Positions 1 to 56,760 of a stretch of 56,760 bases of DNA are shown one piece after another. Location: the NCBI GenBank assembly GCA_022819905.1, contig JAJEGJ010000111.1, positions 1 through 56,760 on the forward strand, in the 5' to 3' direction. A program made the translations under genes and the position numbers. Position 1 is the first letter of the stretch. The number at the start of each line of letters is the position of its first letter. The stretch comes from Alphaproteobacteria bacterium (GTDB taxonomy: Bacteria; Pseudomonadota; Alphaproteobacteria; TMED109). The notes beneath the pieces were generated by a model, which was given only the letters and a program-made list of their open reading frames with translations, was not told where the DNA came from and did not search any database.

Positions 1-274
1 CGGAGAGCGCTGGCGGAAGCTCCGGGCGCCGGCCGGGCTCGACGACGTGCGCATCCATGACTGCCGCCACACGTTCGCCTCCCACGCCGTGATGAGCGGG
101 CTCGACCTCTACACCGTCGGCCGTCTGCTCGGTCATGCCGACCTCGCCTCGACCGAGCGCTACGCCCACCTCGCGGACGACCACGTTCGCAACGCGGCCG
201 GGCGTATCTCCGGGATCGTCGGCGACGCGATGACGGGCGGCGGGAACCGGGAGGAGGCGCGGCATGGCGCGTAA
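1..274 (+). CDS. Tyrosine recombinase, C-terminal end only (runs off the left edge)
   Basis: The reading frame is open from base 2 and ends at 274, so the start lies outside the window. The visible 90 residues hold the end of a phage-integrase catalytic domain. The box-II motif HDCRHTFASH supplies the HxxR pair, LLGHADLAST supplies the second histidine, and the catalytic tyrosine follows in RYAHL. The family cuts and rejoins DNA at short att sites through a 3'-phosphotyrosine link. The stop overlaps the start of the next recombinase by 11 bp, so the two are probably co-translated and may act as a pair. The N-terminal arm-binding and core-binding domains cannot be judged. Confidence 0.9.
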   Translation, partial: GERWRKLRAPAGLDDVRIHDCRHTFASHAVMSGLDLYTVGRLLGHADLASTERYAHLADDHVRNAAGRISGIVGDAMTGGGNREEARHGA

Positions 275-1487
275 GCCCGTGAAGAAGCCCCTCACCCGGA
301 ACGCCATCGCCGCCGCGCGGCCCAGGACGTTCGAGTACACGCTCTGGGACGGCGCGCTCGCCCACTTCGGGGTCAGGGTGCACCCCTCCGGCGTGCGCGC
401 GTTCATCGTCCAGACCCGCGTGCAGGGCCGGATGCGGAAGCTCACCCTCGGGCGCTACCCGGAGACGAGCCTCGCGGACGCGCGGAAGGAGGCGGCCACC
501 CTGCTTGCCCGCGTCTGGACCGGCGAGACGGTTCCGGAACGCAAGGTCAGGGCGCCGCTGTTCCGCGATTTCGCCGCCACCTACCGCGAGCGGCGCCGGA
601 GCCGGTGGAAGCCGTCCTCGCTCGAGATCTACGACATCTACCTGCGCAACCGGCTGCTACCTGCCTTCGGGCACATGCGCCTCGACGCCATCGACCACGG
701 GCGGGTCTCCGCGTGGTTCGACGCCGCGAGCGCTGAGAAGCCAGGCGCGGCCAACCGCGCCTTCGAGATCCTCCGCGCCATGCTTGCCACCGCGCGGCAA
801 TGGGGCGAGCTTGGCGGGCACGTCCCCGACGCCTGCGCCAACATCGTCATGAACCCCCGGAGGCCCGTCGCGCGCTTCCTCGACCGCGACCAACTGCAAC
901 GGCTGGGCGCGGTGCTCGACCGGCACGCTCCCGATCACCCGTGGCCGGTCGCCGCGATCCGCCTGCTGACACTGACCGGCGCGCGGCTCTCCGAAGTCCT
1001 CCATCTGCGATGGGAGGAGATCGGGGAACTGTCCCCGGACGGCGCAAGCGCGCGCCTCGAGGATTCCAAGACCGGCCCGCGCACCCTCTGGCTCGGGCCC
1101 GAAGCCGTCGCGGTGCTCGCGGCGCTGCCCCGGGAGGAAGGCGCAGCGCGGGTGTTCCCCGAAGAACTCACCACGTCGCGCCTCTACACGTTCTGGGTCG
1201 GGGTCCGGGAGGCGGCCGGACTGCACGGCGTGCGCCTCCACGACGCCCGCCATACGTACGCCTCGCAGGGCGTCATGAACGGGGTCGGGCTTACCGCCGT
1301 GGGCAAGCTGCTTGGACACCGCAAGCGCACCACGACCGCGATCTATGCGCACCTGGACGATGCGGCGCTGCGCGATGCCGCTGCGCAGGCCGCGACGGTC
1401 ATCGCCCGCGCGATGGGATACCGGGCCGGGCCGCCGACGCTGCCCCGCGAGACGAATGACTGGACGGCACCGGCCGCGCGACCCTGA
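264..1487 (+). CDS. Tyrosine recombinase/integrase with DUF4102-type N-terminus
   Basis: This is a complete 407-residue site-specific recombinase, a usual length for P4-like integrases. Residues 1-90 resemble the DUF4102 arm-binding domain (WDGALAHFGVRVHPSG, LTLGRYPETSLADAR). A SAM-like core-binding domain follows at about 95-190. The catalytic domain has the arginine in LTGARLSEVLHLRW, HDARHTYASQ as box II, LLGHRKRTTT and the nucleophile in IYAHLDD. The ATG lies inside the end of the upstream recombinase (11 bp overlap), giving a tandem pair on the same strand. It probably serves excision or integration of the element carrying the conjugation genes, but the att site is not visible. Assignment to that element rather than to a neighbouring island is inference. 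Confidence 0.92.
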   Translation: MARKPVKKPLTRNAIAAARPRTFEYTLWDGALAHFGVRVHPSGVRAFIVQTRVQGRMRKLTLGRYPETSLADARKEAATLLARVWTGETVPERKVRAPLFRDFAATYRERRRSRWKPSSLEIYDIYLRNRLLPAFGHMRLDAIDHGRVSAWFDAASAEKPGAANRAFEILRAMLATARQWGELGGHVPDACANIVMNPRRPVARFLDRDQLQRLGAVLDRHAPDHPWPVAAIRLLTLTGARLSEVLHLRWEEIGELSPDGASARLEDSKTGPRTLWLGPEAVAVLAALPREEGAARVFPEELTTSRLYTFWVGVREAAGLHGVRLHDARHTYASQGVMNGVGLTAVGKLLGHRKRTTTAIYAHLDDAALRDAAAQAATVIARAMGYRAGPPTLPRETNDWTAPAARP

Positions 1488-2005
1488 GGTCGTTCGAAGG
1501 AACCGCGGAAAGGTCATGCATCGGGCGGAGCCGGGCCAGCCACAACCCCCGCGCTCGCCCGAAGGCATGAGAGTAGTACGGAATGCTTCCGGCGCCGGTG
1601 GGATCATTGCAGCGGGAAGGGACTGGGCCGGGCGCCATCGGCGCGAACTTTGAGGTAATACTCTGGGAACCGCTTCTACCGGGCGACGGGACCATCGTTT
1701 GTATGCATCGGCGGCGGCCCCTGCACAAACCCGCAGCGGTCCCCGGGTTACACGCCGCAAACCGGCTTACGCACCGTCTGTGCGCGCGCATTGCGGTTCT
1801 AGCCGGCTCCGTACCCACCCTTCGAGGCGCAGCCGGGCAGGCACCGGAGCGACCAGTGTAGACCATGCTTGCTTGCCCGTAGAACCAGAGAAATAAGGCG
1901 TGAAGCGGCCTTCTTCCCGTCGAGAATTGAACTTGACCTGCGCATCCCGGCAGATCGCCTAGGAGCGTTACACATGGCTGTCTCGAACCGACAACAGCCC
2001 AAGAG
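1488..2005 (+). other. Gene-free stretch between integrase and cargo genes
   Basis: About 520 bp follow the integrase stop. The open frames here lack recognisable protein character on either strand. Composition falls from very high GC to a more mixed composition near 1900, close to the first cargo gene. An att site or promoter could lie here, but I see no clear repeat, terminator hairpin or -35/-10 pair to point to. Confidence 0.4.
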
Positions 2006-3736
2006 TTGAGGATCACATCCATATCCAAGCAGAATGCCGGAGTAAGGTGTTGGCAAGATCTGCCACATGTTTCGCAAACGGAGAAGAAGGTGAAGGACTA
2101 CGCAGAGCAAAGCGGTGCCAACGCGGGGCCAGAAAGCGGCGATGATAAGCGCCGAAAGGACAAGGATGTCGTGGACAACTCTCACCTGTCGGCGGCCGGA
2201 ATAGCGGGGGTCGCCGCAGGAGCGGCCGGCTCAGGTGCGAACTACGCTGACAATGTCTTGTTGGGCGGCACAAGGGGGCACGGGTTCGCAGCAGAGAGCG
2301 CGAACAATCTCTTCGACAGGTTCGCCGGAAAAGACGCCGAGCTCACTGGTCGGGGCAACGAAAGGAACGGGCCAGATCGCATCTTCAATGGTGTGCAAAT
2401 TCAGAGCAAGTATTGCAGCAGCGGGGCGAAATGCGTCGCCGAGTGCTTCGAAAACGGGGAATTTCGGTATTTCAACGCGGATAACTCGCCGATGCAGATC
2501 GAAGTCCCAAGCGATATGTACGAGGGCGCGGTAACAGCTTTGGAGGCCCGCATCGAGAAGGGCCAAGTGAAAGGTGTTTCAGATCCGGCCCAGGCAAGGG
2601 AGATCGTCCGCAAGGGCAATGTCACCTATGCACAAGCCAAGAACATCGCACGCTTCGGAACTGTTGAGAGTCTGTCGTACGATGCAGGCAATGGCGTCAA
2701 ACTGGCCGGCCAAGCGATGGGGATTTCGGCAGCGTTGTCGTTCGCAGTGTCGATCTGGAACGGGGAAGAACCCAGCGTCGCGCTGGAACAGGCCTGCAAG
2801 ACCGGAATGAAGGTTGGGGGAATCGCCTGGATCGGAAGCATCGCCGCCGCGCAACTGGGTCGAACCGGGATCGAACAGGCCCTCCGAGGTTCGACGGATT
2901 GGTTGGTTGGCCAAGCGGGGCCCAAGGCTGCGGCGTGGATTGCCAATAGCTTGCGCTCCGGCAGGTCAATCTACGGGGCAGCGGCCATGAACCATGTCAG
3001 CAAGTTGCTGCGGGGCAATGTCGTGACGGCAATTGCAACGACCGTCGTCCTATCGTCGGCTGACTTCGTTCGAATGTTTAACGGGAGAATGTCTGGTGCG
3101 CAGCTCATTAAGAACGTCACAGTTACGGCGGCGGGCGTGACAGGCGGCACAGCTGGTTGGTTCGGGGGCGCGGCTGTGGGAGGGGCAGTCGGAACAGCAA
3201 TTGCCCCGGGGCTGGGAACAACTGTGGGCGCAATCGTTGGGGGGATCCTTGGTTCGCTAGGAATTGGCACCGCAGCATCCAAGGGCGCGGCGGTCGTTCT
3301 CGACGAGTTCATCGAAGACGACGCCAAGGAAATGCTGGCGATTATGGAGATGGTCTTTGGCGACTTGTGCGAGGTGTATCTATTGACCAAGGATGAAGCG
3401 ATGGCAGTCCTTGAAGATTTTCAAGCCTTGGATTTGCCCAATGCGCTGAGGGACATGTATGCGGCTGATGATCGGCATGAATACGCACGTCGCGTGCTTG
3501 AGCCGCTCATCGAGAAGCGCGTACGGGCAAGGATGCATGTCGCGCTGCCCTCAATAGAGGAAATGTCGAAGGGTACGTTTTCGGTTTTGGAGGAGTTGGC
3601 GGATGAAGCAACGCAGGCTCATGACGAGGGGGGTATTGGAAACGTTACAGGTGTCGTTCATTGGACCCTTGGCTTGATTGGACCCCATTACCGTTCCGCA
3701 GCTTCTGTAACCGACATGGCTAGGACACACGAATGA
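2006..3736 (+). CDS. Glycine-zipper membrane-associated protein of unknown function
   Basis: The frame has no ATG near its 5' end. The longest form starts at TTG 2006 (576 aa). GTG 2090 (548 aa) is a better candidate because a purine-rich AGAAGAAG stretch lies directly upstream. A short Gly/Ala segment at about 62-80 precedes a soluble domain (about 85-225) with conserved-looking blocks such as NNLFDRFAGKDAELTG, NGPDRIFNGVQIQSKYC and ECFENGEFRYFNADN. Hydrophobic segments follow at about 235-255, 270-290 and 335-355, then a long glycine-zipper region at about 370-425, typical of helices that pack or form pores. The C-terminus (about 430-576) is acidic and helical. I have a recollection of similar unannotated proteobacterial proteins but no function. 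It overlaps the GIY-YIG gene by 4 bp (ATGA), so the two are very probably translationally coupled. Lower GC than the conjugation genes suggests separate acquisition. Confidence 0.8.
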   Translation: MRITSISKQNAGVRCWQDLPHVSQTEKKVKDYAEQSGANAGPESGDDKRRKDKDVVDNSHLSAAGIAGVAAGAAGSGANYADNVLLGGTRGHGFAAESANNLFDRFAGKDAELTGRGNERNGPDRIFNGVQIQSKYCSSGAKCVAECFENGEFRYFNADNSPMQIEVPSDMYEGAVTALEARIEKGQVKGVSDPAQAREIVRKGNVTYAQAKNIARFGTVESLSYDAGNGVKLAGQAMGISAALSFAVSIWNGEEPSVALEQACKTGMKVGGIAWIGSIAAAQLGRTGIEQALRGSTDWLVGQAGPKAAAWIANSLRSGRSIYGAAAMNHVSKLLRGNVVTAIATTVVLSSADFVRMFNGRMSGAQLIKNVTVTAAGVTGGTAGWFGGAAVGGAVGTAIAPGLGTTVGAIVGGILGSLGIGTAASKGAAVVLDEFIEDDAKEMLAIMEMVFGDLCEVYLLTKDEAMAVLEDFQALDLPNALRDMYAADDRHEYARRVLEPLIEKRVRARMHVALPSIEEMSKGTFSVLEELADEATQAHDEGGIGNVTGVVHWTLGLIGPHYRSAASVTDMARTHE

Positions 3737-4260
3737 ACTTGGAGGAAGCGCTCAGCGCCTCGCATGACCTGACACATGATCGCGTCGCCGAGTTTTGTCA
3801 GTACGTCAACCTGGATGTGGGGGCGGACACAATCTGCTCCTTGCGACTTTCACGAATCGTCACGGTGGGCAGGAACAATGACCGGGATCCACTTGACTTC
3901 CTGAGCGACCGCATAGGCGTCTACGCTTTTCGGCTCCGTAGGCGCGTCATATACGTTGGTGAATGCGGTACCAAGACGAGGAGTGGCAGTCAGGATCTGC
4001 AAGACCGCATATCTCAACATCTCTGTCCGAACGACGCTGGCGCGACGTTGCGCGACAATTGGTACAAATGCCACGGCTGTGACTTCCGAACGTTCCAGAA
4101 AGAAATGCGTCAATGTTGCTTGTGGACCGTTTCGTTTCCCCGCAGTCAGGACCCGGACACCCAGAAGATCGCGCGCCTGGAGCATTTGCTCATTGGAGTG
4201 CTTGGCCCCGAGTACTGTGACGTGCCTGGAAGTCTCAATCAGAACCATATCCATAGGTAA
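3733..4260 (+). CDS. GIY-YIG-like nuclease domain protein
   Basis: This 175-residue protein starts at the ATG overlapping the previous stop (ATGA). The GIY-YIG core is recognisable: GVY at 62-64, VIYVGE at 73-77 (the YIG half), an arginine in LQDRISQHL at about 92, and the glutamate in ARLEHLLIGVLGPEYC at 150. The family's terminal asparagine (usually P-x-Y-N) is replaced here, since the sequence reads PEYCD. GIY-YIG domains cut DNA with one metal ion and occur in UvrC, homing nucleases and restriction enzymes. Several cysteines (CHGC and CC at about 113-129) may bind metal. The pairing with a membrane protein at an integrase-bearing edge suggests mobile or defence cargo, but that is inference. 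Activity is uncertain because of the altered last motif. Confidence 0.7.
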   Translation: MNLEEALSASHDLTHDRVAEFCQYVNLDVGADTICSLRLSRIVTVGRNNDRDPLDFLSDRIGVYAFRLRRRVIYVGECGTKTRSGSQDLQDRISQHLCPNDAGATLRDNWYKCHGCDFRTFQKEMRQCCLWTVSFPRSQDPDTQKIARLEHLLIGVLGPEYCDVPGSLNQNHIHR

Positions 4261-5054
4261 CGGATACGAGGCGGTGCGCGAAGCGCTGAAGGGGAACGAG
4301 GATCAGCGCCCGCCTCCGTAACGAATGGGCCTGCGGTAACATGTGCGACGGCTCATTCTGAGGTGCGGTAACACCGGCGCCGTAGCGGTCGCGTCGGGCC
4401 GCTGGTGCGCGGAGTGTGAAATCCGACCTCTCTGGCTTGCGCGCCGTCCTTCGTTTTGTTACCTCTGCCGCCGGAAGGCGATGCGGAACGCGCTCAGGTG
4501 TCGCGGCCCGGTCGTCTCGCTCAGGCGCCGCGAGGGCTCCAAACCTTTGCGACGACGGCGGTTTCGGTCGACGACGGTGTGCGTGCACGCGTGTCCATCT
4601 GACTCCTTGCGGAGTTGATTTTGGCCACACCCGACGCAGCGAACTGCGAGCGCGCGCATGCGCGCTCTGGCGTGCCCTGACGGGCACTTCAGGCGCCTCT
4701 GGACGCCTCGGCTATGAGGGGCACGTGTATGCTCGCGAGCATACACGCAGAGCCCTGTATTCGCTTGCCCTGCCGCCTTTGTATGCTCCGGAGCATACGC
4801 CGTATGCTCGCGAGCATACGCGCCGAACGGTTTCCGAAGCGGGCAAATCCCGCCCGATCCGCGCCCTGTCCGGGCATTGACACACGCTCTATCGCTGACG
4901 CGCATCGCTCCACCGGCCGCAAACCGGGCCTATTCCGGTGTCGTTTCCGCCCCGCTTCCAGTCGAGTCAGGTGCCGCCTTTGCCAGCAGTCGGGAGCGTT
5001 CTCGGCCGCCGGTGCGGCCGTATCTCGCCGGTCGGGCACCGATCCCGGTGCGTT
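4261..5054. other. Convergent gene-free region, candidate oriT/relaxosome site
   Basis: Nearly 800 bp lie between the stop of the plus-strand GIY-YIG gene and the stop of the minus-strand relaxosome-like gene. Both flanking genes point inward, so the region is not a promoter for either. Apart from three related palindromes (listed separately) I see no coding character. The open frames across it are low-complexity Arg/Ala/Pro translations of GC-rich DNA. The position next to a MobC-like gene and the relaxase makes it the natural place for oriT. No nic site can be assigned by eye. Confidence 0.4.
4725..4820. repeat. Cluster of three perfect palindromes sharing TATGCTC-SS-GAGCATA
   Basis: The palindromes are at 4725-4746 (22 bp, GTGTATGCTC then GCGAGCATACAC), 4781-4798 (18 bp, CCGG centre) and 4801-4820 (20 bp, CGCG centre). 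All share the arms TATGCTC and GAGCATA and differ only in the central two to four bases and the flanks. Centre-to-centre spacings are 54 and 21 bp, close to five and two helical turns, as expected for a protein that binds same-face dimer sites. None is followed by a T-run, which argues against intrinsic terminators. They may be operators, relaxosome-binding sites or a partition-like site. Confidence 0.85.
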
Positions 5055-5444
5055 TTACTCCCCGGAGGCCTGGTCCGGACGGGCCGCAGCGCGCTTGTTC
5101 AGCTCGCGCTGCAGCTCGCGCGCCGACCGGACCAGCTCCTCCAGTTCGTCGCCACGGCCGTTCTTCAGCATGTCATCGCGCAGGGCGGTCGCAATGATGT
5201 GCGTGTACCGGAAGATCTGTTCGATCTGCCGGGCGAGCCGGCCACCCGAATCGGTGAGCCCGGGCTCCTCGCCGAGCGCCGTCAGGACCGTGGCGCGGAT
5301 CAGTTCCGTGACGGTCATGCCCCGCATGACGGCGTAGGTCTCGATCCGGTCCCAGTCCCGGTCATGGAACCGGATTGTTCGCGGCGTCAGCTTTCCCCAC
5401 TTCCCGTCCTCGCCGACCGGTCGCCGGACCATATTCCGGTTCAT
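5055..5444 (-). CDS. Small relaxosome accessory protein (MobC/ribbon-helix-helix-like)
   Basis: This is a 129-residue basic protein at the promoter-distal end of the conjugation operon, 81 bp beyond the relaxase stop. The segment TPRTIRFHDRDWDRIETYA, then GMTVTELIRATVLTAL (about 20-55), has the strand-then-two-helices pattern of ribbon-helix-helix DNA-binding proteins. The C-terminal half is helical and charged, like MobC proteins, with ARQIEQIFRYTHIIATALRDD followed by a coiled-coil-like ELEELVRSARELQREL. Such proteins bind near oriT and help the relaxase open the nic region. The gap downstream of it contains the palindromes, a plausible target. The family call rests on fold pattern and context only. 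Confidence 0.65.
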   Translation of the reverse strand: MNRNMVRRPVGEDGKWGKLTPRTIRFHDRDWDRIETYAVMRGMTVTELIRATVLTALGEEPGLTDSGGRLARQIEQIFRYTHIIATALRDDMLKNGRGDELEELVRSARELQRELNKRAAARPDQASGE

Positions 5445-5525
5445 CTTTCGCCTCCCGTGACTGCCGTTCCGCGCGCGATGCGGGCACGTCCGGGCCCGGC
5501 CTGGTGCCGCCCGCTCGCCATTTCC

Positions 5526-8500
5526 CTAAAGCTCCAGGTCCAGCCCGGCGCCACGGCCGCGGTCCCGGGCGGCCGCATTCGGCTCCGCCGCGCGCGCATC
5601 CGCACTGGCATCTCTGCCGGCAGCTCCGTTCCCCGCGGCTTTCCCTGACGCCTTCCCGCGCACCCCGCCGGTTTCCGGTGCCTGCTCCGGTCCGGCCACC
5701 GGCATCTCGCCGATGCCTTCGAGTGCGGCGATGCGCTCGCCCGTGACCGCCTGGAGCTGCGCGCGGAGCTCGGCCGCGTCGTCAGTCACCAGCTCGGCGC
5801 GCTCGCGGGCGCGGCTGATCTCCACGTAGAAGCTCTTCTGCGTCGTCAGGTGGGGGTGCCTGGCCTCCATCGCAGCGATGACGTTGTCGACCGTGCGGCC
5901 CTGGAAAGCGTGCACCGTAGAGGCCCAGGCGTGATCGAGATGCCGAAGCTGCGGGTCGCCCCTGCCCAGTTCCAGCCGCCGCCCGTCCTCCAGGCGGAAC
6001 GCGACACGGCCCTGCCCGACGCCCAGCACCTCGGCGATGCGGCTGTTGACCACGCCCAGGCCGTCGTCGTTCCGCGTCCAGCGGATTCGGTCACCGGCGC
6101 GGAGCTCGATCCCGCCGGACCGGTACACCTCGGTGCCACCCTTGAGGCCGCCGACCTGCGACGGCTTCCAGGCGACGGTCCCGCCCCTGCTGTCGCTGAG
6201 CAGCACCGTGTGGCGCTTGCCGTCGATCCCGACGACGCGCCGCTCGTCCCCCTTCTCGACGCCGATCCGCTTATAGGACCGGTAGAACGCCACCACATCG
6301 CCCGCCGCGTAGTTGCCCGCGAGGGCCTTCTCGGCATGGGTGTAGCCTTTCGAGATCAGCCGTTCGACCTGCACGGCGGGCCCGTGGAGCCGTCCCTCGC
6401 GGGCGAGCTCCCCGCGGATATGGCCGTTGATCTTCAGGCGGAGGTCATGGCTCGGGGCCATGACGCCGGTCTTTTCCCGCACCTCCGGCGCCAGCGCCAG
6501 CCAGCGCGCGGCCACCGCCGCCGCGATCCCGCCCCGCGGCACCGCGGCCACGTTGGCGCCGAGCTTCCCGAAGGCCCGGCCGATGTCGCCCCTGATGCTC
6601 GCCTCGACCGCCTCCTTCAGGGCCGGGTCGCGCTGGCGCATGACCTCGTCCATGACGGCCGTCTGCATGCCGGCAGCCTGCAACTGGGCGAACGGCTTCC
6701 CGGCGTCGACCGCGTCAAGCTGCTTGGCGTCGCCAACCAAGACGACGCGGGGGACGCGGAGCTCGTCCGCGATGCGCAGCAGGTCCCTGGCCTGCACGGT
6801 CGAGGCGAGCGAGCCCTCGTCGACCACCAGGATCGTCTTCGCGAAAGCTGCGCGCATCTCGCGCGCGCCGTGCTTCGTGAGGCGCCCCGCGGCCACTCCG
6901 GCGTTGCGGGCGAGGAACCCCTGCAGGGTCTGCGACTCGATGCTGGCCTCGGCGGCGAGCGTCTTGACCGCCGACGCGGACGGTGCGAGACCCACCATGC
7001 GCCAGCCCTTCTTCTCCGCCAGCGCGCGCGCCCGGTCGAGCATGGTGGTCTTCCCCGTCCCCGCGTAGCCCTGCACGCCCACCACCCGGTCCTTCGCCGA
7101 CAGGATCAGCTTCACCGCGTCCCTCTGTCCAACCGTGAGCGACGAATTGTGGAGGTGATCGCGGACCGCCCAGCGGCGCATCGGGGCCTGCCCGCGTCCC
7201 GCGCCAGCGCGCATCAGGGCGATGGTCTCGCGCTCCTCGCCGACCGTGCGGTCGGTCGCGAGTGAATCCGTGGCCCCCGGCAGTGTCACCGCGTGCAGCG
7301 CTCCCGCCTTCTCCAGCCGCGCTACCTCGCGTTCGACGTCCCTGACGGCGTGCCTGCCCGGGGCATGGGTCAGGGCTGCGGCGAGCAGATCCGCCCGCGC
7401 GAACACGGCCGCGCGCTCCGACAGGTGCGCCATCGCCCACGCCACAGAGGAGCTCACCGTGCCGCGATCCCGCAGCGCCTCTTCTGGCCCCGCCGGTGCG
7501 GCTTTCCCGGTCGGCAGGCGCCCCGGTCGTTCAACTGCGTTCGGTAGGTCCGGCTGCGTGTCCCGCTCATTGCCCGAAGCCGGTGCCGCTCGCCCCTCAT
7601 GCCGCCTGTCCGTTTTCGCCGCCGGCGCCGGGTCGGCAACCGGATTCAGCGCCGGCTCCGGCGAGAGAGCGCCGCCCGGCACGAAGTCCTGTACCCGGCT
7701 CCCCGATCCCCTCTCCTGCTCGATGCGGCGGGCAAGCGCACCGGCGACGAACCCGCCGACGTCGAGGCCCAGGTCGGCTGCCTGCCGATGCCACACGTGA
7801 CGGAGTTCGTCGCGGTCGATTTCCCGCTTCGTGGCCCGTGTCATCAACGCCGCGCGCTCGGCGTGGCGGGGGTTGTCGGCCGATTCGTCGAGCCCGCGCG
7901 CCTCCATCGCCGCGTCGATCTCGCCCCGCCGCGTCGAGAACGCCATGATCGCCTCGCGGGAGACCCCCGCGATCTCGAAGCGACCGTCCGCATGCGTCTT
8001 CTCGATCTCGTACCCGAGCCGCGTGAGTCCGACGGCGAGTTCATTCCGGTAAATCGCGCCAATCAGCATCTTCGAGTCGTAGAGCTTCTCGTTGGCCATC
8101 GTCCGCCACTTGCCGTCCGCGCCCTGGACCATGTTGGCGAGCACGGAATGCGTGTGAAGCTGCGGATCGAGGTTGCGCGAGGTGTCGTGGCGGAAGGTCG
8201 CGACGACGGTTTTCTGGTCGCCCACGCGAACCATGCGGCTGGTCCCGGGGTCCCACATCCGGGTCTGGACCGCGTTCTTCTCGACCCAGGCGAGCGTCGC
8301 CCGCACCGCCCGGTCGTGCGCGCCGACGACGCGTTCGTCGCCGCCCACGAGGGCCGCGATCGAGACCGACTTGGGCGCGGAGAACGTGAGATCGCGGCCG
8401 GGCCGGTGCGTGATCTCGCCGTCCCTGCCGCGTTTGCCCAGCTCGGTCCCGGAGCCGTCGGGCACCTTGCCCTCGAGGATTGCGCGGAAGGTTTCCGGGT

Positions 8501-8651
8501 CGACGGGCTCGGTGAGTCCCAGGGACTCGGCCCCCTTCCCGAACCAGGCGCTGGCGTCCCGGTGCTCCGGATCGTCCTTCGCGTAATACCCGTCCTTCTC
8601 GTAGTAGGACGCGCCCTGGGCCGCCGAGGTAATGGCACCGATCGACAGCAT
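5526..8651 (-). CDS. traI: MobF-family conjugative relaxase-helicase TraI/TrwC
   Basis: This 1041-residue protein nicks one strand at oriT, stays bound to the 5' end and unwinds the DNA for transfer. The TrwC relaxase domain occupies residues 1-290: paired tyrosines at 16-17 and 22-23 are the candidate nucleophiles, and the metal-binding histidines are H155, H166 and H168 in HD...LDPQLHTHS. A Pro/Ala-rich linker runs to about 400. A RecD-like helicase follows with Walker A GYAGTGKTT near 530, Walker B ILVVDEGSL near 610 and the late motif TVHAFQGRTVDNV near 935. F TraI is larger (1756 aa) and carries a second helicase-like module that is absent here, so this one is closer to TrwC in size. It starts immediately after traD, with 1 bp between. 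Confidence 0.95.
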   Translation of the reverse strand: MLSIGAITSAAQGASYYEKDGYYAKDDPEHRDASAWFGKGAESLGLTEPVDPETFRAILEGKVPDGSGTELGKRGRDGEITHRPGRDLTFSAPKSVSIAALVGGDERVVGAHDRAVRATLAWVEKNAVQTRMWDPGTSRMVRVGDQKTVVATFRHDTSRNLDPQLHTHSVLANMVQGADGKWRTMANEKLYDSKMLIGAIYRNELAVGLTRLGYEIEKTHADGRFEIAGVSREAIMAFSTRRGEIDAAMEARGLDESADNPRHAERAALMTRATKREIDRDELRHVWHRQAADLGLDVGGFVAGALARRIEQERGSGSRVQDFVPGGALSPEPALNPVADPAPAAKTDRRHEGRAAPASGNERDTQPDLPNAVERPGRLPTGKAAPAGPEEALRDRGTVSSSVAWAMAHLSERAAVFARADLLAAALTHAPGRHAVRDVEREVARLEKAGALHAVTLPGATDSLATDRTVGEERETIALMRAGAGRGQAPMRRWAVRDHLHNSSLTVGQRDAVKLILSAKDRVVGVQGYAGTGKTTMLDRARALAEKKGWRMVGLAPSASAVKTLAAEASIESQTLQGFLARNAGVAAGRLTKHGAREMRAAFAKTILVVDEGSLASTVQARDLLRIADELRVPRVVLVGDAKQLDAVDAGKPFAQLQAAGMQTAVMDEVMRQRDPALKEAVEASIRGDIGRAFGKLGANVAAVPRGGIAAAVAARWLALAPEVREKTGVMAPSHDLRLKINGHIRGELAREGRLHGPAVQVERLISKGYTHAEKALAGNYAAGDVVAFYRSYKRIGVEKGDERRVVGIDGKRHTVLLSDSRGGTVAWKPSQVGGLKGGTEVYRSGGIELRAGDRIRWTRNDDGLGVVNSRIAEVLGVGQGRVAFRLEDGRRLELGRGDPQLRHLDHAWASTVHAFQGRTVDNVIAAMEARHPHLTTQKSFYVEISRARERAELVTDDAAELRAQLQAVTGERIAALEGIGEMPVAGPEQAPETGGVRGKASGKAAGNGAAGRDASADARAAEPNAAARDRGRGAGLDLEL

Positions 8652-8652
8652 G

Positions 8653-10668
8653 TCAGGCCCATCCGTCCGTCACGGCCGACGGCGCCGGCGCGTGCCCTGG
8701 CGGGGTCGCCCCGCGGGCTGTTTCCGGAACAGCCGCCGGGCGGGCGGGCACCGGCGCCGCGATGTTGTCCACGTTCGCGGGCGCAGTTTTCATCTCGCCG
8801 GCAGGCTCTTGAGGCACGCTTTCGCCGCGGCCGGAGACCGGCTCATCTGGCCAGGGCAGCTCGTCGGCTGCGCCCGCCGGGGATGCCGGGACGTGGGCTT
8901 CACCCGACGCGTTCGGGGGTTCCCGGTCATCGCGCGGCACGAACCGGGGGGAGCGTTCCCGCCGTCCGACCGGCCTGAGCCTGATCGACGCCACCGGGTA
9001 CGGCCCCGGGAACTTGAGGAAGCCGTGCAGGTTCGGAAGCCGCATGATGTCGGAGGGGAGCGCCAGCGCGCGGAGCTCGCGCCTGGGCGTCAGCGACACC
9101 CCGTCGCGGATCGTGTTGGCGCCATAGCTGACGTTCTCGGCGACCTCCTCGACCTCGCTTCGGCCCAGGCTGTCGGCCGACCACTGCGCGGTGTCGCGGT
9201 CGGGGGCGGCGAGCACCACGCGCGTGCCGCAGAGCCCCGAGATCGTCTCGGCCCCGTTCCGCCCGTAGAGGTCGCGGAGCGCGGACGCGACCTGCACGCC
9301 GAGGACGAAGCAGCCCCCGAACTGTCGGCTCTCGGCGAGCCCGGGCTGCAGCGACGGCACCTGGTGGAGGGTCGGGAGCTCGTCAAGGATCACCCAGATG
9401 CGCCGGTCGTCGGCCTGCTCGAGCGAGAGCATCGCGTTGACCGCGATCTCGAGCCAGGTCGAGATCAGACCGCGGAGGCTCGCGTGCTGGTCGCCTCGCG
9501 AGGTCAGGAACAGGAACCCGTCCTGGTCCTCCCGCGCCACCCACTCCCGGATCGAGAACGGCGGGCCGGTGTCGGGCAGGAACTCGAGCGCGCCCACGTT
9601 CGCGGTGAGCATGGCGCGCACGCTGAGCGCCGTCCGCGGGTTGTCGGGGTCGACGATCGACTTCGCGACCGTCCCCTCCATCGCCTGCGCGAGCGCGGTG
9701 AGGTCGGCCTTGAGGAGATGGTCGACGAGGACCCGGTTCCCGGTGACGCCCTTCTGCGCAAGGACCGCGGCGCCGTTCGCGAAGAGCTGCCGGGCGGCCG
9801 TCACCCAGAACGGGTCGGCGCTGTCGCGCTGCTGAGGGATCAGCGCGGCCGCCATCATGTCGAAGTCGCGGGCGTTCCGGGCCTCGAGGAACGGGGACCA
9901 CCGCGGCGCCCGGGCATCCAGCGGGTTCAGGAGCACGTCGCGGTCGCCATCGAAGAAGGCGCGCGTGTAGCTCCCCATCTTGTCGTAGATCACGCAGCGC
10001 TCACCCTTCTCGCGGATCTGCGCCACCAGGTCGGAGATCAGCACGGTCTTGCCGGAGCCCGTGGTGCCGGAGACGATCGTGTGCTGGGTCTCGCTTCGCG
10101 TCGGAAACGGGATGCTGGCCAGCCGATAGGCGCGGTCCCGCTTCGTACCCGGCAGGCTCTCCAGAACGCGCCGGTGGAGCGGCCGGATGCGGCGGCGGAG
10201 TTGCGCCGCGGTCACGAGCTCGGCGCCCCGGACGCGGTGCTTCCGCCCGAGCTGCACGCCGCGGTACCAGAACCAGGCGAGGAAGAGCGCGATCACGCCG
10301 GCGCCCGCCTTGCCGCCGAGCCACGCGCTCCGGATGATCTCGTCGAGGATCCGCTCGCGGATGCGCTCGGCCGGCACCGAGGAGGCGATGGTCCGGATCG
10401 TGAGCACCCGCCGGGTGCCGCCCGCGTCGCGGACGATCTGACCCGAATCCGGCTGGTAGCCGATCGCGAGCTTGGCTTCGGCCAGCGTCAGCAGGCCGGT
10501 CGCGTACCAGTCGGCGCCCGTGGTCGTGTGCCAGAGGTTCCAAGCCGGCACGACCACGACCACGAGGGCGCCCAGCATCATCCCGGCCTGCAGCAACTGC
10601 CCCCACATGCGGATGCCGTGGAAGACCGTCTGGCCACCACGCAAGGTGCTCCCACCGATGCCGCGCAT
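8653..10668 (-). CDS. traD: Type IV coupling protein TraD
   Basis: This 671-residue inner-membrane ATPase links the relaxosome to the secretion channel. Two N-terminal membrane segments (about 27-47 and 120-138) bracket a periplasmic loop. The ATPase domain carries Walker A SGTTGSGKT near 210 and Walker B RRIWVILDELPTLH near 425. The C-terminal 90 residues are Pro/Ala-rich and probably disordered, as in many TraD proteins where the tail contacts the relaxase. It lies between ssb (44 bp upstream) and traI (1 bp downstream) on the same strand, which fits a DNA-transfer block at the end of the operon. Confidence 0.93.
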   Translation of the reverse strand: MRGIGGSTLRGGQTVFHGIRMWGQLLQAGMMLGALVVVVVPAWNLWHTTTGADWYATGLLTLAEAKLAIGYQPDSGQIVRDAGGTRRVLTIRTIASSVPAERIRERILDEIIRSAWLGGKAGAGVIALFLAWFWYRGVQLGRKHRVRGAELVTAAQLRRRIRPLHRRVLESLPGTKRDRAYRLASIPFPTRSETQHTIVSGTTGSGKTVLISDLVAQIREKGERCVIYDKMGSYTRAFFDGDRDVLLNPLDARAPRWSPFLEARNARDFDMMAAALIPQQRDSADPFWVTAARQLFANGAAVLAQKGVTGNRVLVDHLLKADLTALAQAMEGTVAKSIVDPDNPRTALSVRAMLTANVGALEFLPDTGPPFSIREWVAREDQDGFLFLTSRGDQHASLRGLISTWLEIAVNAMLSLEQADDRRIWVILDELPTLHQVPSLQPGLAESRQFGGCFVLGVQVASALRDLYGRNGAETISGLCGTRVVLAAPDRDTAQWSADSLGRSEVEEVAENVSYGANTIRDGVSLTPRRELRALALPSDIMRLPNLHGFLKFPGPYPVASIRLRPVGRRERSPRFVPRDDREPPNASGEAHVPASPAGAADELPWPDEPVSGRGESVPQEPAGEMKTAPANVDNIAAPVPARPAAVPETARGATPPGHAPAPSAVTDGWA

Positions 10669-10712
10669 CGTGCGTGCTCAGAACCGTGGCGGGGGCATGC
10701 CCGGCGGCGCGG

Positions 10713-11132
10713 TCAAGCCCAGTCGCCGGGGCTGGCGTCCGGACTCGCAGCCGCGGACATCGCCGCCGGTGCTTCCGGCGCGCGCCCGGCTCCCGGGGCG
10801 AGCACGTTCACCATGCCCTGCGGGCCTGCGACGATGATCTCGGTCGCCCGCCTGGGCTGGCCCTCCCTGTCGGTGTACTCGCGGACCGTCAGGCGGCCCT
10901 CGACGAGGACCGCCGTCCCCTTGCGGACCAGCCGCTCCACCACCCCGACCGCGCCGCCGAACACGATGACGCGGTGCCACTCGGTCCGCTCCTGGGCCTC
11001 CCCGTTCCGGCTCTTCCAGCGCTCCGTGGTCGCCAGGCTGAACCGGGCGGCGCGGTCGCCGTTCGCATGGCTGTGGAATTCGGGATCGCGCCCGACATGG
11101 CCGAGCAGGGTCACGCGGTTGACGTTCAGCAT
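10713..11132 (-). CDS. ssb: Single-stranded DNA-binding protein
   Basis: This is a 139-residue SSB. The ATG at 11132 is chosen because MLNVNRVTLLGHVGRDPE is the canonical beginning and AGGAGG lies just upstream. An in-frame ATG farther up gives an implausible Arg/Pro-rich extension. The OB-fold continues through TEWHRVIVFGG, VRKGTAVLVEGRL and YTDREGQPRRATEIIV. The short tail ends in GDWA rather than the usual acidic DDDIPF-type peptide, so binding to host partners may be weak. SSB genes are common on conjugative elements and coat the entering strand. It lies between traG and traD but is separated from traG by an opposite-strand gene. Confidence 0.92.
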   Translation of the reverse strand: MLNVNRVTLLGHVGRDPEFHSHANGDRAARFSLATTERWKSRNGEAQERTEWHRVIVFGGAVGVVERLVRKGTAVLVEGRLTVREYTDREGQPRRATEIIVAGPQGMVNVLAPGAGRAPEAPAAMSAAASPDASPGDWA

Positions 11133-11242
11133 GGGAGGCCTCCTTCGAGGTGCGGGGTTGGAACGTCCGGGGCGGGCGGCGGCAGGGTGTCGGGAGTCGC
11201 GAAGTGTTCCCTTTTCATACTGCATGCGTATAGTGCGACGTC

Positions 11243-11599
11243 ATGCACACAGTACCGACAGAGAGGGATTCTTCCGGCAATCCTGTCACCTGGCGTGAAC
11301 GCCTGCTCGTGCTCGGCGGCTTCGGGGTCGCGGCGGCGGCAACGGCCGTATCGGTGGCGACCGGAAGCGGCATTGATGCGGCAGGCGCGGTCTGGTGGCT
11401 TGCGGCCGGCTGGGCCGTCCTGGCCAGCTTCGCGTTGGCTCTCCGGCGCGGCCTGCGGCACCGCGACTGGTCCGCCTTCCGCGGCTACGAGTTCCCCGAC
11501 AACGCCGACCTGGTCGACTGGTCCTCCCGCACCGGACGCTACGCCTGGCTCCGCGAGTGGGAAGACCGGCGCCGGTTCGACGACGACCACCTCCGCTAG
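11243..11599 (+). CDS. Small two-helix membrane protein inside the conjugation operon, opposite strand
   Basis: The frame encodes 118 residues from ATG 11243. Two hydrophobic helices (about 22-42 and 49-68) are followed by an acidic and aromatic cytoplasmic-type tail with DWSAFRGYEFPD and GRYAWLREWEDRRRF. It has no homologue I recognise. It runs against the tra operon, ends 6 bp from the traG stop and shares a divergent intergenic gap (11133-11242) with ssb. The amino-acid composition looks protein-like, unlike the antisense shadows around it. An inner-membrane surface or entry-exclusion role would fit its place, but nothing in the sequence shows this. Confidence 0.6.
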   Translation: MHTVPTERDSSGNPVTWRERLLVLGGFGVAAAATAVSVATGSGIDAAGAVWWLAAGWAVLASFALALRRGLRHRDWSAFRGYEFPDNADLVDWSSRTGRYAWLREWEDRRRFDDDHLR

Positions 11600-11604
11600 T
11601 CCGC

Positions 11605-14472
11605 TCACCGGGCCGACTCCCCCCGGTCGGGCGCAGCGTTCCTGGCCGTGCCGTAGAGCTTCCCGGCCAGCCACTCGCCGCCGAACGGCACGCCCGCCGT
11701 GGCATGCTCCGCGAACGGTCGCTCGACTTCACCCGCGGTCGCATGTCGGCCGTCGCGGACCATGTCCTCCGCCAGTTCCGTCCGCGTGGCGCGGACCTTC
11801 CCGCGCTGCGCGAGGTCGCCTTCCGCGGCGGCCCGGTGAGTCCCGGCCTTCGCCCCGACCTCGCCCGCTTCGGGCGCACCCGCCGCCGCGGCCCGGTCAT
11901 GGATGTCCGCAGTCCAGCCAGCGTGCGCCGCCGCGGGCGCCGGCCCGCGGGCTTCACCGAACCCTGCACGTTCGACTTCGTACTCCGCCCGTCCGGCGAC
12001 GGACGCCGGGTCGGGCCCGGCCGGCGCCGGGAACCGCTCGCCGATGAATGCCGCCGCGTGCTCGCGGAGCGCCTCGGCGTCCTCCGGGGTCTGCGGGGAG
12101 GCGAGGCGCATGGCCCCGGCGACGCCGATGGGCCTCCCGGCCGTGCCCTCGCGCTCCGCGAGCCAGGCGAAGAAGGGCTGCCCGAGGTCGCGCTCGATCG
12201 CCTGCGCGTCGGCGCGCACCTGGGCAGCCTGCTCCGACCACTGCTCCGATTCGCCGTAGCTCAGCGCGGCCCGATCCTCGAAGCGCTGCATCCGGGTGAG
12301 GTTGGCGCCGAAGCTCTCCTCCAGGCTCGCAAGCTCACTGTCGCCCGTCGAGGTCGAGTAGCGCCGCGACGCCTCGGCGACACGGGACCAGAGGTCCGTG
12401 ACCTGTTGACTCTCGGCATAGTCGCGCATGCGCTCCCAGGTTTCGCGCTCGAAGGTCTGGCCGCGCCACATCGCGGAGCCGTCGGCACCGAACCGCGCGA
12501 TCATGTTGAACCCCCCGCCGAGCTTGGCCTCGCCGGTCAGGCTTGCCGCCTGCTCCCTAGTGATCCCGCCGGCCTCCGCCAGCTTCTCGATATGGCTCGC
12601 GAGCTCCTGGGCCTGCGCACTCTCGCTCTCCGTGACCCCCCGCGTGTGCGCCGTGCCTACGCTCACGTCGTGCGAGTACCGCTCCACCAACTGCGTGGCG
12701 TCCGTGGACGCGGCCGTCCGCGCCGACGCCGCCTGCACGTCCCAGTTGCGCCCCAGCGAGTGCGCCTCGGCGGCGCGTTCCTCGTGTGAGACCGCGAGCG
12801 ATTCCGAGAGCCGCACCCCCGCCGCCGGCACGCGGCTCGTAGCACTCCCCATGTCGGCCACCGCGGTGCCGTCCGGCGTCACCGTGAACCCCGCGCCCGC
12901 CGGCGCGTAGCCCGTGTACCTGTCCGTGTCGACGTGCATCGAGGTCCGGAGCTGGCGGCCCTCCTGGCTCGCGAACCGGTGCGTGTCCCACTGCGTGTTG
13001 GCGAGCGAGAGGTTGCCGGTCGTGCCCTCGTGCGCCGCCGAGGTCGCGGCGTCCTGGCCGACCGCGAGCACGGACGTGGCCAGGACCGTGGCCTTCGAGA
13101 GCCCGTAGGCGAGCGCCGCCGCCAGGAACGGGATCGACATCGACAGGTACCCGCTCATGACCGCGACGTCGGCCGCGACGGCGCGGATGCCGGCCTGGGC
13201 CACCAGCGAGATGCCGACGTCGCCGTTCGGCATGGCGGCCGCCGCCTGCATCCGCTCCGCTGCCTCCCCCATCGAGATGCGGTGGAGCACGGCGTAGAGC
13301 GGCCCCCACGACTGCAGCCAGATCAGCCCCGTCACGTACGACTTGAAGATCGGCAACCCCGCGGGCGTCAGCATCAGGAGTACCGCCAGCGGGAAGGCGC
13401 CGACGTACAGGCACTCGAAGACGATGCGCAGGAGCGGCACCCAGGTCTCCGCCTGCCGGCCGATCGCCCGGTACGCCGCGGCGGTCTGCGCCTCGGCGCG
13501 GGCCTCGGTGTACGTCTGGAGCGCGGCGGCGTTGCCGGCTTCGGCCGCCCACTGCTCACCGGCGTCGTGGACGGCGTTGAGGACCATCTGTTGGCGGAGG
13601 ATCTCCGCCGCCGTGCGCGAGGCGCCGATCAGGAAGTCGTGCGCGGCCGGAAGGGCCGCCAGCAGCTCCGCCCGGGCCAGCGCCTGGGTCCTGGCGTCGG
13701 GGAAGATGCGCCGCCCGAACAGCGTGCCGGCGCGCGCGATCTCGGCGGCCCATGCGGCGTTCAGCCGCGCCGCACCGTCCCGGCAGGTGACGATCTCCCG
13801 GTCGACGGGCGTGGCCCCGGTGGCGCCCGCCGGCTGGCGCGTCGCGAACTCGAACATGCGCGCGGGCGAGGCCCCCGCCGACGGCGAGCCCGCGGCCGTG
13901 ACCAGCGACCAGACGTCGGTGCTCTCCCGTAGGTCGTCGGCCGAGATGTGGCCGAGCAACAATGCGTGGAAGACGCACTGGCGGGTGAAGTTCCGGAGGT
14001 TCCGCGCGAAGACCGCGTCCGTCACCTCCAGGCGGGTCGCGGTGGCAGCGAGCCTGGCCCCGAAGATCAACCCGTGCCGGCGGTACTGGAGGTCGTTCGG
14101 GAGGGTGAACGCCTGCTCGGTGAGGCGCGTGAGGCCGTCGCCCACCTGACTCGTGATCGAGGCGAACAGTGCCAGCCCGATCGGCACGTTGGCGACGACG
14201 GCGGGGGCGAGTGCCGGGTCCAGCCGGTCGACTACCCTGACCGTTGCCTTCGGGACGATCATCGCGCCCCAGACCGTGACGAAGAGGAGGATCCACTTGG
14301 CGTTGTCGCGCCAGCTCCCGCCGAAGGCGGTACGGAAGACGACCCACGCGACGCCGGCGGCGCCCGCGAGCTGGGCGAGCGTCACGTACGCGCCGCCCGA
14401 CGTGATCGCGGCGACCGCGTTCAGCAGGTCCACCAGGTAGGGGCCGCCGCCGAGGGTGAAGAGTTCGTACAT
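11605..14472 (-). CDS. traG: F-type mating-pair stabilisation/pilus assembly protein TraG
   Basis: This is a 955-residue inner-membrane protein. The N-terminal half has membrane segments at about 26-50, 60-78, 90-112 and again near 350-450, with motifs typical of TraG_N (MYELFTLGGGPYLVDLLNAV, YVTGLIWLQSWGPLYAVLHR). The C-terminal half from about 470 is soluble, rich in Ala/Glu/Arg and long helices (VERYSHDVSVGTAHTRGV, then LTRMQRFEDRAALSYGESEQ). In F, the N-terminal part supports pilus assembly and the C-terminal part mating-pair stabilisation and entry exclusion. It follows traH with a 14 bp gap. Length matches F TraG (about 938 aa). Confidence 0.93.
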   Translation of the reverse strand: MYELFTLGGGPYLVDLLNAVAAITSGGAYVTLAQLAGAAGVAWVVFRTAFGGSWRDNAKWILLFVTVWGAMIVPKATVRVVDRLDPALAPAVVANVPIGLALFASITSQVGDGLTRLTEQAFTLPNDLQYRRHGLIFGARLAATATRLEVTDAVFARNLRNFTRQCVFHALLLGHISADDLRESTDVWSLVTAAGSPSAGASPARMFEFATRQPAGATGATPVDREIVTCRDGAARLNAAWAAEIARAGTLFGRRIFPDARTQALARAELLAALPAAHDFLIGASRTAAEILRQQMVLNAVHDAGEQWAAEAGNAAALQTYTEARAEAQTAAAYRAIGRQAETWVPLLRIVFECLYVGAFPLAVLLMLTPAGLPIFKSYVTGLIWLQSWGPLYAVLHRISMGEAAERMQAAAAMPNGDVGISLVAQAGIRAVAADVAVMSGYLSMSIPFLAAALAYGLSKATVLATSVLAVGQDAATSAAHEGTTGNLSLANTQWDTHRFASQEGRQLRTSMHVDTDRYTGYAPAGAGFTVTPDGTAVADMGSATSRVPAAGVRLSESLAVSHEERAAEAHSLGRNWDVQAASARTAASTDATQLVERYSHDVSVGTAHTRGVTESESAQAQELASHIEKLAEAGGITREQAASLTGEAKLGGGFNMIARFGADGSAMWRGQTFERETWERMRDYAESQQVTDLWSRVAEASRRYSTSTGDSELASLEESFGANLTRMQRFEDRAALSYGESEQWSEQAAQVRADAQAIERDLGQPFFAWLAEREGTAGRPIGVAGAMRLASPQTPEDAEALREHAAAFIGERFPAPAGPDPASVAGRAEYEVERAGFGEARGPAPAAAHAGWTADIHDRAAAAGAPEAGEVGAKAGTHRAAAEGDLAQRGKVRATRTELAEDMVRDGRHATAGEVERPFAEHATAGVPFGGEWLAGKLYGTARNAAPDRGESAR

Positions 14473-14486
14473 CTACGGGTACGGCG

Positions 14487-15917
14487 TCAGCGCGACCCGG
14501 CACCGGCACCGCCACGGGCGAACGCCAGCGCCGCCCGGAGGTCGGCCGAGAGCGCGCCCGCAAGCTCGGTCTCGATGAGTCTGAGCTTCTCTACGACGGC
14601 GAGCGCCGTGTTGAAGCGCTCGAGGCCCTCGTGGCGGTGGCGTGCGAGCGCGGTGCGGTTGGCGCGGAGCCCCTCGCGCCAGCGCGTGAGCTGCTCCCCG
14701 TCGGCGATGTCGAGCGTCCCGGCCCTCTCCTCGACGGTGCGGTGGAGGTCGGCGATCCAGACCTGGAGGAGATCGAGCGCCACGGCCTCGGCGAGCGCGT
14801 CGATCTCCTGGTCGACGACCGCGCCGCGGTAGGCGGCCGCGGTGTTGGCGACGCGGTAGACCGGGAGCGTCGTCAAGTTGACCAAGCCCAGCGCGGCAGC
14901 GGGCGGCGCGGTGTCGTTGCGCACGGCCGCGACCAGCTCGCGGAGCAGCACCGCCACGCGCGCCCGGAACCCCTGGTCGGCGGGCACCGTGACGCTCCCC
15001 AGCGTCGGGTTGAGGCAAGACGCAGTGGTGTCGCACGTGTACACCGGGAGCGCGCCGCCGCCCTCCATCAGCACCTCCGTCACCCGGCGGTCGAGCGCGA
15101 GCGGCTCCAGGACCCGGACCCGCGGTCCCGATGCGTCGGCGTCCGCCGTGGGCGCGGTCACGATCACGGTGCCCGAGACCGACATGGCGAACTCGGCGAG
15201 CCGGGTGTCGGCGGACAGGAACGTCGACGCCTGCACGGCCTTCCAGGCGTAGTTCACGTTGACGGGGACCTGCTCGGCCATCTCGCCGGAGGCTGCGGCG
15301 AGGGTCGAGTGGCGCTGGCCGTCCGCACCGCACCCGTGGCGGGCGGCCGCGTAGTCCGTGAAGATCCCCTGCGACGTGCCGATGGCGGCGCAGATCGCGG
15401 CCGAGGCTCGGTCATTCCTCGACCAGGCAGCGCCCACGAGTGCCTGGGCGGTCTCGCAGGAATTGACGTTCCGGTTGTTCGCCCACTGGGCAAGTGCCCG
15501 AAGCTTCGACATCGTCTCGGCGATGACGGGCGAAATGGTCTCCAGCGCGAGCTCGAACGCGAACCCCGCCGCGTTCTGGGCAATGGCGCGCGCGAAGGCG
15601 ACCAGCTGGTCCGAATCGATGAAGGAAAACGCGCCCGCGAACGCGTCGATGCCACCGCACCCCGCCCGGAAGCTCGGAAGGTTGACCGTCGCGATCTGCT
15701 CCGAGCGCACCGGCGAGCGGAGGTAGAGGTTGCCGAGCGTCCAGTGGCCCGACGCCTGCCCTTCGAAGGCCGTCGGGCCCGTGGTGTTGACCGCGGCTCC
15801 CTGCCAGAAACGGTTCATTTCCGAGAGGACGTCGGCATGCGCAGGCGCGGCCAACAGCAACCCAGCGACCACCAGCACCGGCAACCGGCGCGCCCTCCGC
15901 CGGGCGTCAGTAGTCAC
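14487..15917 (-). CDS. traH: F-type conjugative pilus assembly protein TraH
   Basis: This is a 476-residue secreted protein. I choose GTG 15917, which overlaps the traF stop (traF ends at 15907), over an ATG 33 codons upstream because the former places a good signal peptide at the N-terminus (RRLPVLVVAGLLLAAPAHA). The mature part begins DVLSEMNRFWQGAAVNTTGP, a typical TraH opening, and contains FEGQASGHWTLGNLYLRSPV, GCGGIDAFAGAFSFID and FAFELALETISPVIAETMSK. TraH is a periplasmic or outer-membrane-associated component needed for pilus extension together with TraF, U, W and TrbC. Two cysteines in YTCDTTASC may form a disulphide. Confidence 0.93.
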   Translation of the reverse strand: MTTDARRRARRLPVLVVAGLLLAAPAHADVLSEMNRFWQGAAVNTTGPTAFEGQASGHWTLGNLYLRSPVRSEQIATVNLPSFRAGCGGIDAFAGAFSFIDSDQLVAFARAIAQNAAGFAFELALETISPVIAETMSKLRALAQWANNRNVNSCETAQALVGAAWSRNDRASAAICAAIGTSQGIFTDYAAARHGCGADGQRHSTLAAASGEMAEQVPVNVNYAWKAVQASTFLSADTRLAEFAMSVSGTVIVTAPTADADASGPRVRVLEPLALDRRVTEVLMEGGGALPVYTCDTTASCLNPTLGSVTVPADQGFRARVAVLLRELVAAVRNDTAPPAAALGLVNLTTLPVYRVANTAAAYRGAVVDQEIDALAEAVALDLLQVWIADLHRTVEERAGTLDIADGEQLTRWREGLRANRTALARHRHEGLERFNTALAVVEKLRLIETELAGALSADLRAALAFARGGAGAGSR

Positions 15918-16722
15918 GGCCGGGCTCCAGTGCGGTGAGAGCGAAGATCCGCTCGGCGAGCTGATCCTCGGCGAGGACGCCGAAACCCACCGGCAGCACC
16001 TGCTGCTTCGCCGCATCGAAGAGGACGACGGCAGGCAGCGGCGATTCGGCGAGGCCGAGCTTCTTGGTGCGACCCTGGTCGGGCACCGCCTCGGGCCAGC
16101 CCTCGAGGGCCTCCCCGCTCATCGAGACCGCGAGCACGTCGAGGCCATGACGCACAGCGAAGGCGCGGAGCAGCGGGCCGAACACCCGGCAGGCCGCACA
16201 GGCGAGATCGCCCAGGTAAATGAGCCCGTAGCGCTCGCCGAGCCGGGCCAGCGCCACGTCCCGGGCCTGCCGGCGCTCGTCCGACCAGAGCTGCTTGGCG
16301 AGCGCCCCGACCGGGCGCCGCAGCGTGTAGTCGAGGGCCGGCGTCGCCCAGACCGTGCGGCGGAAGCTGTCCGAGAAGGCCGCCGACCTCTGCAGCGCTT
16401 CCTGCTGGAGGCGGAGATACGCGCTAACGTGCGCCGGCGACGGCTCGAGGATCGCCGTGGCGCGCGCCTCCTCGAGCTCGCGGCGCATCTCCAGGATGCG
16501 TGCGTGCGCGGACGGCGGCGTCACCTCCGGCGGGACTTGGGAAGGAGGCTCGTCCGGGGCGTCGTCCCGGTCGCAGTAGAAGTGCCAGCCGAGCGACGGG
16601 CCCGTGGCAGCGTCGCCGCACCAGGGCCGCCACTCCCCCGCTCCGGCCGACGACGCGAAGGCCAGCACCAAGATCACCGGTACGCCCGGCGCCATGCCGG
16701 CCCGTCGCGCGCCCGCCGGCAT
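15907..16722 (-). CDS. traF: F-type conjugation periplasmic thioredoxin-fold protein TraF
   Basis: This 271-residue protein starts at ATG 16722, 1 bp after the traN stop. An alternative ATG at codon 10 gives a cleaner signal peptide (APGVPVILVLAFASSAGA). The mature protein has WCGDAATGPSLGWHFYCD near the start and a C-terminal thioredoxin-like domain from about residue 165: YGLIYLGDLACAACRVFGP, then ALEGWPEAVPDQG and SPLPAVVLFDA with the cis-proline region. The CxxC appears as CAAC, so a redox role in folding disulphide-rich partners (TraU, TraN, TraH) is plausible, whereas F TraF itself lacks a CxxC. It is distinct from the S26 protease, sometimes also called TraF, encoded at 20155. Confidence 0.92.
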   Translation of the reverse strand: MPAGARRAGMAPGVPVILVLAFASSAGAGEWRPWCGDAATGPSLGWHFYCDRDDAPDEPPSQVPPEVTPPSAHARILEMRRELEEARATAILEPSPAHVSAYLRLQQEALQRSAAFSDSFRRTVWATPALDYTLRRPVGALAKQLWSDERRQARDVALARLGERYGLIYLGDLACAACRVFGPLLRAFAVRHGLDVLAVSMSGEALEGWPEAVPDQGRTKKLGLAESPLPAVVLFDAAKQQVLPVGFGVLAEDQLAERIFALTALEPGRDY

Positions 16723-16723
16723 C

Positions 16724-17794
16724 TCAGTCACCCCGGCCGTAGAACGCGCGGACGCGGTCCCGCATGAGGGTCTGCGTGCCGCCCGCGTCCGGGAGCGAGA
16801 CGGACGGCTCCTTGCCGCCGTCGAGCAGGTCGGCGGTGAACTCGCCGAGGTCCAGCGCGTCGAAGTCGATGCCCTCGATCTCGGCGACGGTGAGGCCGCG
16901 GCAGCTCCCCCAGCCGATGCCGAGCTGGGCGCGCCCCTGCTCCTGCAGGATGCGCCCGAGCTTCGAGCCGAACACGCACCAGCGCCGCTCGCGGGTGACG
17001 CAGATCCCGAGGATGCGCCGCGCGCAGAATTCGCCGAGGTAGCGGGTGTTGCCGTCGTGGCGCTCCTGGGCGAGTTCACGCTCCGCGCGGCTGCAATTTC
17101 CCAGTCCCACCAGCAACCCGGAGTTCGTGCAGCAGTTGGCGAGCCCGGCTAGGCGGATCCGGCAGGCCTTGCGCTCACCGGTGAAGAACCGGAGGGCCGA
17201 TCGGTCGAACTCGTCACCGCCCAGCTCCATCACCATGTTGAGCTTCGCTGCGGCGTCGACGAACCCGTCGCCCGCCTGCGGGTGCACGGTCTCGCAGCCG
17301 CCGCCCACGCAGTACCGGACTGACCCGCAGGCACCGCCCGACTGCGCGTCCTGGAGACCGGCGGCGCAGTCCCGGACGCTCCCCGACGCGAGTCCGTCGG
17401 CACCGTGCGCCGCCGACTGCGGCGTGGCGGCAACCCCCTCGGCACGGACGACGGCGGGATCGGTTGCCGGCATCTCGGTGGCCGGGCGCAGGGTCGCGCC
17501 GTCGATCACCGCGCGTCCCGCCGCGCCGCCCGGATCGTCGGGGTCCGCGAGCCGGGCGGCTGCCGCACCCGGCATCCCGCCGGCGGTGAGATGGCGCTCC
17601 GGCACCGAGGTGCCCGCGTAACCTGGCACCACATCCGCGCTCGCGGCGTTTCGCGCCACCTCGCCGGCGGCCTGAAGCCCCGCCTGCCCAATGGCGCGAG
17701 CCACCGCCTTCGGATTCTCGGCCAGGGCTGCCCCGTTCCCCGCCAGGGCCAAGGCCAGTACGGCCGCGCTCCTACCTACCCACCACCTTGTCAT
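16724..17794 (-). CDS. traN: F-type mating-pair stabilisation protein TraN
   Basis: This is a 356-residue cysteine-rich outer-membrane protein with a signal peptide (AAVLALALAGNGAALA). Cysteines concentrate in the C-terminal two thirds, in RDCAAGLQDAQSGGACGSV, RYCVGGGCETVH, ANCCTNSGL, CARRILGICVTRERRWC and GWGSC. The block KLGRILQEQGRAQLGIGWG with the following LTVAEIEGIDFDALDL is characteristic of the TraN C-terminus. F TraN is 602 aa. The recipient-contacting extracellular region is largely missing here, so receptor specificity, if any, must differ. It overlaps trbC by 4 bp and precedes traF by 1 bp. Confidence 0.92.
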   Translation of the reverse strand: MTRWWVGRSAAVLALALAGNGAALAENPKAVARAIGQAGLQAAGEVARNAASADVVPGYAGTSVPERHLTAGGMPGAAAARLADPDDPGGAAGRAVIDGATLRPATEMPATDPAVVRAEGVAATPQSAAHGADGLASGSVRDCAAGLQDAQSGGACGSVRYCVGGGCETVHPQAGDGFVDAAAKLNMVMELGGDEFDRSALRFFTGERKACRIRLAGLANCCTNSGLLVGLGNCSRAERELAQERHDGNTRYLGEFCARRILGICVTRERRWCVFGSKLGRILQEQGRAQLGIGWGSCRGLTVAEIEGIDFDALDLGEFTADLLDGGKEPSVSLPDAGGTQTLMRDRVRAFYGRGD

Positions 17795-18525
17795 CGTTCT
17801 TCTCCCCTGAGTGTCGCCAGGTGCCGCTCCGCGATTGCACGGCCTTCGCTGCCCTCCGCCGCAACGGCTTCGAGTGCCGCGGCCAGCGAGAGGTTTCCTG
17901 TCACGCGGTCGAAGGGCGGTGGGTCATCGTCCGCGCAGCCACGGTTCCGGCAGGGCGGCACCCCGCCCGGCACGACGACCACCGCCGGCACTCGCGCAAT
18001 CCCGAACAGGCGGAAGAGCCTGGGGTCGATCGCGACACCGGTCTTCGCGCGCCCGAGGCGACCGGCGATCCGCCGGGCCATCGCTGGGAGGCTCCCCTCC
18101 GCCACACCGCGCAGCACCAGCGGGGCTCCGATCCGGGCCGCATCCCGCGCCGCCGCCCGCCAGCTCGCGGCCGGTACCGCGAGGCTCGTGAAGAGCAGCA
18201 CCTCGGCGGCCGCCGCGCCCTTCGATCCGACCGTTCCCGCGTGGCGTCGGGACACGGGCGAGGTCGGGACGGCGTTGTCCGATGCAGGTCCGGCGCCCCT
18301 GGCGGCGCGCTCCACGGCCCGCTCGACCACCGCCTTCCGTAAACCTTCGATGGTTGCGCCGGCGGCCCCCGCGGAGACTTCCTCCGCGAGTTGTCGTGCC
18401 ATGTCCGCGTGGCCGTCCTGCGCTTCCTCTGCGGACACCTGACCCACCAACGCCAGAGTTACCGCACCCACGGCGAGAAGCAGCGCGCAGACGCGGAGCG
18501 CGGGCAGGCGCAGGAAGGGGATCAC
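17791..18525 (-). CDS. trbC: F-type conjugative pilin assembly protein TrbC
   Basis: This 244-residue protein has no ATG. GTG 18525 is the only start that overlaps the traU stop in the operon's usual way and gives a signal peptide (VCALLLAVGAVTLALVGQVSA). The C-terminal half is the TrbC_Ftype domain: AEVLLFTSLAVPAASWRAAA, GAPLVLRGVAEGSLPAMA, VAIDPRLFRLFGIARVPAVV and FDRVTGNLSLAAALEAVA. The N-terminal part is a helical spacer. TrbC works with TraW in the periplasm during F-type pilus assembly. In many elements the two are fused, but here they are separate genes flanking traU. Confidence 0.92.
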   Translation of the reverse strand: MIPFLRLPALRVCALLLAVGAVTLALVGQVSAEEAQDGHADMARQLAEEVSAGAAGATIEGLRKAVVERAVERAARGAGPASDNAVPTSPVSRRHAGTVGSKGAAAAEVLLFTSLAVPAASWRAAARDAARIGAPLVLRGVAEGSLPAMARRIAGRLGRAKTGVAIDPRLFRLFGIARVPAVVVVPGGVPPCRNRGCADDDPPPFDRVTGNLSLAAALEAVAAEGSEGRAIAERHLATLRGEER

Positions 18526-19511
18526 AGGAGGCAGCAGTTCCGCTTGCGCCACAGCAGGTAGCCGAAGTTCTCGCCGGCCACCGGGAGTTCCCGGAGCGAT
18601 TCCCAGAGCACCGACGACCGCCCGGTCGGATTGCACGCCGTGAGCGGGGACGTGGCCGGCACCGGCTGGGTCATCTGCCAGCGGTACTGCGACTTCCGCA
18701 TCACCGGCATCGGGTACCGGCCGCAGAGCGCGCCCGAGCCGACAGTCCCCCAGGCGAGACCGGCGCGGTGCAGTCGGTAGAGGAGGCGCTGTCCGGCGAG
18801 CAGCGACGCCTGCACCCCGCCGACATGCGCCGCGACGTTCCCGGTCAGCGGGTACATCCCGCCTTGGCACCCCGCGCACCAGAAGAGCGGGTCGAGCGGC
18901 AGCCCGGCCGAGGAGGCCGTGCAGGCGGCCTGCGCGGGGACGTTGGCGAAGAGTGCCGCCTCGGGGTTGAGGAGGAACGAGAGTTCGTCGTCGAGCCAGG
19001 CGGGGTCGAGTTCCGACGTCCACGCGATGTCGATCCCGCCGGCCTCGAGACAGCCGAGGTCGAGGAGCGCCTCGATCCACGAGAGGAGCGGGTACATGTA
19101 GAGGTGCGCGTGCCAGACGGAGCCCGCCGCGCCGTCGCCGCCCGAGGAGCCGGTGCGTCCGCGCGCGGCGTGGAAGCCGGGATTTATCGAGAGGCCGCCC
19201 AGGTTCGGGAAGCACCAGGGGGTGCGCGTCACGTCGACGAGCCGGGCGGGTTCCCAGACGCCGACGGACAGTCCGATGCGCGGGATCGGCGAGCCGCAGA
19301 GGCAGATCGGCGACGAGGGGTTGGGCGTGTCGGGGGCGCCGGAGGCATTCCCCATGCTGATCGGGCCGATCGAGATCGGAAACAGGCACTCCCAGCAGAC
19401 GTCCGCGATCGGGTTCACGAAGCGGCCGGTGCAGGTCTGGGCGGTGACGTCGCCAACCGAAACGGCAAGTGCCAGAACCAAGCCCGCGAGGCCGACCGCG
19501 CAGCGCCTCAT
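18522..19511 (-). CDS. traU: F-type conjugative DNA-transfer protein TraU
   Basis: This 329-residue protein has a signal peptide (GLAGLVLALAVSVGDVTA) and typical TraU blocks: FVNPIADVCWECLFPISIG, ICLCGSPIPRIGLSVGVWEP, RLVDVTRTPWCFPNLGG, EAALFANVPAQAACTASS, FWCAGCQGGMYPLTGNV and RYPMPVMRKSQYRWQM. The many cysteines predict disulphides made in the periplasm, which fits a redox-type TraF in the same operon. TraU is needed more for DNA transfer than for pilus formation. It ends with a Cys-Cys-Leu-Leu terminus whose last codons contain the trbC start. Confidence 0.95.
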   Translation of the reverse strand: MRRCAVGLAGLVLALAVSVGDVTAQTCTGRFVNPIADVCWECLFPISIGPISMGNASGAPDTPNPSSPICLCGSPIPRIGLSVGVWEPARLVDVTRTPWCFPNLGGLSINPGFHAARGRTGSSGGDGAAGSVWHAHLYMYPLLSWIEALLDLGCLEAGGIDIAWTSELDPAWLDDELSFLLNPEAALFANVPAQAACTASSAGLPLDPLFWCAGCQGGMYPLTGNVAAHVGGVQASLLAGQRLLYRLHRAGLAWGTVGSGALCGRYPMPVMRKSQYRWQMTQPVPATSPLTACNPTGRSSVLWESLRELPVAGENFGYLLWRKRNCCLL

Positions 19512-20158
19512 GGCCGGCTACCCCGATCCCGCACCGGGACCTCGGTGATTCGCAACTGTTGCCCGTCCTGCTCGATAAGGACCGGCGTCGCGGCGAGGCC
19601 GAAGCGGGCGGAGAGACGACCGCCTTGATCGAAGAAGAACGGACGGCCGTGGCGGCGCGTGAGGTCGAGCGGACGGCCAGCGAGCAGGACGATCTTCGAC
19701 GGTACGGCGTGGGCCAAGGCCCAGCCAACCTCCACGTCCCGCCGGCCGTCGATGAACAGCAGATCGCGACTGAGCGGTGCGTGCGCCAGCGGATTGAGAC
19801 GCGTGCCGCCGGCAGCCAGCAATGTTCCGTCCGTGAGCCGGATATCGCGGTCGATCTCGATGGAAGGGTCGAACACGCGCGTGTGGTACTCGGTGGCCGG
19901 CGCGATCCCCGCCACCGGTTCAGGCATCTCGATCCGGGAGCGAGCCCGAACACGGGCCCCGTTCTCAAGTTTCGCCAGGCTGCCCGATTGCTCCAGTTCC
20001 AGCAGTCGGGCCTCGATCACGTCCAGCAGGTCGGGCTCGGCGATCGTCCAGGTCTCACCGCGCACGCCCAGATCCTTCGCGGTCGCAGGCATCTGCAGAA
20101 AGACGGACAGGCCGATGGCGAGTACCGCCACGGCGACGCGCGTCGTCCCGGGGTTCAC
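19508..20158 (-). CDS. traW: F-type conjugative pilus assembly protein TraW
   Basis: This is a 216-residue periplasmic protein with an N-terminal signal segment (VAVAVLAIGLSVFLQMPATA). The mature sequence opens KDLGVRGETWTIAEPDLLDV, the TraW hallmark, followed by a charged helix and the domain with DIRLTDGTLLAAGGTRLNPL, RDLLFIDGRRDVEVGWAL, PSKIVLLAGRPLDLTRRHG and RPFFFDQGGRLSARFGL, where a thioredoxin-like strand order has been noted for the family. It partners TrbC. It overlaps both neighbours by 4 bp (ATGA), so the operon is tightly coupled here. Confidence 0.93.
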   Translation of the reverse strand: MNPGTTRVAVAVLAIGLSVFLQMPATAKDLGVRGETWTIAEPDLLDVIEARLLELEQSGSLAKLENGARVRARSRIEMPEPVAGIAPATEYHTRVFDPSIEIDRDIRLTDGTLLAAGGTRLNPLAHAPLSRDLLFIDGRRDVEVGWALAHAVPSKIVLLAGRPLDLTRRHGRPFFFDQGGRLSARFGLAATPVLIEQDGQQLRITEVPVRDRGSRP

Positions 20159-20679
20159 GGGTGAACCCCCTCCGGCCCCACCAACGGCCCCTCCAGCCCG
20201 AGCCAGGGTATGTCCGGCAGGGGCACGGCCCGCGCCCGGATGCGATCGCGGGAAACGAATCCGATCTCGGCGTAGCGGCTGTCGTGACTGTCCCGGTGCG
20301 GCCCGTGGAGGAAATAGTGGCCCCCGGGCACCGTGCCGGCGGCGATTGCTTCGAGCGGCCGGTCGTCACGGGCGCAGGCCTTCGCGGTGCCAAGCACCCG
20401 GCCGTCGACCACGATGGTCCGTGCCGGGCCCACGTTGACACGCGCGCCCGGCACGCCGCGCACTGTCTTGAGATACGGCACCTCCGCGCCGATACCCTCC
20501 GGCGGGTCGAACAGCACCACGTCACCCGGGCCGAGATCGCCGAAGAGCGGCAGCGCGAGATATCCCCAGGCCCCGTCCGACCAGCTCGCGTTGACATGCA
20601 CGCGCGAGGCGGCGAGCAGCCACAACCCGGCGAACACCGCCATCCCGAGGAGGACCCGGTTGCGGGACCGGGTCGTCAC
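20155..20679 (-). CDS. S26-family signal peptidase-like protein of the conjugation operon
   Basis: This 174-residue protein has one N-terminal membrane helix (about 9-26) followed by an S26 peptidase fold. Expected elements are the serine region after VHVNASWSDGAWGYL, the strand GPGDVVLFDPPEG, the lysine region VPYLKTVRGVPGARV, and the late GHYFLHGPHRDSHDSRYAEIG. In other systems such proteins process pilin or cyclise it (TraF of RP4, TrhF in F-like elements). The product probably acts on the TraA-like pilin encoded 7 kb upstream. The serine neighbourhood is not the textbook N-S-M-x-P-T, so the catalytic residue needs alignment to confirm. Confidence 0.85.
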   Translation of the reverse strand: MTTRSRNRVLLGMAVFAGLWLLAASRVHVNASWSDGAWGYLALPLFGDLGPGDVVLFDPPEGIGAEVPYLKTVRGVPGARVNVGPARTIVVDGRVLGTAKACARDDRPLEAIAAGTVPGGHYFLHGPHRDSHDSRYAEIGFVSRDRIRARAVPLPDIPWLGLEGPLVGPEGVHP

Positions 20680-21110
20680 GGCCTTGTCCCTGCGGGTGCC
20701 ATCGCGTCCCCCGCCGCGGGCAGTTCCAGCAAGCGGGCGAGCGCCGCCTCGACCTCGGGCGTCAGGTCCACCGCGCCCGCCGCGATGGCCCGGGCTGGCA
20801 GCAGCACCACGCGGTGACGCTCCGCAACGTTGCGAAGTGCATCCTGCAACGCCGACGCCCAGCGCCGGGCCTCGCTCGCCGCCGCTTCTTCGGAGCCGTC
20901 ACGGCCGGCCACGTCGAGCGCGAACCGGGCGGTCAGCTCGCCGAGCCGCACGCTCGCGATCCGGGACGGGTCCGGCTGCGTCAGGCGGACCATGGCCACC
21001 GCGACCGCCGCCGCAACGGCGGCCGCGAGCACCAGCGTGGCGAGGAGCGCCGGCAGATCGATGGCCGGCGGGTCCGCCGGCAGCCGTGCGTGATCAGGCC
21101 GGCGTGGCAT
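20676..21110 (-). CDS. trbI: F-type conjugation protein TrbI
   Basis: This 144-residue protein starts at ATG 21110, inside the 3' end of the HD-like gene (17 bp overlap). One hydrophobic helix at about 20-42 anchors it in the inner membrane. The periplasmic part matches the short TrbI_Ftype family: VRLGELTARFALDVAG, WASALQDALRNVAERHRVVL and LPARAIAAGAVDLTPEVEAA. In F, TrbI affects pilus retraction and outgrowth. The longer frame beginning at 21326 is rejected because its N-terminal part is an antisense-type Arg/Pro-rich sequence. Confidence 0.85.
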   Translation of the reverse strand: MPRRPDHARLPADPPAIDLPALLATLVLAAAVAAAVAVAMVRLTQPDPSRIASVRLGELTARFALDVAGRDGSEEAAASEARRWASALQDALRNVAERHRVVLLPARAIAAGAVDLTPEVEAALARLLELPAAGDAMAPAGTRP

Positions 21111-21720
21111 TGGTACCGGTGACGGCGCCCGCGGTGCCGTCCGTCGTGCGAAGCTCCTGCAACCGGCCAAGCCACGCCCGTGCCGCCCGCTCCGGCGCCA
21201 GGGGGCGGACGCGGCGCCGGCATGGCGGAAACGCCAGCGCGCCGTCGGATGCCTCGGTGCCGTCGAGCAGGTCGCGGCTTTCCGCCGAGGCTGCCATCCG
21301 GTCGACGAACCTGAGCAGCTCCGCATGTTCCTCGCCGAGCACCGGGTCGAGGCCCGCCGCCTCGCGGAGCGCGCGCTCGACGGTGGCGGCGAGCTTCCCA
21401 GTGCGGTCGGCGCCCCGTGCGGCGCCGGCCGGCAGGTCCCGGAGCCAGGCCGAGGCCGCGCCTGCGATCAGTGCGTGCAGCGACAGGGTGCGCCGGTCCG
21501 CAACCGGCAGTCCCTGGAGGGCCTCGATCTCCTCGCTCACGACGACCGCATGGGCGGCGAGGGAGTGGTAGTGGCGCATCCGCCCGCCGCGACGGCACGT
21601 GTTGGCGAGCACGTGCGCCACCGCCTCAAAGTCGATGTCGGCGGCGCTGACCGCGTCGGGATCGCCCGGCCAGGCGAGCGGCCGGTCTTCCCCCGCCCCG
21701 GGCAATGGTTTCGATGTCAT
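21094..21720 (-). CDS. Degenerate HD-domain (YfbR-like) protein
   Basis: This is a 208-residue protein from ATG 21720 (4 bp overlap with traC). Residues 40-96 follow the pattern of HD nucleotide phosphohydrolases: CRRGGRMRHYHSLAAHAVVV corresponds to the family's first helix with its histidine (H57 kept), and LIAGAASAWLRDL aligns with the usual LLHDAAEAYLGDL. At the metal-binding dyad, His-Asp has become Ala86-Gly87 and the next acidic residue is Ser90. Hydrolase activity is therefore unlikely. It lies between traC and trbI, where F has no equivalent, so it may be a structural or regulatory leftover of a nucleotidase. Confidence 0.7.
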   Translation of the reverse strand: MTSKPLPGAGEDRPLAWPGDPDAVSAADIDFEAVAHVLANTCRRGGRMRHYHSLAAHAVVVSEEIEALQGLPVADRRTLSLHALIAGAASAWLRDLPAGAARGADRTGKLAATVERALREAAGLDPVLGEEHAELLRFVDRMAASAESRDLLDGTEASDGALAFPPCRRRVRPLAPERAARAWLGRLQELRTTDGTAGAVTGTNATPA

Positions 21721-24284
21721 GGAAGGTCTCCCTGTTCCTGCGGTTCCGGTTGTTGCTGCTGATCCCCCCGGGTGGCCGGGCCGGTCGCCGTTCCGCCACC
21801 GGCGATGCGGTCGATGGCCTCGGTCGTCGTGAGCCCCTCCGCCTTCAGGTTCTCGACCGCCGCGAAGGCGGGGCCGCGCGACGAGAACAGCGCCACCGAC
21901 CAGGCATCGAGCACGAGGCGCGCCACCCGCCAGCCGTCCGGGCCGTGCAGCACCAGCTCGGCGTATCTGCCGTCGGCGGTGGTCAGGCTCTTGAGCGCCC
22001 GCTCCATGCCGGGATCGCAGTGAATGCGCTTCTCCTGCTTCAGGAGCTCGACCGATTCGTCCTTCTGGGCGAGGAAGATCACCCAGTCCGAGTTCTCCCA
22101 CGCGGCCCTTGCCGCCGGGTTGGCGTAGTAGTCATTGACCGACTGCGTGCCGGTGACGAGTGCGCCCCGGTACTTCCGTGCCCGTCTTGCCGCCCCTTCG
22201 AGGAACGCCTTGCTGTCCTCGCCCGAGAGCAGGTCCCACGCCTCGTCGATCACGATGGCCTTGGCGCGCGTGCGGGGCCCGTGGTACATGCGCTGCGTGG
22301 CGAGGAAGACGACGAGCATGAGGACGACGCCCTGGACGTCGCCCCGGCCCTTGAGTTCGGCCAGCTCGAACACTGTCATGGCGTTCTCCAGGTCCGGCAC
22401 GTTCGACCCTGCGAACAGCCGGCCCATCGCACCACCCGGACACCAGGGGCCGAGCGCCGTCGCCATGTCCCTGGCGCGGCGGTCGTCCCGGGCTTCCAAC
22501 CTGGCCCGTACCGTGCCGAGATCGGCCTCGTTGCCCATGTCGTCCCAGGCTGCCGCGATGGCCTCGGCAATCAGCGCCGCCTCGATGTCGTCGATCGAGC
22601 CCCGGCGCCGCGCCATGCGGCCGATGACGCCGGCCAGCATCGCAAAGCACTCCTCGCGGTAGTCGCCGTCGTGGTTCGCCGTCCCGGCGTCGATCATGGC
22701 AAAGGGGTTGAGTGTCGCGGCGTCCTTGCCGAACGCGATGAAGGCACCGCCGAGCGCCTCTGCCGTGTGCTGGAACGAGCGGCCGTCGTCGATCACCACG
22801 GCCTCGCCGCCAGCGCCCACGATGCCCGTCACCAGCTCCTGCATCAGCACCGACTTGCCGGAGCCCGACTTGCCGGTGACGGCGACGTTGTAGTTCCCGG
22901 CGTCGTTCGCAAACGGCGACCAGCACGCGGGCTGGCCACGCCGCCCGATTAGGAAGAGCGCCGGCGGGTTGTCCAGACTGGCCGGCTGGCCCCGCCACTC
23001 GCCGTGGACAGGGGCGAGGTTGACCGCCGACGAGGTGAGGAGCGTCTTCATGCGCCCCAGCCGCTCGAAGTCGGCGTCGAGCCCGCCCGCGGCCGCCATC
23101 GGCAGGCACGCGAGCCACGAGGGGAGCTGCACGTAGCGCTCGGCCGCGACCCGCCAGCCCTGCCCGTGGTAGATCGCGCGGACCGCCTGCTCGGCCTCGT
23201 CGAGCGCGTCGAGCGGTGCGTATACCGCCACCATGTACGCGGCCCGCACCAGCTTCTCGCCGTCCTTGACGCGCTCCGTGACCGCCTGCCAGTCGCGCGC
23301 CTTCTCGGGGAGGCCCGGGAGATACCGTGCGAGACCGGTCCCCGCCTGCTGGGTGGCGCGGGCCGACTTGAGGAATGCCTTCTCCCCCGCAGCCTCGTCG
23401 CCCGTCGTGAACACGAGCGCCGTCAGCACCGGGCAGCCGGGCTGCAGGAAGTCGCGGTGGAAGTCGCCGATCAGGGCATTCCCCCGCCAGCCGGGCCAGA
23501 CCTCCGGAAAAGCGATCGCGGAGAGCACCCGGACGGCCACGTCCTCGCCGTCCGGGTGGTGGAAGGTGAGCCCCGTGGGGGCCACGGTCAGTGCCCGCCC
23601 CGGCGCGATGCACTGCTCGTGCAGCGGATCGCGCGGCGACCAGCGCCGGGGCGGCGGGCGAATGCCGCCGTCGTCCATGCCCCTGACGTCGGGCGCCACG
23701 AGCTCGGCGGCGAGGGCAAGCAGCGCGTCTGGCTCAAGCCGCCGCGCCCACGCACCCGCCGACGCGAGCGTGCCTTCGAGCGCGCGGCGGAAGGCGCCGA
23801 GCCCGGTCTCCGTGGCCGGTCCCGGCGGCCCCGCAAGGCAGGCGGTGACGAAGACCCGGTAGTCGGAGAGAGTGTTCGGCGGGCCGCCGACATGAAGCTT
23901 CCGCCAGCCAGCCGGGCGCAGCAGCGCGCCGCGGCGCTCACCGATCCGCGCCTGGACCCCGCCCGCACGCGCACGGGGCGCCGCCCACTCGTCGTAGGCG
24001 GCTCCGAACCGGGGGCTCGCCCAGTGCAGCACCTGGAGGGTGCAGTGCTCCGGCGCGGCGTCGGCGAAGGTGCCCGCAAGCGCGCCCGCCACCTCCTCGT
24101 CGATCCCGACGAAGGGCGGGATCTCCAGGATGAACCCGCTGCTCCCCGCATTGACGTAGAGTTCGCTCCGCTCGTCCCAGGCGCGCCACGGGAGCAATTG
24201 GTGGAGCGCCGCCGGCAGTGGCGGCGGGGTCCAGGGGGCTGGCGCCTCCGGACCCTCGAAGAGTTCCAACAGGCGGCCGATCAC
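21717..24284 (-). CDS. traC: Type IV secretion ATPase TraC (VirB4 family)
   Basis: This 855-residue cytoplasmic ATPase powers pilus assembly. The N-terminal TraC_F_IV region includes PWRAWDERSELYVNAGSSGF and the TLQVLHWASP region. The ATPase domain carries Walker A VTGKSGSGKSVLMQELV near 475, followed by VVIDDGRSFQHTAEALGG, then Walker B KAIVIDEAWDLLSG near 690 and GALVTGTQSVNDYY. The length matches F TraC (875 aa). It overlaps traV by 4 bp upstream and the HD-like gene by 4 bp downstream, in the same order as other F-type systems. Confidence 0.95.
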   Translation of the reverse strand: MIGRLLELFEGPEAPAPWTPPPLPAALHQLLPWRAWDERSELYVNAGSSGFILEIPPFVGIDEEVAGALAGTFADAAPEHCTLQVLHWASPRFGAAYDEWAAPRARAGGVQARIGERRGALLRPAGWRKLHVGGPPNTLSDYRVFVTACLAGPPGPATETGLGAFRRALEGTLASAGAWARRLEPDALLALAAELVAPDVRGMDDGGIRPPPRRWSPRDPLHEQCIAPGRALTVAPTGLTFHHPDGEDVAVRVLSAIAFPEVWPGWRGNALIGDFHRDFLQPGCPVLTALVFTTGDEAAGEKAFLKSARATQQAGTGLARYLPGLPEKARDWQAVTERVKDGEKLVRAAYMVAVYAPLDALDEAEQAVRAIYHGQGWRVAAERYVQLPSWLACLPMAAAGGLDADFERLGRMKTLLTSSAVNLAPVHGEWRGQPASLDNPPALFLIGRRGQPACWSPFANDAGNYNVAVTGKSGSGKSVLMQELVTGIVGAGGEAVVIDDGRSFQHTAEALGGAFIAFGKDAATLNPFAMIDAGTANHDGDYREECFAMLAGVIGRMARRRGSIDDIEAALIAEAIAAAWDDMGNEADLGTVRARLEARDDRRARDMATALGPWCPGGAMGRLFAGSNVPDLENAMTVFELAELKGRGDVQGVVLMLVVFLATQRMYHGPRTRAKAIVIDEAWDLLSGEDSKAFLEGAARRARKYRGALVTGTQSVNDYYANPAARAAWENSDWVIFLAQKDESVELLKQEKRIHCDPGMERALKSLTTADGRYAELVLHGPDGWRVARLVLDAWSVALFSSRGPAFAAVENLKAEGLTTTEAIDRIAGGGTATGPATRGDQQQQPEPQEQGDLP

Positions 24285-24805
24285 GGGAGCTTCCAGCCGG
24301 CGGGCTCCAGCACCACCCGCACCCAGTGGGCCTCGCGGTAGATGCCGTCCGCGTCGACGAAGGGCGCAATCCAGATGCGGCCCAGCACCTCCGGTACACG
24401 GAGGGCTTCGTCCATCACAGGCATGGCAATGCCATCCGGCCTGGCAGCAGGTTCGGTTTCAGCAGCCGGTGTGGGCGCTGCCGATGGACGCGGGCCCGCA
24501 TCGTCGCCGGCGCCGATCCCGAACAACCCCCTGAGCCAGCTGAACGGTTTGCAGCCGTCATCGCAGGCAACCTTCCCGTCCAGCGGGCGGCGAGCTTCCC
24601 GCAGCGGCTCCCCGAACATGACGGCCGGCTGGGCGACACGGGCAGGCACGGCGGGATCAGCCTCGACGATGGTCGTGCACGAGGTGCCCTGAGCCAATGG
24701 GCACTGCCAGGATTCGCCGACATGGGTGGAAGAGCACCCCGCCAGCATCATCCCCGCCGCGACGATCCCGCCCATTCCAAGTGATCGCATCACGTTCGTC
24801 TTCAT
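24281..24805 (-). CDS. traV: Conjugation lipoprotein TraV
   Basis: This 174-residue protein starts at ATG 24805 (ATGA overlap with traB). A longer frame up to 25474 is antisense to traB coding sequence and is rejected. Residues 6-24 form a lipoprotein signal ending LAGCSS, so Cys24 is the lipidated residue. TraV is the outer-membrane lipoprotein (VirB7-like) of the core complex with TraK and TraB. The sequence is cysteine-rich early (WQCPLAQGTSCTTI, VACDDGCKPF) and ends with an exposed domain (LGRIWIAPFVDADGIYREAH). Confidence 0.9.
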   Translation of the reverse strand: MKTNVMRSLGMGGIVAAGMMLAGCSSTHVGESWQCPLAQGTSCTTIVEADPAVPARVAQPAVMFGEPLREARRPLDGKVACDDGCKPFSWLRGLFGIGAGDDAGPRPSAAPTPAAETEPAARPDGIAMPVMDEALRVPEVLGRIWIAPFVDADGIYREAHWVRVVLEPAGWKLP

Positions 24806-26061
24806 TGGCTTTCTCCCCTGTTGCCGTGGTCGCCGAGCAGTCCGCCGTCGAGGCGGGCACCTTCCAGGAACACGACGCTCACGCGCGTGCCCGAACGCAG
24901 CTGGATGACCGGCTGGTACTGCTCGGCACGGCGGATCAGGTAGTCGGCAACCTTGCCGCCGGCCGACGCCGCACCCGCCCCGATGCCGGCCCGGCCGATG
25001 TCCGCAAGCCCTGTGTTGGCGACTGCCGCCGCGCCGCCGCCGGTCGCGACAGCCTGCGGCTGGAACGCCTGCGCAGCCCCCTGTCCGGCGCCCGAGACGA
25101 GCCCCGCGAGGAACGCCTTCTCGACCAGCGCCCCCTCCCGGCTCACCACCGGCCCACGCACACCGGTCTTGCCCGAGCCCGCGATGAACCCCGCCACCTC
25201 CGTCTCGATCACGCTCCCCGGCTCGGGACCCGCGCAGGTCAGGGTCCGGAGCCGCGCGTAGACCTTCTCCGACGAGAGGTCGCCGTGCGCAGCGCCGGTC
25301 ACGGTGCAGCCCGCGATGTCCACGCGTTGGGCAATGCCGTCCGTGGCGGCGGTCCAGGCGGGGCCGGTGAGCCGCAGAAGGACGGGCCGCGGGTCGCCCT
25401 GAGAGGAGATGCCGGCCGAAGCGTCGACGCCGGCGAGCACGACGGCCGCGGCGTGGCTCCCGGCGGGGAGCCACGTGGACAGCGGCTTCCAGGCTTCGAT
25501 TACAGCGGCGCCGGAGGACGAGCCGTCCAGTTCGAAGGTCTCGATCAGCGGCGGCGGGGCCTCAGGGAGCGGGAGTCCTTCGTCGACATCGTGCCCCGAA
25601 CCAACGGGCGCACCCGGAAACACCGGCGCCTGCCCGGGATCCACAACCGCGGGCAGCCGCTCCGTCACGCGCCGCTCCAGGTCATCGATCATCGCGGCCT
25701 GTCGGTCGATCACCGCACGTGCATCCGCCGCTTCCGCCGCGAGCCGCTCCCGCAGCCGCTCGTTCTCCGCGCCGAGGCGCCGGGCGTCGGTCTGCATCTC
25801 GCGGAGGCGGGCCTCGATCGTCCCAATCCGCGCCTCGGAGCGCCGTGTCCACGCCTCCTCGGCGGTATCCGGACCCGCCAGTTCGGCGACGATACCGGTT
25901 GCAGCAGGCGGAGTGCCGCCGCTGCCCATTCCCAGCCACAGGGCGAGTGCCACCAGCAGCGCGGCGGCGAATCCTGAGAAGACCAGCAGCTGGCGACGGC
26001 GTACGCCCCCGGCATCGGCATCGACCGCTTGCGCGCGGGCCTCGGTTGCAGCCGCACTCAT
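24802..26061 (-). CDS. traB: Core-complex scaffold protein TraB (VirB10 family)
   Basis: This is a 419-residue protein with one membrane helix at about 28-46, a coiled-coil segment (RRSEARIGTIEARLREMQTD, then ENERLRERLAAEAADARAVI, about 70-125), a Pro/Gly linker and a C-terminal VirB10-type beta-barrel domain from about 180. That domain includes WLPAGSHAAAVVLAGVDASA, PVLLRLTGPAW, AGFIAGSGKTGVRGPVVSR and RSGTRVSVVFLEGARLDG. It spans the periplasm, joining inner-membrane ATPases to the TraV/TraK ring. It overlaps traK and traV by 4 bp each. Confidence 0.94.
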   Translation of the reverse strand: MSAAATEARAQAVDADAGGVRRRQLLVFSGFAAALLVALALWLGMGSGGTPPAATGIVAELAGPDTAEEAWTRRSEARIGTIEARLREMQTDARRLGAENERLRERLAAEAADARAVIDRQAAMIDDLERRVTERLPAVVDPGQAPVFPGAPVGSGHDVDEGLPLPEAPPPLIETFELDGSSSGAAVIEAWKPLSTWLPAGSHAAAVVLAGVDASAGISSQGDPRPVLLRLTGPAWTAATDGIAQRVDIAGCTVTGAAHGDLSSEKVYARLRTLTCAGPEPGSVIETEVAGFIAGSGKTGVRGPVVSREGALVEKAFLAGLVSGAGQGAAQAFQPQAVATGGGAAAVANTGLADIGRAGIGAGAASAGGKVADYLIRRAEQYQPVIQLRSGTRVSVVFLEGARLDGGLLGDHGNRGESQ

Positions 26062-26846
26062 CGCCGGGCCCCCACCCGGCCCGGTTCCGTCACGACGACC
26101 GCAATCCGTTCCCGGGTCACGCCGGGCTGCGGGGCGGCGATCCAGACCGCGGCGACCCCGGTCCCGAAGCGTTCGGCCAGCACACCTTCGGCAGCGGCGG
26201 AATCGGCTGCCATGACATGCGCCGTGAACTGCGCCCCGCGCCAGGTCTCGATAGCCCGGTGGCCCGGCCCCGCCGGGTCCGCCTCGACGGCGTAGCCATG
26301 CAGGCCCTCGCGGCGAGCGGCGGCCTGCACCAGCCGGGCCAACTCCGCAACCCTGGTGTCGCGCATCGCGGCGGGCGACGCCTGCAGGTTTGCTTCAGGA
26401 GCGGCGGCGGCATTGCGGATCAGCACCTGGGCCGAGGGCCGGACGTCCGGAATCAGCGAGAGGCGGTAAGTGAATCCCCGCTCGGTGCCGAGGAACAGTG
26501 TGATCGGCAACGGGGCGCCAACCATCCCGTCTGACGCCGGATCCAATGCTTCCACGGGACGGAGATACAGATCACCCGAGACGGCATCGTGCTCGACATC
26601 GAACCCGCCCGGGCTCCGGATGACCCGCCGGATGCGGTCGTCGGCCAGGGCCACGCGACTCACGCCCGTGGCGGAGACTGCCGCCTCCAGCTCGGCATGG
26701 TCCGTCGCCTCCAGCGTCTGGATCGCCGCGGCCGGTCCCGCCAGGGCACCAAACGCGACGCACGCCACCAGGAGTACAGATGCGCGATGGCCGGCGCGGC
26801 GACCGGTGGCAGGCTGTCTGCATGTCGGGTTCCGGTACATGTTCAT
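26058..26846 (-). CDS. traK: Core-complex secretin-like protein TraK (VirB9 family)
   Basis: This 262-residue protein has a signal peptide (ASVLLVACVAFGALAGPAAA). The mature part shows the TraK pattern ALADDRIRRVIRSPGGFDVE, DAVSGDLYLRPVEALDPASD and PITLFLGTERGFTYRLSL, the beta-rich N-terminal domain, followed by a C-terminal domain that contacts TraV and TraB in the outer-membrane core. It overlaps traE by 4 bp and traB by 4 bp. The length is close to F TraK (242 aa). Confidence 0.92.
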   Translation of the reverse strand: MNMYRNPTCRQPATGRRAGHRASVLLVACVAFGALAGPAAAIQTLEATDHAELEAAVSATGVSRVALADDRIRRVIRSPGGFDVEHDAVSGDLYLRPVEALDPASDGMVGAPLPITLFLGTERGFTYRLSLIPDVRPSAQVLIRNAAAAPEANLQASPAAMRDTRVAELARLVQAAARREGLHGYAVEADPAGPGHRAIETWRGAQFTAHVMAADSAAAEGVLAERFGTGVAAVWIAAPQPGVTRERIAVVVTEPGRVGARR

Positions 26847-27394
26847 TCCTCCATCTCCTCGAAGCGCACCAGGCCCATCCGTCCGGCGTCGAGCCGGAAC
26901 GAGAGGCGGTAGCGCCTGTCCTCGCGGGCGGCTTCCTCCCGCCCGATCCAGGTCGCAAGTTCTCCCTCGACGTTGACGGCAAGCGTCTCCGGATCCGCCT
27001 CGATGCGTTTGGGGTAGAACGCCGAGGCCAGGTCGCGACCGGCCATGCGCCGGGCCTCCGACGCCACCCAGGCACTGATCGCGCCCCGCGCCGAGGGGTG
27101 GCTCAGGCGGGCCGCCGCCTCGCGCACGTGCTCCGCGTTCTCCGGCGTCAACGACAGCAGCGTCACCGCCGCCGTCCGCGCCATGTCCTCGAGGTACCGC
27201 TGGCCGGCGCGCCCAGCCCCGACTTCCCAGGCCGGCCCCGTCACCGCGGGCACCAACACCGTGCTCGTCTCGCGCCCGGCGAGGCCGAGCGCCAGGACGA
27301 GATTGGCCGTCATCGAGAGCACCAGCAGGCCAGCGAGCGCCACCCGAGCATCACGGGCACGCCGGAGACCGGTCTCCATCAGCTCGCGTCGCAT
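26843..27394 (-). CDS. traE: Conjugation inner-membrane protein TraE (VirB5/VirB8-like position)
   Basis: This is a 183-residue protein with a single N-terminal membrane helix (VALAGLLVLSMTANLVLAL, about 18-37) and a periplasmic domain. Diagnostic stretches are VGAGRAGQRYLEDMARTAAV, LLSLTPENAEHVREAAARL, ISAWVASEARRMAGRDLASA, FYPKRIEADPETLAVNVEG and LATWIGREEAAREDRRYRL. In F-type systems TraE is essential for pilus assembly. It sits between traL and traK as in F, 7 bp after the traL stop. Confidence 0.92.
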   Translation of the reverse strand: MRRELMETGLRRARDARVALAGLLVLSMTANLVLALGLAGRETSTVLVPAVTGPAWEVGAGRAGQRYLEDMARTAAVTLLSLTPENAEHVREAAARLSHPSARGAISAWVASEARRMAGRDLASAFYPKRIEADPETLAVNVEGELATWIGREEAAREDRRYRLSFRLDAGRMGLVRFEEMEE

Positions 27395-27401
27395 GGCCGT
27401 C

Positions 27402-27695
27402 CTACCCTATGAGTCGGCGTACGTGGCTCGGCGGTGTCGCCCTGAGACGCAGCACGAAATCCGGCAGGAACCAGTAGAGCGCGTAGCGGGCGATATTGGC
27501 CCCGCCGCCCCGTTTGACGCGGCGCAGCAGCAGCCACCCGCCGACGCCGGCCACGAGGCCCGGCACGAACGCGTTGGCGGCGAGGCCCAGAAGCGCCGGG
27601 CCCATCAGCACGGCCGCCTCGTCGACGGTCCAGAACAGCCAGCGCTCCGGATCGTCGAGCCGGCGCGGGATGGCATGGCGGGCGGGATCAGGCAC
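27402..27695 (-). CDS. traL: Conjugation inner-membrane protein TraL
   Basis: This is a 97-residue VirB3-like protein. It begins with the family's DDPERWLFWTVDEAAVLM pattern, then two membrane helices (about 31-47 and 49-60) joined by a short loop, a basic segment RRVKRGGGANIARYALYWFL and a short C-terminus. Small size, composition and place directly after the pilin gene fit F TraL (91 aa). It probably anchors the TraC ATPase at the membrane. Confidence 0.9.
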   Translation of the reverse strand: MPDPARHAIPRRLDDPERWLFWTVDEAAVLMGPALLGLAANAFVPGLVAGVGGWLLLRRVKRGGGANIARYALYWFLPDFVLRLRATPPSHVRRLIG

Positions 27696-27705
27696 GCTCC
27701 CGTCC

Positions 27706-28044
27706 TCAGACGATGGCCGTGCCGACGAGGCCGGTCACGATGCCCGTGCCGGCGCCGGCCGCGACACCCACGCCGACCGCGCCCATCAGCTGCATGGCGT
27801 TGAAACGGAGTACCGAACCCACCAGCGCCGCGCCCACTGCGAGCGCCGCCGCGAGCTGCCCGCCGGTGCCCGAGACCATGTCGGTCACGGTGTCGAGCGG
27901 GGCGTCGAAAGTCGTGTCGGTGGTGGCGAACGCCAGATCGATCCCGAGGAACACGAGGAAGAGCGCCACGATCGCGAGAGTTGCCATCCTGACCAGGCGA
28001 TCCCGGCGGCTCCCCGGCGCCGACGGGACGCGGAAACCCATCAA
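27706..28044 (-). CDS. traA: F-type pilin TraA-like protein
   Basis: This 112-residue protein starts at an ATG overlapping the regulator stop (ATGA). A long signal-type leader (LVRMATLAIVALFLVFLGIDLAFA) ends in Ala, suggesting cleavage near residue 40. The mature 70 or so residues have two hydrophobic helices (GGQLAAALAVGAALVGSVLR and MQLMGAVGVGVAAGAGTGIV) separated by a short polar loop, the two-helix pilin architecture. Position immediately upstream of traL supports it as the structural pilin. Primary sequence of pilins is poorly conserved, so the call rests on architecture and context. Confidence 0.85.
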   Translation of the reverse strand: MMGFRVPSAPGSRRDRLVRMATLAIVALFLVFLGIDLAFATTDTTFDAPLDTVTDMVSGTGGQLAAALAVGAALVGSVLRFNAMQLMGAVGVGVAAGAGTGIVTGLVGTAIV

Positions 28045-28757
28045 GCCACCCTCCGGGGCTCAATGTCCTCCTCGGGCGTCGAACTTACCCTGCGCTCAGT
28101 GGCCCAGCGCTCAAGATCGATCTGGCGGTACAGAACCCGACCGCCAAAGCGGTGGAAGTCGGGTCCGCCACCACTCACCCGGTAGCGATCCAGCGTGCGA
28201 GGCGACAGTCCCAAATAGGCTGCCGCACGGCGCGTGCTGAGATAATTTCCCTCGTGGTTCATCTTGCTGGTTTCTCCAGGTTGTGTGAATGCGGGTCCGG
28301 CCGGAGCATCGGTATCGGCGTGCGGCGCGAGCAGCGGGTTTCCCGCCACAGCCTCGTGCATAGCCCTGAGGCATGAGTCGTCGGCCCGCGCACCCATCCA
28401 GGCCCGCACCCGGTCCACGGTCTCGAGCCGGAAGGAGCCGCCCTTGCGCAGCCGCTTGACGAAGGAGAAGTCCCCCGTCGTCTCTTGACCGAGCACGTAC
28501 GCCTTCGCACCACGGTGACAAAGGAAGGCCTCGACCTCGCGCCGGAAGGCAGGACCGATGGTCGGCTCACCCATGAAGGCAAGCACTCGATCGGCGGTCC
28601 GCAGGCCGATCCGCCGGCCTCGATCAACCGACGCGACGAAGCCGGGGTCACCAAGGACTTTCCGTCCAAAGTGCCGCCCGCTGATCCCACGCTGAGTCAG
28701 GTATGCGCGTAGTGCGGTACGGAACTGATCTTCCAAGCGTCTCATAACTAAGAACAT
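28041..28757 (-). CDS. Conjugation-operon regulator with duplicated helix-turn-helix-like repeat and MerR/excisionase-type C-terminus
   Basis: This is a 238-residue protein, first gene of the tra operon. An internal duplication is visible: FVASVDRGRRIGLRTADRVL with its following AFMG (about residues 40-62) matches FSFVKRLRKGGSFRLETVDR with its following VRAWMG (about 97-122). A linker leads to a third DNA-binding unit at 170-225: NYLSTRRAAAYLGLSPRTLD, then RYRVSGGGPDFHRFGGRVLY, the HTH_17/excisionase pattern. ATG 28745 (codon 5) is a plausible alternative start because a direct repeat of AGAACA lies across the first ATG. It probably controls transcription of the conjugation genes, and autoregulation is inferred. 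Confidence 0.75.
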   Translation of the reverse strand: MFLVMRRLEDQFRTALRAYLTQRGISGRHFGRKVLGDPGFVASVDRGRRIGLRTADRVLAFMGEPTIGPAFRREVEAFLCHRGAKAYVLGQETTGDFSFVKRLRKGGSFRLETVDRVRAWMGARADDSCLRAMHEAVAGNPLLAPHADTDAPAGPAFTQPGETSKMNHEGNYLSTRRAAAYLGLSPRTLDRYRVSGGGPDFHRFGGRVLYRQIDLERWATERRVSSTPEEDIEPRRVA

Positions 28758-28767
28758 AAATAGAACA
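28751..28767. promoter_or_regulatory. Direct repeat AGAACA x2, candidate operator of the conjugation operon
   Basis: AGAACA occurs at 28751-28756 and 28762-28767, exactly 11 bp apart (one helical turn), in an AT-rich patch that contrasts with the GC-rich surroundings. It overlaps the first possible start codon of the operon's regulator and sits just upstream of the second ATG. A promoter is expected here because nothing upstream on this strand is intact. The -35/-10 elements are not clear enough to mark. Confidence 0.45.
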
Positions 28768-28954
28768 AATATCGTCTACAACAGGCTTTAGTTAGGTGAC
28801 TTCCTGCACGGACCGCCTTCTGCGCGAAGGAGGGTGTTTTTGCCCGACGTAGCGGGGGGAGTTCCTGCATGCGTCGCACCGGCATCGCGACGCCATCCCC
28901 GGACAGATCCTGCCGGCCTTCCTAGCCGTCCGGCTTTGGCGGGTTGCCTATCCG

Positions 28955-29165
28955 CGCTTGCATCCGTTCACTTCATGCCGACCGGGACCTCTTGGCTGAA
29001 CCAGAACAAGCGCTGTTGCGCGCTCTCGACCGAGATAGAACTCGGGCGCAGAGTTCATCATTCGACTCAGGAACTTGAACAAACCGTCCGCTGCTACGAC
29101 GACCCTTCCAATGGATCAAGTCCGCCGCCGACCTTCTCGCCACAATCAATCGCTTCTGGCTGCCC
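28955..29165 (+). pseudogene. Remnant of an IS630-family transposase C-terminus
   Basis: One frame reads SVHFMPTGTSWLNQ and ELGRRVHHSTQELEQTVRCY, the recognisable end of IS630-type DDE transposases (PTxxSWLNQVE..., RRGVHRST.ELE). About 40 residues on, the family's next block appears in a different frame near 29112-29155 as WIKSAADLLATINRF. So there is at least one frameshift, the N-terminal two thirds are missing, and several consensus residues have changed. It is not functional. It marks an old insertion just outside the conjugation operon. Confidence 0.75.
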
Positions 29166-29559
29166 ACCCTTGATGGTGCAGCACAACAGAAGAAAATCGC
29201 CGGGGCTTCAGAAGCGGCACACCAAGGATGAAGTGGATGCCTCGGCCGAAAGTGGCATCCTGTCGATCTCTAAGCTCAACTGCATCCTGCTTTCCGATAC
29301 TCACTTACTGAGGTGCAACTATTGTCCAATCAGCCCCATATTTTCGGTTCCCGTTCGGCGCCGGATGCCATCGGCGTGGATGTGCTTCTGCGTTAGGTAA
29401 TAATCGTTTTGGGTTGGTAGTGGGGCCGTGGAAGCCCTTCGGGTGCCGCTGCCGGCACTGGTTGACCAAAGTCGTCCGAAGCTCAAAAGGAAAGACTTCA
29501 GCGCGGCTTGAGCTAGTCGTCCCCTCCCCTTCTGCAGGGAGCCGGAGTTCTTCGAGTGT
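29166..29559. other. Gene-free stretch after the transposase remnant
   Basis: There is nothing convincing on either strand. Composition is more AT-rich than the flanks. The first 40-50 bp could still be the decayed 3' end of the IS630-type gene in the shifted frame. Confidence 0.4.
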
Positions 29560-30432
29560 CTATCTGCGCAATAGCCCTTTAAGGCGCTGCACGATTGGCC
29601 TCCGGCACGCATCACAGAAATCGCGAAAACCACGGAGGCCTTCCGGCAGGGAGAGCCAATCTCCCAGCTCCTGCTCTCGCGCGTAGCCGTCTCGGTGGCG
29701 ATTATCCGTGAAGGCGTCCGACTCCATCCATTGACGCGGAGACATCGTCGATTTTTTTCTCGTTTTCCCGGCCACGGAGCAGCTGCAGAATGGACAGCCG
29801 GTTTATGCCATCTGAGATGTACTTGCGGTCGGGGTCGCCCAAACCGGCCCGGTCCATCTTCGCCGCCGTCACCTGCGCGCGCGGGAAGACATGGTCGATG
29901 TGAAAAACATGGTTCGCGGTATCAACATGAAACAGTAGCGCCAACAGCGAATATGCCGACCGGTCGCCATAGGACGTGTCGGCGAGATACTCTATCTCCT
30001 CGTCGGTGAAGGCCGTGCTTCTGGTGGTGCGGGCCATCGCGGATGCGACGGCATCGCCGTCGAACCCGGCGCCACAATGTTCCTGTATGGCGATGCGGGC
30101 ACGGGCAAGCAAAACGTCGCTGCTCGCCCAGAGGCCGCGCTTGACCTGCACTGTCATCAGCCATCAGCGGACGGCACCACGGTCTTCGCAGCTGTCCGGC
30201 GCTTCGAGGAAGCGATTGCGGGCGGGGCGGCGGCTGAGAGAGTAGGCGATCATCATCACCGCGTTCTGTTTGCCGAAGCTCATGCCCGAGATGCCGAACG
30301 ACGAGTTCAGCCGAACCGCTGTCGTCAGCGACTCCGTTGTCAGGTCCCAGTTCCTCTCGACGGTCTTGATGTTGCATAAAGGGTGCGGGGCTCGGGAACG
30401 ATCGGCGTAACCACGTCATGGTTGGCAGACAT
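29560..30432 (-). pseudogene. Broken DUF262/DUF1524 (GmrSD-like) protein gene
   Basis: Three frames on the minus strand together spell the C-terminal part of a DUF262-DUF1524 protein. From 30375 down: TVERNWDLTTESLTTAVRLN, then GISGMSFGKQNAVMM. An in-frame TGA at 30164-30166 follows. Then MTVQVKRGLWASSDVLLARA and HIDHVFPRAQ, the HNH motif of DUF1524, with the end of the frame at 29702. Around 29750, a run of A bases, the frame must shift to continue as MSPRQWMESDAFTDNRHRD and GLRGFRDFCDACRRPIVQRL to 29560. A start-like MSANHDVVTPIVPEP at 30432 is out of frame with the rest, and the N-terminal DUF262 domain is absent. Such proteins include restriction enzymes against modified DNA. Confidence 0.8.
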
Positions 30433-30664
30433 CTGAAGGTCCCCTGTTGCGGATTAGCAGGCGCAGGACCGTAACGCCCAACCCTGCCCGGGCCTCGTAG
30501 GATCCATAGTGCCGTCCGGAAGCCGCGCGGCCGGTGCAGCCGCTCAGGCGCCGCTTGGGCCAACCGCCAGCCAGATAACGGTTGCATGGCCCGGACGCCT
30601 GAGAAGGTCGGAAGCGGGTGACGTCCACTTTGCGAATCTGCACCGGCTTCGGACCAAGGGCTAG

Positions 30665-30889
30665 AAGCGCGTCGCCATTGGTAGTGGCCGCGGGCGGGAA
30701 GACGGCTACGTCCGCCCCTACACCGGGCGCGAATACGGCACCGCTGAGGCGCCGCTCAAGGTGCTCACGATGGCCATGCAGATGACGTTCCACCCAGACT
30801 GGCGGACTGCGCATTCGCGCGTCCTGGTGCGCAAGGATCCCGAGATGCCGGATTTGGCGCTGGGCACTCTGTCCCACTACGATCCCTGA
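30665..30889 (+). pseudogene. Fragment with possible phage-protein character, no start codon
   Basis: The frame after a TAG at 30662-30664 encodes 74 residues with good protein character but no start: EDGYVRPYTGREYGTAEAPL, KVLTMAMQMTFHPDWR, RKDPEMPDLALGTLSHYDP. The pattern of a Met-rich helix followed by DPE...LGxL resembles C-termini of phage head-morphogenesis-type proteins, but I hold that only as a weak resemblance. It ends 1 bp before the next frame. The 5' part of the gene is gone. Confidence 0.4.
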
Positions 30890-31243
30890 ATGGCCGTGCA
30901 CACCATCATGATTCCCGACTGGCTGAGGGGCGACGAGCTTCGTTCGATCGTCTGGGACGACAAGGCCGGGACGGTCGCGGGCACGCACAGCCAGGTGGCG
31001 GATATCCAGCGCGTATTCGACGCGCCGAAGCCGGTCACGATCGGCGACCCCGGCGGCACGTGGGATCTTCTAGATCCGGCGCACGACGCGCGGGAGTTCC
31101 TGACGATGCTGGGTGACTTCTACTGGCCGGCCTTGCGGGAGCCATTGCGCTCGACGCTGCCCGCGGTGTTCGACGGCCTAAAACCCCTTGAGGCCGACCC
31201 AGACGAGATCCTCTACAACGCGGACGGCTCGATCCTAGTCTAG
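30890..31243 (+). CDS. Hypothetical acidic protein
   Basis: This 117-residue frame from ATG 30890 directly follows the upstream fragment's stop. It is acidic with protein-like composition: MAVHTIMIPDWLRGDELRSI, VWDDKAGTVAGTHSQVADIQ, DLLDPAHDAREFLTMLGDFY, then LEADPDEILYNADGSILV at the end. I do not recognise a family. There is no signal peptide or membrane helix. Being coupled to a truncated gene, it may be a survivor of the same decayed phage or island operon. Confidence 0.5.
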   Translation: MAVHTIMIPDWLRGDELRSIVWDDKAGTVAGTHSQVADIQRVFDAPKPVTIGDPGGTWDLLDPAHDAREFLTMLGDFYWPALREPLRSTLPAVFDGLKPLEADPDEILYNADGSILV

Positions 31244-31895
31244 GACACCAGTTGCAACGCCCGCCACAGGGCTGCTACGACGAACACGATCAGAACAGCC
31301 AGAACGGCCAGGCAGACCGGAACAACTCCGTTTGCCAGCCATTTTGAGAACTTGCGTCTGCGCAAATTGGCCACGCCGAGTTTCCCGTTCGAGGCGCTCC
31401 ATCCAGCGGCGGCGCGGCGACTGTAGCAGCCATTCGTTTCTTCGGCGATTCAGGGGGCCGAATTGCCGACAAATATCCCGGCATTCATGCTCGTTGCAAC
31501 ACCGAGAAAACGATGTTGACAGGCCGTTTTCGCCGAAAACGTGCAATTGCCGCTTTTTTGATCCACGCTGCGGGCGGCCATCGCGCCGCAAAGCAGCCTA
31601 TTTCAACGGTTTCGTCCGGAATTATCCGGTGTCTTCCGAAGTGCAAAGACTTATGTCGCCCCCGTAGCGGGATAGGAGACGCCTTGCGGCGGTTGGTGGA
31701 GACCCCTACCGCAAACCTCTCGGTCCGCTGCTGGTAACCAGGGACGATGACCGAAACCAGATGCCGATCCGTGGAGATCGGCTATGAGGTCTAGCAACTC
31801 ATCATGCATGAAAAGCGCGGCTTCGACTGGCCCACAACGAAGCCCTAAGCTCGGCTACACCGCCGGACAAGTCCATAGTTGTGGGCCTGCGTCAG
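31244..31895. other. 650 bp without a convincing gene
   Basis: A short minus-strand frame at 31240-31374 (GTG start, 44 codons) ends in a strongly hydrophobic helix, VVPVCLAVLAVLIVFVVAAL. The protein-like sequence just upstream of it (EWLLQSPRRRWMERLERETR) lies in another frame, so this may be a frameshifted small membrane protein gene. The rest, including 31675-31890, shows only short broken frames. Confidence 0.35.
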
Positions 31896-32159
31896 CTAAG
31901 CAGCTGCCTTCAGACCAGTAGCTAGCGGGCGCGCCGCAAGCCAGGCCTCCAACTCGCTCTCGCGCCAGCGAACGGCGCGCTGTCCAACTCGCTGGGGCAA
32001 CGGAAAGTCGCCTTCGCGCATCAATCGATAAATTGTGGAACGACTCATGCCGGTTCGCTGTTCGACTTCTTCTCGGCGCAGCATCCGGTCTACTGTCTGC
32101 ACGGGACAACTCCTCACGATTTCATCTGGCGCAAGGACAATACTGGCCATGTATACCAT
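31896..32159 (-). CDS. AlpA-family DNA-binding regulator
   Basis: The frame gives 87 residues. The functional core is residues 26-75: MLRREEVEQRTGMSRSTIYR, LMREGDFPLPQRVGQRAVRW and RESELEAWLAARP, which is the AlpA/Phage_AlpA winged-helix pattern almost in full. Translation may start at the internal Met26 instead of ATG 32159. AlpA proteins activate excision or integrase genes of P4-like islands, and this gene stands 460 bp from such an integrase on the same strand, a standard pairing. Confidence 0.9.
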   Translation of the reverse strand: MVYMASIVLAPDEIVRSCPVQTVDRMLRREEVEQRTGMSRSTIYRLMREGDFPLPQRVGQRAVRWRESELEAWLAARPLATGLKAAA

Positions 32160-32619
32160 TTGTCAAACAACATGTTAGGTGATTTCCACGCTTCCAGTGT
32201 TGAGCGCATTAGGTAGCAGACAATCGTACCACTCGGCGCGCGCTGGCCGGGCTGTTCCACAACGTCGGAGCGGACCGCGAGAATTTGATTCTGTCCAGTG
32301 CCGCATTAGTGCGCGGAGGCCCGTACCACGGTCCGCGCATCGTGGCCGCCGGCACTAATTCCATGACAATGTGAAGTGTGCTCGGGAAGACCAAGTCCGT
32401 TAAAGAACCCTCGTGGGCATCGGATTCGGCCAGAGCGGGAGAGGAGGGCAAACCTTGCCCGGCCCGGCAAGGCTGGAATGTGGGAGAAAACGCGGGACGA
32501 GTGTGAGAACGGAGCAGCGGCGTTAGTGACGTCAGCATCTTTGAGACGTAGTTCAGTATCTGCCGGGCGCGCTGGACTGCATCGCTTGCCACAATGCCCC
32601 GGGGGGGGGTTCTTGCAGT
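32160..32619. other. Gap between AlpA and the integrase
   Basis: About 460 bp separate the integrase stop from the AlpA start. No gene is seen. A CCCC followed by nine consecutive G at about 32597-32609 lies just past the integrase stop and could be slip-prone or structured. An AT-rich patch near 32150-32185 upstream of AlpA may contain its promoter. Confidence 0.4.
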
Positions 32620-33801
32620 TCACCGGAACGCCAACACCTTTGCAGGACTGCCGGTCACGTAATCGCCCCATCGCTGCATCAGATTCCGCCGTCGGTTCCG
32701 GTAGTCACTCCGCGAATAGGCTCGTTCAGTGGAATCGGGGACTCGATGAGCGAGCGCAGCCTCCATGATTGCGTGCGGAGTTGACGTGCGCTCGCTTGCC
32801 CACGTCCTGAACGTGGCCCGGAACCCGTGCACGGTTGCTCGGTCAGCCAAACCTACCGTCCTGAGAACCTTGGTCAGGGTGGCGTCGCTAAGGGCCCGGC
32901 CCGGTTTGGAAGGAGACGGAAACACTAGGTCTGAACTGGTTTCACGCAGATTCTCGGCTTCTCTCAAAACAGACATCGCTGCATTCGACAACGGGACAAC
33001 GTGATCTACGGCCGATTTCATGCGTTCGGCCGGGATGCGCCATTCACGCGCCTCATGATCGATTTCGGCCCACCTAGCACCTCGAGCTTCGCCACTCCGC
33101 GTCACAGTGAGAACCACCCATCGAAGACACAGCTTGGCCGACAGGCCCGCCCCCGAACTTTCGACGGTTTCCAGCGCCATACCAACTTCCTGGTACGGCA
33201 ACGCTCGAAAATGAGCCTGGACCGACTTTTGTGTTGGCAATGCCCCGCTAATGGCATCCCCTGCCAGATTATGCTCGACATAGCCATGGGCCTGTGCCCA
33301 TGACAGGACCGCCCGGATCCGCTGTCGAACCTTCCGGCCTGTTTCCGGCTTGTTGGTCCAAATCGGCGTCAGAATCCGCAGAAGGTGTTCACGGTTGATT
33401 TGGTCGACGCGAATGCTTCCGACTGACTGAAAGGCATAACGCTCCAACGACTGCATCCAGTTCGCGGTCGCCTTGGCATTGCGCCATCGGGTCTTGTTCG
33501 CCTCGAACGTACGTTCAGCAGCCTCCCGAAATGTCGGGGTCGCCGCCTTCCGCTTATCCGCTAGCGGGTCACCCCCTTCGGCGATCAACGTGCGGTTGGC
33601 TGCCGCCAATCGTCTCGCCTTGGCAAGGCTGATCGTTGGGTACGCACCCAGTCCGATATCACATCGACGACCCGCGATCATGACCCTTTGCACCCAACTT
33701 TTGGTGCCACCCGGGGTGATAAACAGGTAAAGGGTCGCCCCGTCACCATGCCTGCCGGGAGCGGTCAAGGCATTGATTCGCGCAACGGTAAGCTTCGACA
33801 C
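32620..33801 (-). CDS. P4-type integrase (tRNA-Phe-associated genomic island)
   Basis: This is a complete 393-residue tyrosine recombinase. It has a DUF4102 arm-binding domain (GRHGDGATLYLFITPGGTKS, IGLGAYPTISLAKARRLA), a core-binding domain (WMQSLERYAFQSVGSIRVDQ) and a catalytic domain with Arg in VTRSGEARGARW, HGFRATFRTWASE as the HxxR box, ALAHRV and the tyrosine in ERAYSRSDY. It lies 140 bp from the 3' end of tRNA-Phe, the usual arrangement for an integrase inserting into that gene. The island it controls therefore extends leftward. Whether that is the whole 1-33.9 kb stretch or only a smaller island is not decidable from the window. Confidence 0.95.
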   Translation of the reverse strand: MSKLTVARINALTAPGRHGDGATLYLFITPGGTKSWVQRVMIAGRRCDIGLGAYPTISLAKARRLAAANRTLIAEGGDPLADKRKAATPTFREAAERTFEANKTRWRNAKATANWMQSLERYAFQSVGSIRVDQINREHLLRILTPIWTNKPETGRKVRQRIRAVLSWAQAHGYVEHNLAGDAISGALPTQKSVQAHFRALPYQEVGMALETVESSGAGLSAKLCLRWVVLTVTRSGEARGARWAEIDHEAREWRIPAERMKSAVDHVVPLSNAAMSVLREAENLRETSSDLVFPSPSKPGRALSDATLTKVLRTVGLADRATVHGFRATFRTWASERTSTPHAIMEAALAHRVPDSTERAYSRSDYRNRRRNLMQRWGDYVTGSPAKVLAFR

Positions 33802-33941
33802 GAGTTATTCCCACAAATATTCCCACACTCTGAGTGGGAAGATACAAGAATGTGAGGGAATATGCAAGCCGCCTAGGAGAGTATATTTCTATATAAACAA
33901 GGCGTTTACGGGGTCTCAAGAGAATGTTCTGGAACAGGCGG

Positions 33942-34017
33942 TGGTGCCCAGGGGAGGAATCGAACCACCGACACCGCGATTTTCAGTCGCGTGCTCTACC
34001 AACTGAGCTACCTGGGC
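33942..34017 (-). tRNA. tRNA-Phe(GAA), probable island attachment site
   Basis: This 76-nt gene includes the encoded CCA (33942-33944 complement). The acceptor stem GCCCAGG pairs with CCTGGGC, the D-arm stem is GCTC/GAGC, and the anticodon loop reads CTGAAAA with GAA. The T loop is TTCGATT. The T stem GGTGG/CCTCC has one U-U mismatch at 51:63. The 3' half faces the P4-type integrase, so the 3' end is the likely att core shared with a second copy at the far end of the island. I found no second copy in the window. YacG and maf on the other side are ordinary chromosomal neighbours. Confidence 0.95.
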
Positions 34018-34069
34018 GCGGCCCCCGTATACGGGATCAGGACGGGTCCTGTCTAGGCCGACGTTACCT

Positions 34070-34291
34070 TCACGAATCGTCGCCCGGGTCGTCCGCACCC
34101 GGGATCACGTAGCCGCCGCTCAACCACCGGTGGAGATCCACCTGGCGGCAGCGGACGCTGCAAAACGGGGCCTCCCCGGGATCGGCCGGCCGCCGACAGA
34201 CCGGACATGGCGGATGTGGTTGCGGCACGGCTTGACCAGACCCTCGTCCGCCTACCGGAGCACCGCCGCCCTGCTCGTTCCGGTTGGTCAC
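34070..34291 (-). CDS. yacG: DNA gyrase inhibitor/zinc protein YacG
   Basis: This is a 73-residue protein starting at GTG 34291, which overlaps the maf stop (GTGA). A longer frame is antisense-like and rejected. The zinc site is CPVC (about 30-33) and FCSVRC (about 43-48), followed by the diagnostic [17 protein letters not shown]. YacG binds one zinc and inhibits gyrase in E. coli. The Gly-rich N-terminus is longer than usual. Neighbouring tRNA-Phe supports the chromosomal context. Confidence 0.93.
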
Positions 34292-34890
34292 GTATCGACC
34301 CGCGCTGGCGGCATCCCGAGCCCCCGCAGCATCAGCTCGGTTTCGGCGACAGGCAATCCGACCACGTTTTCGAACGACCCGTTGATCCCGTGCACGAACG
34401 CGGCGCCACGGCCCTGAATCGCGTAGCTTCCGGCCCGGTTGCGCCATTCCCCGGTCATCAGATAGTCCTCGATCTCGATCGTGCTGAGCCCGCGGAAGCG
34501 CACCCGGGTGCAGACCAGGCGCGCGGCCTCGGCTCCGTCCGGCCCCCGGACACGAACCGCACTCCAGACCCGGTGGGCCCGGCCCGACAGCATTCGAAGG
34601 TGTCGCCGCGCGGTCTCAATTTCTTCCGTTGCCGCCAAGATTCGGCGCCCGCAGGCGACCACCGTGTCGGCCACGACGATCCAGGCTTCTGGATGGAGCG
34701 GCCCCGCGACCCGCATCTTCTCCGCCGCCATGCGCGCGGTATAGAGGCGCGGCAGCTCGCCGGGTGCAGGCGTCTCGTCGATTCCCGCGGGCGCAACGAC
34801 GTCAGGGTACCGGCCGATTTGCTCAAGCAACGCTGCACGCGCCGGCGAACGGGACGCGAGAACCAGCTTCGGCGACTGTTGGCTTGGCAT
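34288..34890 (-). CDS. maf: Maf-family nucleotide pyrophosphatase
   Basis: This 200-residue protein hydrolyses non-canonical nucleoside triphosphates, a housekeeping function. The family motifs are intact: [18 protein letters not shown] (substrate loop, residues 9-26), [16 protein letters not shown] with the catalytic-region Asp near 74, [12 protein letters not shown], and [20 protein letters not shown] followed by NVVGLPV. The position between infA and yacG is the conserved alphaproteobacterial order. A ribonuclease G gene, often present between maf and yacG, is absent. Confidence 0.95.
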
Positions 34891-34915
34891 GGGCCGACCA
34901 GCGCGCCGAGCAGGC

Positions 34916-35134
34916 TTACTTGTGGCGGTACGTGATCCGACCCTTCGTCAGGTCGTAGGGCGTCATTTCCACGGTCACCTTGTCGCCGGCCAGCACGCGG
35001 ATCCGGTTCTTCCGCATGCGCCCGGACGTGTGGGCCAGCACCTTGTGCTGATTGTCGAGGGTGACGCGGAACATCGCATTGGGAAGAATTTCGGTAACCG
35101 TACCGAAAAACTCCATGAATTCTTCTTTTTCCAT
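34916..35134 (-). CDS. infA: Translation initiation factor IF-1
   Basis: This is a 72-residue S1/OB-fold protein of exact family length. The ATG at 35134 is preceded by GAGGAGG, and the upstream in-frame ATG (35191) would add an unlikely tail. Sequence landmarks are [40 protein letters not shown] and [18 protein letters not shown]-1 occupies the ribosomal A site during initiation. The start residues (MEKEEFMEF) match alphaproteobacterial IF-1. Confidence 0.98.
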
Positions 35135-35281
35135 TGTGCCTCCTCGGGCGGCCGGGACGCGCACCATGCGAATAGCTGGCGCAGCGGTCAAGGGAAATTC
35201 CCGAAGGACGCTCGATTCCTGAAGGGAATCCTCTTCCCGGAACCGGCACCGTTCGGTCCTCCAGCCTGGCGGGCGGGTCTC

Positions 35282-35827
35282 CTAGCGCGCGCCCGGCCGC
35301 GGCGACAGCCGGATGGGCACGAAGCGCATGTCGGCGGTCAGGAACAGGACGGACAAGAGCGTGAACAGGCGACGTGCCGTCTCGAAGTCCGTCCGAATCC
35401 GCCCCTTCAGGCAGTCCGCCAGCAATCCGGCGCCTTCGTCGTGCAGAGCCCTCCGCCCCATGTCAATGGCCTCGATCTTGCCCACCGATGCCCGCTGCAG
35501 CGCGTCGTAGTAGCTCTGGCAGATCGCATGGTAGTCGCGTACCAGCCCGGTCAGGTCGGCGACCGGCACCGCCACGCGAAACGGATCCGAATCCGTCTCC
35601 ACCGGCGTGATCATGAACACCATCCGCTCGCCCTGAAGCGAAATTTCCGCTGCATACGGCCCGGGCGGCCCGTTTTCGGGCGCAAACTGGTTGCATTCCA
35701 GGAGATCCTGTACCGCCAGTTGCCGCTCGCGGGCAAGTTCAGCCGCGCCGTGGGCGGTACCCGCATTGCCCAACGTTACCCGCACCAGTTGGTCGGCGGG
35801 TGGCCTCTCAGCGCCCGAGGCGGACAT
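35282..35827 (-). CDS. UPF0262 family protein
   Basis: This is a 181-residue protein from ATG 35827, which lies inside the last codons of hisD (20 bp overlap). The frame's upstream extension is not protein-like. UPF0262 hallmarks include ERQLAVQDLLECNQFAPENG, DPFRVAVPVADLTGLVRDYH and CQSYYDALQRASVGKIEAID, then MGRRALHDEGAGLLADCLKG and RIRTDFETARRLFTLLSVL. Function is unknown. It follows hisD in many alphaproteobacteria. A low-molecular-weight phosphatase gene often found next is missing, leaving a 147 bp gap before infA. Confidence 0.9.
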   Translation of the reverse strand: MSASGAERPPADQLVRVTLGNAGTAHGAAELARERQLAVQDLLECNQFAPENGPPGPYAAEISLQGERMVFMITPVETDSDPFRVAVPVADLTGLVRDYHAICQSYYDALQRASVGKIEAIDMGRRALHDEGAGLLADCLKGRIRTDFETARRLFTLLSVLFLTADMRFVPIRLSPRPGAR

Positions 35828-37100
35828 CGACCGACAGCCGGTGGGCATCCAGCCCCTCGGCCTCCGCCAGGACGGACGCGGAGGGCCCGATGGCGGCCAG
35901 CCCTTCCTCGCTGCATCCAACCACGGAGGTGCGGCGGAGGAAGTCCCGCACCGAGAGGCCCGACGAGAACCGTGCGCTCCGGGAGGTCGGCAACACGTGG
36001 CTCGGGCCGGCCACGTAATCGCCGATCGCTTCCGGCGTGTGCTGCCCCAGGAACACCGCGCCCGCCGTACGAATTGCCCGCATCATCGGCTCCGGATCCG
36101 CAACGGAGAGTTCCACGTGCTCGGGGGCGAGCCGGTTGACGACCGCCGGCGCATCCGCCAGCCCGGCGACCACGATCACGGCCCCGAAGTCGCGCCAGCT
36201 CGCCCCGGCAATCGCCCGCCGGGGCAGCGCCTCGAGGTGCCGCTCCACCGCGTTCTCGACGGCATCCGCAAACGCGCTGTCGTCCGTCACCAGGACCGCT
36301 TGCGCCGCCGGGTCGTGCTCGGCCTGCGACAGGAGGTCCAACGCCACCCACTCCGGATTGCTGGTCGCGTCCGACACCACGAGGATCTCGCTGGGTCCGG
36401 CAATGAGATCGATTCCGACGGTGCCGAAGACCTGGCGTTTGGCCTCCGCCACGTAGGCATTGCCGGGACCCACGATCTTGTCGACCGGCGCGATCGTGTC
36501 CGTGCCGAAACTGAGGGCGGCGACCGCCTGGGCCCCGCCCACACGGTAGATCTCCTGGATCCCGGCCAGCTCGGCGGCGGCGAGCACGAGCGGCAGGACC
36601 TTCCCGTCCGGGTGCGGCACGGCGGCGACCAGGCGCGGCACGCCCGCCACCTGGGCCGGAATGGCGTTCATCAGGACGGAGCTCGGATAGCTGGCGGTGC
36701 CGCCCGGGACATACAGCCCCACCGCCTCGACCGGCGTCCAGTACTCGCCGAGCGTGACCCCGCTCTCGTCCTGATAGGACGTGTCCTTCGGGATATGTCT
36801 CGCGTGATAGGCCCGGATCCGCTCGGCCGCGTGGGCGAGCGCATCCAGGGCCTCGTTGCCGCAAGCCGCGCGGGCCTCCGCCATCGCGGCGGCATCCACG
36901 CGAATCGATTCCCGGTCAATCGGAAACCGGTCGAACTTTCGGGTCAGCTCCAGCAGGGCGTCGTCGCCACGCTCGCGCACCGTTGCGACGATCTCGCGGA
37001 CGGTCTCCCTGACCGATTGCTCGACCGCCCCGCGCGCCGCCAGCAGCGGCGCCAGGGCCGTGTCGAGATCCTCGATCCGCGCGTCAATCCGGCGCGCCAT
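35808..37100 (-). CDS. hisD: Histidinol dehydrogenase
   Basis: This 430-residue enzyme catalyses the last two oxidations of histidine synthesis (histidinol to histidine, NAD+, zinc). ATG 37100 overlaps the hisG end by 17 bp and is preferred over the ATG 11 codons upstream. Conserved blocks are VGLYVPGGTASYPSSVLMNA, EIYRVGGAQAVAALSFGT, KIVGPGNAYVAEAKRQVFG, IAGPSEILVVSDATSNP, LLSQAEHDPAAQAVLVT (with the zinc-binding Gln/His), NRLAPEHVEL and GDYVAGPSHVLPT. It is intact and of standard length. Confidence 0.97.
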   Translation of the reverse strand: MARRIDARIEDLDTALAPLLAARGAVEQSVRETVREIVATVRERGDDALLELTRKFDRFPIDRESIRVDAAAMAEARAACGNEALDALAHAAERIRAYHARHIPKDTSYQDESGVTLGEYWTPVEAVGLYVPGGTASYPSSVLMNAIPAQVAGVPRLVAAVPHPDGKVLPLVLAAAELAGIQEIYRVGGAQAVAALSFGTDTIAPVDKIVGPGNAYVAEAKRQVFGTVGIDLIAGPSEILVVSDATSNPEWVALDLLSQAEHDPAAQAVLVTDDSAFADAVENAVERHLEALPRRAIAGASWRDFGAVIVVAGLADAPAVVNRLAPEHVELSVADPEPMMRAIRTAGAVFLGQHTPEAIGDYVAGPSHVLPTSRSARFSSGLSVRDFLRRTSVVGCSEEGLAAIGPSASVLAEAEGLDAHRLSVDVRLGR

Positions 37101-37758
37101 CGATCGCCTTCCGAAAGCGGTCCACGAGGGCATTGAGGAGGCGCGGTCGAAGCTTCATCGCCGTGCGGTTGACGACCAGCCGCGACGATATGTCGGCGAT
37201 CTTCTCCACTTCGACCAGGCCGTTCGCGCGCAGGGTCGAACCCGTGTCGACAAGGTCCACGATGCGCCTGCAGAGCCCGAGTTGAGGCGCGAGTTCAAGC
37301 GCACCGTTCAGCTTCACGCACTCGGCCTGCACCCCCCGAGCGGCAAAATGCCGACGGGTGGTCGCCGGGTACTTCGTCGCGATCCGCACGTGGCTCCAGC
37401 GTCGCGGGTCGTCGCTCGAAGCCACCTCCGCGGGCTCGGCTACCGCCAGCCGGCAGCGGCCGATGCCGAGATCGAGCGGCAGGTAGAGATCGTCGTAGTC
37501 GAACTCCAGGAGCACGTCGTAGCCCACCACTCCCAGGTCGGCGCCGCCGAACGCCACGAACGTGGCCGCATCGAAGCTGCGGACGCGGATCAGGGACAGG
37601 CCGTCGACGCTCGTCCGGAAGGCGAGCCGGCGCGAATCGGGATCCCGGAACGCGGGCTCCGGCTCGATACCGATGCCGGCCAGCAGCGGAATCACCTCGC
37701 GGGCGATCCGGCCGCGCGGCACCGCCAGGACGACGTCGTCGGAGCGGTCCCGATTCAC
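37084..37758 (-). CDS. hisG: ATP phosphoribosyltransferase, short form
   Basis: This is a 224-residue protein from GTG 37758, whose GTGA overlaps the DUF2948 stop. It catalyses the first step of histidine synthesis, ATP plus PRPP. Landmarks are VVLAVPRGRIAREVIPLL, VRSFDAATFVAFGGADLGVV, GYDVLLEFDYDDLYLPLDLG, RIATKYPATTRRHFAARG and the PRPP-binding LCRRIVDLVDTGSTLRANGL. The protein lacks the C-terminal regulatory domain of the long form, so it should need a HisZ partner, which is not in this window. Confidence 0.95.
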   Translation of the reverse strand: MNRDRSDDVVLAVPRGRIAREVIPLLAGIGIEPEPAFRDPDSRRLAFRTSVDGLSLIRVRSFDAATFVAFGGADLGVVGYDVLLEFDYDDLYLPLDLGIGRCRLAVAEPAEVASSDDPRRWSHVRIATKYPATTRRHFAARGVQAECVKLNGALELAPQLGLCRRIVDLVDTGSTLRANGLVEVEKIADISSRLVVNRTAMKLRPRLLNALVDRFRKAIDGAPD

Positions 37759-38204
37759 GCGAGCCCCCGTCGGTGCCCGGGCACCACGGGCGGCAACCGT
37801 CCCGGGCGGGTGTCTTCCAGTCGGCACTCGATGCCCTCAACGTCGATCCGAACCGCTGCGCCTTCATCGAACACCAGGAGCAGCGTGCCCGATTCACACG
37901 TGAATGACGACAGGCTGAGAATGCGACCGCGAGCATGCGGCCCCAGACCCGTCTGCGCGACCCGCACGACCCGCTCGATGGTCAGCACGCAAGGAACCTG
38001 CTGCAGGCGCGAATCGTCACCGGCCGCCGCCTCCCATGTAAAGCGTTCCAACGCCAAGACGAAGCGGTTGGCTTCCTGATCAAACCGCATGCCGGCGGCA
38101 ATTGCGAGCGCCTCGAACAGGCATTCGGCCAGAACCTCGACCGACTGTTCATCCGCTGCACGCAGCCGTAGCGGATCCACCGGTTCGATCGCATGCGTGC
38201 TCAC
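37755..38204 (-). CDS. DUF2948 family protein
   Basis: This 149-residue protein of unknown function lies between murA and hisG, its usual alphaproteobacterial place. Recognisable stretches are LRAADEQSVEVLAECLFEAL, RFVLALERFTWE, VPCVLTIERVVRVAQTGLG, ILSLSSFTCESGTLLLVFDE and VRIDVEGIECRLEDT. There is no signal peptide. It overlaps murA and hisG by 4 bp each, so the four genes are co-transcribed. Confidence 0.9.
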   Translation of the reverse strand: MSTHAIEPVDPLRLRAADEQSVEVLAECLFEALAIAAGMRFDQEANRFVLALERFTWEAAAGDDSRLQQVPCVLTIERVVRVAQTGLGPHARGRILSLSSFTCESGTLLLVFDEGAAVRIDVEGIECRLEDTRPGRLPPVVPGHRRGLA

Positions 38205-39481
38205 GTCGATCCGTCCTCGGACGTACGCCTGACGATGGCGCCCACCGCCCGCAACTTGGTTTCCAGCCGGCTGTAGCCCCGGTCAAGATGATAAACCCGG
38301 CGGATGACGGATTCGCCCTCCGCCGCAAGAGCTCCCAATACCAGAGACAGGGAAGCGCGCAGGTCGGTCGCCATGACGGGAGCGGCCAGCAACCGCTGGA
38401 CGCCATCGATCTCAGCGGTCCTTCCCCTGACCTTGATGCGAGCCCCCATGCGGACCAGCTCCGAGACATGCATGAACCGATTCTCAAAGATGTTCTCGAC
38501 GATCCGCGAACGCCCTCCCGCCAGACACAGCACCGCCATGATCTGGGCCTGCATATCGGTCGGGAAGGCGGGATACACACCCGTCTCGACATCCGCTGCC
38601 GCCAGCGTGCCGGACCCGTTGACGACCACGTCGCCAGCCGAGATCTCGACCCCGGCGCCGATGGACCGCAGGACGTCGAGCGTCGCGGTCATGGCGTCAG
38701 CGGGGGCGCCGGCCAGCCTGAGGTATCCGCCGGTGATGAGAGCCCCGGCGGCATAACTTCCGGCCTCGATACGGTCCCCCAGGATTCGGTGCGATGCGGG
38801 CCGGAACACCGTGTCGCCCTGGACGTGGAGGGTGCCGGTGCCGAGCCCCTCGATGTGGGCGCCCATCGCCAACAGGCACCGGGCGAGATCCGTGACCTCG
38901 GGTTCCCTGGCGGCATTCTCAATGCGGGTCTCACCGCGCGCCAGCACTGCCGCCATCAGGGTGTTTTCCGTGGCGCCCACCGAGACTTGCGCAAAACGGA
39001 CCCGCCCGCCGCGGAGGCCGCCCCGCGACGCGCGTGCACGCACGTAGCCCCCTTCCAGCTCGATGGACGCGCCGAGTTCGGTCAAGGCCCTGAGATGCAG
39101 GTCGATGGGCCGGGTCCCGATGGCACAGCCGCCGGGCAGCGAAATCTCCGCGTGACCCGAGCGGGCGAGGAGCGGCCCCAGCACGAGGACGGAGGCCCGC
39201 ATGCGACGCACCAGGTCATAGTCGGCCGTGGTCGACGTGACGCTCGGGGTCACCAGACCCATTGTTCCCGCGCACATGTCTGGCGTGGTCGCTTCGACGC
39301 CCAGCCGGCGCAGGAGATCCGCCATGGATCGCGTGTCGCCGAGCTGGGGATAGCGGGTCAGGGTGACCGGCTGGTCGGTCAGGAGGGAGGCCGCCATCAG
39401 CGGCAGTGCGGCGTTCTTCGCGCCGTCGATCGCCACCGTCCCCTGGAGCGGCTGCCCGCCCCGAATACGGATGCAGTCCAC
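38201..39481 (-). CDS. murA: UDP-N-acetylglucosamine 1-carboxyvinyltransferase
   Basis: This 426-residue enzyme commits UDP-GlcNAc to murein synthesis by adding enolpyruvate. GTG 39481 is chosen, 4 bp after the dcd stop. The frame runs further up but only as antisense-type sequence. It starts RIRGGQPLQGTVAIDGAKNA, with the substrate lysine in GAKNAALP. The catalytic cysteine is in SLPGGCAIGTRPIDLH near residue 115. Other conserved blocks are FAQVSVGATENTLMAAVLA, DRIEAGSYAAGALITGG, FPTDMQAQIMAVLCLA and ENIFENRFMHVSELVRMGA. The usual fosfomycin-sensitive Cys is retained. Confidence 0.97.
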   Translation of the reverse strand: MDCIRIRGGQPLQGTVAIDGAKNAALPLMAASLLTDQPVTLTRYPQLGDTRSMADLLRRLGVEATTPDMCAGTMGLVTPSVTSTTADYDLVRRMRASVLVLGPLLARSGHAEISLPGGCAIGTRPIDLHLRALTELGASIELEGGYVRARASRGGLRGGRVRFAQVSVGATENTLMAAVLARGETRIENAAREPEVTDLARCLLAMGAHIEGLGTGTLHVQGDTVFRPASHRILGDRIEAGSYAAGALITGGYLRLAGAPADAMTATLDVLRSIGAGVEISAGDVVVNGSGTLAAADVETGVYPAFPTDMQAQIMAVLCLAGGRSRIVENIFENRFMHVSELVRMGARIKVRGRTAEIDGVQRLLAAPVMATDLRASLSLVLGALAAEGESVIRRVYHLDRGYSRLETKLRAVGAIVRRTSEDGST

Positions 39482-39485
39482 CCGG

Positions 39486-40040
39486 TCAGATCCTCGGAAG
39501 CGTGACCTGCAGCTGACCCATGTACTTCCCCTTGCGGTCGGCGTAACTGACCTTCGGAGCCTCAGCCCCCTTGAAGAACACGAACTGGCAAGCACCCTCG
39601 TTCGCGTAGATGCGGGCCGGCAATGGCGTTGTATTTGAGAACTCGAGCGTGACGTGCCCCTCCCACTCGGGTTCGAGTGGCGTCACGTTGACGATGATTC
39701 CGCAGCGGGCGTAGGTGGACTTTCCCAGGCAGATGACCAGCACGTCGCGGGGGATCCGGAAGTACTCGACCGTCCGGGCCAGCGCGAAGCTGTTGGGCGG
39801 AATGACGCACGTGTCGGCCGTGCGGGCGACGAAGCTCTGATCAGAGAAGTCCTTGGGGTCGATCAGCGCGTTCTCCACGTTCGTGAACACCCGGAACTCA
39901 TTGGCGACGCGGGCGTCGTAGCCGTACGAGCTCAGCCCGTACGAAATCACGCCGTCGGTGCGCTGCGCCTCGACGAACGGATCGATCATCCCCTCTTCCA
40001 AGGCCATCGAGCGGATCCAGGTGTCCGGCATCACGGTCAT
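39486..40040 (-). CDS. dcd: dCTP deaminase
   Basis: This 184-residue enzyme converts dCTP to dUTP for dTTP synthesis. ATG 40040 gives the standard N-terminus [19 protein letters not shown]. Conserved stretches are [80 protein letters not shown] (with the catalytic-region Glu) and [14 protein letters not shown] trimer-type active site is intact. Confidence 0.97.
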
Positions 40041-40091
40041 GGCGACAGCCCCCTGCCTTGGCGGCAATGCCTTGGCGCGACCAGCGCCCCC

Positions 40092-40268
40092 TCAGCCATC
40101 GGGCTTGCGCCCGCGCTCGGTCGCGGGCCGGTCACGAACCTGTGCGGCAGCCAGGTCACGCGCCTGTTCCTTGCGCCGCCGCAGGTTCGCGCGCAGCGCC
40201 CGAGCCTCGCGCTCGAAGCGTTCGCCCTGCTTGTCCGCCTTCGGCGTCCGGCCGTCACGCCGTGCCAA
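40092..40268 (-). CDS. Small basic conserved-type protein, TTG start
   Basis: This 58-codon frame overlaps the ABC exporter's last codons by 14 bp and is too short for simple ORF lists. From TTG 40268 it reads ARRDGRTPKADKQGERFERE, ARALRANLRRRKEQARDLAA and AQVRDRPATERGRKPDG. The helix ALRANLRRRKEQAR is a pattern I associate with small unannotated alphaproteobacterial proteins near murA. The competing frame (GTG start, Arg/Ser-rich) looks like a shadow. It is highly charged and probably helical, and function is unknown. Confidence 0.65.
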   Translation of the reverse strand: MARRDGRTPKADKQGERFEREARALRANLRRRKEQARDLAAAQVRDRPATERGRKPDG

Positions 40269-42036
40269 GGGAGCGGTCCTCCGATCGCACGGCCTGGAGT
40301 TCGACGAGCCGTCGGTACGGCGCCGATTGCGCCATCAGCGCGGCGTGGGTGCCTTGGTCCACGATCGTGCCTCCCTCCATCAGCAGGATCCTGTCGGCGC
40401 GCACCACCGTCGATAGCCGGTGGGCGATGGTAATGGTTGTGCGTCCCGCCGTCAGGCGGCCAAGCGCCTCCTGAATGCGATGCTCGGATTCGGCGTCGAG
40501 CGCGCTGGTGGGTTCGTCCAGGACCAGGACGGCCGGATCGCGCAGGATCGCCCGGGCCAGCGCGACACGCTGCCGCTCGCCGCCTGACAGCCGGTCACCC
40601 TGGTCGCCGACCACGGTATCGAGGCCATCGGGGAGGGAGTCGGCGAAGTCCGCCGCGGCCGCGACCAGGGCCTCCCGAATGGCCGCGTCGCCGGCCCCGG
40701 GTCGGCCCATCTCCACGTTATCGCGAAGCGAGCCGTGAAACAGGGTGGCCTCCTGCGCCACCAGCCCGAAGTGGCTCCGCAGCGACTCGAGCGTGAATTC
40801 GCGGATATCGGCACGGTCCAGCAGGATCCGGCCCTCGCTGGGGTCGAACATGCGCAGCACCAGGTTGATCAGGGTGGTCTTGCCGGCTCCGCTCGGCCCG
40901 ACCAGCGCGACGCGCTCGCCGGGTCGGATCACGAGGTTCACATCCCGGAGGACCGATCCGCCTTCCGTGTACCGAAAGCCGACATTCTCGAAGCGGATCT
41001 CGCCCTCGGGCCGCGGACAGACCCGGGCGTCGGGGCGATCGACGAGACCGGGTGGCTGCTCCAGCTTCTCGAACACGCGCTCGGCAGCGGAGGCCGCCTG
41101 CTGGAACGTCACGCTGAAGTTGGCGAGCGCCCTGGCCGGGCGCAGTGCCAGCAGCACCGCGCTCACGAATCCCGAGAACGCTCCGATCGTGCTGCTGCCC
41201 TCCAGAATGCGCCAGCCCGCGACCACGATGATGAGAGCCACGACCACCCCGCCCCCGAACTCGAGGAGTGGCGACAGTTGCGCCCGGCGCCGCTCGATCG
41301 CGTACTGCAGCGCGTACAGCCGCTCGATCAGGGACTTGCCCTGCTGGCTCCGCGCAGCGCCCAGGTTGAACGCCCGCACGGTCCGCATGCCCTGGAAGGT
41401 CTCGGCGAGAAAGGAGGACAGGGCCCCATAGTGCGCCTGCACGTCGGTGGTGGTGCTGCGGGTCCGGCGGCCGATCGACAGCACCGGGCGCACGTTGATG
41501 CCGTAGACGGCGATCACGATCAGCGACAGCACCCAGTCGAGGTAGATCACGGATCCCAGCAGGGCCGCACACGTCAGCGCGTCTCGGGGGACCCGGCCCA
41601 CCATCTGGGTGAGGGAGGCGTTCAGGAGGTTCGTATCGTGGAGGACCCGCGCCTGGAGACTCACTGCGCGGTCGCCGGCCAGCACGCCGAGGTCGAACCG
41701 GAGAATCGCCGTGTAGAGATCGGCCCGGATGTCCGCGATCATCCGCTGCGCGATGCGGCTGACCAACACGGTTTGCGCGTAGAGCGCAGCCCCTTTGGCA
41801 AGCGTCAGCAGCAGCACCGCAATCGGAACCGTAACCAGGACAAGGCGCTCGCGCGCCTGCAGTGCGTCGACCAGGTAGTCGATCAGCAGCGGATACCCGG
41901 CGGTCGCACCGGCGACCACGATCACCAGCAGGTTCGCGATCACGAAGGTGCGAGCGTGTTTCGGACCCCAGCGCTGGATCAGACGACGGATGGGATGCCG
42001 CGCGGGCGAGGGCACGGGAGGCGCGCTGGTCACCAC
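40255..42036 (-). CDS. ABC exporter, MsbA-like (fused membrane and ATPase domains)
   Basis: This 593-residue half-transporter would work as a homodimer. Six membrane helices lie within residues 30-310 (for example FVIANLLVIVVAGATAGYPL, LVTVPIAVLLLTLAKGAALY, VVVALIIVVAGWRIL). The ATPase domain has Walker A VGPSGAGKTTLINLVLRMFD near 385, Q-loop VAQEATLFHGS, signature LSGGERQRVALARAI near 490 and Walker B VLVLDEPTSALDAES. The family includes lipid A and lipid exporters. The substrate cannot be told. Gene order beside murA is compatible with an envelope role. Confidence 0.93.
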   Translation of the reverse strand: MVTSAPPVPSPARHPIRRLIQRWGPKHARTFVIANLLVIVVAGATAGYPLLIDYLVDALQARERLVLVTVPIAVLLLTLAKGAALYAQTVLVSRIAQRMIADIRADLYTAILRFDLGVLAGDRAVSLQARVLHDTNLLNASLTQMVGRVPRDALTCAALLGSVIYLDWVLSLIVIAVYGINVRPVLSIGRRTRSTTTDVQAHYGALSSFLAETFQGMRTVRAFNLGAARSQQGKSLIERLYALQYAIERRRAQLSPLLEFGGGVVVALIIVVAGWRILEGSSTIGAFSGFVSAVLLALRPARALANFSVTFQQAASAAERVFEKLEQPPGLVDRPDARVCPRPEGEIRFENVGFRYTEGGSVLRDVNLVIRPGERVALVGPSGAGKTTLINLVLRMFDPSEGRILLDRADIREFTLESLRSHFGLVAQEATLFHGSLRDNVEMGRPGAGDAAIREALVAAAADFADSLPDGLDTVVGDQGDRLSGGERQRVALARAILRDPAVLVLDEPTSALDAESEHRIQEALGRLTAGRTTITIAHRLSTVVRADRILLMEGGTIVDQGTHAALMAQSAPYRRLVELQAVRSEDRSLGTA

Positions 42037-42381
42037 GTGAATTCCACCTCCGCTGTTGCGAGAGTCGCCGTCCGCAGTTCGTTGCGCAACGTCCCGCGAA
42101 AGGATAGAGCGACATTCGGGCTTTCGGTTCGGAGCTCGGCCAACGCGGGCTTGGGAGCGCGCGGCGGGATCCAGCGCCGGCCAGTCCCGGGCTGAGCGGG
42201 CCCCGGCGCCCAGGGCGGAGGCTGCCGACGGCCTGTGATTCCACCGCCCGCGTGGGGCGATGGTTGCGCGACGATGTCCCGGGCGGAACCAGACACGATC
42301 TCTCGGCCCACGATGCTACGAGCTACTATCAAACGCGGCCGACTAGGCCGCCCCTAGCCGACCCGGACGCAAGGTACGACC
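42037..42381. other. Divergent intergenic region (exporter / amino-acid importer)
   Basis: This 345 bp gap lies between the start of the minus-strand exporter and the plus-strand importer, so it must contain promoters for both. A less GC-rich patch at about 42310-42340 (ACGAGCTACTATCAAAC) precedes the importer by 40-70 bp. I do not see a confident -35/-10 pair, and no small gene stands out. Confidence 0.4.
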
Positions 42382-43215
42382 GTGACTCCTGACGTGGGCC
42401 CACGCGAGGCCGCACTTCGCGTGACGAACCTCCACAAGGCATTCGGGTCCCTCGATGTCCTGCGGGGAATATCGCTCGCGGCGCACGAACACGACGTCAT
42501 CGCCGTCATGGGGGCCAGCGGTTCCGGCAAGAGCACCCTGCTCCGGTGCATCAACCTCCTGGACATCCCCGACGCCGGGGAGGTTCATGTCGGGGGGGAA
42601 CTGATCCACATGTGCTTCGACAGGCGCGGTCAACGCACCGCGGCAGACCCGCGCCAAGTCGACCGGATCCGTACCCGCCTCGGGATGGTGTTCCAGCGGT
42701 TCAACCTGTGGTCCCACATGACCGTGCTGCAAAACATCATCGAGGCGCCCATCCGCGTACTCGGCGTCCCGCGCCGCCGGGCGATCGAGCAGGCCGACCA
42801 ACTCCTGCGCAAGGTCGGTCTGTACGACAAGCGCGACGACTTCCCGGCCTACCTGTCCGGAGGCCAGGAGCAACGGGCGGCGATCGCCCGTGCACTGGCG
42901 ATGGAACCGGAGGTCCTGCTGCTCGACGAGCCGACTTCGGCCCTCGATCCCGAACTGGTCGGAGAGGTCCTCAAGGTCATCGATGACCTTGCCGCAGAAG
43001 GGCGCACGATGCTGATCGTGACGCACGAAATCGGCTTTGCGCGGGCGGTATCGTCCCGCACCATCTTTCTGCATCAAGGTATGGTCAACGAGCAGGGACC
43101 GTCCCGGCAGGTCTTGGACGAGCCGCGCTCAGAGCGGTTCAGGCGGTTCCTCTCGGGCGGTAACTGGGGGCGTGCCGCCCTGACCACACCCAGCCAGACA
43201 GGAGGGAACGAATAA
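42382..43215 (+). CDS. Polar amino acid ABC transporter ATPase (HisP/OccP-like)
   Basis: This is a 277-residue ATPase from GTG 42382. Walker A VMGASGSGKSTLLRCINLL lies near 46-64, the Q-loop in GMVFQRFNLWSHMTVLQNI, the signature LSGGQEQRAAIARALAM near 165, Walker B LLLDEPTSALDPE and the switch His in LIVTHEIGFARAV. The VFQxFNLW-H pattern and the stretch between Walker A and Q-loop (ELIHM...) are typical of histidine/arginine/octopine importers. It heads a four-gene operon and ends 2 bp before the binding-protein ATG. Confidence 0.95.
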   Translation: MTPDVGPREAALRVTNLHKAFGSLDVLRGISLAAHEHDVIAVMGASGSGKSTLLRCINLLDIPDAGEVHVGGELIHMCFDRRGQRTAADPRQVDRIRTRLGMVFQRFNLWSHMTVLQNIIEAPIRVLGVPRRRAIEQADQLLRKVGLYDKRDDFPAYLSGGQEQRAAIARALAMEPEVLLLDEPTSALDPELVGEVLKVIDDLAAEGRTMLIVTHEIGFARAVSSRTIFLHQGMVNEQGPSRQVLDEPRSERFRRFLSGGNWGRAALTTPSQTGGNE

Positions 43216-43217
43216 CC

Positions 43218-43994
43218 ATGAGGAAGCTCTTACTCGCCGCCGTCTGTGCGGCTGCAACCATCACCTTCCAAGCGACTGCAGACGAGCAGATGACCGTCAG
43301 GCTGGGCACCGAGGGCGCCTATCCGCCGTTCAACTGGATCGACGAGAATGGGGAACTCCAGGGCTTCGATATCGAGATCGGCAACGCGATCTGTGCCACC
43401 GCCGGCTTCGACTGCACGTGGGTCGTCCAGGACTGGGACGGGATCATTCCCGGGCTGCTGGCCAAGAAATACGACGCCATTGTCGCCTCGATGTCGATCA
43501 CCGAGGAACGCAGGCAGAAGGTGGACTTTACGGCCAAGTACTACAACACGCCCGCCAAGTTCGTCCGCAAGAAGGGATCAGGGATCGAAATCTCGAGGGC
43601 TGGACTGGACGGGAAATCGGTCGGGGTGCAGCGTGCGACCGTCCATGAGAACTTCCTGCACGACAACTACGGTGACATTGTCTCGATCAAGACCTACGCC
43701 ACGCAGGTCGAGGCCAATCTGGACTTCAAGGCAGGCCGGGTCGACCTCGTGCTGGCCGACTCCCTCGTCCTGCTGGAAGGACTTCTTGCTACCCCGGACG
43801 GTGCCGATGCCGAATTCGTGGGGCCGGACTTCACGGATCCCCGCTGGTTCGGCGAAGGCGTTGGAATCGCCGTGCGCAAGGAGGAGCCGGGCATCCTGGC
43901 CGCGCTCAATCAGGCGATCGCCGACATTCGGTCGGACGGCACCTATCAACGGATCAACGACGCCTATTTCGCCTTCGACGTGTACGGCGACTGA
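43218..43994 (+). CDS. Periplasmic polar amino acid-binding protein (ArgT/HisJ-like)
   Basis: This is a 258-residue protein with a signal peptide (MRKLLLAAVCAAATITFQAT). SBP_bac_3 features are TVRLGTEGAYPPFNWIDENG, LQGFDIEIGNAICATAGFDC, VVQDWDGIIPGLLAKKYDAI, VASMSITEERRQKVDFTAKY, then GVQRATVHENFLHDNYGD and VGIAVRKEEPGILAALNQAI. The two-lobe fold binds cationic or polar amino acids, and the arginine in RRQKVDFT normally contacts the ligand carboxylate. It delivers to the two permeases downstream. A 66 bp gap follows. Confidence 0.95.
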   Translation: MRKLLLAAVCAAATITFQATADEQMTVRLGTEGAYPPFNWIDENGELQGFDIEIGNAICATAGFDCTWVVQDWDGIIPGLLAKKYDAIVASMSITEERRQKVDFTAKYYNTPAKFVRKKGSGIEISRAGLDGKSVGVQRATVHENFLHDNYGDIVSIKTYATQVEANLDFKAGRVDLVLADSLVLLEGLLATPDGADAEFVGPDFTDPRWFGEGVGIAVRKEEPGILAALNQAIADIRSDGTYQRINDAYFAFDVYGD

Positions 43995-44060
43995 CGGGTG
44001 CCCTGATCTGAACCGGAAACGACCGACGGCAGCCGCCGGCGGCGTCCTTCCGGGCTGCCC

Positions 44061-44762
44061 ATGGTGACACTCGACCTCCACGGCTACGGGTGGATGCTGT
44101 GGCGGGGCCTGGGACTGACGATTCTGGTCGGCCTCGGCGCCATGGGCCTCGCGGTCGCTCTCGGTCTCCTCGGAGCGTGGGGCAAGCTATCTCGCTATCG
44201 CGCCGCGCGCTGGCTCGCCGGCACCTACACGACCGTCATTCGCGGCGTGCCGGAACTGATTCTGATCCTGCTCGTCTATTACGGCGTTCCGACCCTAGTC
44301 CAGGATCTCGCTGCGAGCGCCGGCCGCGATCTCCGGGTCGACCTTAATCCGTTCGTGGCCGGCATTGCCACGATCGGCCTGATCTATGGCGCGTTCGCCA
44401 CCGAGGTGTTTCGGGGCGCGATTCAGGCCGTCCCGCGCGGCCAGATCGAGGCTGCCCGGGCGTTTGGAATGGGCCGCGCACTGCTGCTTCGCCGCGTCGT
44501 GCTCCCGCAAATGTGGCGCTTCGCCCTACCCGGCCTCGGTAACGTCTGGATGGTTCTGATCAAGGCTACGGCGCTGATCTCGGTGATTCAGCTCGAGGAG
44601 CTGATGCGGAGCGCCGATATCGCGGCCCGGGCGACGCGGCTGCCATTCACCTTCTTTTTCGCTGCCTCATTGTTTTACCTGGGTATCACGATCGCATCGA
44701 TGCTGATCCAGCGCCGGATCGAATCGTGGTCGTACCGCGGCGCGCCGCGTGGGCAGGGCTGA
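44061..44762 (+). CDS. Polar amino acid ABC permease (HisQ-like)
   Basis: This is a 233-residue inner-membrane protein. ATG 44061 is used, with GTG 44064 as the alternative. About five helices are visible, beginning LWRGLGLTILVGLGAMGLAV. The HEAA-type family signature is RTxPEL...: TVIRGVPELILILLVYYGVP. The EAA loop is GQIEAARAFGMGRALLLRRV near 130-150. The second permease starts 1 bp after its stop. The two form a heterodimeric channel with the ATPase at 42382. Confidence 0.94.
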   Translation: MVTLDLHGYGWMLWRGLGLTILVGLGAMGLAVALGLLGAWGKLSRYRAARWLAGTYTTVIRGVPELILILLVYYGVPTLVQDLAASAGRDLRVDLNPFVAGIATIGLIYGAFATEVFRGAIQAVPRGQIEAARAFGMGRALLLRRVVLPQMWRFALPGLGNVWMVLIKATALISVIQLEELMRSADIAARATRLPFTFFFAASLFYLGITIASMLIQRRIESWSYRGAPRGQG

Positions 44763-44763
44763 G

Positions 44764-45486
44764 ATGGATCTCACCATCGTCTGGGAAAGCATGCCACGCC
44801 TGCTGGGGGGCACCGTACTCACGCTGGAGATCACGTTTCTCAGCCTCCTGGCCGGGCTCTGTCTGGCAGTGCCCGTAGCCGTGGCCCGCCTTTCCTATCG
44901 CCGAATTCTCTGGATGCCTGCCTACGGGTACATGCTGTACTTCCGGGGCACGCCGCTCCTGGTGCAGCTTTTCCTCGTCTACTACGGCTCGGGCCAATTC
45001 CAGCCGCTCCTCGACCAGGCGGGCGTCTGGTTCCTGTTCCGGGAGGCCTACTTCTGCGCGCTGTTGACGCTCACGCTGAACACCGCGGCGTACACTGCGG
45101 AGATCCTGCGGGGAGCCATCAGCGCGGTGCCACGCGGCGAAATCGAGGCGGCGCGATCCCTCGGCATGTCTGGTCTGCTGCTCTACCGCCGGATCATTCT
45201 CCCCAAGGCTTTCCGCCTGGCCCTGCCCGCCTACACCAACGAAGCGATATTCCTGCTGCAGGCCACATCCCTGGTCTCGATCATCACGCTGCTGGACTTG
45301 ACCGGCGTCGCCCGCATCATCGTGGCCCGGAGTTTCGAGCCCTACAAGCTCTACATCACGGTCGCCCTGATCTACCTCGCGATCACGTACCTCGTGGCCT
45401 TCGCCGCCCGCCACGCCGAGCGCCACCTGTCCGCCCACCTGCGCGAGCGTCCCGTCGAGGGCGTCGCGGGGGCATCCGGTCGCTAG
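44764..45486 (+). CDS. Polar amino acid ABC permease (HisM-like)
   Basis: This is a 240-residue permease from ATG 44764 (an upstream GTG at 44749 would overlap the previous gene and is less likely). The family pattern is clear: LLGGTVLTLEITFLSLLAGL, YMLYFRGTPLLVQLFLVYYG, and the EAA loop GEIEAARSLGMSGLLLYRRI, then LPAYTNEAIFLLQATSLVSI. It completes the ATPase, binding protein, HisQ and HisM set of a type I importer. No terminator hairpin is evident in the next 60 bp. Confidence 0.95.
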   Translation: MDLTIVWESMPRLLGGTVLTLEITFLSLLAGLCLAVPVAVARLSYRRILWMPAYGYMLYFRGTPLLVQLFLVYYGSGQFQPLLDQAGVWFLFREAYFCALLTLTLNTAAYTAEILRGAISAVPRGEIEAARSLGMSGLLLYRRIILPKAFRLALPAYTNEAIFLLQATSLVSIITLLDLTGVARIIVARSFEPYKLYITVALIYLAITYLVAFAARHAERHLSAHLRERPVEGVAGASGR

Positions 45487-45903
45487 GCCAAGGCCAATTT
45501 TGGCTGGATTCACTGACCACGTGTCCGCGGGCCAACTTCCGGACTGGCAGCACCTCCGTTCCTGGTCGGGGCTCGGTTGCTTCTTCCATCCTGATCGGGA
45601 TTGCAGCCGGCGGCGGCATGCGTGCTGCCGAGCCTGCACCGTCCGGTGGTGAAATTTGCGGCGCCGCGCCACGAAGTTGTCGGCCATCACCAAGAGTGGA
45701 TGCGGTACTGGCGACGCAATCGCAAACGTCAATTCCGGCACGACCTGCCGCGTGGCGCTCTTCATGCGGCCCATCCGAACCCGGCCCATTGCCGGTGGTA
45801 CTCGACGAACTTTCAGGCGATCGGGCATCCCATCGAACCTGGCCAGGCTCAACGGGGCTGGAAGATATAGTTTTCATGGGTACATCTGGACGGGGGCGAA
45901 AAG
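45487..45903. other. Gap between importer and antitoxin gene
   Basis: About 417 bp with no convincing gene. Open frames on both strands are mutually antisense and Arg/Pro-rich. An AT-richer patch at 45866-45880 (AGATATAGTTTTCAT) just upstream of the antitoxin could carry its promoter. Confidence 0.4.
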
Positions 45904-46230
45904 TTGGTCCGGGCGACTATTTCTGAAGTGAGAAACGCTCTGAACGCCTACCTCCGAAGGGTCCGGTCTGGAGAATCGGTGCTGATCCTCGACTGCAACA
46001 CGCCTGTGGCTCACGTTGTCCCGGTCGGACGTGACCCAGAGCGCCCGCACGCGGCAGGCGATGTCGATGAAGCTGCCAGGGTCGCTCGCCTGGAACGGAG
46101 CGGAGCCTTGTCGCGCCGCAGTCCCGAGAGTCCCCTGGACGTGCTTGGGGAGCCGTTTCCGTCAGGAGCCCGAATCCTGGACGCCTTGCTCGAGGAGCGT
46201 GCGGAAGGACGGCGCGACCGTCTTCGGTAA
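45904..46230 (+). CDS. Phd/YefM-type antitoxin
   Basis: This 108-residue protein starts at TTG 45904. The N-terminal Phd fold is evident: ATISEVRNALNAYLRRVRSG, then ESVLILDCNTPVAHVVPVGR. Such antitoxins bind their own promoter and neutralise a partner toxin with the C-terminal tail. Here the tail (about 60-108) is Arg/Glu-rich and ends LDALLEERAEGRRDRLR. The toxin frame begins at its stop but is degraded, so this may be an orphan antitoxin. Confidence 0.85.
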   Translation: MVRATISEVRNALNAYLRRVRSGESVLILDCNTPVAHVVPVGRDPERPHAAGDVDEAARVARLERSGALSRRSPESPLDVLGEPFPSGARILDALLEERAEGRRDRLR

Positions 46231-46601
46231 GTTTCCGGGACACGGCGGCCTTCGTTGCGCGCTGTCAACGAACCCGTCGAAAGGCAGCCATTCAGGTTGT
46301 GGCGCGAGATGACGGAATGATAGCGCGGTGCGGCACCACGGCCGAATATGCTGCGGCGCTCAGTCGGCGGGAACGTGAAGGAACCCCGACGCCGACCGAC
46401 GTCTCGGCCCTCTTCGGTGGCCTCCACGCGCTGTCACGAACTTGGTGCGACCGCCAGCCCACCCGACGTGTCAAGGGGATAGCCGAACAGCCGTTTCGCG
46501 TGCACCCGGTCCGTGCGGCCGATGCCTTGCAGCTTGCCGGTGCACTGGCCGCCGCGGCTCCGGCGACTACCTGCGCCGCTTCCGGAAGCCGGCCCAGTTG
46601 A
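46227..46601 (+). pseudogene. Degraded PIN-domain toxin (VapC-like)
   Basis: A frame open from the antitoxin stop carries PIN features: DTAAFVARC at 46239 (first acidic residue), TAEYAAALSRREREG with the central Glu, and RVHPVRAADALQLAGALAAA with the ADALQLA motif. The expected end (DDRL...AA..EGF) is missing. The frame instead runs into Ala/Ser/Pro-rich sequence that is antisense to the next gene. There is no usual start codon before DTAAF (the position holds GTA), and the loop after it is short. I read it as inactivated. An intact version would be a ribonuclease. Confidence 0.7.
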
Positions 46602-47346
46602 CGATCCCGGTTGCGACCAACACGAGCAAGAGAATCGCCGCCGCATCCATCACGGCTGCCCCGGCAGATCCGAACAGCCGACCAGAATGCAGGTCAAGCA
46701 GGACGCGGCTCAGCGGCAATCCCTGTCCGCGGTAAGCTGCCAGCTGCCTCTCCAGCACGGCTTTGGTCGGAGTTCCGGTCTGGGACCAGACGACTTCGTC
46801 CCCAAACGGGCTCCACGCCAACAAATCCGAATCGCTGGCGTACTGACCCTCCGGCGTGCGAATGATGATCCGATCCTTGGATGCCGCCGTCCCGACACGT
46901 GCGATCGCGCCAGGCAGGAAGGCCGCGCCCAGGCGCTCGACAAGCTCTCCGTCACTGGTGAAGACGATCACGGCCTCCGATGTCGCCATCGCGACCAGCG
47001 AGTCGAAGGCAACCGCACCCCGTGCCGTTCCGCCGGCTTCGCCGACCCTCTTCCCGTTCGCATAGACGGCGCCGTCGATCCAGCTCACCCAATGTTCGCC
47101 GGCACGAAAGTGAACGGGGTCTTCGACCGGCGTCAGCCCGTACCAGTCGACCACCCAGCCCGTCACAATGTTGGTGCGATCAAGGCCCAGACGGTCGCTG
47201 TGGTTCAGCAGCAGCCCTGTGATCGCCAGCACCGCCACGAGTACCGCCACCAGCAGGCCAATGCGGCGATGCCAGATCCGTGCCGTCGTCGCCCACCGAC
47301 GCCAGCGCTTCCGCAAGTCTGCCTTGGCTTCCTCAGCCTCCGGCAT
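46567..47346 (-). CDS. PepSY-associated transmembrane protein
   Basis: This is a 259-residue membrane protein. An N-terminal helix follows the family's histidine (WHRRIGLLVAVLVAVLAITG, then LLLNHSD, residues 25-50). The periplasmic part has a WYGLTPVEDPVHFRAGEHWV region and LLDLHSGRLFGSAGAAVMDA, the typical DLHxGR...G lead into the C-terminal helix (AAILLLVLVATGIVNW). PepSY-TM proteins often pair with flavin or ferric-reductase functions. It overlaps the FMN-binding gene by 14 bp and is last of a three-gene operon with a porin. An electron-transfer role in iron or metal reduction is inference. Confidence 0.85.
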   Translation of the reverse strand: MPEAEEAKADLRKRWRRWATTARIWHRRIGLLVAVLVAVLAITGLLLNHSDRLGLDRTNIVTGWVVDWYGLTPVEDPVHFRAGEHWVSWIDGAVYANGKRVGEAGGTARGAVAFDSLVAMATSEAVIVFTSDGELVERLGAAFLPGAIARVGTAASKDRIIIRTPEGQYASDSDLLAWSPFGDEVVWSQTGTPTKAVLERQLAAYRGQGLPLSRVLLDLHSGRLFGSAGAAVMDAAAILLLVLVATGIVNWAGFRKRRR

Positions 47347-47905
47347 CGGCCGCTACTCGCGAATCCAGGAACAGGGCGAGAGCGGCCAGGCGGGTAATCG
47401 AAGAAACCGACAGCGTGGCGCCGGAGATTCCGTCGATGGATCCGGTTAAGCGCCGGTTCTCGTTCAGCTCGAGGCCTCGGAACTGATCAGTGATGAACGG
47501 GTACCGAACCTCCCAGCCATGGGATTCACGATAGATGAGGATTCGGATTTCAGCGAGCCTGCCGTTGTCGACGATGAACCCCGCGGTGATCGGTTCGTAT
47601 TTCCCGATCTCCTCCAAGATCCAAGCCGTGCGACTTCCGACCCGCCAGTACTTGATCCGCAGCCCGCCATACCGGTGGCCAAGGATGGTCGTGATGTCGT
47701 CCTGAATGCCGCCTCTCAGCCACAGGTTCTTGCTTGAAGGCGGCTCGCCGTCGAACGCCAGGTCCACGAAGTCGGCCGGCGGGAGATAAATGTCTTCCGC
47801 CAACGCGTGCTGGCTGCCCGCCGACAGGATTCCGGCGGCGAGCGAAAACGCGATCCAGAACCGGGACGACGGCCCGCAGGCCAAGCCGCGGGCCGACGAA
47901 TCCAT
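47333..47905 (-). CDS. Exported FMN-binding domain protein
   Basis: This is a 190-residue protein with a signal peptide (FWIAFSLAAGILSAGSQHALA). A short N-terminal part is followed by an FMN_bind domain at about 85-175: GLRIKYWRVGSRTAWILEEI, GKYEPITAGFIVDNGRLAEI, then GSIDGISGATLSVSSITRL. In this family FMN is attached covalently through phosphate to the threonine of S-G-A-T, which is present. It would carry electrons in the periplasm, plausibly with the PepSY-TM protein encoded next. It is 4 bp downstream of the porin gene. Confidence 0.9.
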   Translation of the reverse strand: MDSSARGLACGPSSRFWIAFSLAAGILSAGSQHALAEDIYLPPADFVDLAFDGEPPSSKNLWLRGGIQDDITTILGHRYGGLRIKYWRVGSRTAWILEEIGKYEPITAGFIVDNGRLAEIRILIYRESHGWEVRYPFITDQFRGLELNENRRLTGSIDGISGATLSVSSITRLAALALFLDSRVAADAGG

Positions 47906-47909
47906 TTGC

Positions 47910-49160
47910 CTAGAACTGGTAACCGACGCCCAGGCTCAACGTGCTCGCGTCATCCGCACCGGGCTTCTCGAGGGTTGCGTAGTCGGCCTTCAGCACGGCG
48001 TTGGGGTGCAGCCAGTAACTGACGCCCACGACCCACTGGTTCTCCTCAGTGTCGGCGCTGTTGCCGGCCCTCGTGTCCCACGTCTCGTAGCGAGCAAAGA
48101 AGCCGACTGACTCTTCGCCGCCGAGGGCCATCCGGACCGACGGCTCAAGGTACAAGCCGCGCTGGGAGTCGGCCCCGAGCGCCGCCGCTTCATCGCCGTC
48201 GATCTCCCATCCCGCATAGAGCGCCCGCACCCCGAGCGACATGGAATTGGAGACCGGCCGGGTCACGTCGGCGTTGGCCACGATCAGGGTACCGCTCGCG
48301 TCGCTACCCTGCGTGAGGTCCGCTTGGTGCTGCAGCGCGGCGGCCAGTTCGACCCCTGGGTTTCCCGTGTAGCGGATCCGCCCGGTCACCGCCCCGGCTT
48401 CGAAGTCATGGTTTGCGACCTTTCCACGGCCGCTCCGGATCTTGAAGCTGTCCGTCGGCACCTTCAGGCCGCTGTGGAGCATCATGTCGAACTGGACGCC
48501 GGCCTCGGTGGTCATCGTGCCGGAGACGCCGGCTTCCCACCAGGTGGTCGGGACGATCACGTTCTCGATCTTGTTGCGCTCCACGCCGTAGAAGGTCGGC
48601 GGCTCGTGGACCTCGTTGAGGAGCCCCACGGGTATCAGCATGATGCCGGCCCGGCCGGTGACCGAGTCGCTGAAGTCGCGCTCGATGTAGGCCTGCTCGA
48701 GCTCGACTTCACCCGGTTTGCCATCTCCAGCCAAGGAGTGCTCAAGCTCGAACTCGGAAAACATCCGCGTCGTCGCGTTGAAGTCGTGCCCGAAGAACAG
48801 GACGTAGCGGTGGAAGTCGACCCTGTCCAGCGAGTTCTCCTTGATGTTGTAGTGCAGTTCCCCGTATCCCCCGATCTGGGTGCGGTCCCACCAGCCGGCG
48901 CCAGTCGTCCCTGCATCCACGGACTCGACCACCGCTTCAATCGCCTGCGTCGTTTCCTCCACCTGCGCCTCGCCGGCGACGATCCGTTCCTTGAGCGCCT
49001 CGATTTCCCGTTGCTGCTCCTGGATGATCTGCCACATCTCCTCCGGCGTGGGCAGGTCTTGAGCCGCCGCGCCACTCGTCACGAGCGCGATCCCTGTTGC
49101 GCACGCCGCGCCGAGCAAAACACCGCGGCGTGCCATGGCGGCGGTTTGACTGCTGTTCAT
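47910..49160 (-). CDS. Outer-membrane porin with N-terminal coiled coil
   Basis: This 416-residue protein starts at ATG 49160, which places a signal peptide (GVLLGAACATGIALVTSGAA) correctly. The frame's further 54 codons upstream are unlikely. A coiled coil (MWQIIQEQQREIEALKERIV, about 30-75) precedes a beta-barrel rich in alternating aromatic strands: IGGYGELHYNIKE, YVLFFGHDFNATTRMFSEFE, ETWDTRAGNSADTEENQWVV. The C-terminus ends GVGYQF with the terminal Phe used by the BAM machinery. It resembles phosphate-selective or O/P-type porins. Substrate is unknown. It heads the porin, FMN-binding and PepSY-TM operon. Confidence 0.88.
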   Translation of the reverse strand: MNSSQTAAMARRGVLLGAACATGIALVTSGAAAQDLPTPEEMWQIIQEQQREIEALKERIVAGEAQVEETTQAIEAVVESVDAGTTGAGWWDRTQIGGYGELHYNIKENSLDRVDFHRYVLFFGHDFNATTRMFSEFELEHSLAGDGKPGEVELEQAYIERDFSDSVTGRAGIMLIPVGLLNEVHEPPTFYGVERNKIENVIVPTTWWEAGVSGTMTTEAGVQFDMMLHSGLKVPTDSFKIRSGRGKVANHDFEAGAVTGRIRYTGNPGVELAAALQHQADLTQGSDASGTLIVANADVTRPVSNSMSLGVRALYAGWEIDGDEAAALGADSQRGLYLEPSVRMALGGEESVGFFARYETWDTRAGNSADTEENQWVVGVSYWLHPNAVLKADYATLEKPGADDASTLSLGVGYQF

Positions 49161-49226
49161 GGCGGGACTCCGAGTCCGTACATGCGACTGCCTCGCATTC
49201 GCACCACCCTTTAGCACGCGGATTAT

Positions 49227-49245
49227 GAGAATGCAATTCATTCTT
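49227..49245 (-). promoter_or_regulatory. Fur-box-like site upstream of the porin operon
   Basis: GAGAATGCAATTCATTCTT matches the classical 19-bp Fur box (GATAATGATAATCATTATC) at 13 of 19 positions and contains the palindrome AATG-N5-CATT. It lies 67-85 bp upstream of the porin ATG in the only AT-rich patch (49210-49255) of a 466 bp intergenic region (49161-49626) that otherwise shows no gene. Iron control of a porin, FMN-binding and PepSY-TM operon would make biological sense. The match is by eye, and many alphaproteobacteria use Irr or RirA boxes instead. Confidence 0.4.
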
Positions 49246-49626
49246 AATATCGCTCTGAAATTGGAGAAGCGGATGTCACAAACGCGGTACGCGTTTGCGG
49301 CGATTCGTCCCGTGATCCACATGCCAGACGAGAGCCCAGGTGCACGATCCGCTCGCCAGAAGCTGCCCCCGGACGAAGCAGGTGCCTCACAGTCAGGCTC
49401 GGGGCACCAACCGGGCAGGTGATATCTGGAGCCCCGATTCTACGGGCAATAATGCGATCTACGGAGCACGGGTAGGTTCTTCCATCTGCCCGATCACGTC
49501 TCGCACCGGACCCCAGACCGCTGGCCGCGAGGTTTGGCGGATCTGCAAGAGCCGGGCTGCATGACGCCGATGCTCAGGCCATGTTAGGTTTGACGATGAC
49601 TGTGGGTCGTGGCACCCGCCGTCATT

Positions 49627-49929
49627 GCCGCCGTAGCTCAGTGGTAGAGCACACCCTTGGTAGGAATTGCCTGCCCGGCGAGAAATCGCCGGGGCTGAAC
49701 CGCTCAAATTCGGGGAACGCTGCGGGCCGGGAGGCCCATGCCAATCCCGAGCCAAGCTCGCGTCCGCGCGGGAAGGTGTAGAGACCAGACGGGCGGGGCC
49801 CTTCGCGGGTCAAGGGATGGTCCGGACCACCAAACGCCAGGTGCGCCCCGACGGGCGCTGCCGGCGGCCGCGAAAGCGGTAGTGGTGCGAAGGGTGGGGT
49901 CGAGTGTTCAATTCACTCCGGCGGCACCA
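49627..49929 (+). tRNA. tRNA-Thr(GGU), interrupted by a group I intron
   Basis: Exon 1 is 49627-49661 (35 nt) and exon 2 is 49890-49929 (40 nt, CCA encoded). Joined, they make a perfect tRNA: acceptor GCCGCCG pairs with CGGCGGC, the D stem is GCTC/GAGC, the anticodon stem is CACCC/GGGTG around loop TTGGTAA (anticodon GGT), the variable loop is GGGTC, and the T arm is GAGTG-TTCAATT-CACTC. The interruption falls directly after the third anticodon base (between 36 and 37). Without splicing the anticodon stem could not close, so the gene depends on intron removal. Confidence 0.95.
49662..49889 (+). ncRNA. Self-splicing group I intron (228 nt) in the tRNA-Thr anticodon loop
   Basis: The 5' exon ends in U (49661) and the intron ends in G (49889), as group I chemistry requires. 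P1 forms from exon GGU plus intron A against UGCC (49668-49671), with the U-G wobble at the splice site. P2 is an 8-bp hairpin with a GAAA loop (49674-49693). The core contains CTCAAATTCGGGGAAC, CCGAGCCAAGC and GAAGGTGTAGAGACCAGACG, matching from memory the conserved core of small bacterial tRNA introns (IC3 type, for example Azoarcus). P7 is GACCA (49783-49787) with TGGTC (49818-49822). P3 may be CCGC/GCGG (49700-49703/49793-49796). The P9 region is closed by ACCAC/GTGGT and includes two hairpins. There is no ORF, so it is not independently mobile. Confidence 0.93.
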
Positions 49930-50374
49930 CTGCCCTGGTTGCCGGAAATACGCCTGTCCGTGGAAAAGAGGCCAGAGGGTGTCATTCCGTGACAACCTGG
50001 GGCTGCCGGGCACTCCGAAAAACTTTGGTTAACGGAGGATTAGGACCGGAACCCGTCGGTTCATCACGTCACCGCTGGCCGGGTTCCTCCAGAACCTCCC
50101 GCATAGGCGATTCAACGGTCGTGAGCTTCGCCGCCTCTCTTCACCATAATTGACGACAGCGACTCGATCGCCTCGAAGAGTAATTCCAGCGCGCTGGAGG
50201 TGTCGCACGAGCTTGCCTGGTTTCGCTCTCCTTCGCCGCTTCTTCTGATGGCGCCTTCGGATCCGTTGATTCTTGTGATAGACCCCCAATGCGCCGAATT
50301 CTTCAGGACATCACCGGGCAAAATGACCAATACTTGCGCCGAGACTGGCCCACGCGCCGGGGAGCAACTCTTGA
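49930..50374. other. Gap downstream of the split tRNA gene
   Basis: About 445 bp with no recognisable gene. Minus-strand frames at 50029-50405 are basic and low in protein character. No obvious terminator with a T-run follows the tRNA. Confidence 0.4.
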
Positions 50375-51244
50375 ATGACGGAAAGATCCACGACCGCAGC
50401 ACCACGCATGGCTGAAGGCCTCGGCACGGACCCGGTCACGGCGCTCCCCGAGAAGATGGCGACCGGCCCGACCGCGGCCATCTTCGCTGAGATACGCAAG
50501 GTCATGCAGATCCCGCTGCTGACCTCGATTTGGCGCACGCTGGTGAGCATCGACAGGGGGTTGCCGACGGTCTGGGCGGCCACCAAGCCGATTTACTTGT
50601 CTGGCCAGCCGGATGCAGCGCTCGGCCGTCTATCGCGTGCCGACATCTTCCCGGTGCCAGCACCCTTGGCGGTCGATCAATTTGCCGACGCCGGCATGGG
50701 CCCCGAGGAGTTGCGAGCCGCACGCGGCATCGTCGATGCCTACACCCGGTCCAATAGCCTCAACATGATGGCATTGAGTGGCCTGGTGCTGTCGCCCGTC
50801 GGCTCGAGTCCGGATGCTTCGGTCCCGCCGGCGGCACCGGTCCTGCCGAACCCGCCGGAGCTGCTCGAAAAATCCGAGATCGCTCCCGACGTCTGGATGC
50901 GGTTGGAACGGGTCAACCGTCTTGGCGCCAGCGCGAACTCCCGCAGTCTGGCGACTCTGTGGCGCCACCTCGCGCACTACCCCGGCCTGCTCCAGTTGAT
51001 CAACCATGCCTTCGCACCATTGCAATCGGATGGAACGATCGACCGCGCCATGCAAGAAGTCTTCGAGCAATCGCAAGCCGAAGGCGCCCGACTCGCCCAT
51101 TTACGGGGCGATATCGATGCGATTCCCGACCCTGCGATCGAAATGGTCGCCACCTACGTGGCCGGCCCGAGCGGCGTCGCGCGCATGGTCACCATCGGGC
51201 ATGGTCTAGCCCGGTGGTTGCGGCAATCGGAGCCGGCTGGATAG
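50375..51244 (+). CDS. DehI-type halocarboxylic acid dehalogenase-like protein
   Basis: This is a 289-residue protein of the usual length for group I 2-haloacid dehalogenases (about 290-300 aa), which displace halide from D- and L-haloacids with water. Features I associate with the family are FAEIRKVMQIPLLTSIWRTL with SIDRGLPTVWAATKPIY near 40-75, and the two-repeat helical organisation, with a second half around RLERVNRLGASANSRSLATL. There is no signal peptide. It could begin at ATG 50375 or at ATG 50408. It opens the catabolic-looking stretch at the right of the window. The substrate is not proven. Confidence 0.65.
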   Translation: MTERSTTAAPRMAEGLGTDPVTALPEKMATGPTAAIFAEIRKVMQIPLLTSIWRTLVSIDRGLPTVWAATKPIYLSGQPDAALGRLSRADIFPVPAPLAVDQFADAGMGPEELRAARGIVDAYTRSNSLNMMALSGLVLSPVGSSPDASVPPAAPVLPNPPELLEKSEIAPDVWMRLERVNRLGASANSRSLATLWRHLAHYPGLLQLINHAFAPLQSDGTIDRAMQEVFEQSQAEGARLAHLRGDIDAIPDPAIEMVATYVAGPSGVARMVTIGHGLARWLRQSEPAG

Positions 51245-51759
51245 CGACGTTCGCTTAATCCGCTTCGCATGAACTCGTCGCCAGATGCACGGCCGCGGGC
51301 AGGCGGCGCACCTGCCTGGCCCGCAATGCGAGGGCCTTGTCAGAGCCCGGCCGACCAAGGCGCGCCTCCCCGCCCTCGCTGGCATGGGCCTCCCGCTCGG
51401 TCATCGCCGGCCGCAGCGCTGGCCTGCCCTCAAGTTGCCTGCCGCTTCTTCGGTTTCATGTGGTGACTGCCTGCATTCGGCTGACGCGGGGAGGACCGAA
51501 AACCACCCGACGCATCCCGGCATCCCGGTCAAACCCCTTCGTGGCCGCGCGTTTTCCCAGTGGGCTTCCGACCCGCCCGTAGCTGGAGGCCGGCAGACCA
51601 AAAAGCGATGATCGTTGCGTGGCCGCCGGTGACGGCCGTCGGGTCGATTCCCATGATCGGCAAACGGGCCAGAGGGGGGTTGTCACCAGATGACAGCCTC
51701 GGGCACTTCGGCGGTTCGCCAATCCCGCTTCGACAACCAGTCGAAATGCCGGATTCCGC
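51245..51759. other. Gap between the dehalogenase-like and hydratase-like genes
   Basis: The flanking genes converge on these 515 bp. Only short GC-rich frames are present on either strand, none with domain character. It may hold terminators or a decayed gene. Confidence 0.4.
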
Positions 51760-52629
51760 TCAACGAAACGTGACCATGGCCTCCGATTCGCCGCTCGGGA
51801 GCCCCGTGTAGCGCACCGTGATGGTGCGTCCCGCTTCCGTAGGGCGGAAGGTTCCCATGGCGCCCAGACTGAGCACGTCGCCAGGACGCAATCGCTCGCC
51901 CTGGGCGTTCACGTGTTCGACAAGCCACAACACGACATTCAAGGGGTGGCCCAAAATCGCGGTCCCCCTGGCGCGCTGGATTTCGCGTCCCGTGTCGTCG
52001 ACCGTGACGGATTCCATGTTCCCGAGCGCCTCGATGAATGCCGTGGTCGGCTCGACGGGAATGCCCTCGCCGACCACGCCGTGCCGCGACACCACGTTGT
52101 AGCCGGCGATCGTCGCAAGGTTCAGCGGCTCTCCTTCGGCCACGATCAGGTCGAGCAGCTCGACGAACGGAATCACTTCACCGAGATAACGCACGGCTTC
52201 CTCCGGCGTGCGCGCCTCGTTGATCCGTTCGTCGGCAACCGTCACGATCAGATCGGCCTCGTAGACTGACCGGACGCCGAAGTCCGCCTCGATTTCGGTT
52301 CCCGATGGCAGCAACATCGACTTGAACAGCACGCCGCCCACCGGCTCGGCAGCGCCGAACCGATCCTGCAGTGGCTTGTTGGTCAGACCAGCCTTGTATC
52401 CCGCTCGGTCTCCGAGTGTCTCGCTGAGCAAGGCGAGGTACTTGCCTTGGGCGCAGTAGCCATCCTCAAGGGACGTGCCGTCGGGATAGCTGGGCCCGGG
52501 AGTCTTCGTGAGGAAGGCCTCGACGGTTGCATCGACGATTCCATCGTCGGGACATGCCGTCGCGGTAGCGACGGAGAGAAGAACCCCCAAAGCCGCAAGA
52601 AGCCCAATTCGCTTGATTCGGATGGTCAT
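51760..52629 (-). CDS. Exported 2-keto-4-pentenoate hydratase-like protein (FAH superfamily)
   Basis: This is a 289-residue protein with an evident signal peptide (RIGLLAALGVLLSVATATAC). The mature part follows the MhpD/DmpE pattern: ETLGDRAGYKAGLTNKPLQD, VGGVLFKSMLLPSGTEIEAD, FGVRSVYEADLIVTVADERI, EVIPFVELLDLI, and the C-terminal RGTAILGHPLNVVLWLVEHV with LRPGDVLSLGAMGTF. The cytoplasmic relatives hydrate 2-hydroxypentadienoate in catechol meta-cleavage. Export is unusual. The metal-binding Glu pattern is only partly recognisable, so catalysis is uncertain. It is divergent from the oxidoreductase at 52716. Confidence 0.8.
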   Translation of the reverse strand: MTIRIKRIGLLAALGVLLSVATATACPDDGIVDATVEAFLTKTPGPSYPDGTSLEDGYCAQGKYLALLSETLGDRAGYKAGLTNKPLQDRFGAAEPVGGVLFKSMLLPSGTEIEADFGVRSVYEADLIVTVADERINEARTPEEAVRYLGEVIPFVELLDLIVAEGEPLNLATIAGYNVVSRHGVVGEGIPVEPTTAFIEALGNMESVTVDDTGREIQRARGTAILGHPLNVVLWLVEHVNAQGERLRPGDVLSLGAMGTFRPTEAGRTITVRYTGLPSGESEAMVTFR

Positions 52630-52715
52630 AGCGGCGACACCCGCTTTTGCTCGAGGTCAGGAGCGGTAGATAAAGGCAGTCGGGCCGGTAATCTAGCGAT
52701 GCGGAGGAAAAAACC

Positions 52716-53699
52716 TTGAGCAAGACGACCGTCAAGGCAATTCGAATTCACCAGACGGGTGGTCCGGACGCCATGCGCTGGGAGGATGTCGCCATCGGCG
52801 CTCCGGGCGCGGGCGAGGTGCGACTCCGGCATACCGCGGTCGGGCTGAACTACATCGATGTTCAGCAACGGTCCGGCGGCTATCCGATGAAGGACTTGCC
52901 GGTCGTCCTGGGCATGGAAGGTGCCGGCGTTATCGAAGAGGTCGGGCCCGACGTGACCGGTTTCGTTGCCGGCGACCGCGTGTCCTACTGCATGGAGCGC
53001 GGCAGCTATTCCGAGCAACGGGTGATCGGCGCCAAGTGCTTGATAAAGCTGGACGACAGGACGACCGAAGAGAGCGCCGCCGCCTCCACGCTTCAGGGGC
53101 TGACCGCCCATTATCTGGTGCGCGACCTGTACAAGGTGAAACCCGGTGACGTCGCGCTTGTCCACGCTGCAGCCGGCGGTGTCGGGCTGCTGGTCTCGCA
53201 ATGGGCGAAGCATCTCGGCGCGACGGTGATCGGCACGGTCGGGACCAGAGAAAAGGCTGAGCTGGCCCAAGCTCACGGATGTGACCACCCGATCCTCTAT
53301 CGCGAGGTCGATTTCGGCGAAGCGGTGCTTGGGCTCACCAATGGAAAGGGTGTCAACGTTGTCTATGACTCGGTCGGCAAGGACACATTCGACACAGGCA
53401 TCGACATATTGGCCGAACGCGGCTGGATGGTGTCCTTCGGCCAGTCCTCGGGCCCGGCCCCGGCCCTGAATACCGCCCGTCTGGCGATGAAGGCGAAGCA
53501 TGTCACCCGCGGTGGCCTGTACTATTTCGTCAAGGATGCGGAGGTTCGCGCGCGCAACGCCGCAGAGCTGTTCGGCCTGATCGCCGACGGAGTCCTGAAG
53601 GTCGAGATCAACCAGCGTTACCAGCTGAGCGATGCGGCTCAGGCTCACGCTGACCTTGAAGCGCGCAAGACCACCGGTTCCACGATTCTGACGCCGTAA
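52716..53699 (+). CDS. NADPH:quinone oxidoreductase (zeta-crystallin-like MDR)
   Basis: This is a 327-residue protein starting at TTG 52716, about 9 nt after GGAGG. N-terminal GroES-like domain: GPDAMRWEDVAIGAPGAGEV, then LNYIDVQQRSGGYPM and LPVVLGMEGAGVIEEVGPDV. The nucleotide-binding domain has HAAAGGVGLLVSQWAKHLGA near 148-167 and VVYDSVGKDTFDTGIDILAE. No structural-zinc cysteine cluster is present, as expected for QOR. It reduces quinones or enones with NADPH, and the true substrate is unknown. It lies head to head with the exported hydratase-like gene. Confidence 0.93.
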   Translation: MSKTTVKAIRIHQTGGPDAMRWEDVAIGAPGAGEVRLRHTAVGLNYIDVQQRSGGYPMKDLPVVLGMEGAGVIEEVGPDVTGFVAGDRVSYCMERGSYSEQRVIGAKCLIKLDDRTTEESAAASTLQGLTAHYLVRDLYKVKPGDVALVHAAAGGVGLLVSQWAKHLGATVIGTVGTREKAELAQAHGCDHPILYREVDFGEAVLGLTNGKGVNVVYDSVGKDTFDTGIDILAERGWMVSFGQSSGPAPALNTARLAMKAKHVTRGGLYYFVKDAEVRARNAAELFGLIADGVLKVEINQRYQLSDAAQAHADLEARKTTGSTILTP

Positions 53700-53804
53700 G
53701 CCACCCGGCGGGCCTGCGCGCGAGGCCGGCGCACAGGGGTCGGTCGCGTCTATCACCATGGCCATGCTACGGACCGGCCGCACCTGTGCTTGGAGAATTC
53801 GATC

Positions 53805-54593
53805 ATGCCGCCAGACGCCTTTGACGTAACTGACAAGGTGGTGTTCATAACCGGCGCGGGACGCGGCATCGGCAAGGGCATTGCCCAGGTGCTCGCCGAG
53901 GCGGGTGCCGACGTCGCCGTCAATGCCCTGACTCCACGCCACGTCGAGAGCGTCGCGGCCGAGATTGCTGCCACAAGTGGCCGACGCGTGATCCCCGTGA
54001 TAGCCGATGTCACCAGGAATGACGGCGTGGAACAGGCAGTGGGCACCGTCATGGATGCCTTCGGACGGATTGACGTGCTGATCAACAATCTGGGAGACGC
54101 CATTCGCAAGCCGCTGGTGGCCCTGCCCGGGGAGGAAACTGCCCCACTGACCGATGAGGAGCTCAAGCTCGTCATGGACGTCAATCTGACCGAGGCGATC
54201 CTGTGCACGCGGGCCGTGGGGCCGCACATGCTGGAGCGGCGTTCCGGCAAGGTGATCAACATCTCGTCCTGGACCGCCCGGCAAGGCGGGGGCGACATGG
54301 TCGTCTACTCGATTGCCAAGACCGGCCTGGCTGGATTTACCCGGGCGCAAGCGCTCGAATGGGCACCATATGGCGTGCATGTGAACAGCATCGCGCCGGG
54401 CATCTTTCCGGATCCGGTAACGGTCGGCGACGATGGCGTGAGGCAAGCCCGGGACATGGCTGCCTGCAGCGTTCCCTTGGCCCGCCCCGGCGAGTTGCGT
54501 GAGGTGGGTTATCTCGCGCTCTATCTCGCCTCCCCCGCATCAAGCTACATGACGGGACAGACCATTGTGCTTGACGGCGGCATGAGTCTCTAG
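53805..54593 (+). CDS. Short-chain dehydrogenase/reductase
   Basis: This is a 262-residue SDR. ATG 53805 with GGAG 9 nt upstream is preferred over TTG 53790. The classical elements are complete: TGAGRGIGKGIAQ (cofactor), NNLGDAI, ISSWTARQ with the catalytic Ser, and VYSIAKTGLAGF with the Tyr-x-x-x-Lys pair, ending SSYMTGQTIVLDGGMSL. The length and the Asn-Ala-Leu after the second strand (NALTPRHV) suggest NADP(H). Family members reduce 3-oxoacyl or keto substrates. Its place between two FAH-like genes suggests a shared catabolic route, which is inference. Confidence 0.95.
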   Translation: MPPDAFDVTDKVVFITGAGRGIGKGIAQVLAEAGADVAVNALTPRHVESVAAEIAATSGRRVIPVIADVTRNDGVEQAVGTVMDAFGRIDVLINNLGDAIRKPLVALPGEETAPLTDEELKLVMDVNLTEAILCTRAVGPHMLERRSGKVINISSWTARQGGGDMVVYSIAKTGLAGFTRAQALEWAPYGVHVNSIAPGIFPDPVTVGDDGVRQARDMAACSVPLARPGELREVGYLALYLASPASSYMTGQTIVLDGGMSL

Positions 54594-54910
54594 GTCGTTG
54601 TGCCGTCGGACGATCGAACCCGCTGACGCGATGCGACGTTCGCGACTAGCCCGGCCGCCACCATTGGAGCACCGCTCCTCCTGGCGGACATGGCGGCCCG
54701 GTAGCGCGCCCGGACCGCGAACTGGGCCACGGCCAAGACCGACATCCCCCGCGACCATTTGCCCTCTTCGCTCAAGACGAGGCGGCAGCGCCGGGCCGGG
54801 TCAGCGCGCGCCGCTGGATCGCCTGCCGTAGAGGAACATTGCGGAGCCCGGATCGGCGAGACGGAACCCGCCAAGACCCGGTCAAGAAAGAGCGTTCCTG
54901 CGAGGCGCCC
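54594..54910. other. Convergent gap between SDR and the FAA-hydrolase-like gene
   Basis: About 317 bp between two converging genes. Only Arg/Pro-rich antisense frames appear, and nothing I can call. Confidence 0.4.
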
Positions 54911-56089
54911 CTAATTCACGTCGCCGGCGATCGGGACGATCTCGACCTGGATGCTGCCGAGATAGGTCCCGGAAGCGTCAATCCGATCACCGACCTTGAG
55001 GTAGGTGCCTGCGGCACGCTGCGTGTCGGCCCACGCCTCGACCGCCGCGCGGATGTCGTCCGCGCTCATGGCAGCGGGGTCATCGGGCGGCGCTGGCGCG
55101 CGAAAGGCGGTGCCGGACGGCGTGCCGGTGAGCAACACCATGCCTGACTCCCAAGCGCCGCGCGGCAGCAGGCGGATCGGTGCACCGCGGTAGGAAAAAT
55201 TGCGTCGTTCTTCGGCGGTGAAGGATCGGCGGATCAGCGCGTCGGCATCTTCGGTCATGCTGCTGACCCGTTCCTGCTGGCGGGTCTCGCCGTTGACGGC
55301 AAGGCGAATCTCGACCTAGTCCTGGAAAGCAGCCCGGTCGAACGGCACCACAACATAATCTGCCATCTGCATGCGGTCGGGGCCGCTCTTCGCGATGGCC
55401 AACGAAGCAACTCCCGCATCGCTCTTGACGACCCCCGGGTACAGGTTGCCGACCAGGCTGTAGCGGTCGGTCATGTCCGTGACCAGGACGAAACCGATCA
55501 CTGCGTCGTCGAGATCGGTCGCCGAGGCGATCTGCCGGTCCACCACCACGCCGAGTTCGACCTCGTAATCGAACAGGCCGCCCGGCGTGTCGGCCACTTG
55601 CGCGACCGATGGTCCGCCGGGGGCGAATTTCGCGAACAGGAACGGCTGTCGCGGGGGCGCCCCAGCCTCGACCGCATGGGCCGGATAGTTGACCGCGGTC
55701 GCGACGTGCTGTCCCCGTGTGTCCATCGGTCTGATCAGGTCCGACTTGTCGAGGTCGAACGCCTTGCCGCTGCTGACCGCATTGCCGACCAGCTTGACCA
55801 GCTCCGCCAACGAGATTCCAGCGAACAGGTCCAGCGGCTGGCTCGGGTAGGTAACGAGGACAGCGCTCAGGTCGACTGCCGTTACGGCCTCCCCTTTATC
55901 CCGGACCACGGCAAGCACGTGCGGCGTGCCAGCGACCATCGTCCGGGCCAATGTGAGCCCTTGATCCAGCGGCAGGATCCCGGCGTCGTCCTGTGCGGAG
56001 ACCGCAATCGGACCGACGCAAACTGCAATCACGAGAATCGATGAAAGCTTCACGAGGTCTCCGACAATCGGCAGGCGGCGCATCTTCAA
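54911..56089 (-). pseudogene. Exported fumarylacetoacetate hydrolase-family protein interrupted by an in-frame TAG
   Basis: One minus-strand frame runs from ATG 56089 to 54911 but contains TAG at 55316-55318. The N-part (257 codons) has a signal peptide (LSSILVIAVCVGPIAVSAQ) and FAH features: PFLFAKFAPGGPSVAQ, GGLFDYEVELGVVVDRQI (metal-binding E-x-E), DAVIGFVLVTDMTDRYSLV. After the TAG the same frame continues without a break as VEIRLAVNGETRQQERVSSM, then GMVLLTGTPSGTAF and YLKVGDRIDASGTYLGSIQV, the normal C-terminus. The TAG most simply replaces a sense codon such as TTG. It is either a recent pseudogene, a readthrough gene or a sequencing error. Confidence 0.85.
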
Positions 56090-56362
56090 ATCCCCCGACA
56101 GCGAGCCACAGCAACGGCCTGACGTTTAGTCGCGCGACGACGAGTGTCAAGCGGCGGCGGCCCAAGGTTTCGCCCTGGGACAGTTGCTTGCGACCGGGCC
56201 GCAACGGCCGCTGGAAGTCTGGTTCCTGAAGTGCCGTCGCCCCGCCGATGCCCTGGTCTCCTGGCGCGAACCCGGCTGCGGCGATCTCGATTTGCATGCC
56301 GTCCAAGACCCGCCCGCGTGTATAGTTTCGGGGCTCTTGACTGTGTGCGAGGACATCACTCG

Positions 56363-56760
56363 ATGGGCACGATGCCGCCCGGTAGCAGGGAGACTGCAGA
56401 TTTCGACCTTCACTCGTTCTTTCCCTATCTCGTCCGCGTCTACTACCGCGCAGTAAGCTCCTCGATCACCGACATCTACGCTTCCCGCTACGGTCTGTCC
56501 GTCTCCGAATGGCGCACCATGGCAGTCCTCGGATCCGATCGGATTTCCGCCACTGACATCGTCGCTCGGTCCAGCATGAACAAGGTGAATGTCAGCCGCG
56601 CTATCAACGGACTGCGCAAGGCGGGTTATCTGCGTCGCGAAATTGACGGCAGTGACCGGCGCCGGGCAGTGCTTCGTCTCACGGACGACGGCCTCGACGT
56701 GCTCCGCACTCTGGTCCCGCTGGTGCGTGAACGCGAGGCACAACTGTTGAGTGGCTTGAC
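56363..56760 (+). CDS. MarR-family transcriptional regulator, 5' part (runs off the right edge)
   Basis: From ATG 56363 (or ATG 56372) 132 codons are visible without a stop. The winged-helix domain is clear: YGLSVSEWRTMAVLGSDRIS, ATDIVARSSMNKVNVSRAIN as the recognition helix region, GLRKAGYLRREIDGSDRRRA with the wing DxRR, and VLRLTDDGLDVLRTLVPLVR. MarR proteins repress nearby catabolic or efflux genes and release DNA on binding small aromatic acids. It is divergent from the FAA-hydrolase-like gene across a 273 bp gap, the natural place for its operator, and probably controls that gene. Confidence 0.9.
   Translation, partial: MGTMPPGSRETADFDLHSFFPYLVRVYYRAVSSSITDIYASRYGLSVSEWRTMAVLGSDRISATDIVARSSMNKVNVSRAINGLRKAGYLRREIDGSDRRRAVLRLTDDGLDVLRTLVPLVREREAQLLSGL

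What the first reader, a model, noticed from the sequence alone, without database searches (positions are those of the whole stretch)
2006..4260. Coupled glycine-zipper membrane protein and GIY-YIG-like protein as an uncharacterised cargo module
Two genes overlap by ATGA, with GC clearly below that of the conjugation operon, beside tandem integrases. The first has a conserved-looking soluble domain, several membrane segments and a long glycine zipper. The second has GVY...YVG...R...E of the GIY-YIG fold but lost the final Asn. A membrane pore-like protein joined to a nuclease is a typical shape of abortive or uptake-blocking defence, but nothing here proves it.
Basis: partly seen in the sequence, partly recalled or inferred. 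Interest (0 to 1): 0.6.

Follow-up and report, generated by a model that had tools for sequence, protein, structure and literature searches.

The report
YeeR-family membrane nuclease, mobile cargo
The large gene looks like a relative of the unexplained E. coli protein YeeR, probably a DNA- or RNA-cutting enzyme tied to the cell membrane and carried by mobile DNA; the small gene beside it is a chance companion rather than its fixed partner.

Summary
The two overlapping genes are real and as described. The reading changes. (1) The 'pore-like' protein carries its own predicted nuclease: the soluble domain (about window 2267-2660) has an E..D..QxK motif invariant in 80 of 80 aligned relatives. Its AlphaFold model matches PD-(D/E)XK enzymes in essentially every top row of a structural comparison, each weakly (Z 3-5.5). 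(2) It belongs to the family of E. coli YeeR, an uncharacterised inner-membrane protein, truncated in K-12, with matches in 2560 of 5426 complete E. coli genomes. Relatives occur in very different bacteria, on plasmids and in phages. (3) A motif search found no GIY-YIG neighbour in 93 other loci, so the pair is not a conserved module. The small protein is a probable GIY-YIG relative lacking the final Asn. Best mechanism: a membrane-tethered nuclease that cuts foreign DNA at the envelope, analogous to SNIPE but with another nuclease fold and no DUF4041. The nuclease is well supported. Membrane insertion, orientation and defence are inferred; two relatives with signal peptides keep an exported-toxin reading open. 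The defence-neighbourhood test was inconclusive.

The parts
2006..3736 (+). YeeR-family protein ORF (576 aa from TTG; likely start GTG 2090, 548 aa)
   Evidence: GGAG six bases before GTG 2090 by inspection
2267..2660 (+). predicted PD-(D/E)XK nuclease domain; E69, D96, Q105 and K107 (numbered from GTG 2090) invariant in 80 of 80 rows
2663..3061 (+). weakly hydrophobic helices, possible membrane segments
3116..3271 (+). glycine zipper, nearly uncharged; low-confidence part of the model
3272..3619 (+). conserved C-terminal helical domain, net negative across the family
3733..4260 (+). small GIY-YIG-like protein, ATGA overlap with the gene before it, terminal catalytic Asn replaced by Cys

Best explanation
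The first gene encodes a member of the YeeR family: a PD-(D/E)XK-type nuclease domain (QxK variant) followed by weakly hydrophobic helices, a glycine zipper and a helical C-terminal domain. It most likely sits at the inner membrane, self-restrained, and cuts foreign nucleic acid, most plausibly phage or plasmid DNA entering the cell, so that location marks the target as non-self. The GIY-YIG-like gene behind it is a locally acquired, co-translated companion, perhaps an impaired nuclease or DNA-binding accessory. Shown here: family membership, invariant catalytic-type residues, predicted fold, purifying selection, patchy distribution on mobile DNA. Inferred: nuclease activity, membrane insertion, cytoplasmic orientation, DNA as substrate, defence role.
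For: E, D and QxK invariant in 80 of 80 rows spanning very different bacteria at 31-63% identity to the window. E lies on the first helix, D before strand 2, QxK on strand 3 of the model, the order of the PD-(D/E)XK core. Top structural rows are PaqCI, CdiA-CT, YaeQ, Hjc, MspJI, XisH, NucS, VRR_NUC, HindIII, FokI, McrC, LmuA and the like; nearly all 50 are PD-(D/E)XK by recalled fold assignment. Foldseek's best rows are also of this class. Purifying selection: dN/dS 0.14-0.38 in 15 pairs of six E. coli copies and 0.02-0.21 in eight other pairs. Patchy: 2 of 385 genomes of the class, 0 of 6 other genomes of the genus. Mobile carriage. A WYL-type cluster within two genes in 8 of 93 loci. In L102 it follows a PADLOC candidate defence protein, PDC-M09B, E 1.2e-211. 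Precedent for a membrane-bound nuclease with this logic: SNIPE, PMC13190303 (abstract and two sections read).
Against: No structural row of the domain model exceeds Z 5.5, and Foldseek E is 0.17 at best. No Pfam or NCBIfam family matches the protein; Pfam scanning of 80 domain sequences gave only scattered weak hits, the commonest SecD_1st in 29 of 80, best E 0.0042. Hydrophobic segments are modest. Two relatives (L091, L096) carry signal-peptide-like N-termini, which would put the nuclease outside. CdiA-CT in the list allows an RNA substrate. The comparison of neighbours with control loci did not show clear enrichment of defence genes. Strong purifying selection is not typical of arms-race sensors.
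Confidence: 0.45

Rival explanations
1. An interbacterial or secreted nuclease toxin: the glycine-zipper helices help the nuclease domain cross a membrane of a competitor, and a small downstream gene acts as immunity.
For: Signal-peptide-like N-termini in L091 and L096; CdiA-CT toxin among the best structural matches; weak, amphipathic-looking hydrophobic segments; a related downstream gene in 7 of 93 loci.
Against: A hydrophobic N-terminal stretch was found in only 10 of 93 members, and six of these look like E. coli-type membrane anchors by inspection. No downstream gene is conserved across the family. No secretion or toxin-delivery marker was identified beside the window gene.
Confidence: 0.2
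2. A mobile-element function other than defence: exclusion of rival conjugative elements, or processing of the element's own DNA at the membrane.
For: Lies between integrases and relaxase of an F/TrwC-type conjugative element; relatives on conjugative plasmids and in phages.
Against: Neighbouring genes vary from locus to locus and no transfer gene recurs beside the family member, and low GC marks it as cargo of other origin.
Confidence: 0.13
3. One reading: a two-component defence module of a membrane pore plus a GIY-YIG nuclease.
For: ATGA overlap implies co-translation; GIY-YIG fold signature with the catalytic Glu kept.
Against: No GIY-YIG neighbour at any other locus by motif; the first protein has its own predicted nuclease; the GIY-YIG protein lacks the final Asn.
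Confidence: 0.08
4. A non-catalytic PD-(D/E)XK-like domain that binds nucleic acid and gates the membrane part, killing or silencing the cell on sensing.
For: Glycine zipper with C-terminal domain resembles a gated membrane module by inspection; Q replaces E in the motif.
Against: The catalytic-type Glu, Asp and Lys are all invariant; QxK occurs in active enzymes such as Mrr (recalled).
Confidence: 0.1

Closest known systems
E. coli YeeR (b2001, CP4-44)
   Same: About 37% identity over 50% of the query to the full-length E. coli gene; same nuclease motif, helices, glycine zipper and C-terminal domain. Described as truncated in K-12 (passages of PMC6480617).
   Different: Full-length E. coli YeeR has an extra N-terminal half of about 400 residues with membrane helices and a Cys cluster (by inspection); it sits between flu and irmA without a GIY-YIG gene.
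SNIPE (PD-lambda-1), PMC13190303
   Same: Predicted plan of a nuclease tied to the inner membrane, the location serving as the non-self cue.
   Different: SNIPE is one protein with a transmembrane segment, DUF4041 and a GIY-YIG nuclease (section 5 read); here the nuclease of the membrane protein is PD-(D/E)XK-like and no DUF4041 was found.
PADLOC PDC-M09B
   Same: Distant similarity in the QxK region and zipper region; found next to a YeeR member in L102.
   Different: True PDC-M09B scores E 1e-211 and the window protein 5e-4; separate family.
PD-(D/E)XK nucleases (Hjc, PspGI, MspJI, CdiA-CT)
   Same: Predicted core and E..D..QxK order.
   Different: No sequence-level match to a named family; fused to glycine-zipper helices.

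Membership tests
YeeR family | Homologous nuclease-like domain, helices, glycine zipper and C-terminal domain | tested here: met
   (full-length E. coli and Klebsiella copies at E 2e-52 or better over query 82-370), aligned; gene identified as yeeR by position and annotation
PD-(D/E)XK superfamily | E..D..(E/Q)xK catalytic-type residues | tested here: met
   Invariant in 80 of 80 rows; strict pattern in 84 of 93 ORFs, 6 more keep it with longer loops, 3 ORF calls begin after it
PD-(D/E)XK superfamily | alpha-beta-beta-beta-alpha-beta core fold | tested here: met
   Domain model pLDDT 84.9, pTM 0.81; essentially all top structural rows belong to it by recalled assignment, each with Z of at most 5.5, so the support comes from the consistency of the list, not from any single row
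PD-(D/E)XK superfamily | Metal-dependent cleavage | not testable with these tools
   Needs biochemistry
GIY-YIG (PF01541) | GIY..YIG motif, Arg, Glu and terminal Asn | tested here: inconclusive
   GVY, YVG, R and E present, Asn absent; 15.2 bits against a cut-off of 22.6; relative L007 passes at 25.9 bits
SNIPE | DUF4041 plus GIY-YIG in one membrane-bound protein | tested here: not met
   No Pfam family in the 576-aa protein; GIY-YIG-like part is a separate gene
PDC-M09 | PDC-M09B full-length match | tested here: not met
   E 4.7e-4, partial, against 1.2e-211 for the true member in L102
Two-gene membrane + GIY-YIG module | Conserved neighbourhood of the two genes | tested here: not met
   Motif search of 1221 ORFs in 94 loci: only the window pair

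The most novel reading that the evidence does not exclude
YeeR proteins are a broad, unrecognised class of membrane-tethered PD-(D/E)XK nucleases that destroy phage or conjugative DNA during entry, a SNIPE-like strategy reached with a different nuclease, with related genes in nearly half of E. coli genomes and broken in K-12.
Probability: 0.3. Interest if true: 0.85.

Novelty: new variant of a known kind. Interest (0 to 1): 0.5.

Why it matters
I found no assigned function for YeeR (listings), although matching genes occur in 2560 of 5426 complete E. coli genomes. Naming four invariant residues as a probable nuclease site turns an orphan membrane protein into one that can be tested with single changes. 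If it acts on entering DNA, location-based self/non-self discrimination would have arisen more than once.

Tried and rejected
GIY-YIG as conserved partner: rejected by motif over 94 loci and by a phmmer search of all neighbour ORFs with the window protein, which found only itself. A whole-genome Pfam GIY-YIG search in 40 genomes was not usable for adjacency because contig numbers do not map to the loci; only L020 could be placed by its chromosome coordinates, and no match lay near. The regex is less sensitive than a profile, and Pfam scanning of 78 downstream neighbours (79 rows with the window's own) showed only the 25 commonest of 99 families, GIY-YIG not among them.

Defence-island test: 107 neighbour ORFs around 30 loci against 107 ORFs from arbitrary stretches of the same 30 genomes (119 were listed; I gave 107, so the last control loci are only partly covered). 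Neighbours matched PADLOC models for AriA, HEC-01, Mokosh, Tmn, type IIG and WYL (38 families at E 1e-15, 25 shown). Controls included a type I restriction locus and PD-T4-6-type models (112 families, 25 shown). Control stretches were mostly chosen on contigs with GIY-YIG matches, so they are not random. No conclusion drawn.

Integration-site test: tRNA-Phe at 33942-34017; the 25-base end occurs once in the genome, so the element's borders are not shown. Full-length Foldseek gave no significant match, which led to folding the domain alone. The viral structure library gave the same kind of weak hits. Literature: YeeR or CP4-44, YeeR with nuclease and phage, YeeR with defense and inner membrane, PDC-M09, glycine zipper with anti-phage, and membrane-anchored / restriction endonuclease-like / phage defense / glycine zipper gave, in their listings, no paper that by title or abstract assigns YeeR a nuclease or defence function; only listings were seen apart from PMC6480617, PMC9431211, PMC13190303 and PMC11514479 (passages or sections). 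Weak similarities not relied on: tape measure protein on the zipper (E 0.011), C19orf12-like (E 0.0013), SlyB (E 0.13).

Rows dropped: A4 holds the window and 79 of the 88 loci; L071, L078, L082, L086, L087, L093, L100, L103 and L105 were left out as duplicates, fragments or ORFs starting inside the domain. L010-L012, L014 and L015 were used in searches and tables but not in structure jobs. L013 and L017 (near-copies of L012) were not in the locus table, and L016 had no intact ORF at the anchor.

Full report
Observation. The two ORFs, the ATGA overlap, the GC drop, the integrases upstream and the conjugation genes downstream are all present. The likely start of the first gene is GTG 2090, since GGAG lies six bases before it and the family's conserved N-terminus (..NYADNV..G..RGHGF) begins well after it (inspection).

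Family. tblastn found relatives on a Lactococcus plasmid (48%), a Selenomonas plasmid (36%) and Escherichia/Klebsiella records (about 37%), and in one phage record. The enterobacterial gene lies between Ag43/flu or cah and irmA/DUF905. In K-12 that position holds yeeR, annotated as inner membrane protein, which the literature describes as truncated (passages of PMC6480617). DNA matches are in 2560 of 5426 complete E. coli genomes, 1780 with at least 80% of the query in one place. A profile-guided scan found 128 relatives in species genomes, 80 kept, and 8 viral contigs. The best are 54-66% identical to the window in Alphaproteobacteria, Binatia, Pectobacterium, Enterobacter, Oceanospirillum, Aliarcobacter, Parachlamydiales and Shewanella. 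In the window's own class the family is rare: 2 of 385 genomes, the window's own included. This combination points to horizontal spread.

Nuclease domain. In 80 aligned rows G63-H64-G65, E69, D96-R97, Q105 and K107-Y108 never vary. AlphaFold gives residues 60-190 pLDDT mostly above 90 in the full model, and the domain alone folds with pLDDT 84.9 and pTM 0.81. E69 is on the first helix, D96 precedes the second strand, and Q105-x-K107 ends the third: the PD-(D/E)XK layout (family knowledge, recalled). VIA-align lists PaqCI 5.5, CdiA-CT 5.4, YaeQ 5.2, AF1548 4.7, Hjc 4.7, MspJI 4.6, XisH 4.5, NucS 4.5 and then more of the same class down to rank 50 (class assignment of the rows recalled). Each Z is modest; the uniformity is the argument. 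Foldseek's top rows are PspGI, Hjc, I-Ssp6803I, SPARDA and MspJI, at E 0.17 or worse. No sequence library names the domain.

Membrane part. The helices after the domain are only moderately hydrophobic. Charge is positive in 258-303 and negative in the short loop before it, which fits a cytoplasmic nuclease, but the rest of the pattern is ambiguous. Of 93 members, 10 have a hydrophobic N-terminal stretch; in L091 and L096 it looks like a cleavable signal peptide. Orientation is therefore open.

Selection. dN/dS is 0.14-0.38 across 15 pairs of six E. coli copies and 0.02-0.21 across eight other pairs, one with saturated dS. The protein is under constraint, not decaying.

Neighbours. Across 93 loci the genes within two places of the family member vary: a WYL-type cluster in 8, a cluster that includes Sel1 proteins in 7, a small downstream gene family in 7, a small upstream one in 6. 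GIY-YIG appears only in the window. In L102 a WYL gene, a 281-aa gene and PDC-M09B lie directly before a YeeR member.

GIY-YIG-like protein. It had no plasmid or phage relatives, and none was found in viral contigs. In sampled genomes the convincing relatives by alignment are L007 and L138; other low-scoring places were not convincing (L006 lies in a copper-oxidase-like protein by inspection). Both keep the final Asn that the window protein lacks.

Conclusion. A well-supported predicted nuclease with a probable membrane part and an unproven defence role. I place defence at entry first because of mobile, patchy carriage, constraint, regulator type and the SNIPE precedent (abstract, sections 5 and 9 read), but the direct test of defence-gene enrichment was inconclusive, and an exported toxin remains the main rival.

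Noticed in passing
window 4727-4826: Three copies of an 18-bp palindrome (GTATGCTC, two central bases, GAGCATAC) between the cargo pair and the relaxase, possibly a regulator or transfer-origin site.
   Followed up: partly
window 33942-34017: tRNA-Phe whose 3' end faces the conjugative element, a possible integration site; no second copy of its end in the genome.
   Followed up: partly
L102 231-5993: Operon-like run of WYL regulator, 281-aa glycine-rich protein, PDC-M09B and YeeR-type protein; PDC-M09B shares a D..QxK stretch and zipper, so it may be a distant sister family.
   Followed up: partly
L091 316-1869 and L096 5749-7323: YeeR-family members with signal-peptide-like N-termini, each followed by a related gene that in L096 has a membrane segment.
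   Followed up: partly
L083 5719-7806: YeeR-family protein whose C-terminal part matches PADLOC BnzA (Bunzi), E 8.4e-10.
   Followed up: no
window 3116-3270 region, family profile: Weak profile match of the glycine zipper to a phage tape measure protein in the PDB (9ki1, E 0.011).
   Followed up: no
L020 7386-8312 and L021 7386-8300: A shared downstream gene of about 305 aa beside two of the closest relatives, unrelated to GIY-YIG by motif.
   Followed up: no

What the first reader, a model, noticed from the sequence alone, without database searches (positions are those of the whole stretch)
49627..49929. Group I intron splitting tRNA-Thr(GGU) right after the anticodon
Seen directly: the two exons fold into a flawless tRNA-Thr. 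The 228-nt insert begins after U36 and ends in G. P1 with the U-G wobble, P2 with a GAAA loop, P7 GACCA/TGGTC and core strings such as CTCAAATTCGGGGAAC and GGTGTAGAGACCAGACG are all present. Established: bacterial tRNA introns of this small ORF-less class are known to me from tRNA-Leu(UAA), tRNA-Arg(CCU), tRNA-Ile(CAU) and initiator tRNA. I do not recall one in tRNA-Thr(GGU). If this is the only GGU-decoding tRNA, translation of ACC/ACU codons depends on a ribozyme.
Basis: partly seen in the sequence, partly recalled or inferred. Interest (0 to 1): 0.87.

Follow-up and report, generated by a model that had tools for sequence, protein, structure and literature searches.

The report
Ribozyme intron inside a threonine tRNA
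The only threonine tRNA gene that reads the common ACC and ACU codons in this bacterium is cut in two by a 228-base stretch that looks like a self-splicing RNA (a group I intron); the same arrangement occurs in dozens of other Alphaproteobacteria and standard gene finders miss it.

Summary
Window 49627-49929 is a tRNA-Thr(GGU) gene split after U36 by a 228-nt insert (49662-49889). Rfam's group I model hits the core only weakly (20.7 bits, below the 50-bit cut-off), but five homologous tRNA-Thr introns from other Alphaproteobacteria pass that cut-off over the full model. In 45 aligned homologues the group I fold (P1-P9 with the P3/P7 pseudoknot) is 96.1% paired, with 30 of 53 pairs changed on both sides; no control comes near. 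The IGS GCC matches the exon end GGU in 43 of 43 distinct introns, whereas introns in tRNA-Leu, -Arg and -Lys carry other IGSs that match their own exons. The intron is in all seven genomes of the genus searched. A scan of about 85,000 species found 46 true cases, all alphaproteobacterial as far as labelled, including named isolates. No uninterrupted tRNA-Thr(GGU) was found in 18 intron-bearing genomes, so ACC/ACU decoding probably depends on splicing. A second tRNA, Leu(UAA), carries a relative of this intron in the same genome. It is an ORF-less, IC3-like group I intron at a host tRNA I could not find reported: a new member of a known kind. Splicing itself was not tested.

The parts
49627..49661 (+). 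tRNA-Thr(GGU) 5' exon, ending with anticodon G34 G35 U36
   Evidence: ARAGORN with introns; spliced exons form tRNA-Thr(ggt)
49662..49889 (+). 228-nt group I intron, no endonuclease ORF
   Evidence: only short mechanical ORFs overlap it
49890..49929 (+). tRNA-Thr(GGU) 3' exon with encoded CCA
49659..49661 (+). P1, exon side GGU (U36 forms the U-G wobble at the 5' splice site)
   Evidence: paired in 99.3% of cells
49669..49671 (+). P1, internal guide sequence GCC; the UU just upstream can pair with A37-A38 of the 3' exon (P10)
   Evidence: GCC in 43 of 43 distinct Thr introns; P10 read from sequence
49674..49693 (+). P2 hairpin with GAAA loop
   Evidence: all 8 pairs show changes on both sides
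49700..49705 (+). P3 5' strand
   Evidence: 100% paired, 3 of 6 pairs with double changes
49710..49750 (+). P4-P5 domain
   Evidence: P4 invariant; P5 alternates CG/GC 24 to 21
49752..49776 (+). P6 domain
   Evidence: P6 pairs invariant
49783..49786 (+). P7 5' strand GACC (guanosine-binding helix)
   Evidence: 100% paired; last pair CG in 25 and UA in 20 sequences
49791..49796 (+). P3 3' strand
49797..49811 (+). P8 hairpin
   Evidence: 4 of 5 pairs with double changes
49819..49822 (+). P7 3' strand GGUC
49827..49885 (+). P9 region with inner GAAA hairpin at 49868-49879; intron ends with G at 49889

Best explanation
It is a small, ORF-less group I intron (IC3-like, the bacterial tRNA class) in the anticodon loop of the only tRNA-Thr(GGU) gene. 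The precursor folds so that exon GGU pairs with the intron's GCC guide. An external guanosine bound in P7 cuts after U36, the freed exon attacks after the intron's last G, and the exons join into tRNA-Thr(GGU). Shown here: the anatomy, the covarying fold, the guide match, the conserved site and the lack of an intact copy. Inferred: the chemistry and splicing in the cell.
For: Split tRNA and its exact boundaries. All 52 complete loci (near-identical copies included) give tRNA-Thr(ggt) when the exons are joined. RF00028 over its cut-off at 55.0-74.4 bits across model 1-253 in five homologues. Covariation: 30 of 53 pairs with double changes and 304 such cells against a shuffled mean of 93; slid structures at most 51% paired. 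The guide changes with the host tRNA: Thr GCC 43/43, Leu GAGT 13/13, Arg GGG 7/8, Lys GGAG 6/6. Present in all seven genomes of the genus searched (in one, G003, the gene is split over two contig ends). No uninterrupted copy in 18 intron-bearing genomes, while the same pattern finds intact copies in intron-free relatives. [quoted passage not shown]
Against: The window copy alone scores under Rfam's cut-off and is missed in a whole-genome search at E 10. No RNA data. MFE folding of the precursor alone does not return the group I core, as expected for a pseudoknotted fold.
Confidence: 0.95

Rival explanations
1. A degenerate, dead insertion: the gene is a pseudogene and another tRNA reads ACC/ACU.
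For: The weak Rfam score of the window copy.
Against: Conserved at 94-98% in the other genomes of the genus over the full length, with compensatory changes in P3, P7, P8 and P9 across the class. No intact GGU tRNA found. ACC plus ACT make up 354 of 695 Thr codons in window ORFs.
Confidence: 0.02
2. An intron removed by proteins (archaeal or eukaryotic type tRNA splicing endonuclease).
For: The position 36/37 lies in the anticodon loop, near the canonical site of such introns.
Against: Full group I fold with P3/P7 pseudoknot and conserved guide. Bacterial tRNA introns are not known to use that route (established knowledge).
Confidence: 0.01
3. A real group I intron that needs a host protein and may act as a regulatory checkpoint on threonine decoding, rather than splicing freely.
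For: It sits in an apparently sole-copy tRNA in 18 genomes; a tRNA-Leu(UAA) is interrupted in the same genome.
Against: No direct evidence for regulation; the sporadic spread over the class looks like a tolerated selfish element.
Confidence: 0.15

Closest known systems
tRNA-Arg(CCU) group I introns of Alphaproteobacteria (Agrobacterium, Bartonella BbgpI; PMC7717549)
   Same: Size class, core strings, insertion after U36, no ORF, missed by tRNA finders
   Different: Host tRNA and guide (GGG for CCU, here GCC for GGU); the last P7 pair is U-A in the Arg introns seen here, C-G in the window
[quoted passage not shown]
   Same: Same fold and core; one sits in this very genome (L032), about 79% identical over 139 bases
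   Different: Insertion after U34 and guide GAGT; in the tree the window's Thr and Leu introns are not sisters
Azoarcus tRNA-Ile(CAU) and cyanobacterial tRNA-fMet introns
   Same: Small IC3-class introns in tRNA anticodon loops (from memory and PMC8450103, PMC3984707)
   Different: Other hosts; not compared base by base here

Membership tests
Group I intron (Rfam RF00028) | Covariance-model score over the curated cut-off | tested here: inconclusive
   Window copy 20.7 bits, not met; five homologous tRNA-Thr introns 55-74 bits over the full model, met
Group I intron (Rfam RF00028) | P3-P8 and P4-P6 domains with P3/P7 pseudoknot | tested here: met
   P3, P4, P6, P7 100% paired; P3, P7, P8 with double changes
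Group I intron (Rfam RF00028) | P1 with conserved U-G wobble at the 5' splice site | tested here: met
   U-G in 44 of 45; the guide tracks the host exon
Group I intron (Rfam RF00028) | Terminal guanosine | tested here: met
   G at 49889 in the window; in the homologues too, but my search rule for the 3' site required a G, so they are not independent proof
Group I intron (Rfam RF00028) | Guanosine-dependent splicing | not testable with these tools
   Needs in vitro transcription or RNA data
Subgroup IC3 tRNA introns | Small ORF-less intron in a tRNA anticodon loop, with the core shared with known Arg(CCU) and Leu(UAA) introns | tested here: met
   193-294 nt; the shared core pattern finds Arg, Leu, Lys and Thr introns together; the subgroup name itself rests on established knowledge

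The most novel reading that the evidence does not exclude
One lineage of endonuclease-free introns has moved repeatedly between anticodon loops of different tRNAs (Leu, Arg, Thr, Lys) across Alphaproteobacteria, each time with a rewritten guide sequence, so that several sole-copy tRNAs, two in this genome, depend on ribozymes.
Probability: 0.4. Interest if true: 0.6.

Novelty: new member of a known kind. Interest (0 to 1): 0.47.

Why it matters
Tools and annotation pipelines leave this tRNA out, so genomes appear to lack ACC/ACU decoding. The family gives a natural series of the same ribozyme retargeted to at least five tRNAs at three positions, which makes intron transposition by guide change directly testable. 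It also shows bacteria with two apparently sole-copy tRNAs dependent on ribozyme splicing.

Tried and rejected
Within-genome copying of the Leu intron into Thr was considered and not supported: in the tree the window's Thr introns group with Thr introns of another family (96/92), not with the Leu introns of their own genomes. Several independent origins of Thr introns (SAR116 with Arg introns; L121 and L143 with Leu introns) are suggested by the tree, but AU tests do not reject a single clade (p 0.34, 0.33, 0.19) and long branches are involved. Phages: none found in viral contigs by pattern or in the phage collection by blastn. L134 (Polaromonas) matched the scan pattern but is not a tRNA. A second AGTGGTAGAGCA site in the genome (L045) is not a tRNA. 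The cyanobacterial 'group I introns' of 22-49 nt in PMC5733544 are too short to be group I introns and were not used. The key paper on alphaproteobacterial Arg introns (PMC93479) is not held.

Full report
Observation. The window holds a tRNA-Thr(GGU) gene at 49627-49929 interrupted after U36 by 228 bases. ARAGORN finds it only when introns are allowed. Joined exons give a regular tRNA-Thr(ggt), in the window and in all complete homologous loci. No homing endonuclease is encoded; only short mechanical ORFs overlap the intron.

Is it a group I intron? Rfam's general model scores 20.7 bits on the window, with the match confined to the P3-P7 core (model 50-157) and below the 50-bit cut-off. Five tRNA-Thr introns from other Alphaproteobacteria score 55.0 to 74.4 bits over the full model. 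I wrote the structure from the window sequence and counted its pairs on 45 homologues: 96.1% of cells pair, 30 of 53 pairs change on both sides, covariation score 0.387 against 0.140 in shuffles and at most 0.079 when slid. P3 and P7, the pseudoknotted core, are paired without exception; the last P7 pair is C-G in 25 and U-A in 20 sequences. Because the structure was read from the first row, the slid control is somewhat favourable, but the double changes are not explained by that.

Guide sequences. In Thr introns the exon end GGU faces GCC, with a U-G wobble at the splice site (43 of 43 distinct introns carry GCC). Introns of the same class in other tRNAs carry guides for their own exons: GAGT in Leu(UAA) 13/13, GGG in Arg(CCU) 7/8, GGAG in Lys 6/6. 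Counts of a short guide in other hosts are partly chance, since the test only asks whether the letters occur in the first 22 bases.

Distribution. All seven genomes of the genus carry the Thr intron, the other six at 94-98% identity (in G003 the gene is split over two contig ends). In another genus of the same family, G011, tRNA-Thr(GGU) and tRNA-Leu(UAA) are both uninterrupted. Among 385 genomes of the class, 31 carry the class core; the hosts are Arg(CCU), Leu(UAA), Lys(UUU), Lys(CUU) and Thr(GGU). A scan of about 85,000 species for interrupted GGU anticodons gave 47 loci, of which 46 are tRNA-Thr(GGU) introns (L146 needs a G-U pair in the anticodon stem; L152 is cut by a contig end). All 46 are labelled as Alphaproteobacteria or one of its groups, apart from two MAGs labelled only Proteobacteria; isolates include Acuticoccus mangrovi, Roseicella frigidaeris, Paracraurococcus ruber, Crenalkalicoccus roseus and Alkalilacustris brevis. 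The pattern was tied to the proteobacterial core spelling, so cyanobacterial-type introns would have been missed.

Necessity. The window genome's 45 tRNA hits include Thr(UGU) and Thr(CGU) but no intact GGU. A 3-mismatch pattern finds no intact copy in 18 intron-bearing genomes: its two hits are a GAU-anticodon tRNA-like site and a non-tRNA sequence. It does find intact copies in relatives without the Thr intron, nearly all of them exact matches. ACC and ACT are 354 of 695 Thr codons in window ORFs. The assembly is 96% complete, so an unassembled copy is not excluded for this genome alone, but it is unlikely for all 18.

Evolution. In the core tree, 40 of 45 Thr introns lie in one weakly supported group (81/86) that also holds the Lys introns. 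The window's genus groups with two genomes of another family (96/92). The Leu introns of the window genus form a separate group. Three SAR116 Thr introns fall with Arg introns, and L121 and L143 fall with Leu introns, which would mean repeated invasion of the same tRNA; AU tests do not reject a single origin.

Literature. The tRNAscan-SE 2.0 paper names fMet and Ile2 hosts and says the program was not designed to detect such introns (PMC8450103); the review of bacterial group I introns does not mention tRNA-Thr (PMC3984707). The nearest experiment is the Bartonella tRNA-Arg(CCU) intron, spliced in vivo and self-splicing in vitro (PMC7717549). No paper found reports a tRNA-Thr intron of this kind in bacteria; only open-licence papers were searchable, and most were seen as titles and abstracts only.

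Verdict. A real group I intron, by structure, at a host tRNA I could not find reported, widespread but sporadic in Alphaproteobacteria. The kind is well known, so interest is moderate; the sole-copy dependence and the retargeting series raise it.

Noticed in passing
L032 208-521 (G000:C96:291007-291320): The same genome has a tRNA-Leu(UAA) gene interrupted after U34 by a second group I intron; no tRNA-Leu(CAA) was seen among the tRNA hits, so UUA/UUG decoding may also depend on splicing.
   Followed up: partly
L114, L102, L105 (tRNA-Lys UUU); L099, L100, L101 (tRNA-Lys CUU): Introns with the same core also sit in tRNA-Lys genes of Alphaproteobacteria: after U34 in L114, after U35 in the others. 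I do not recall these hosts being reported.
   Followed up: partly
L210 1455-1753 (plasmid pCTX-M3, NC_004464.2): A tRNA-Leu(UAA) gene with a group I intron sits beside a small ATPase gene and the predicted resistance gene aac(3)-IId. Matches to the same kind of core occur in 1261 plasmid records, mostly of enterobacteria, with no feature annotated under most of the listed matches.
   Followed up: partly
L041, L042, L043: Odd tRNA-like genes in the window's genome (anticodon loops that fit no standard isotype well), two of them close together at C96:2947 and C96:4245.
   Followed up: no
L231 (G011): In a reduced-genome relative of the same family the intact tRNA-Thr(GGU) has a very different body sequence from the window's tRNA-Thr, so it may not be the orthologous gene.
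   Followed up: no
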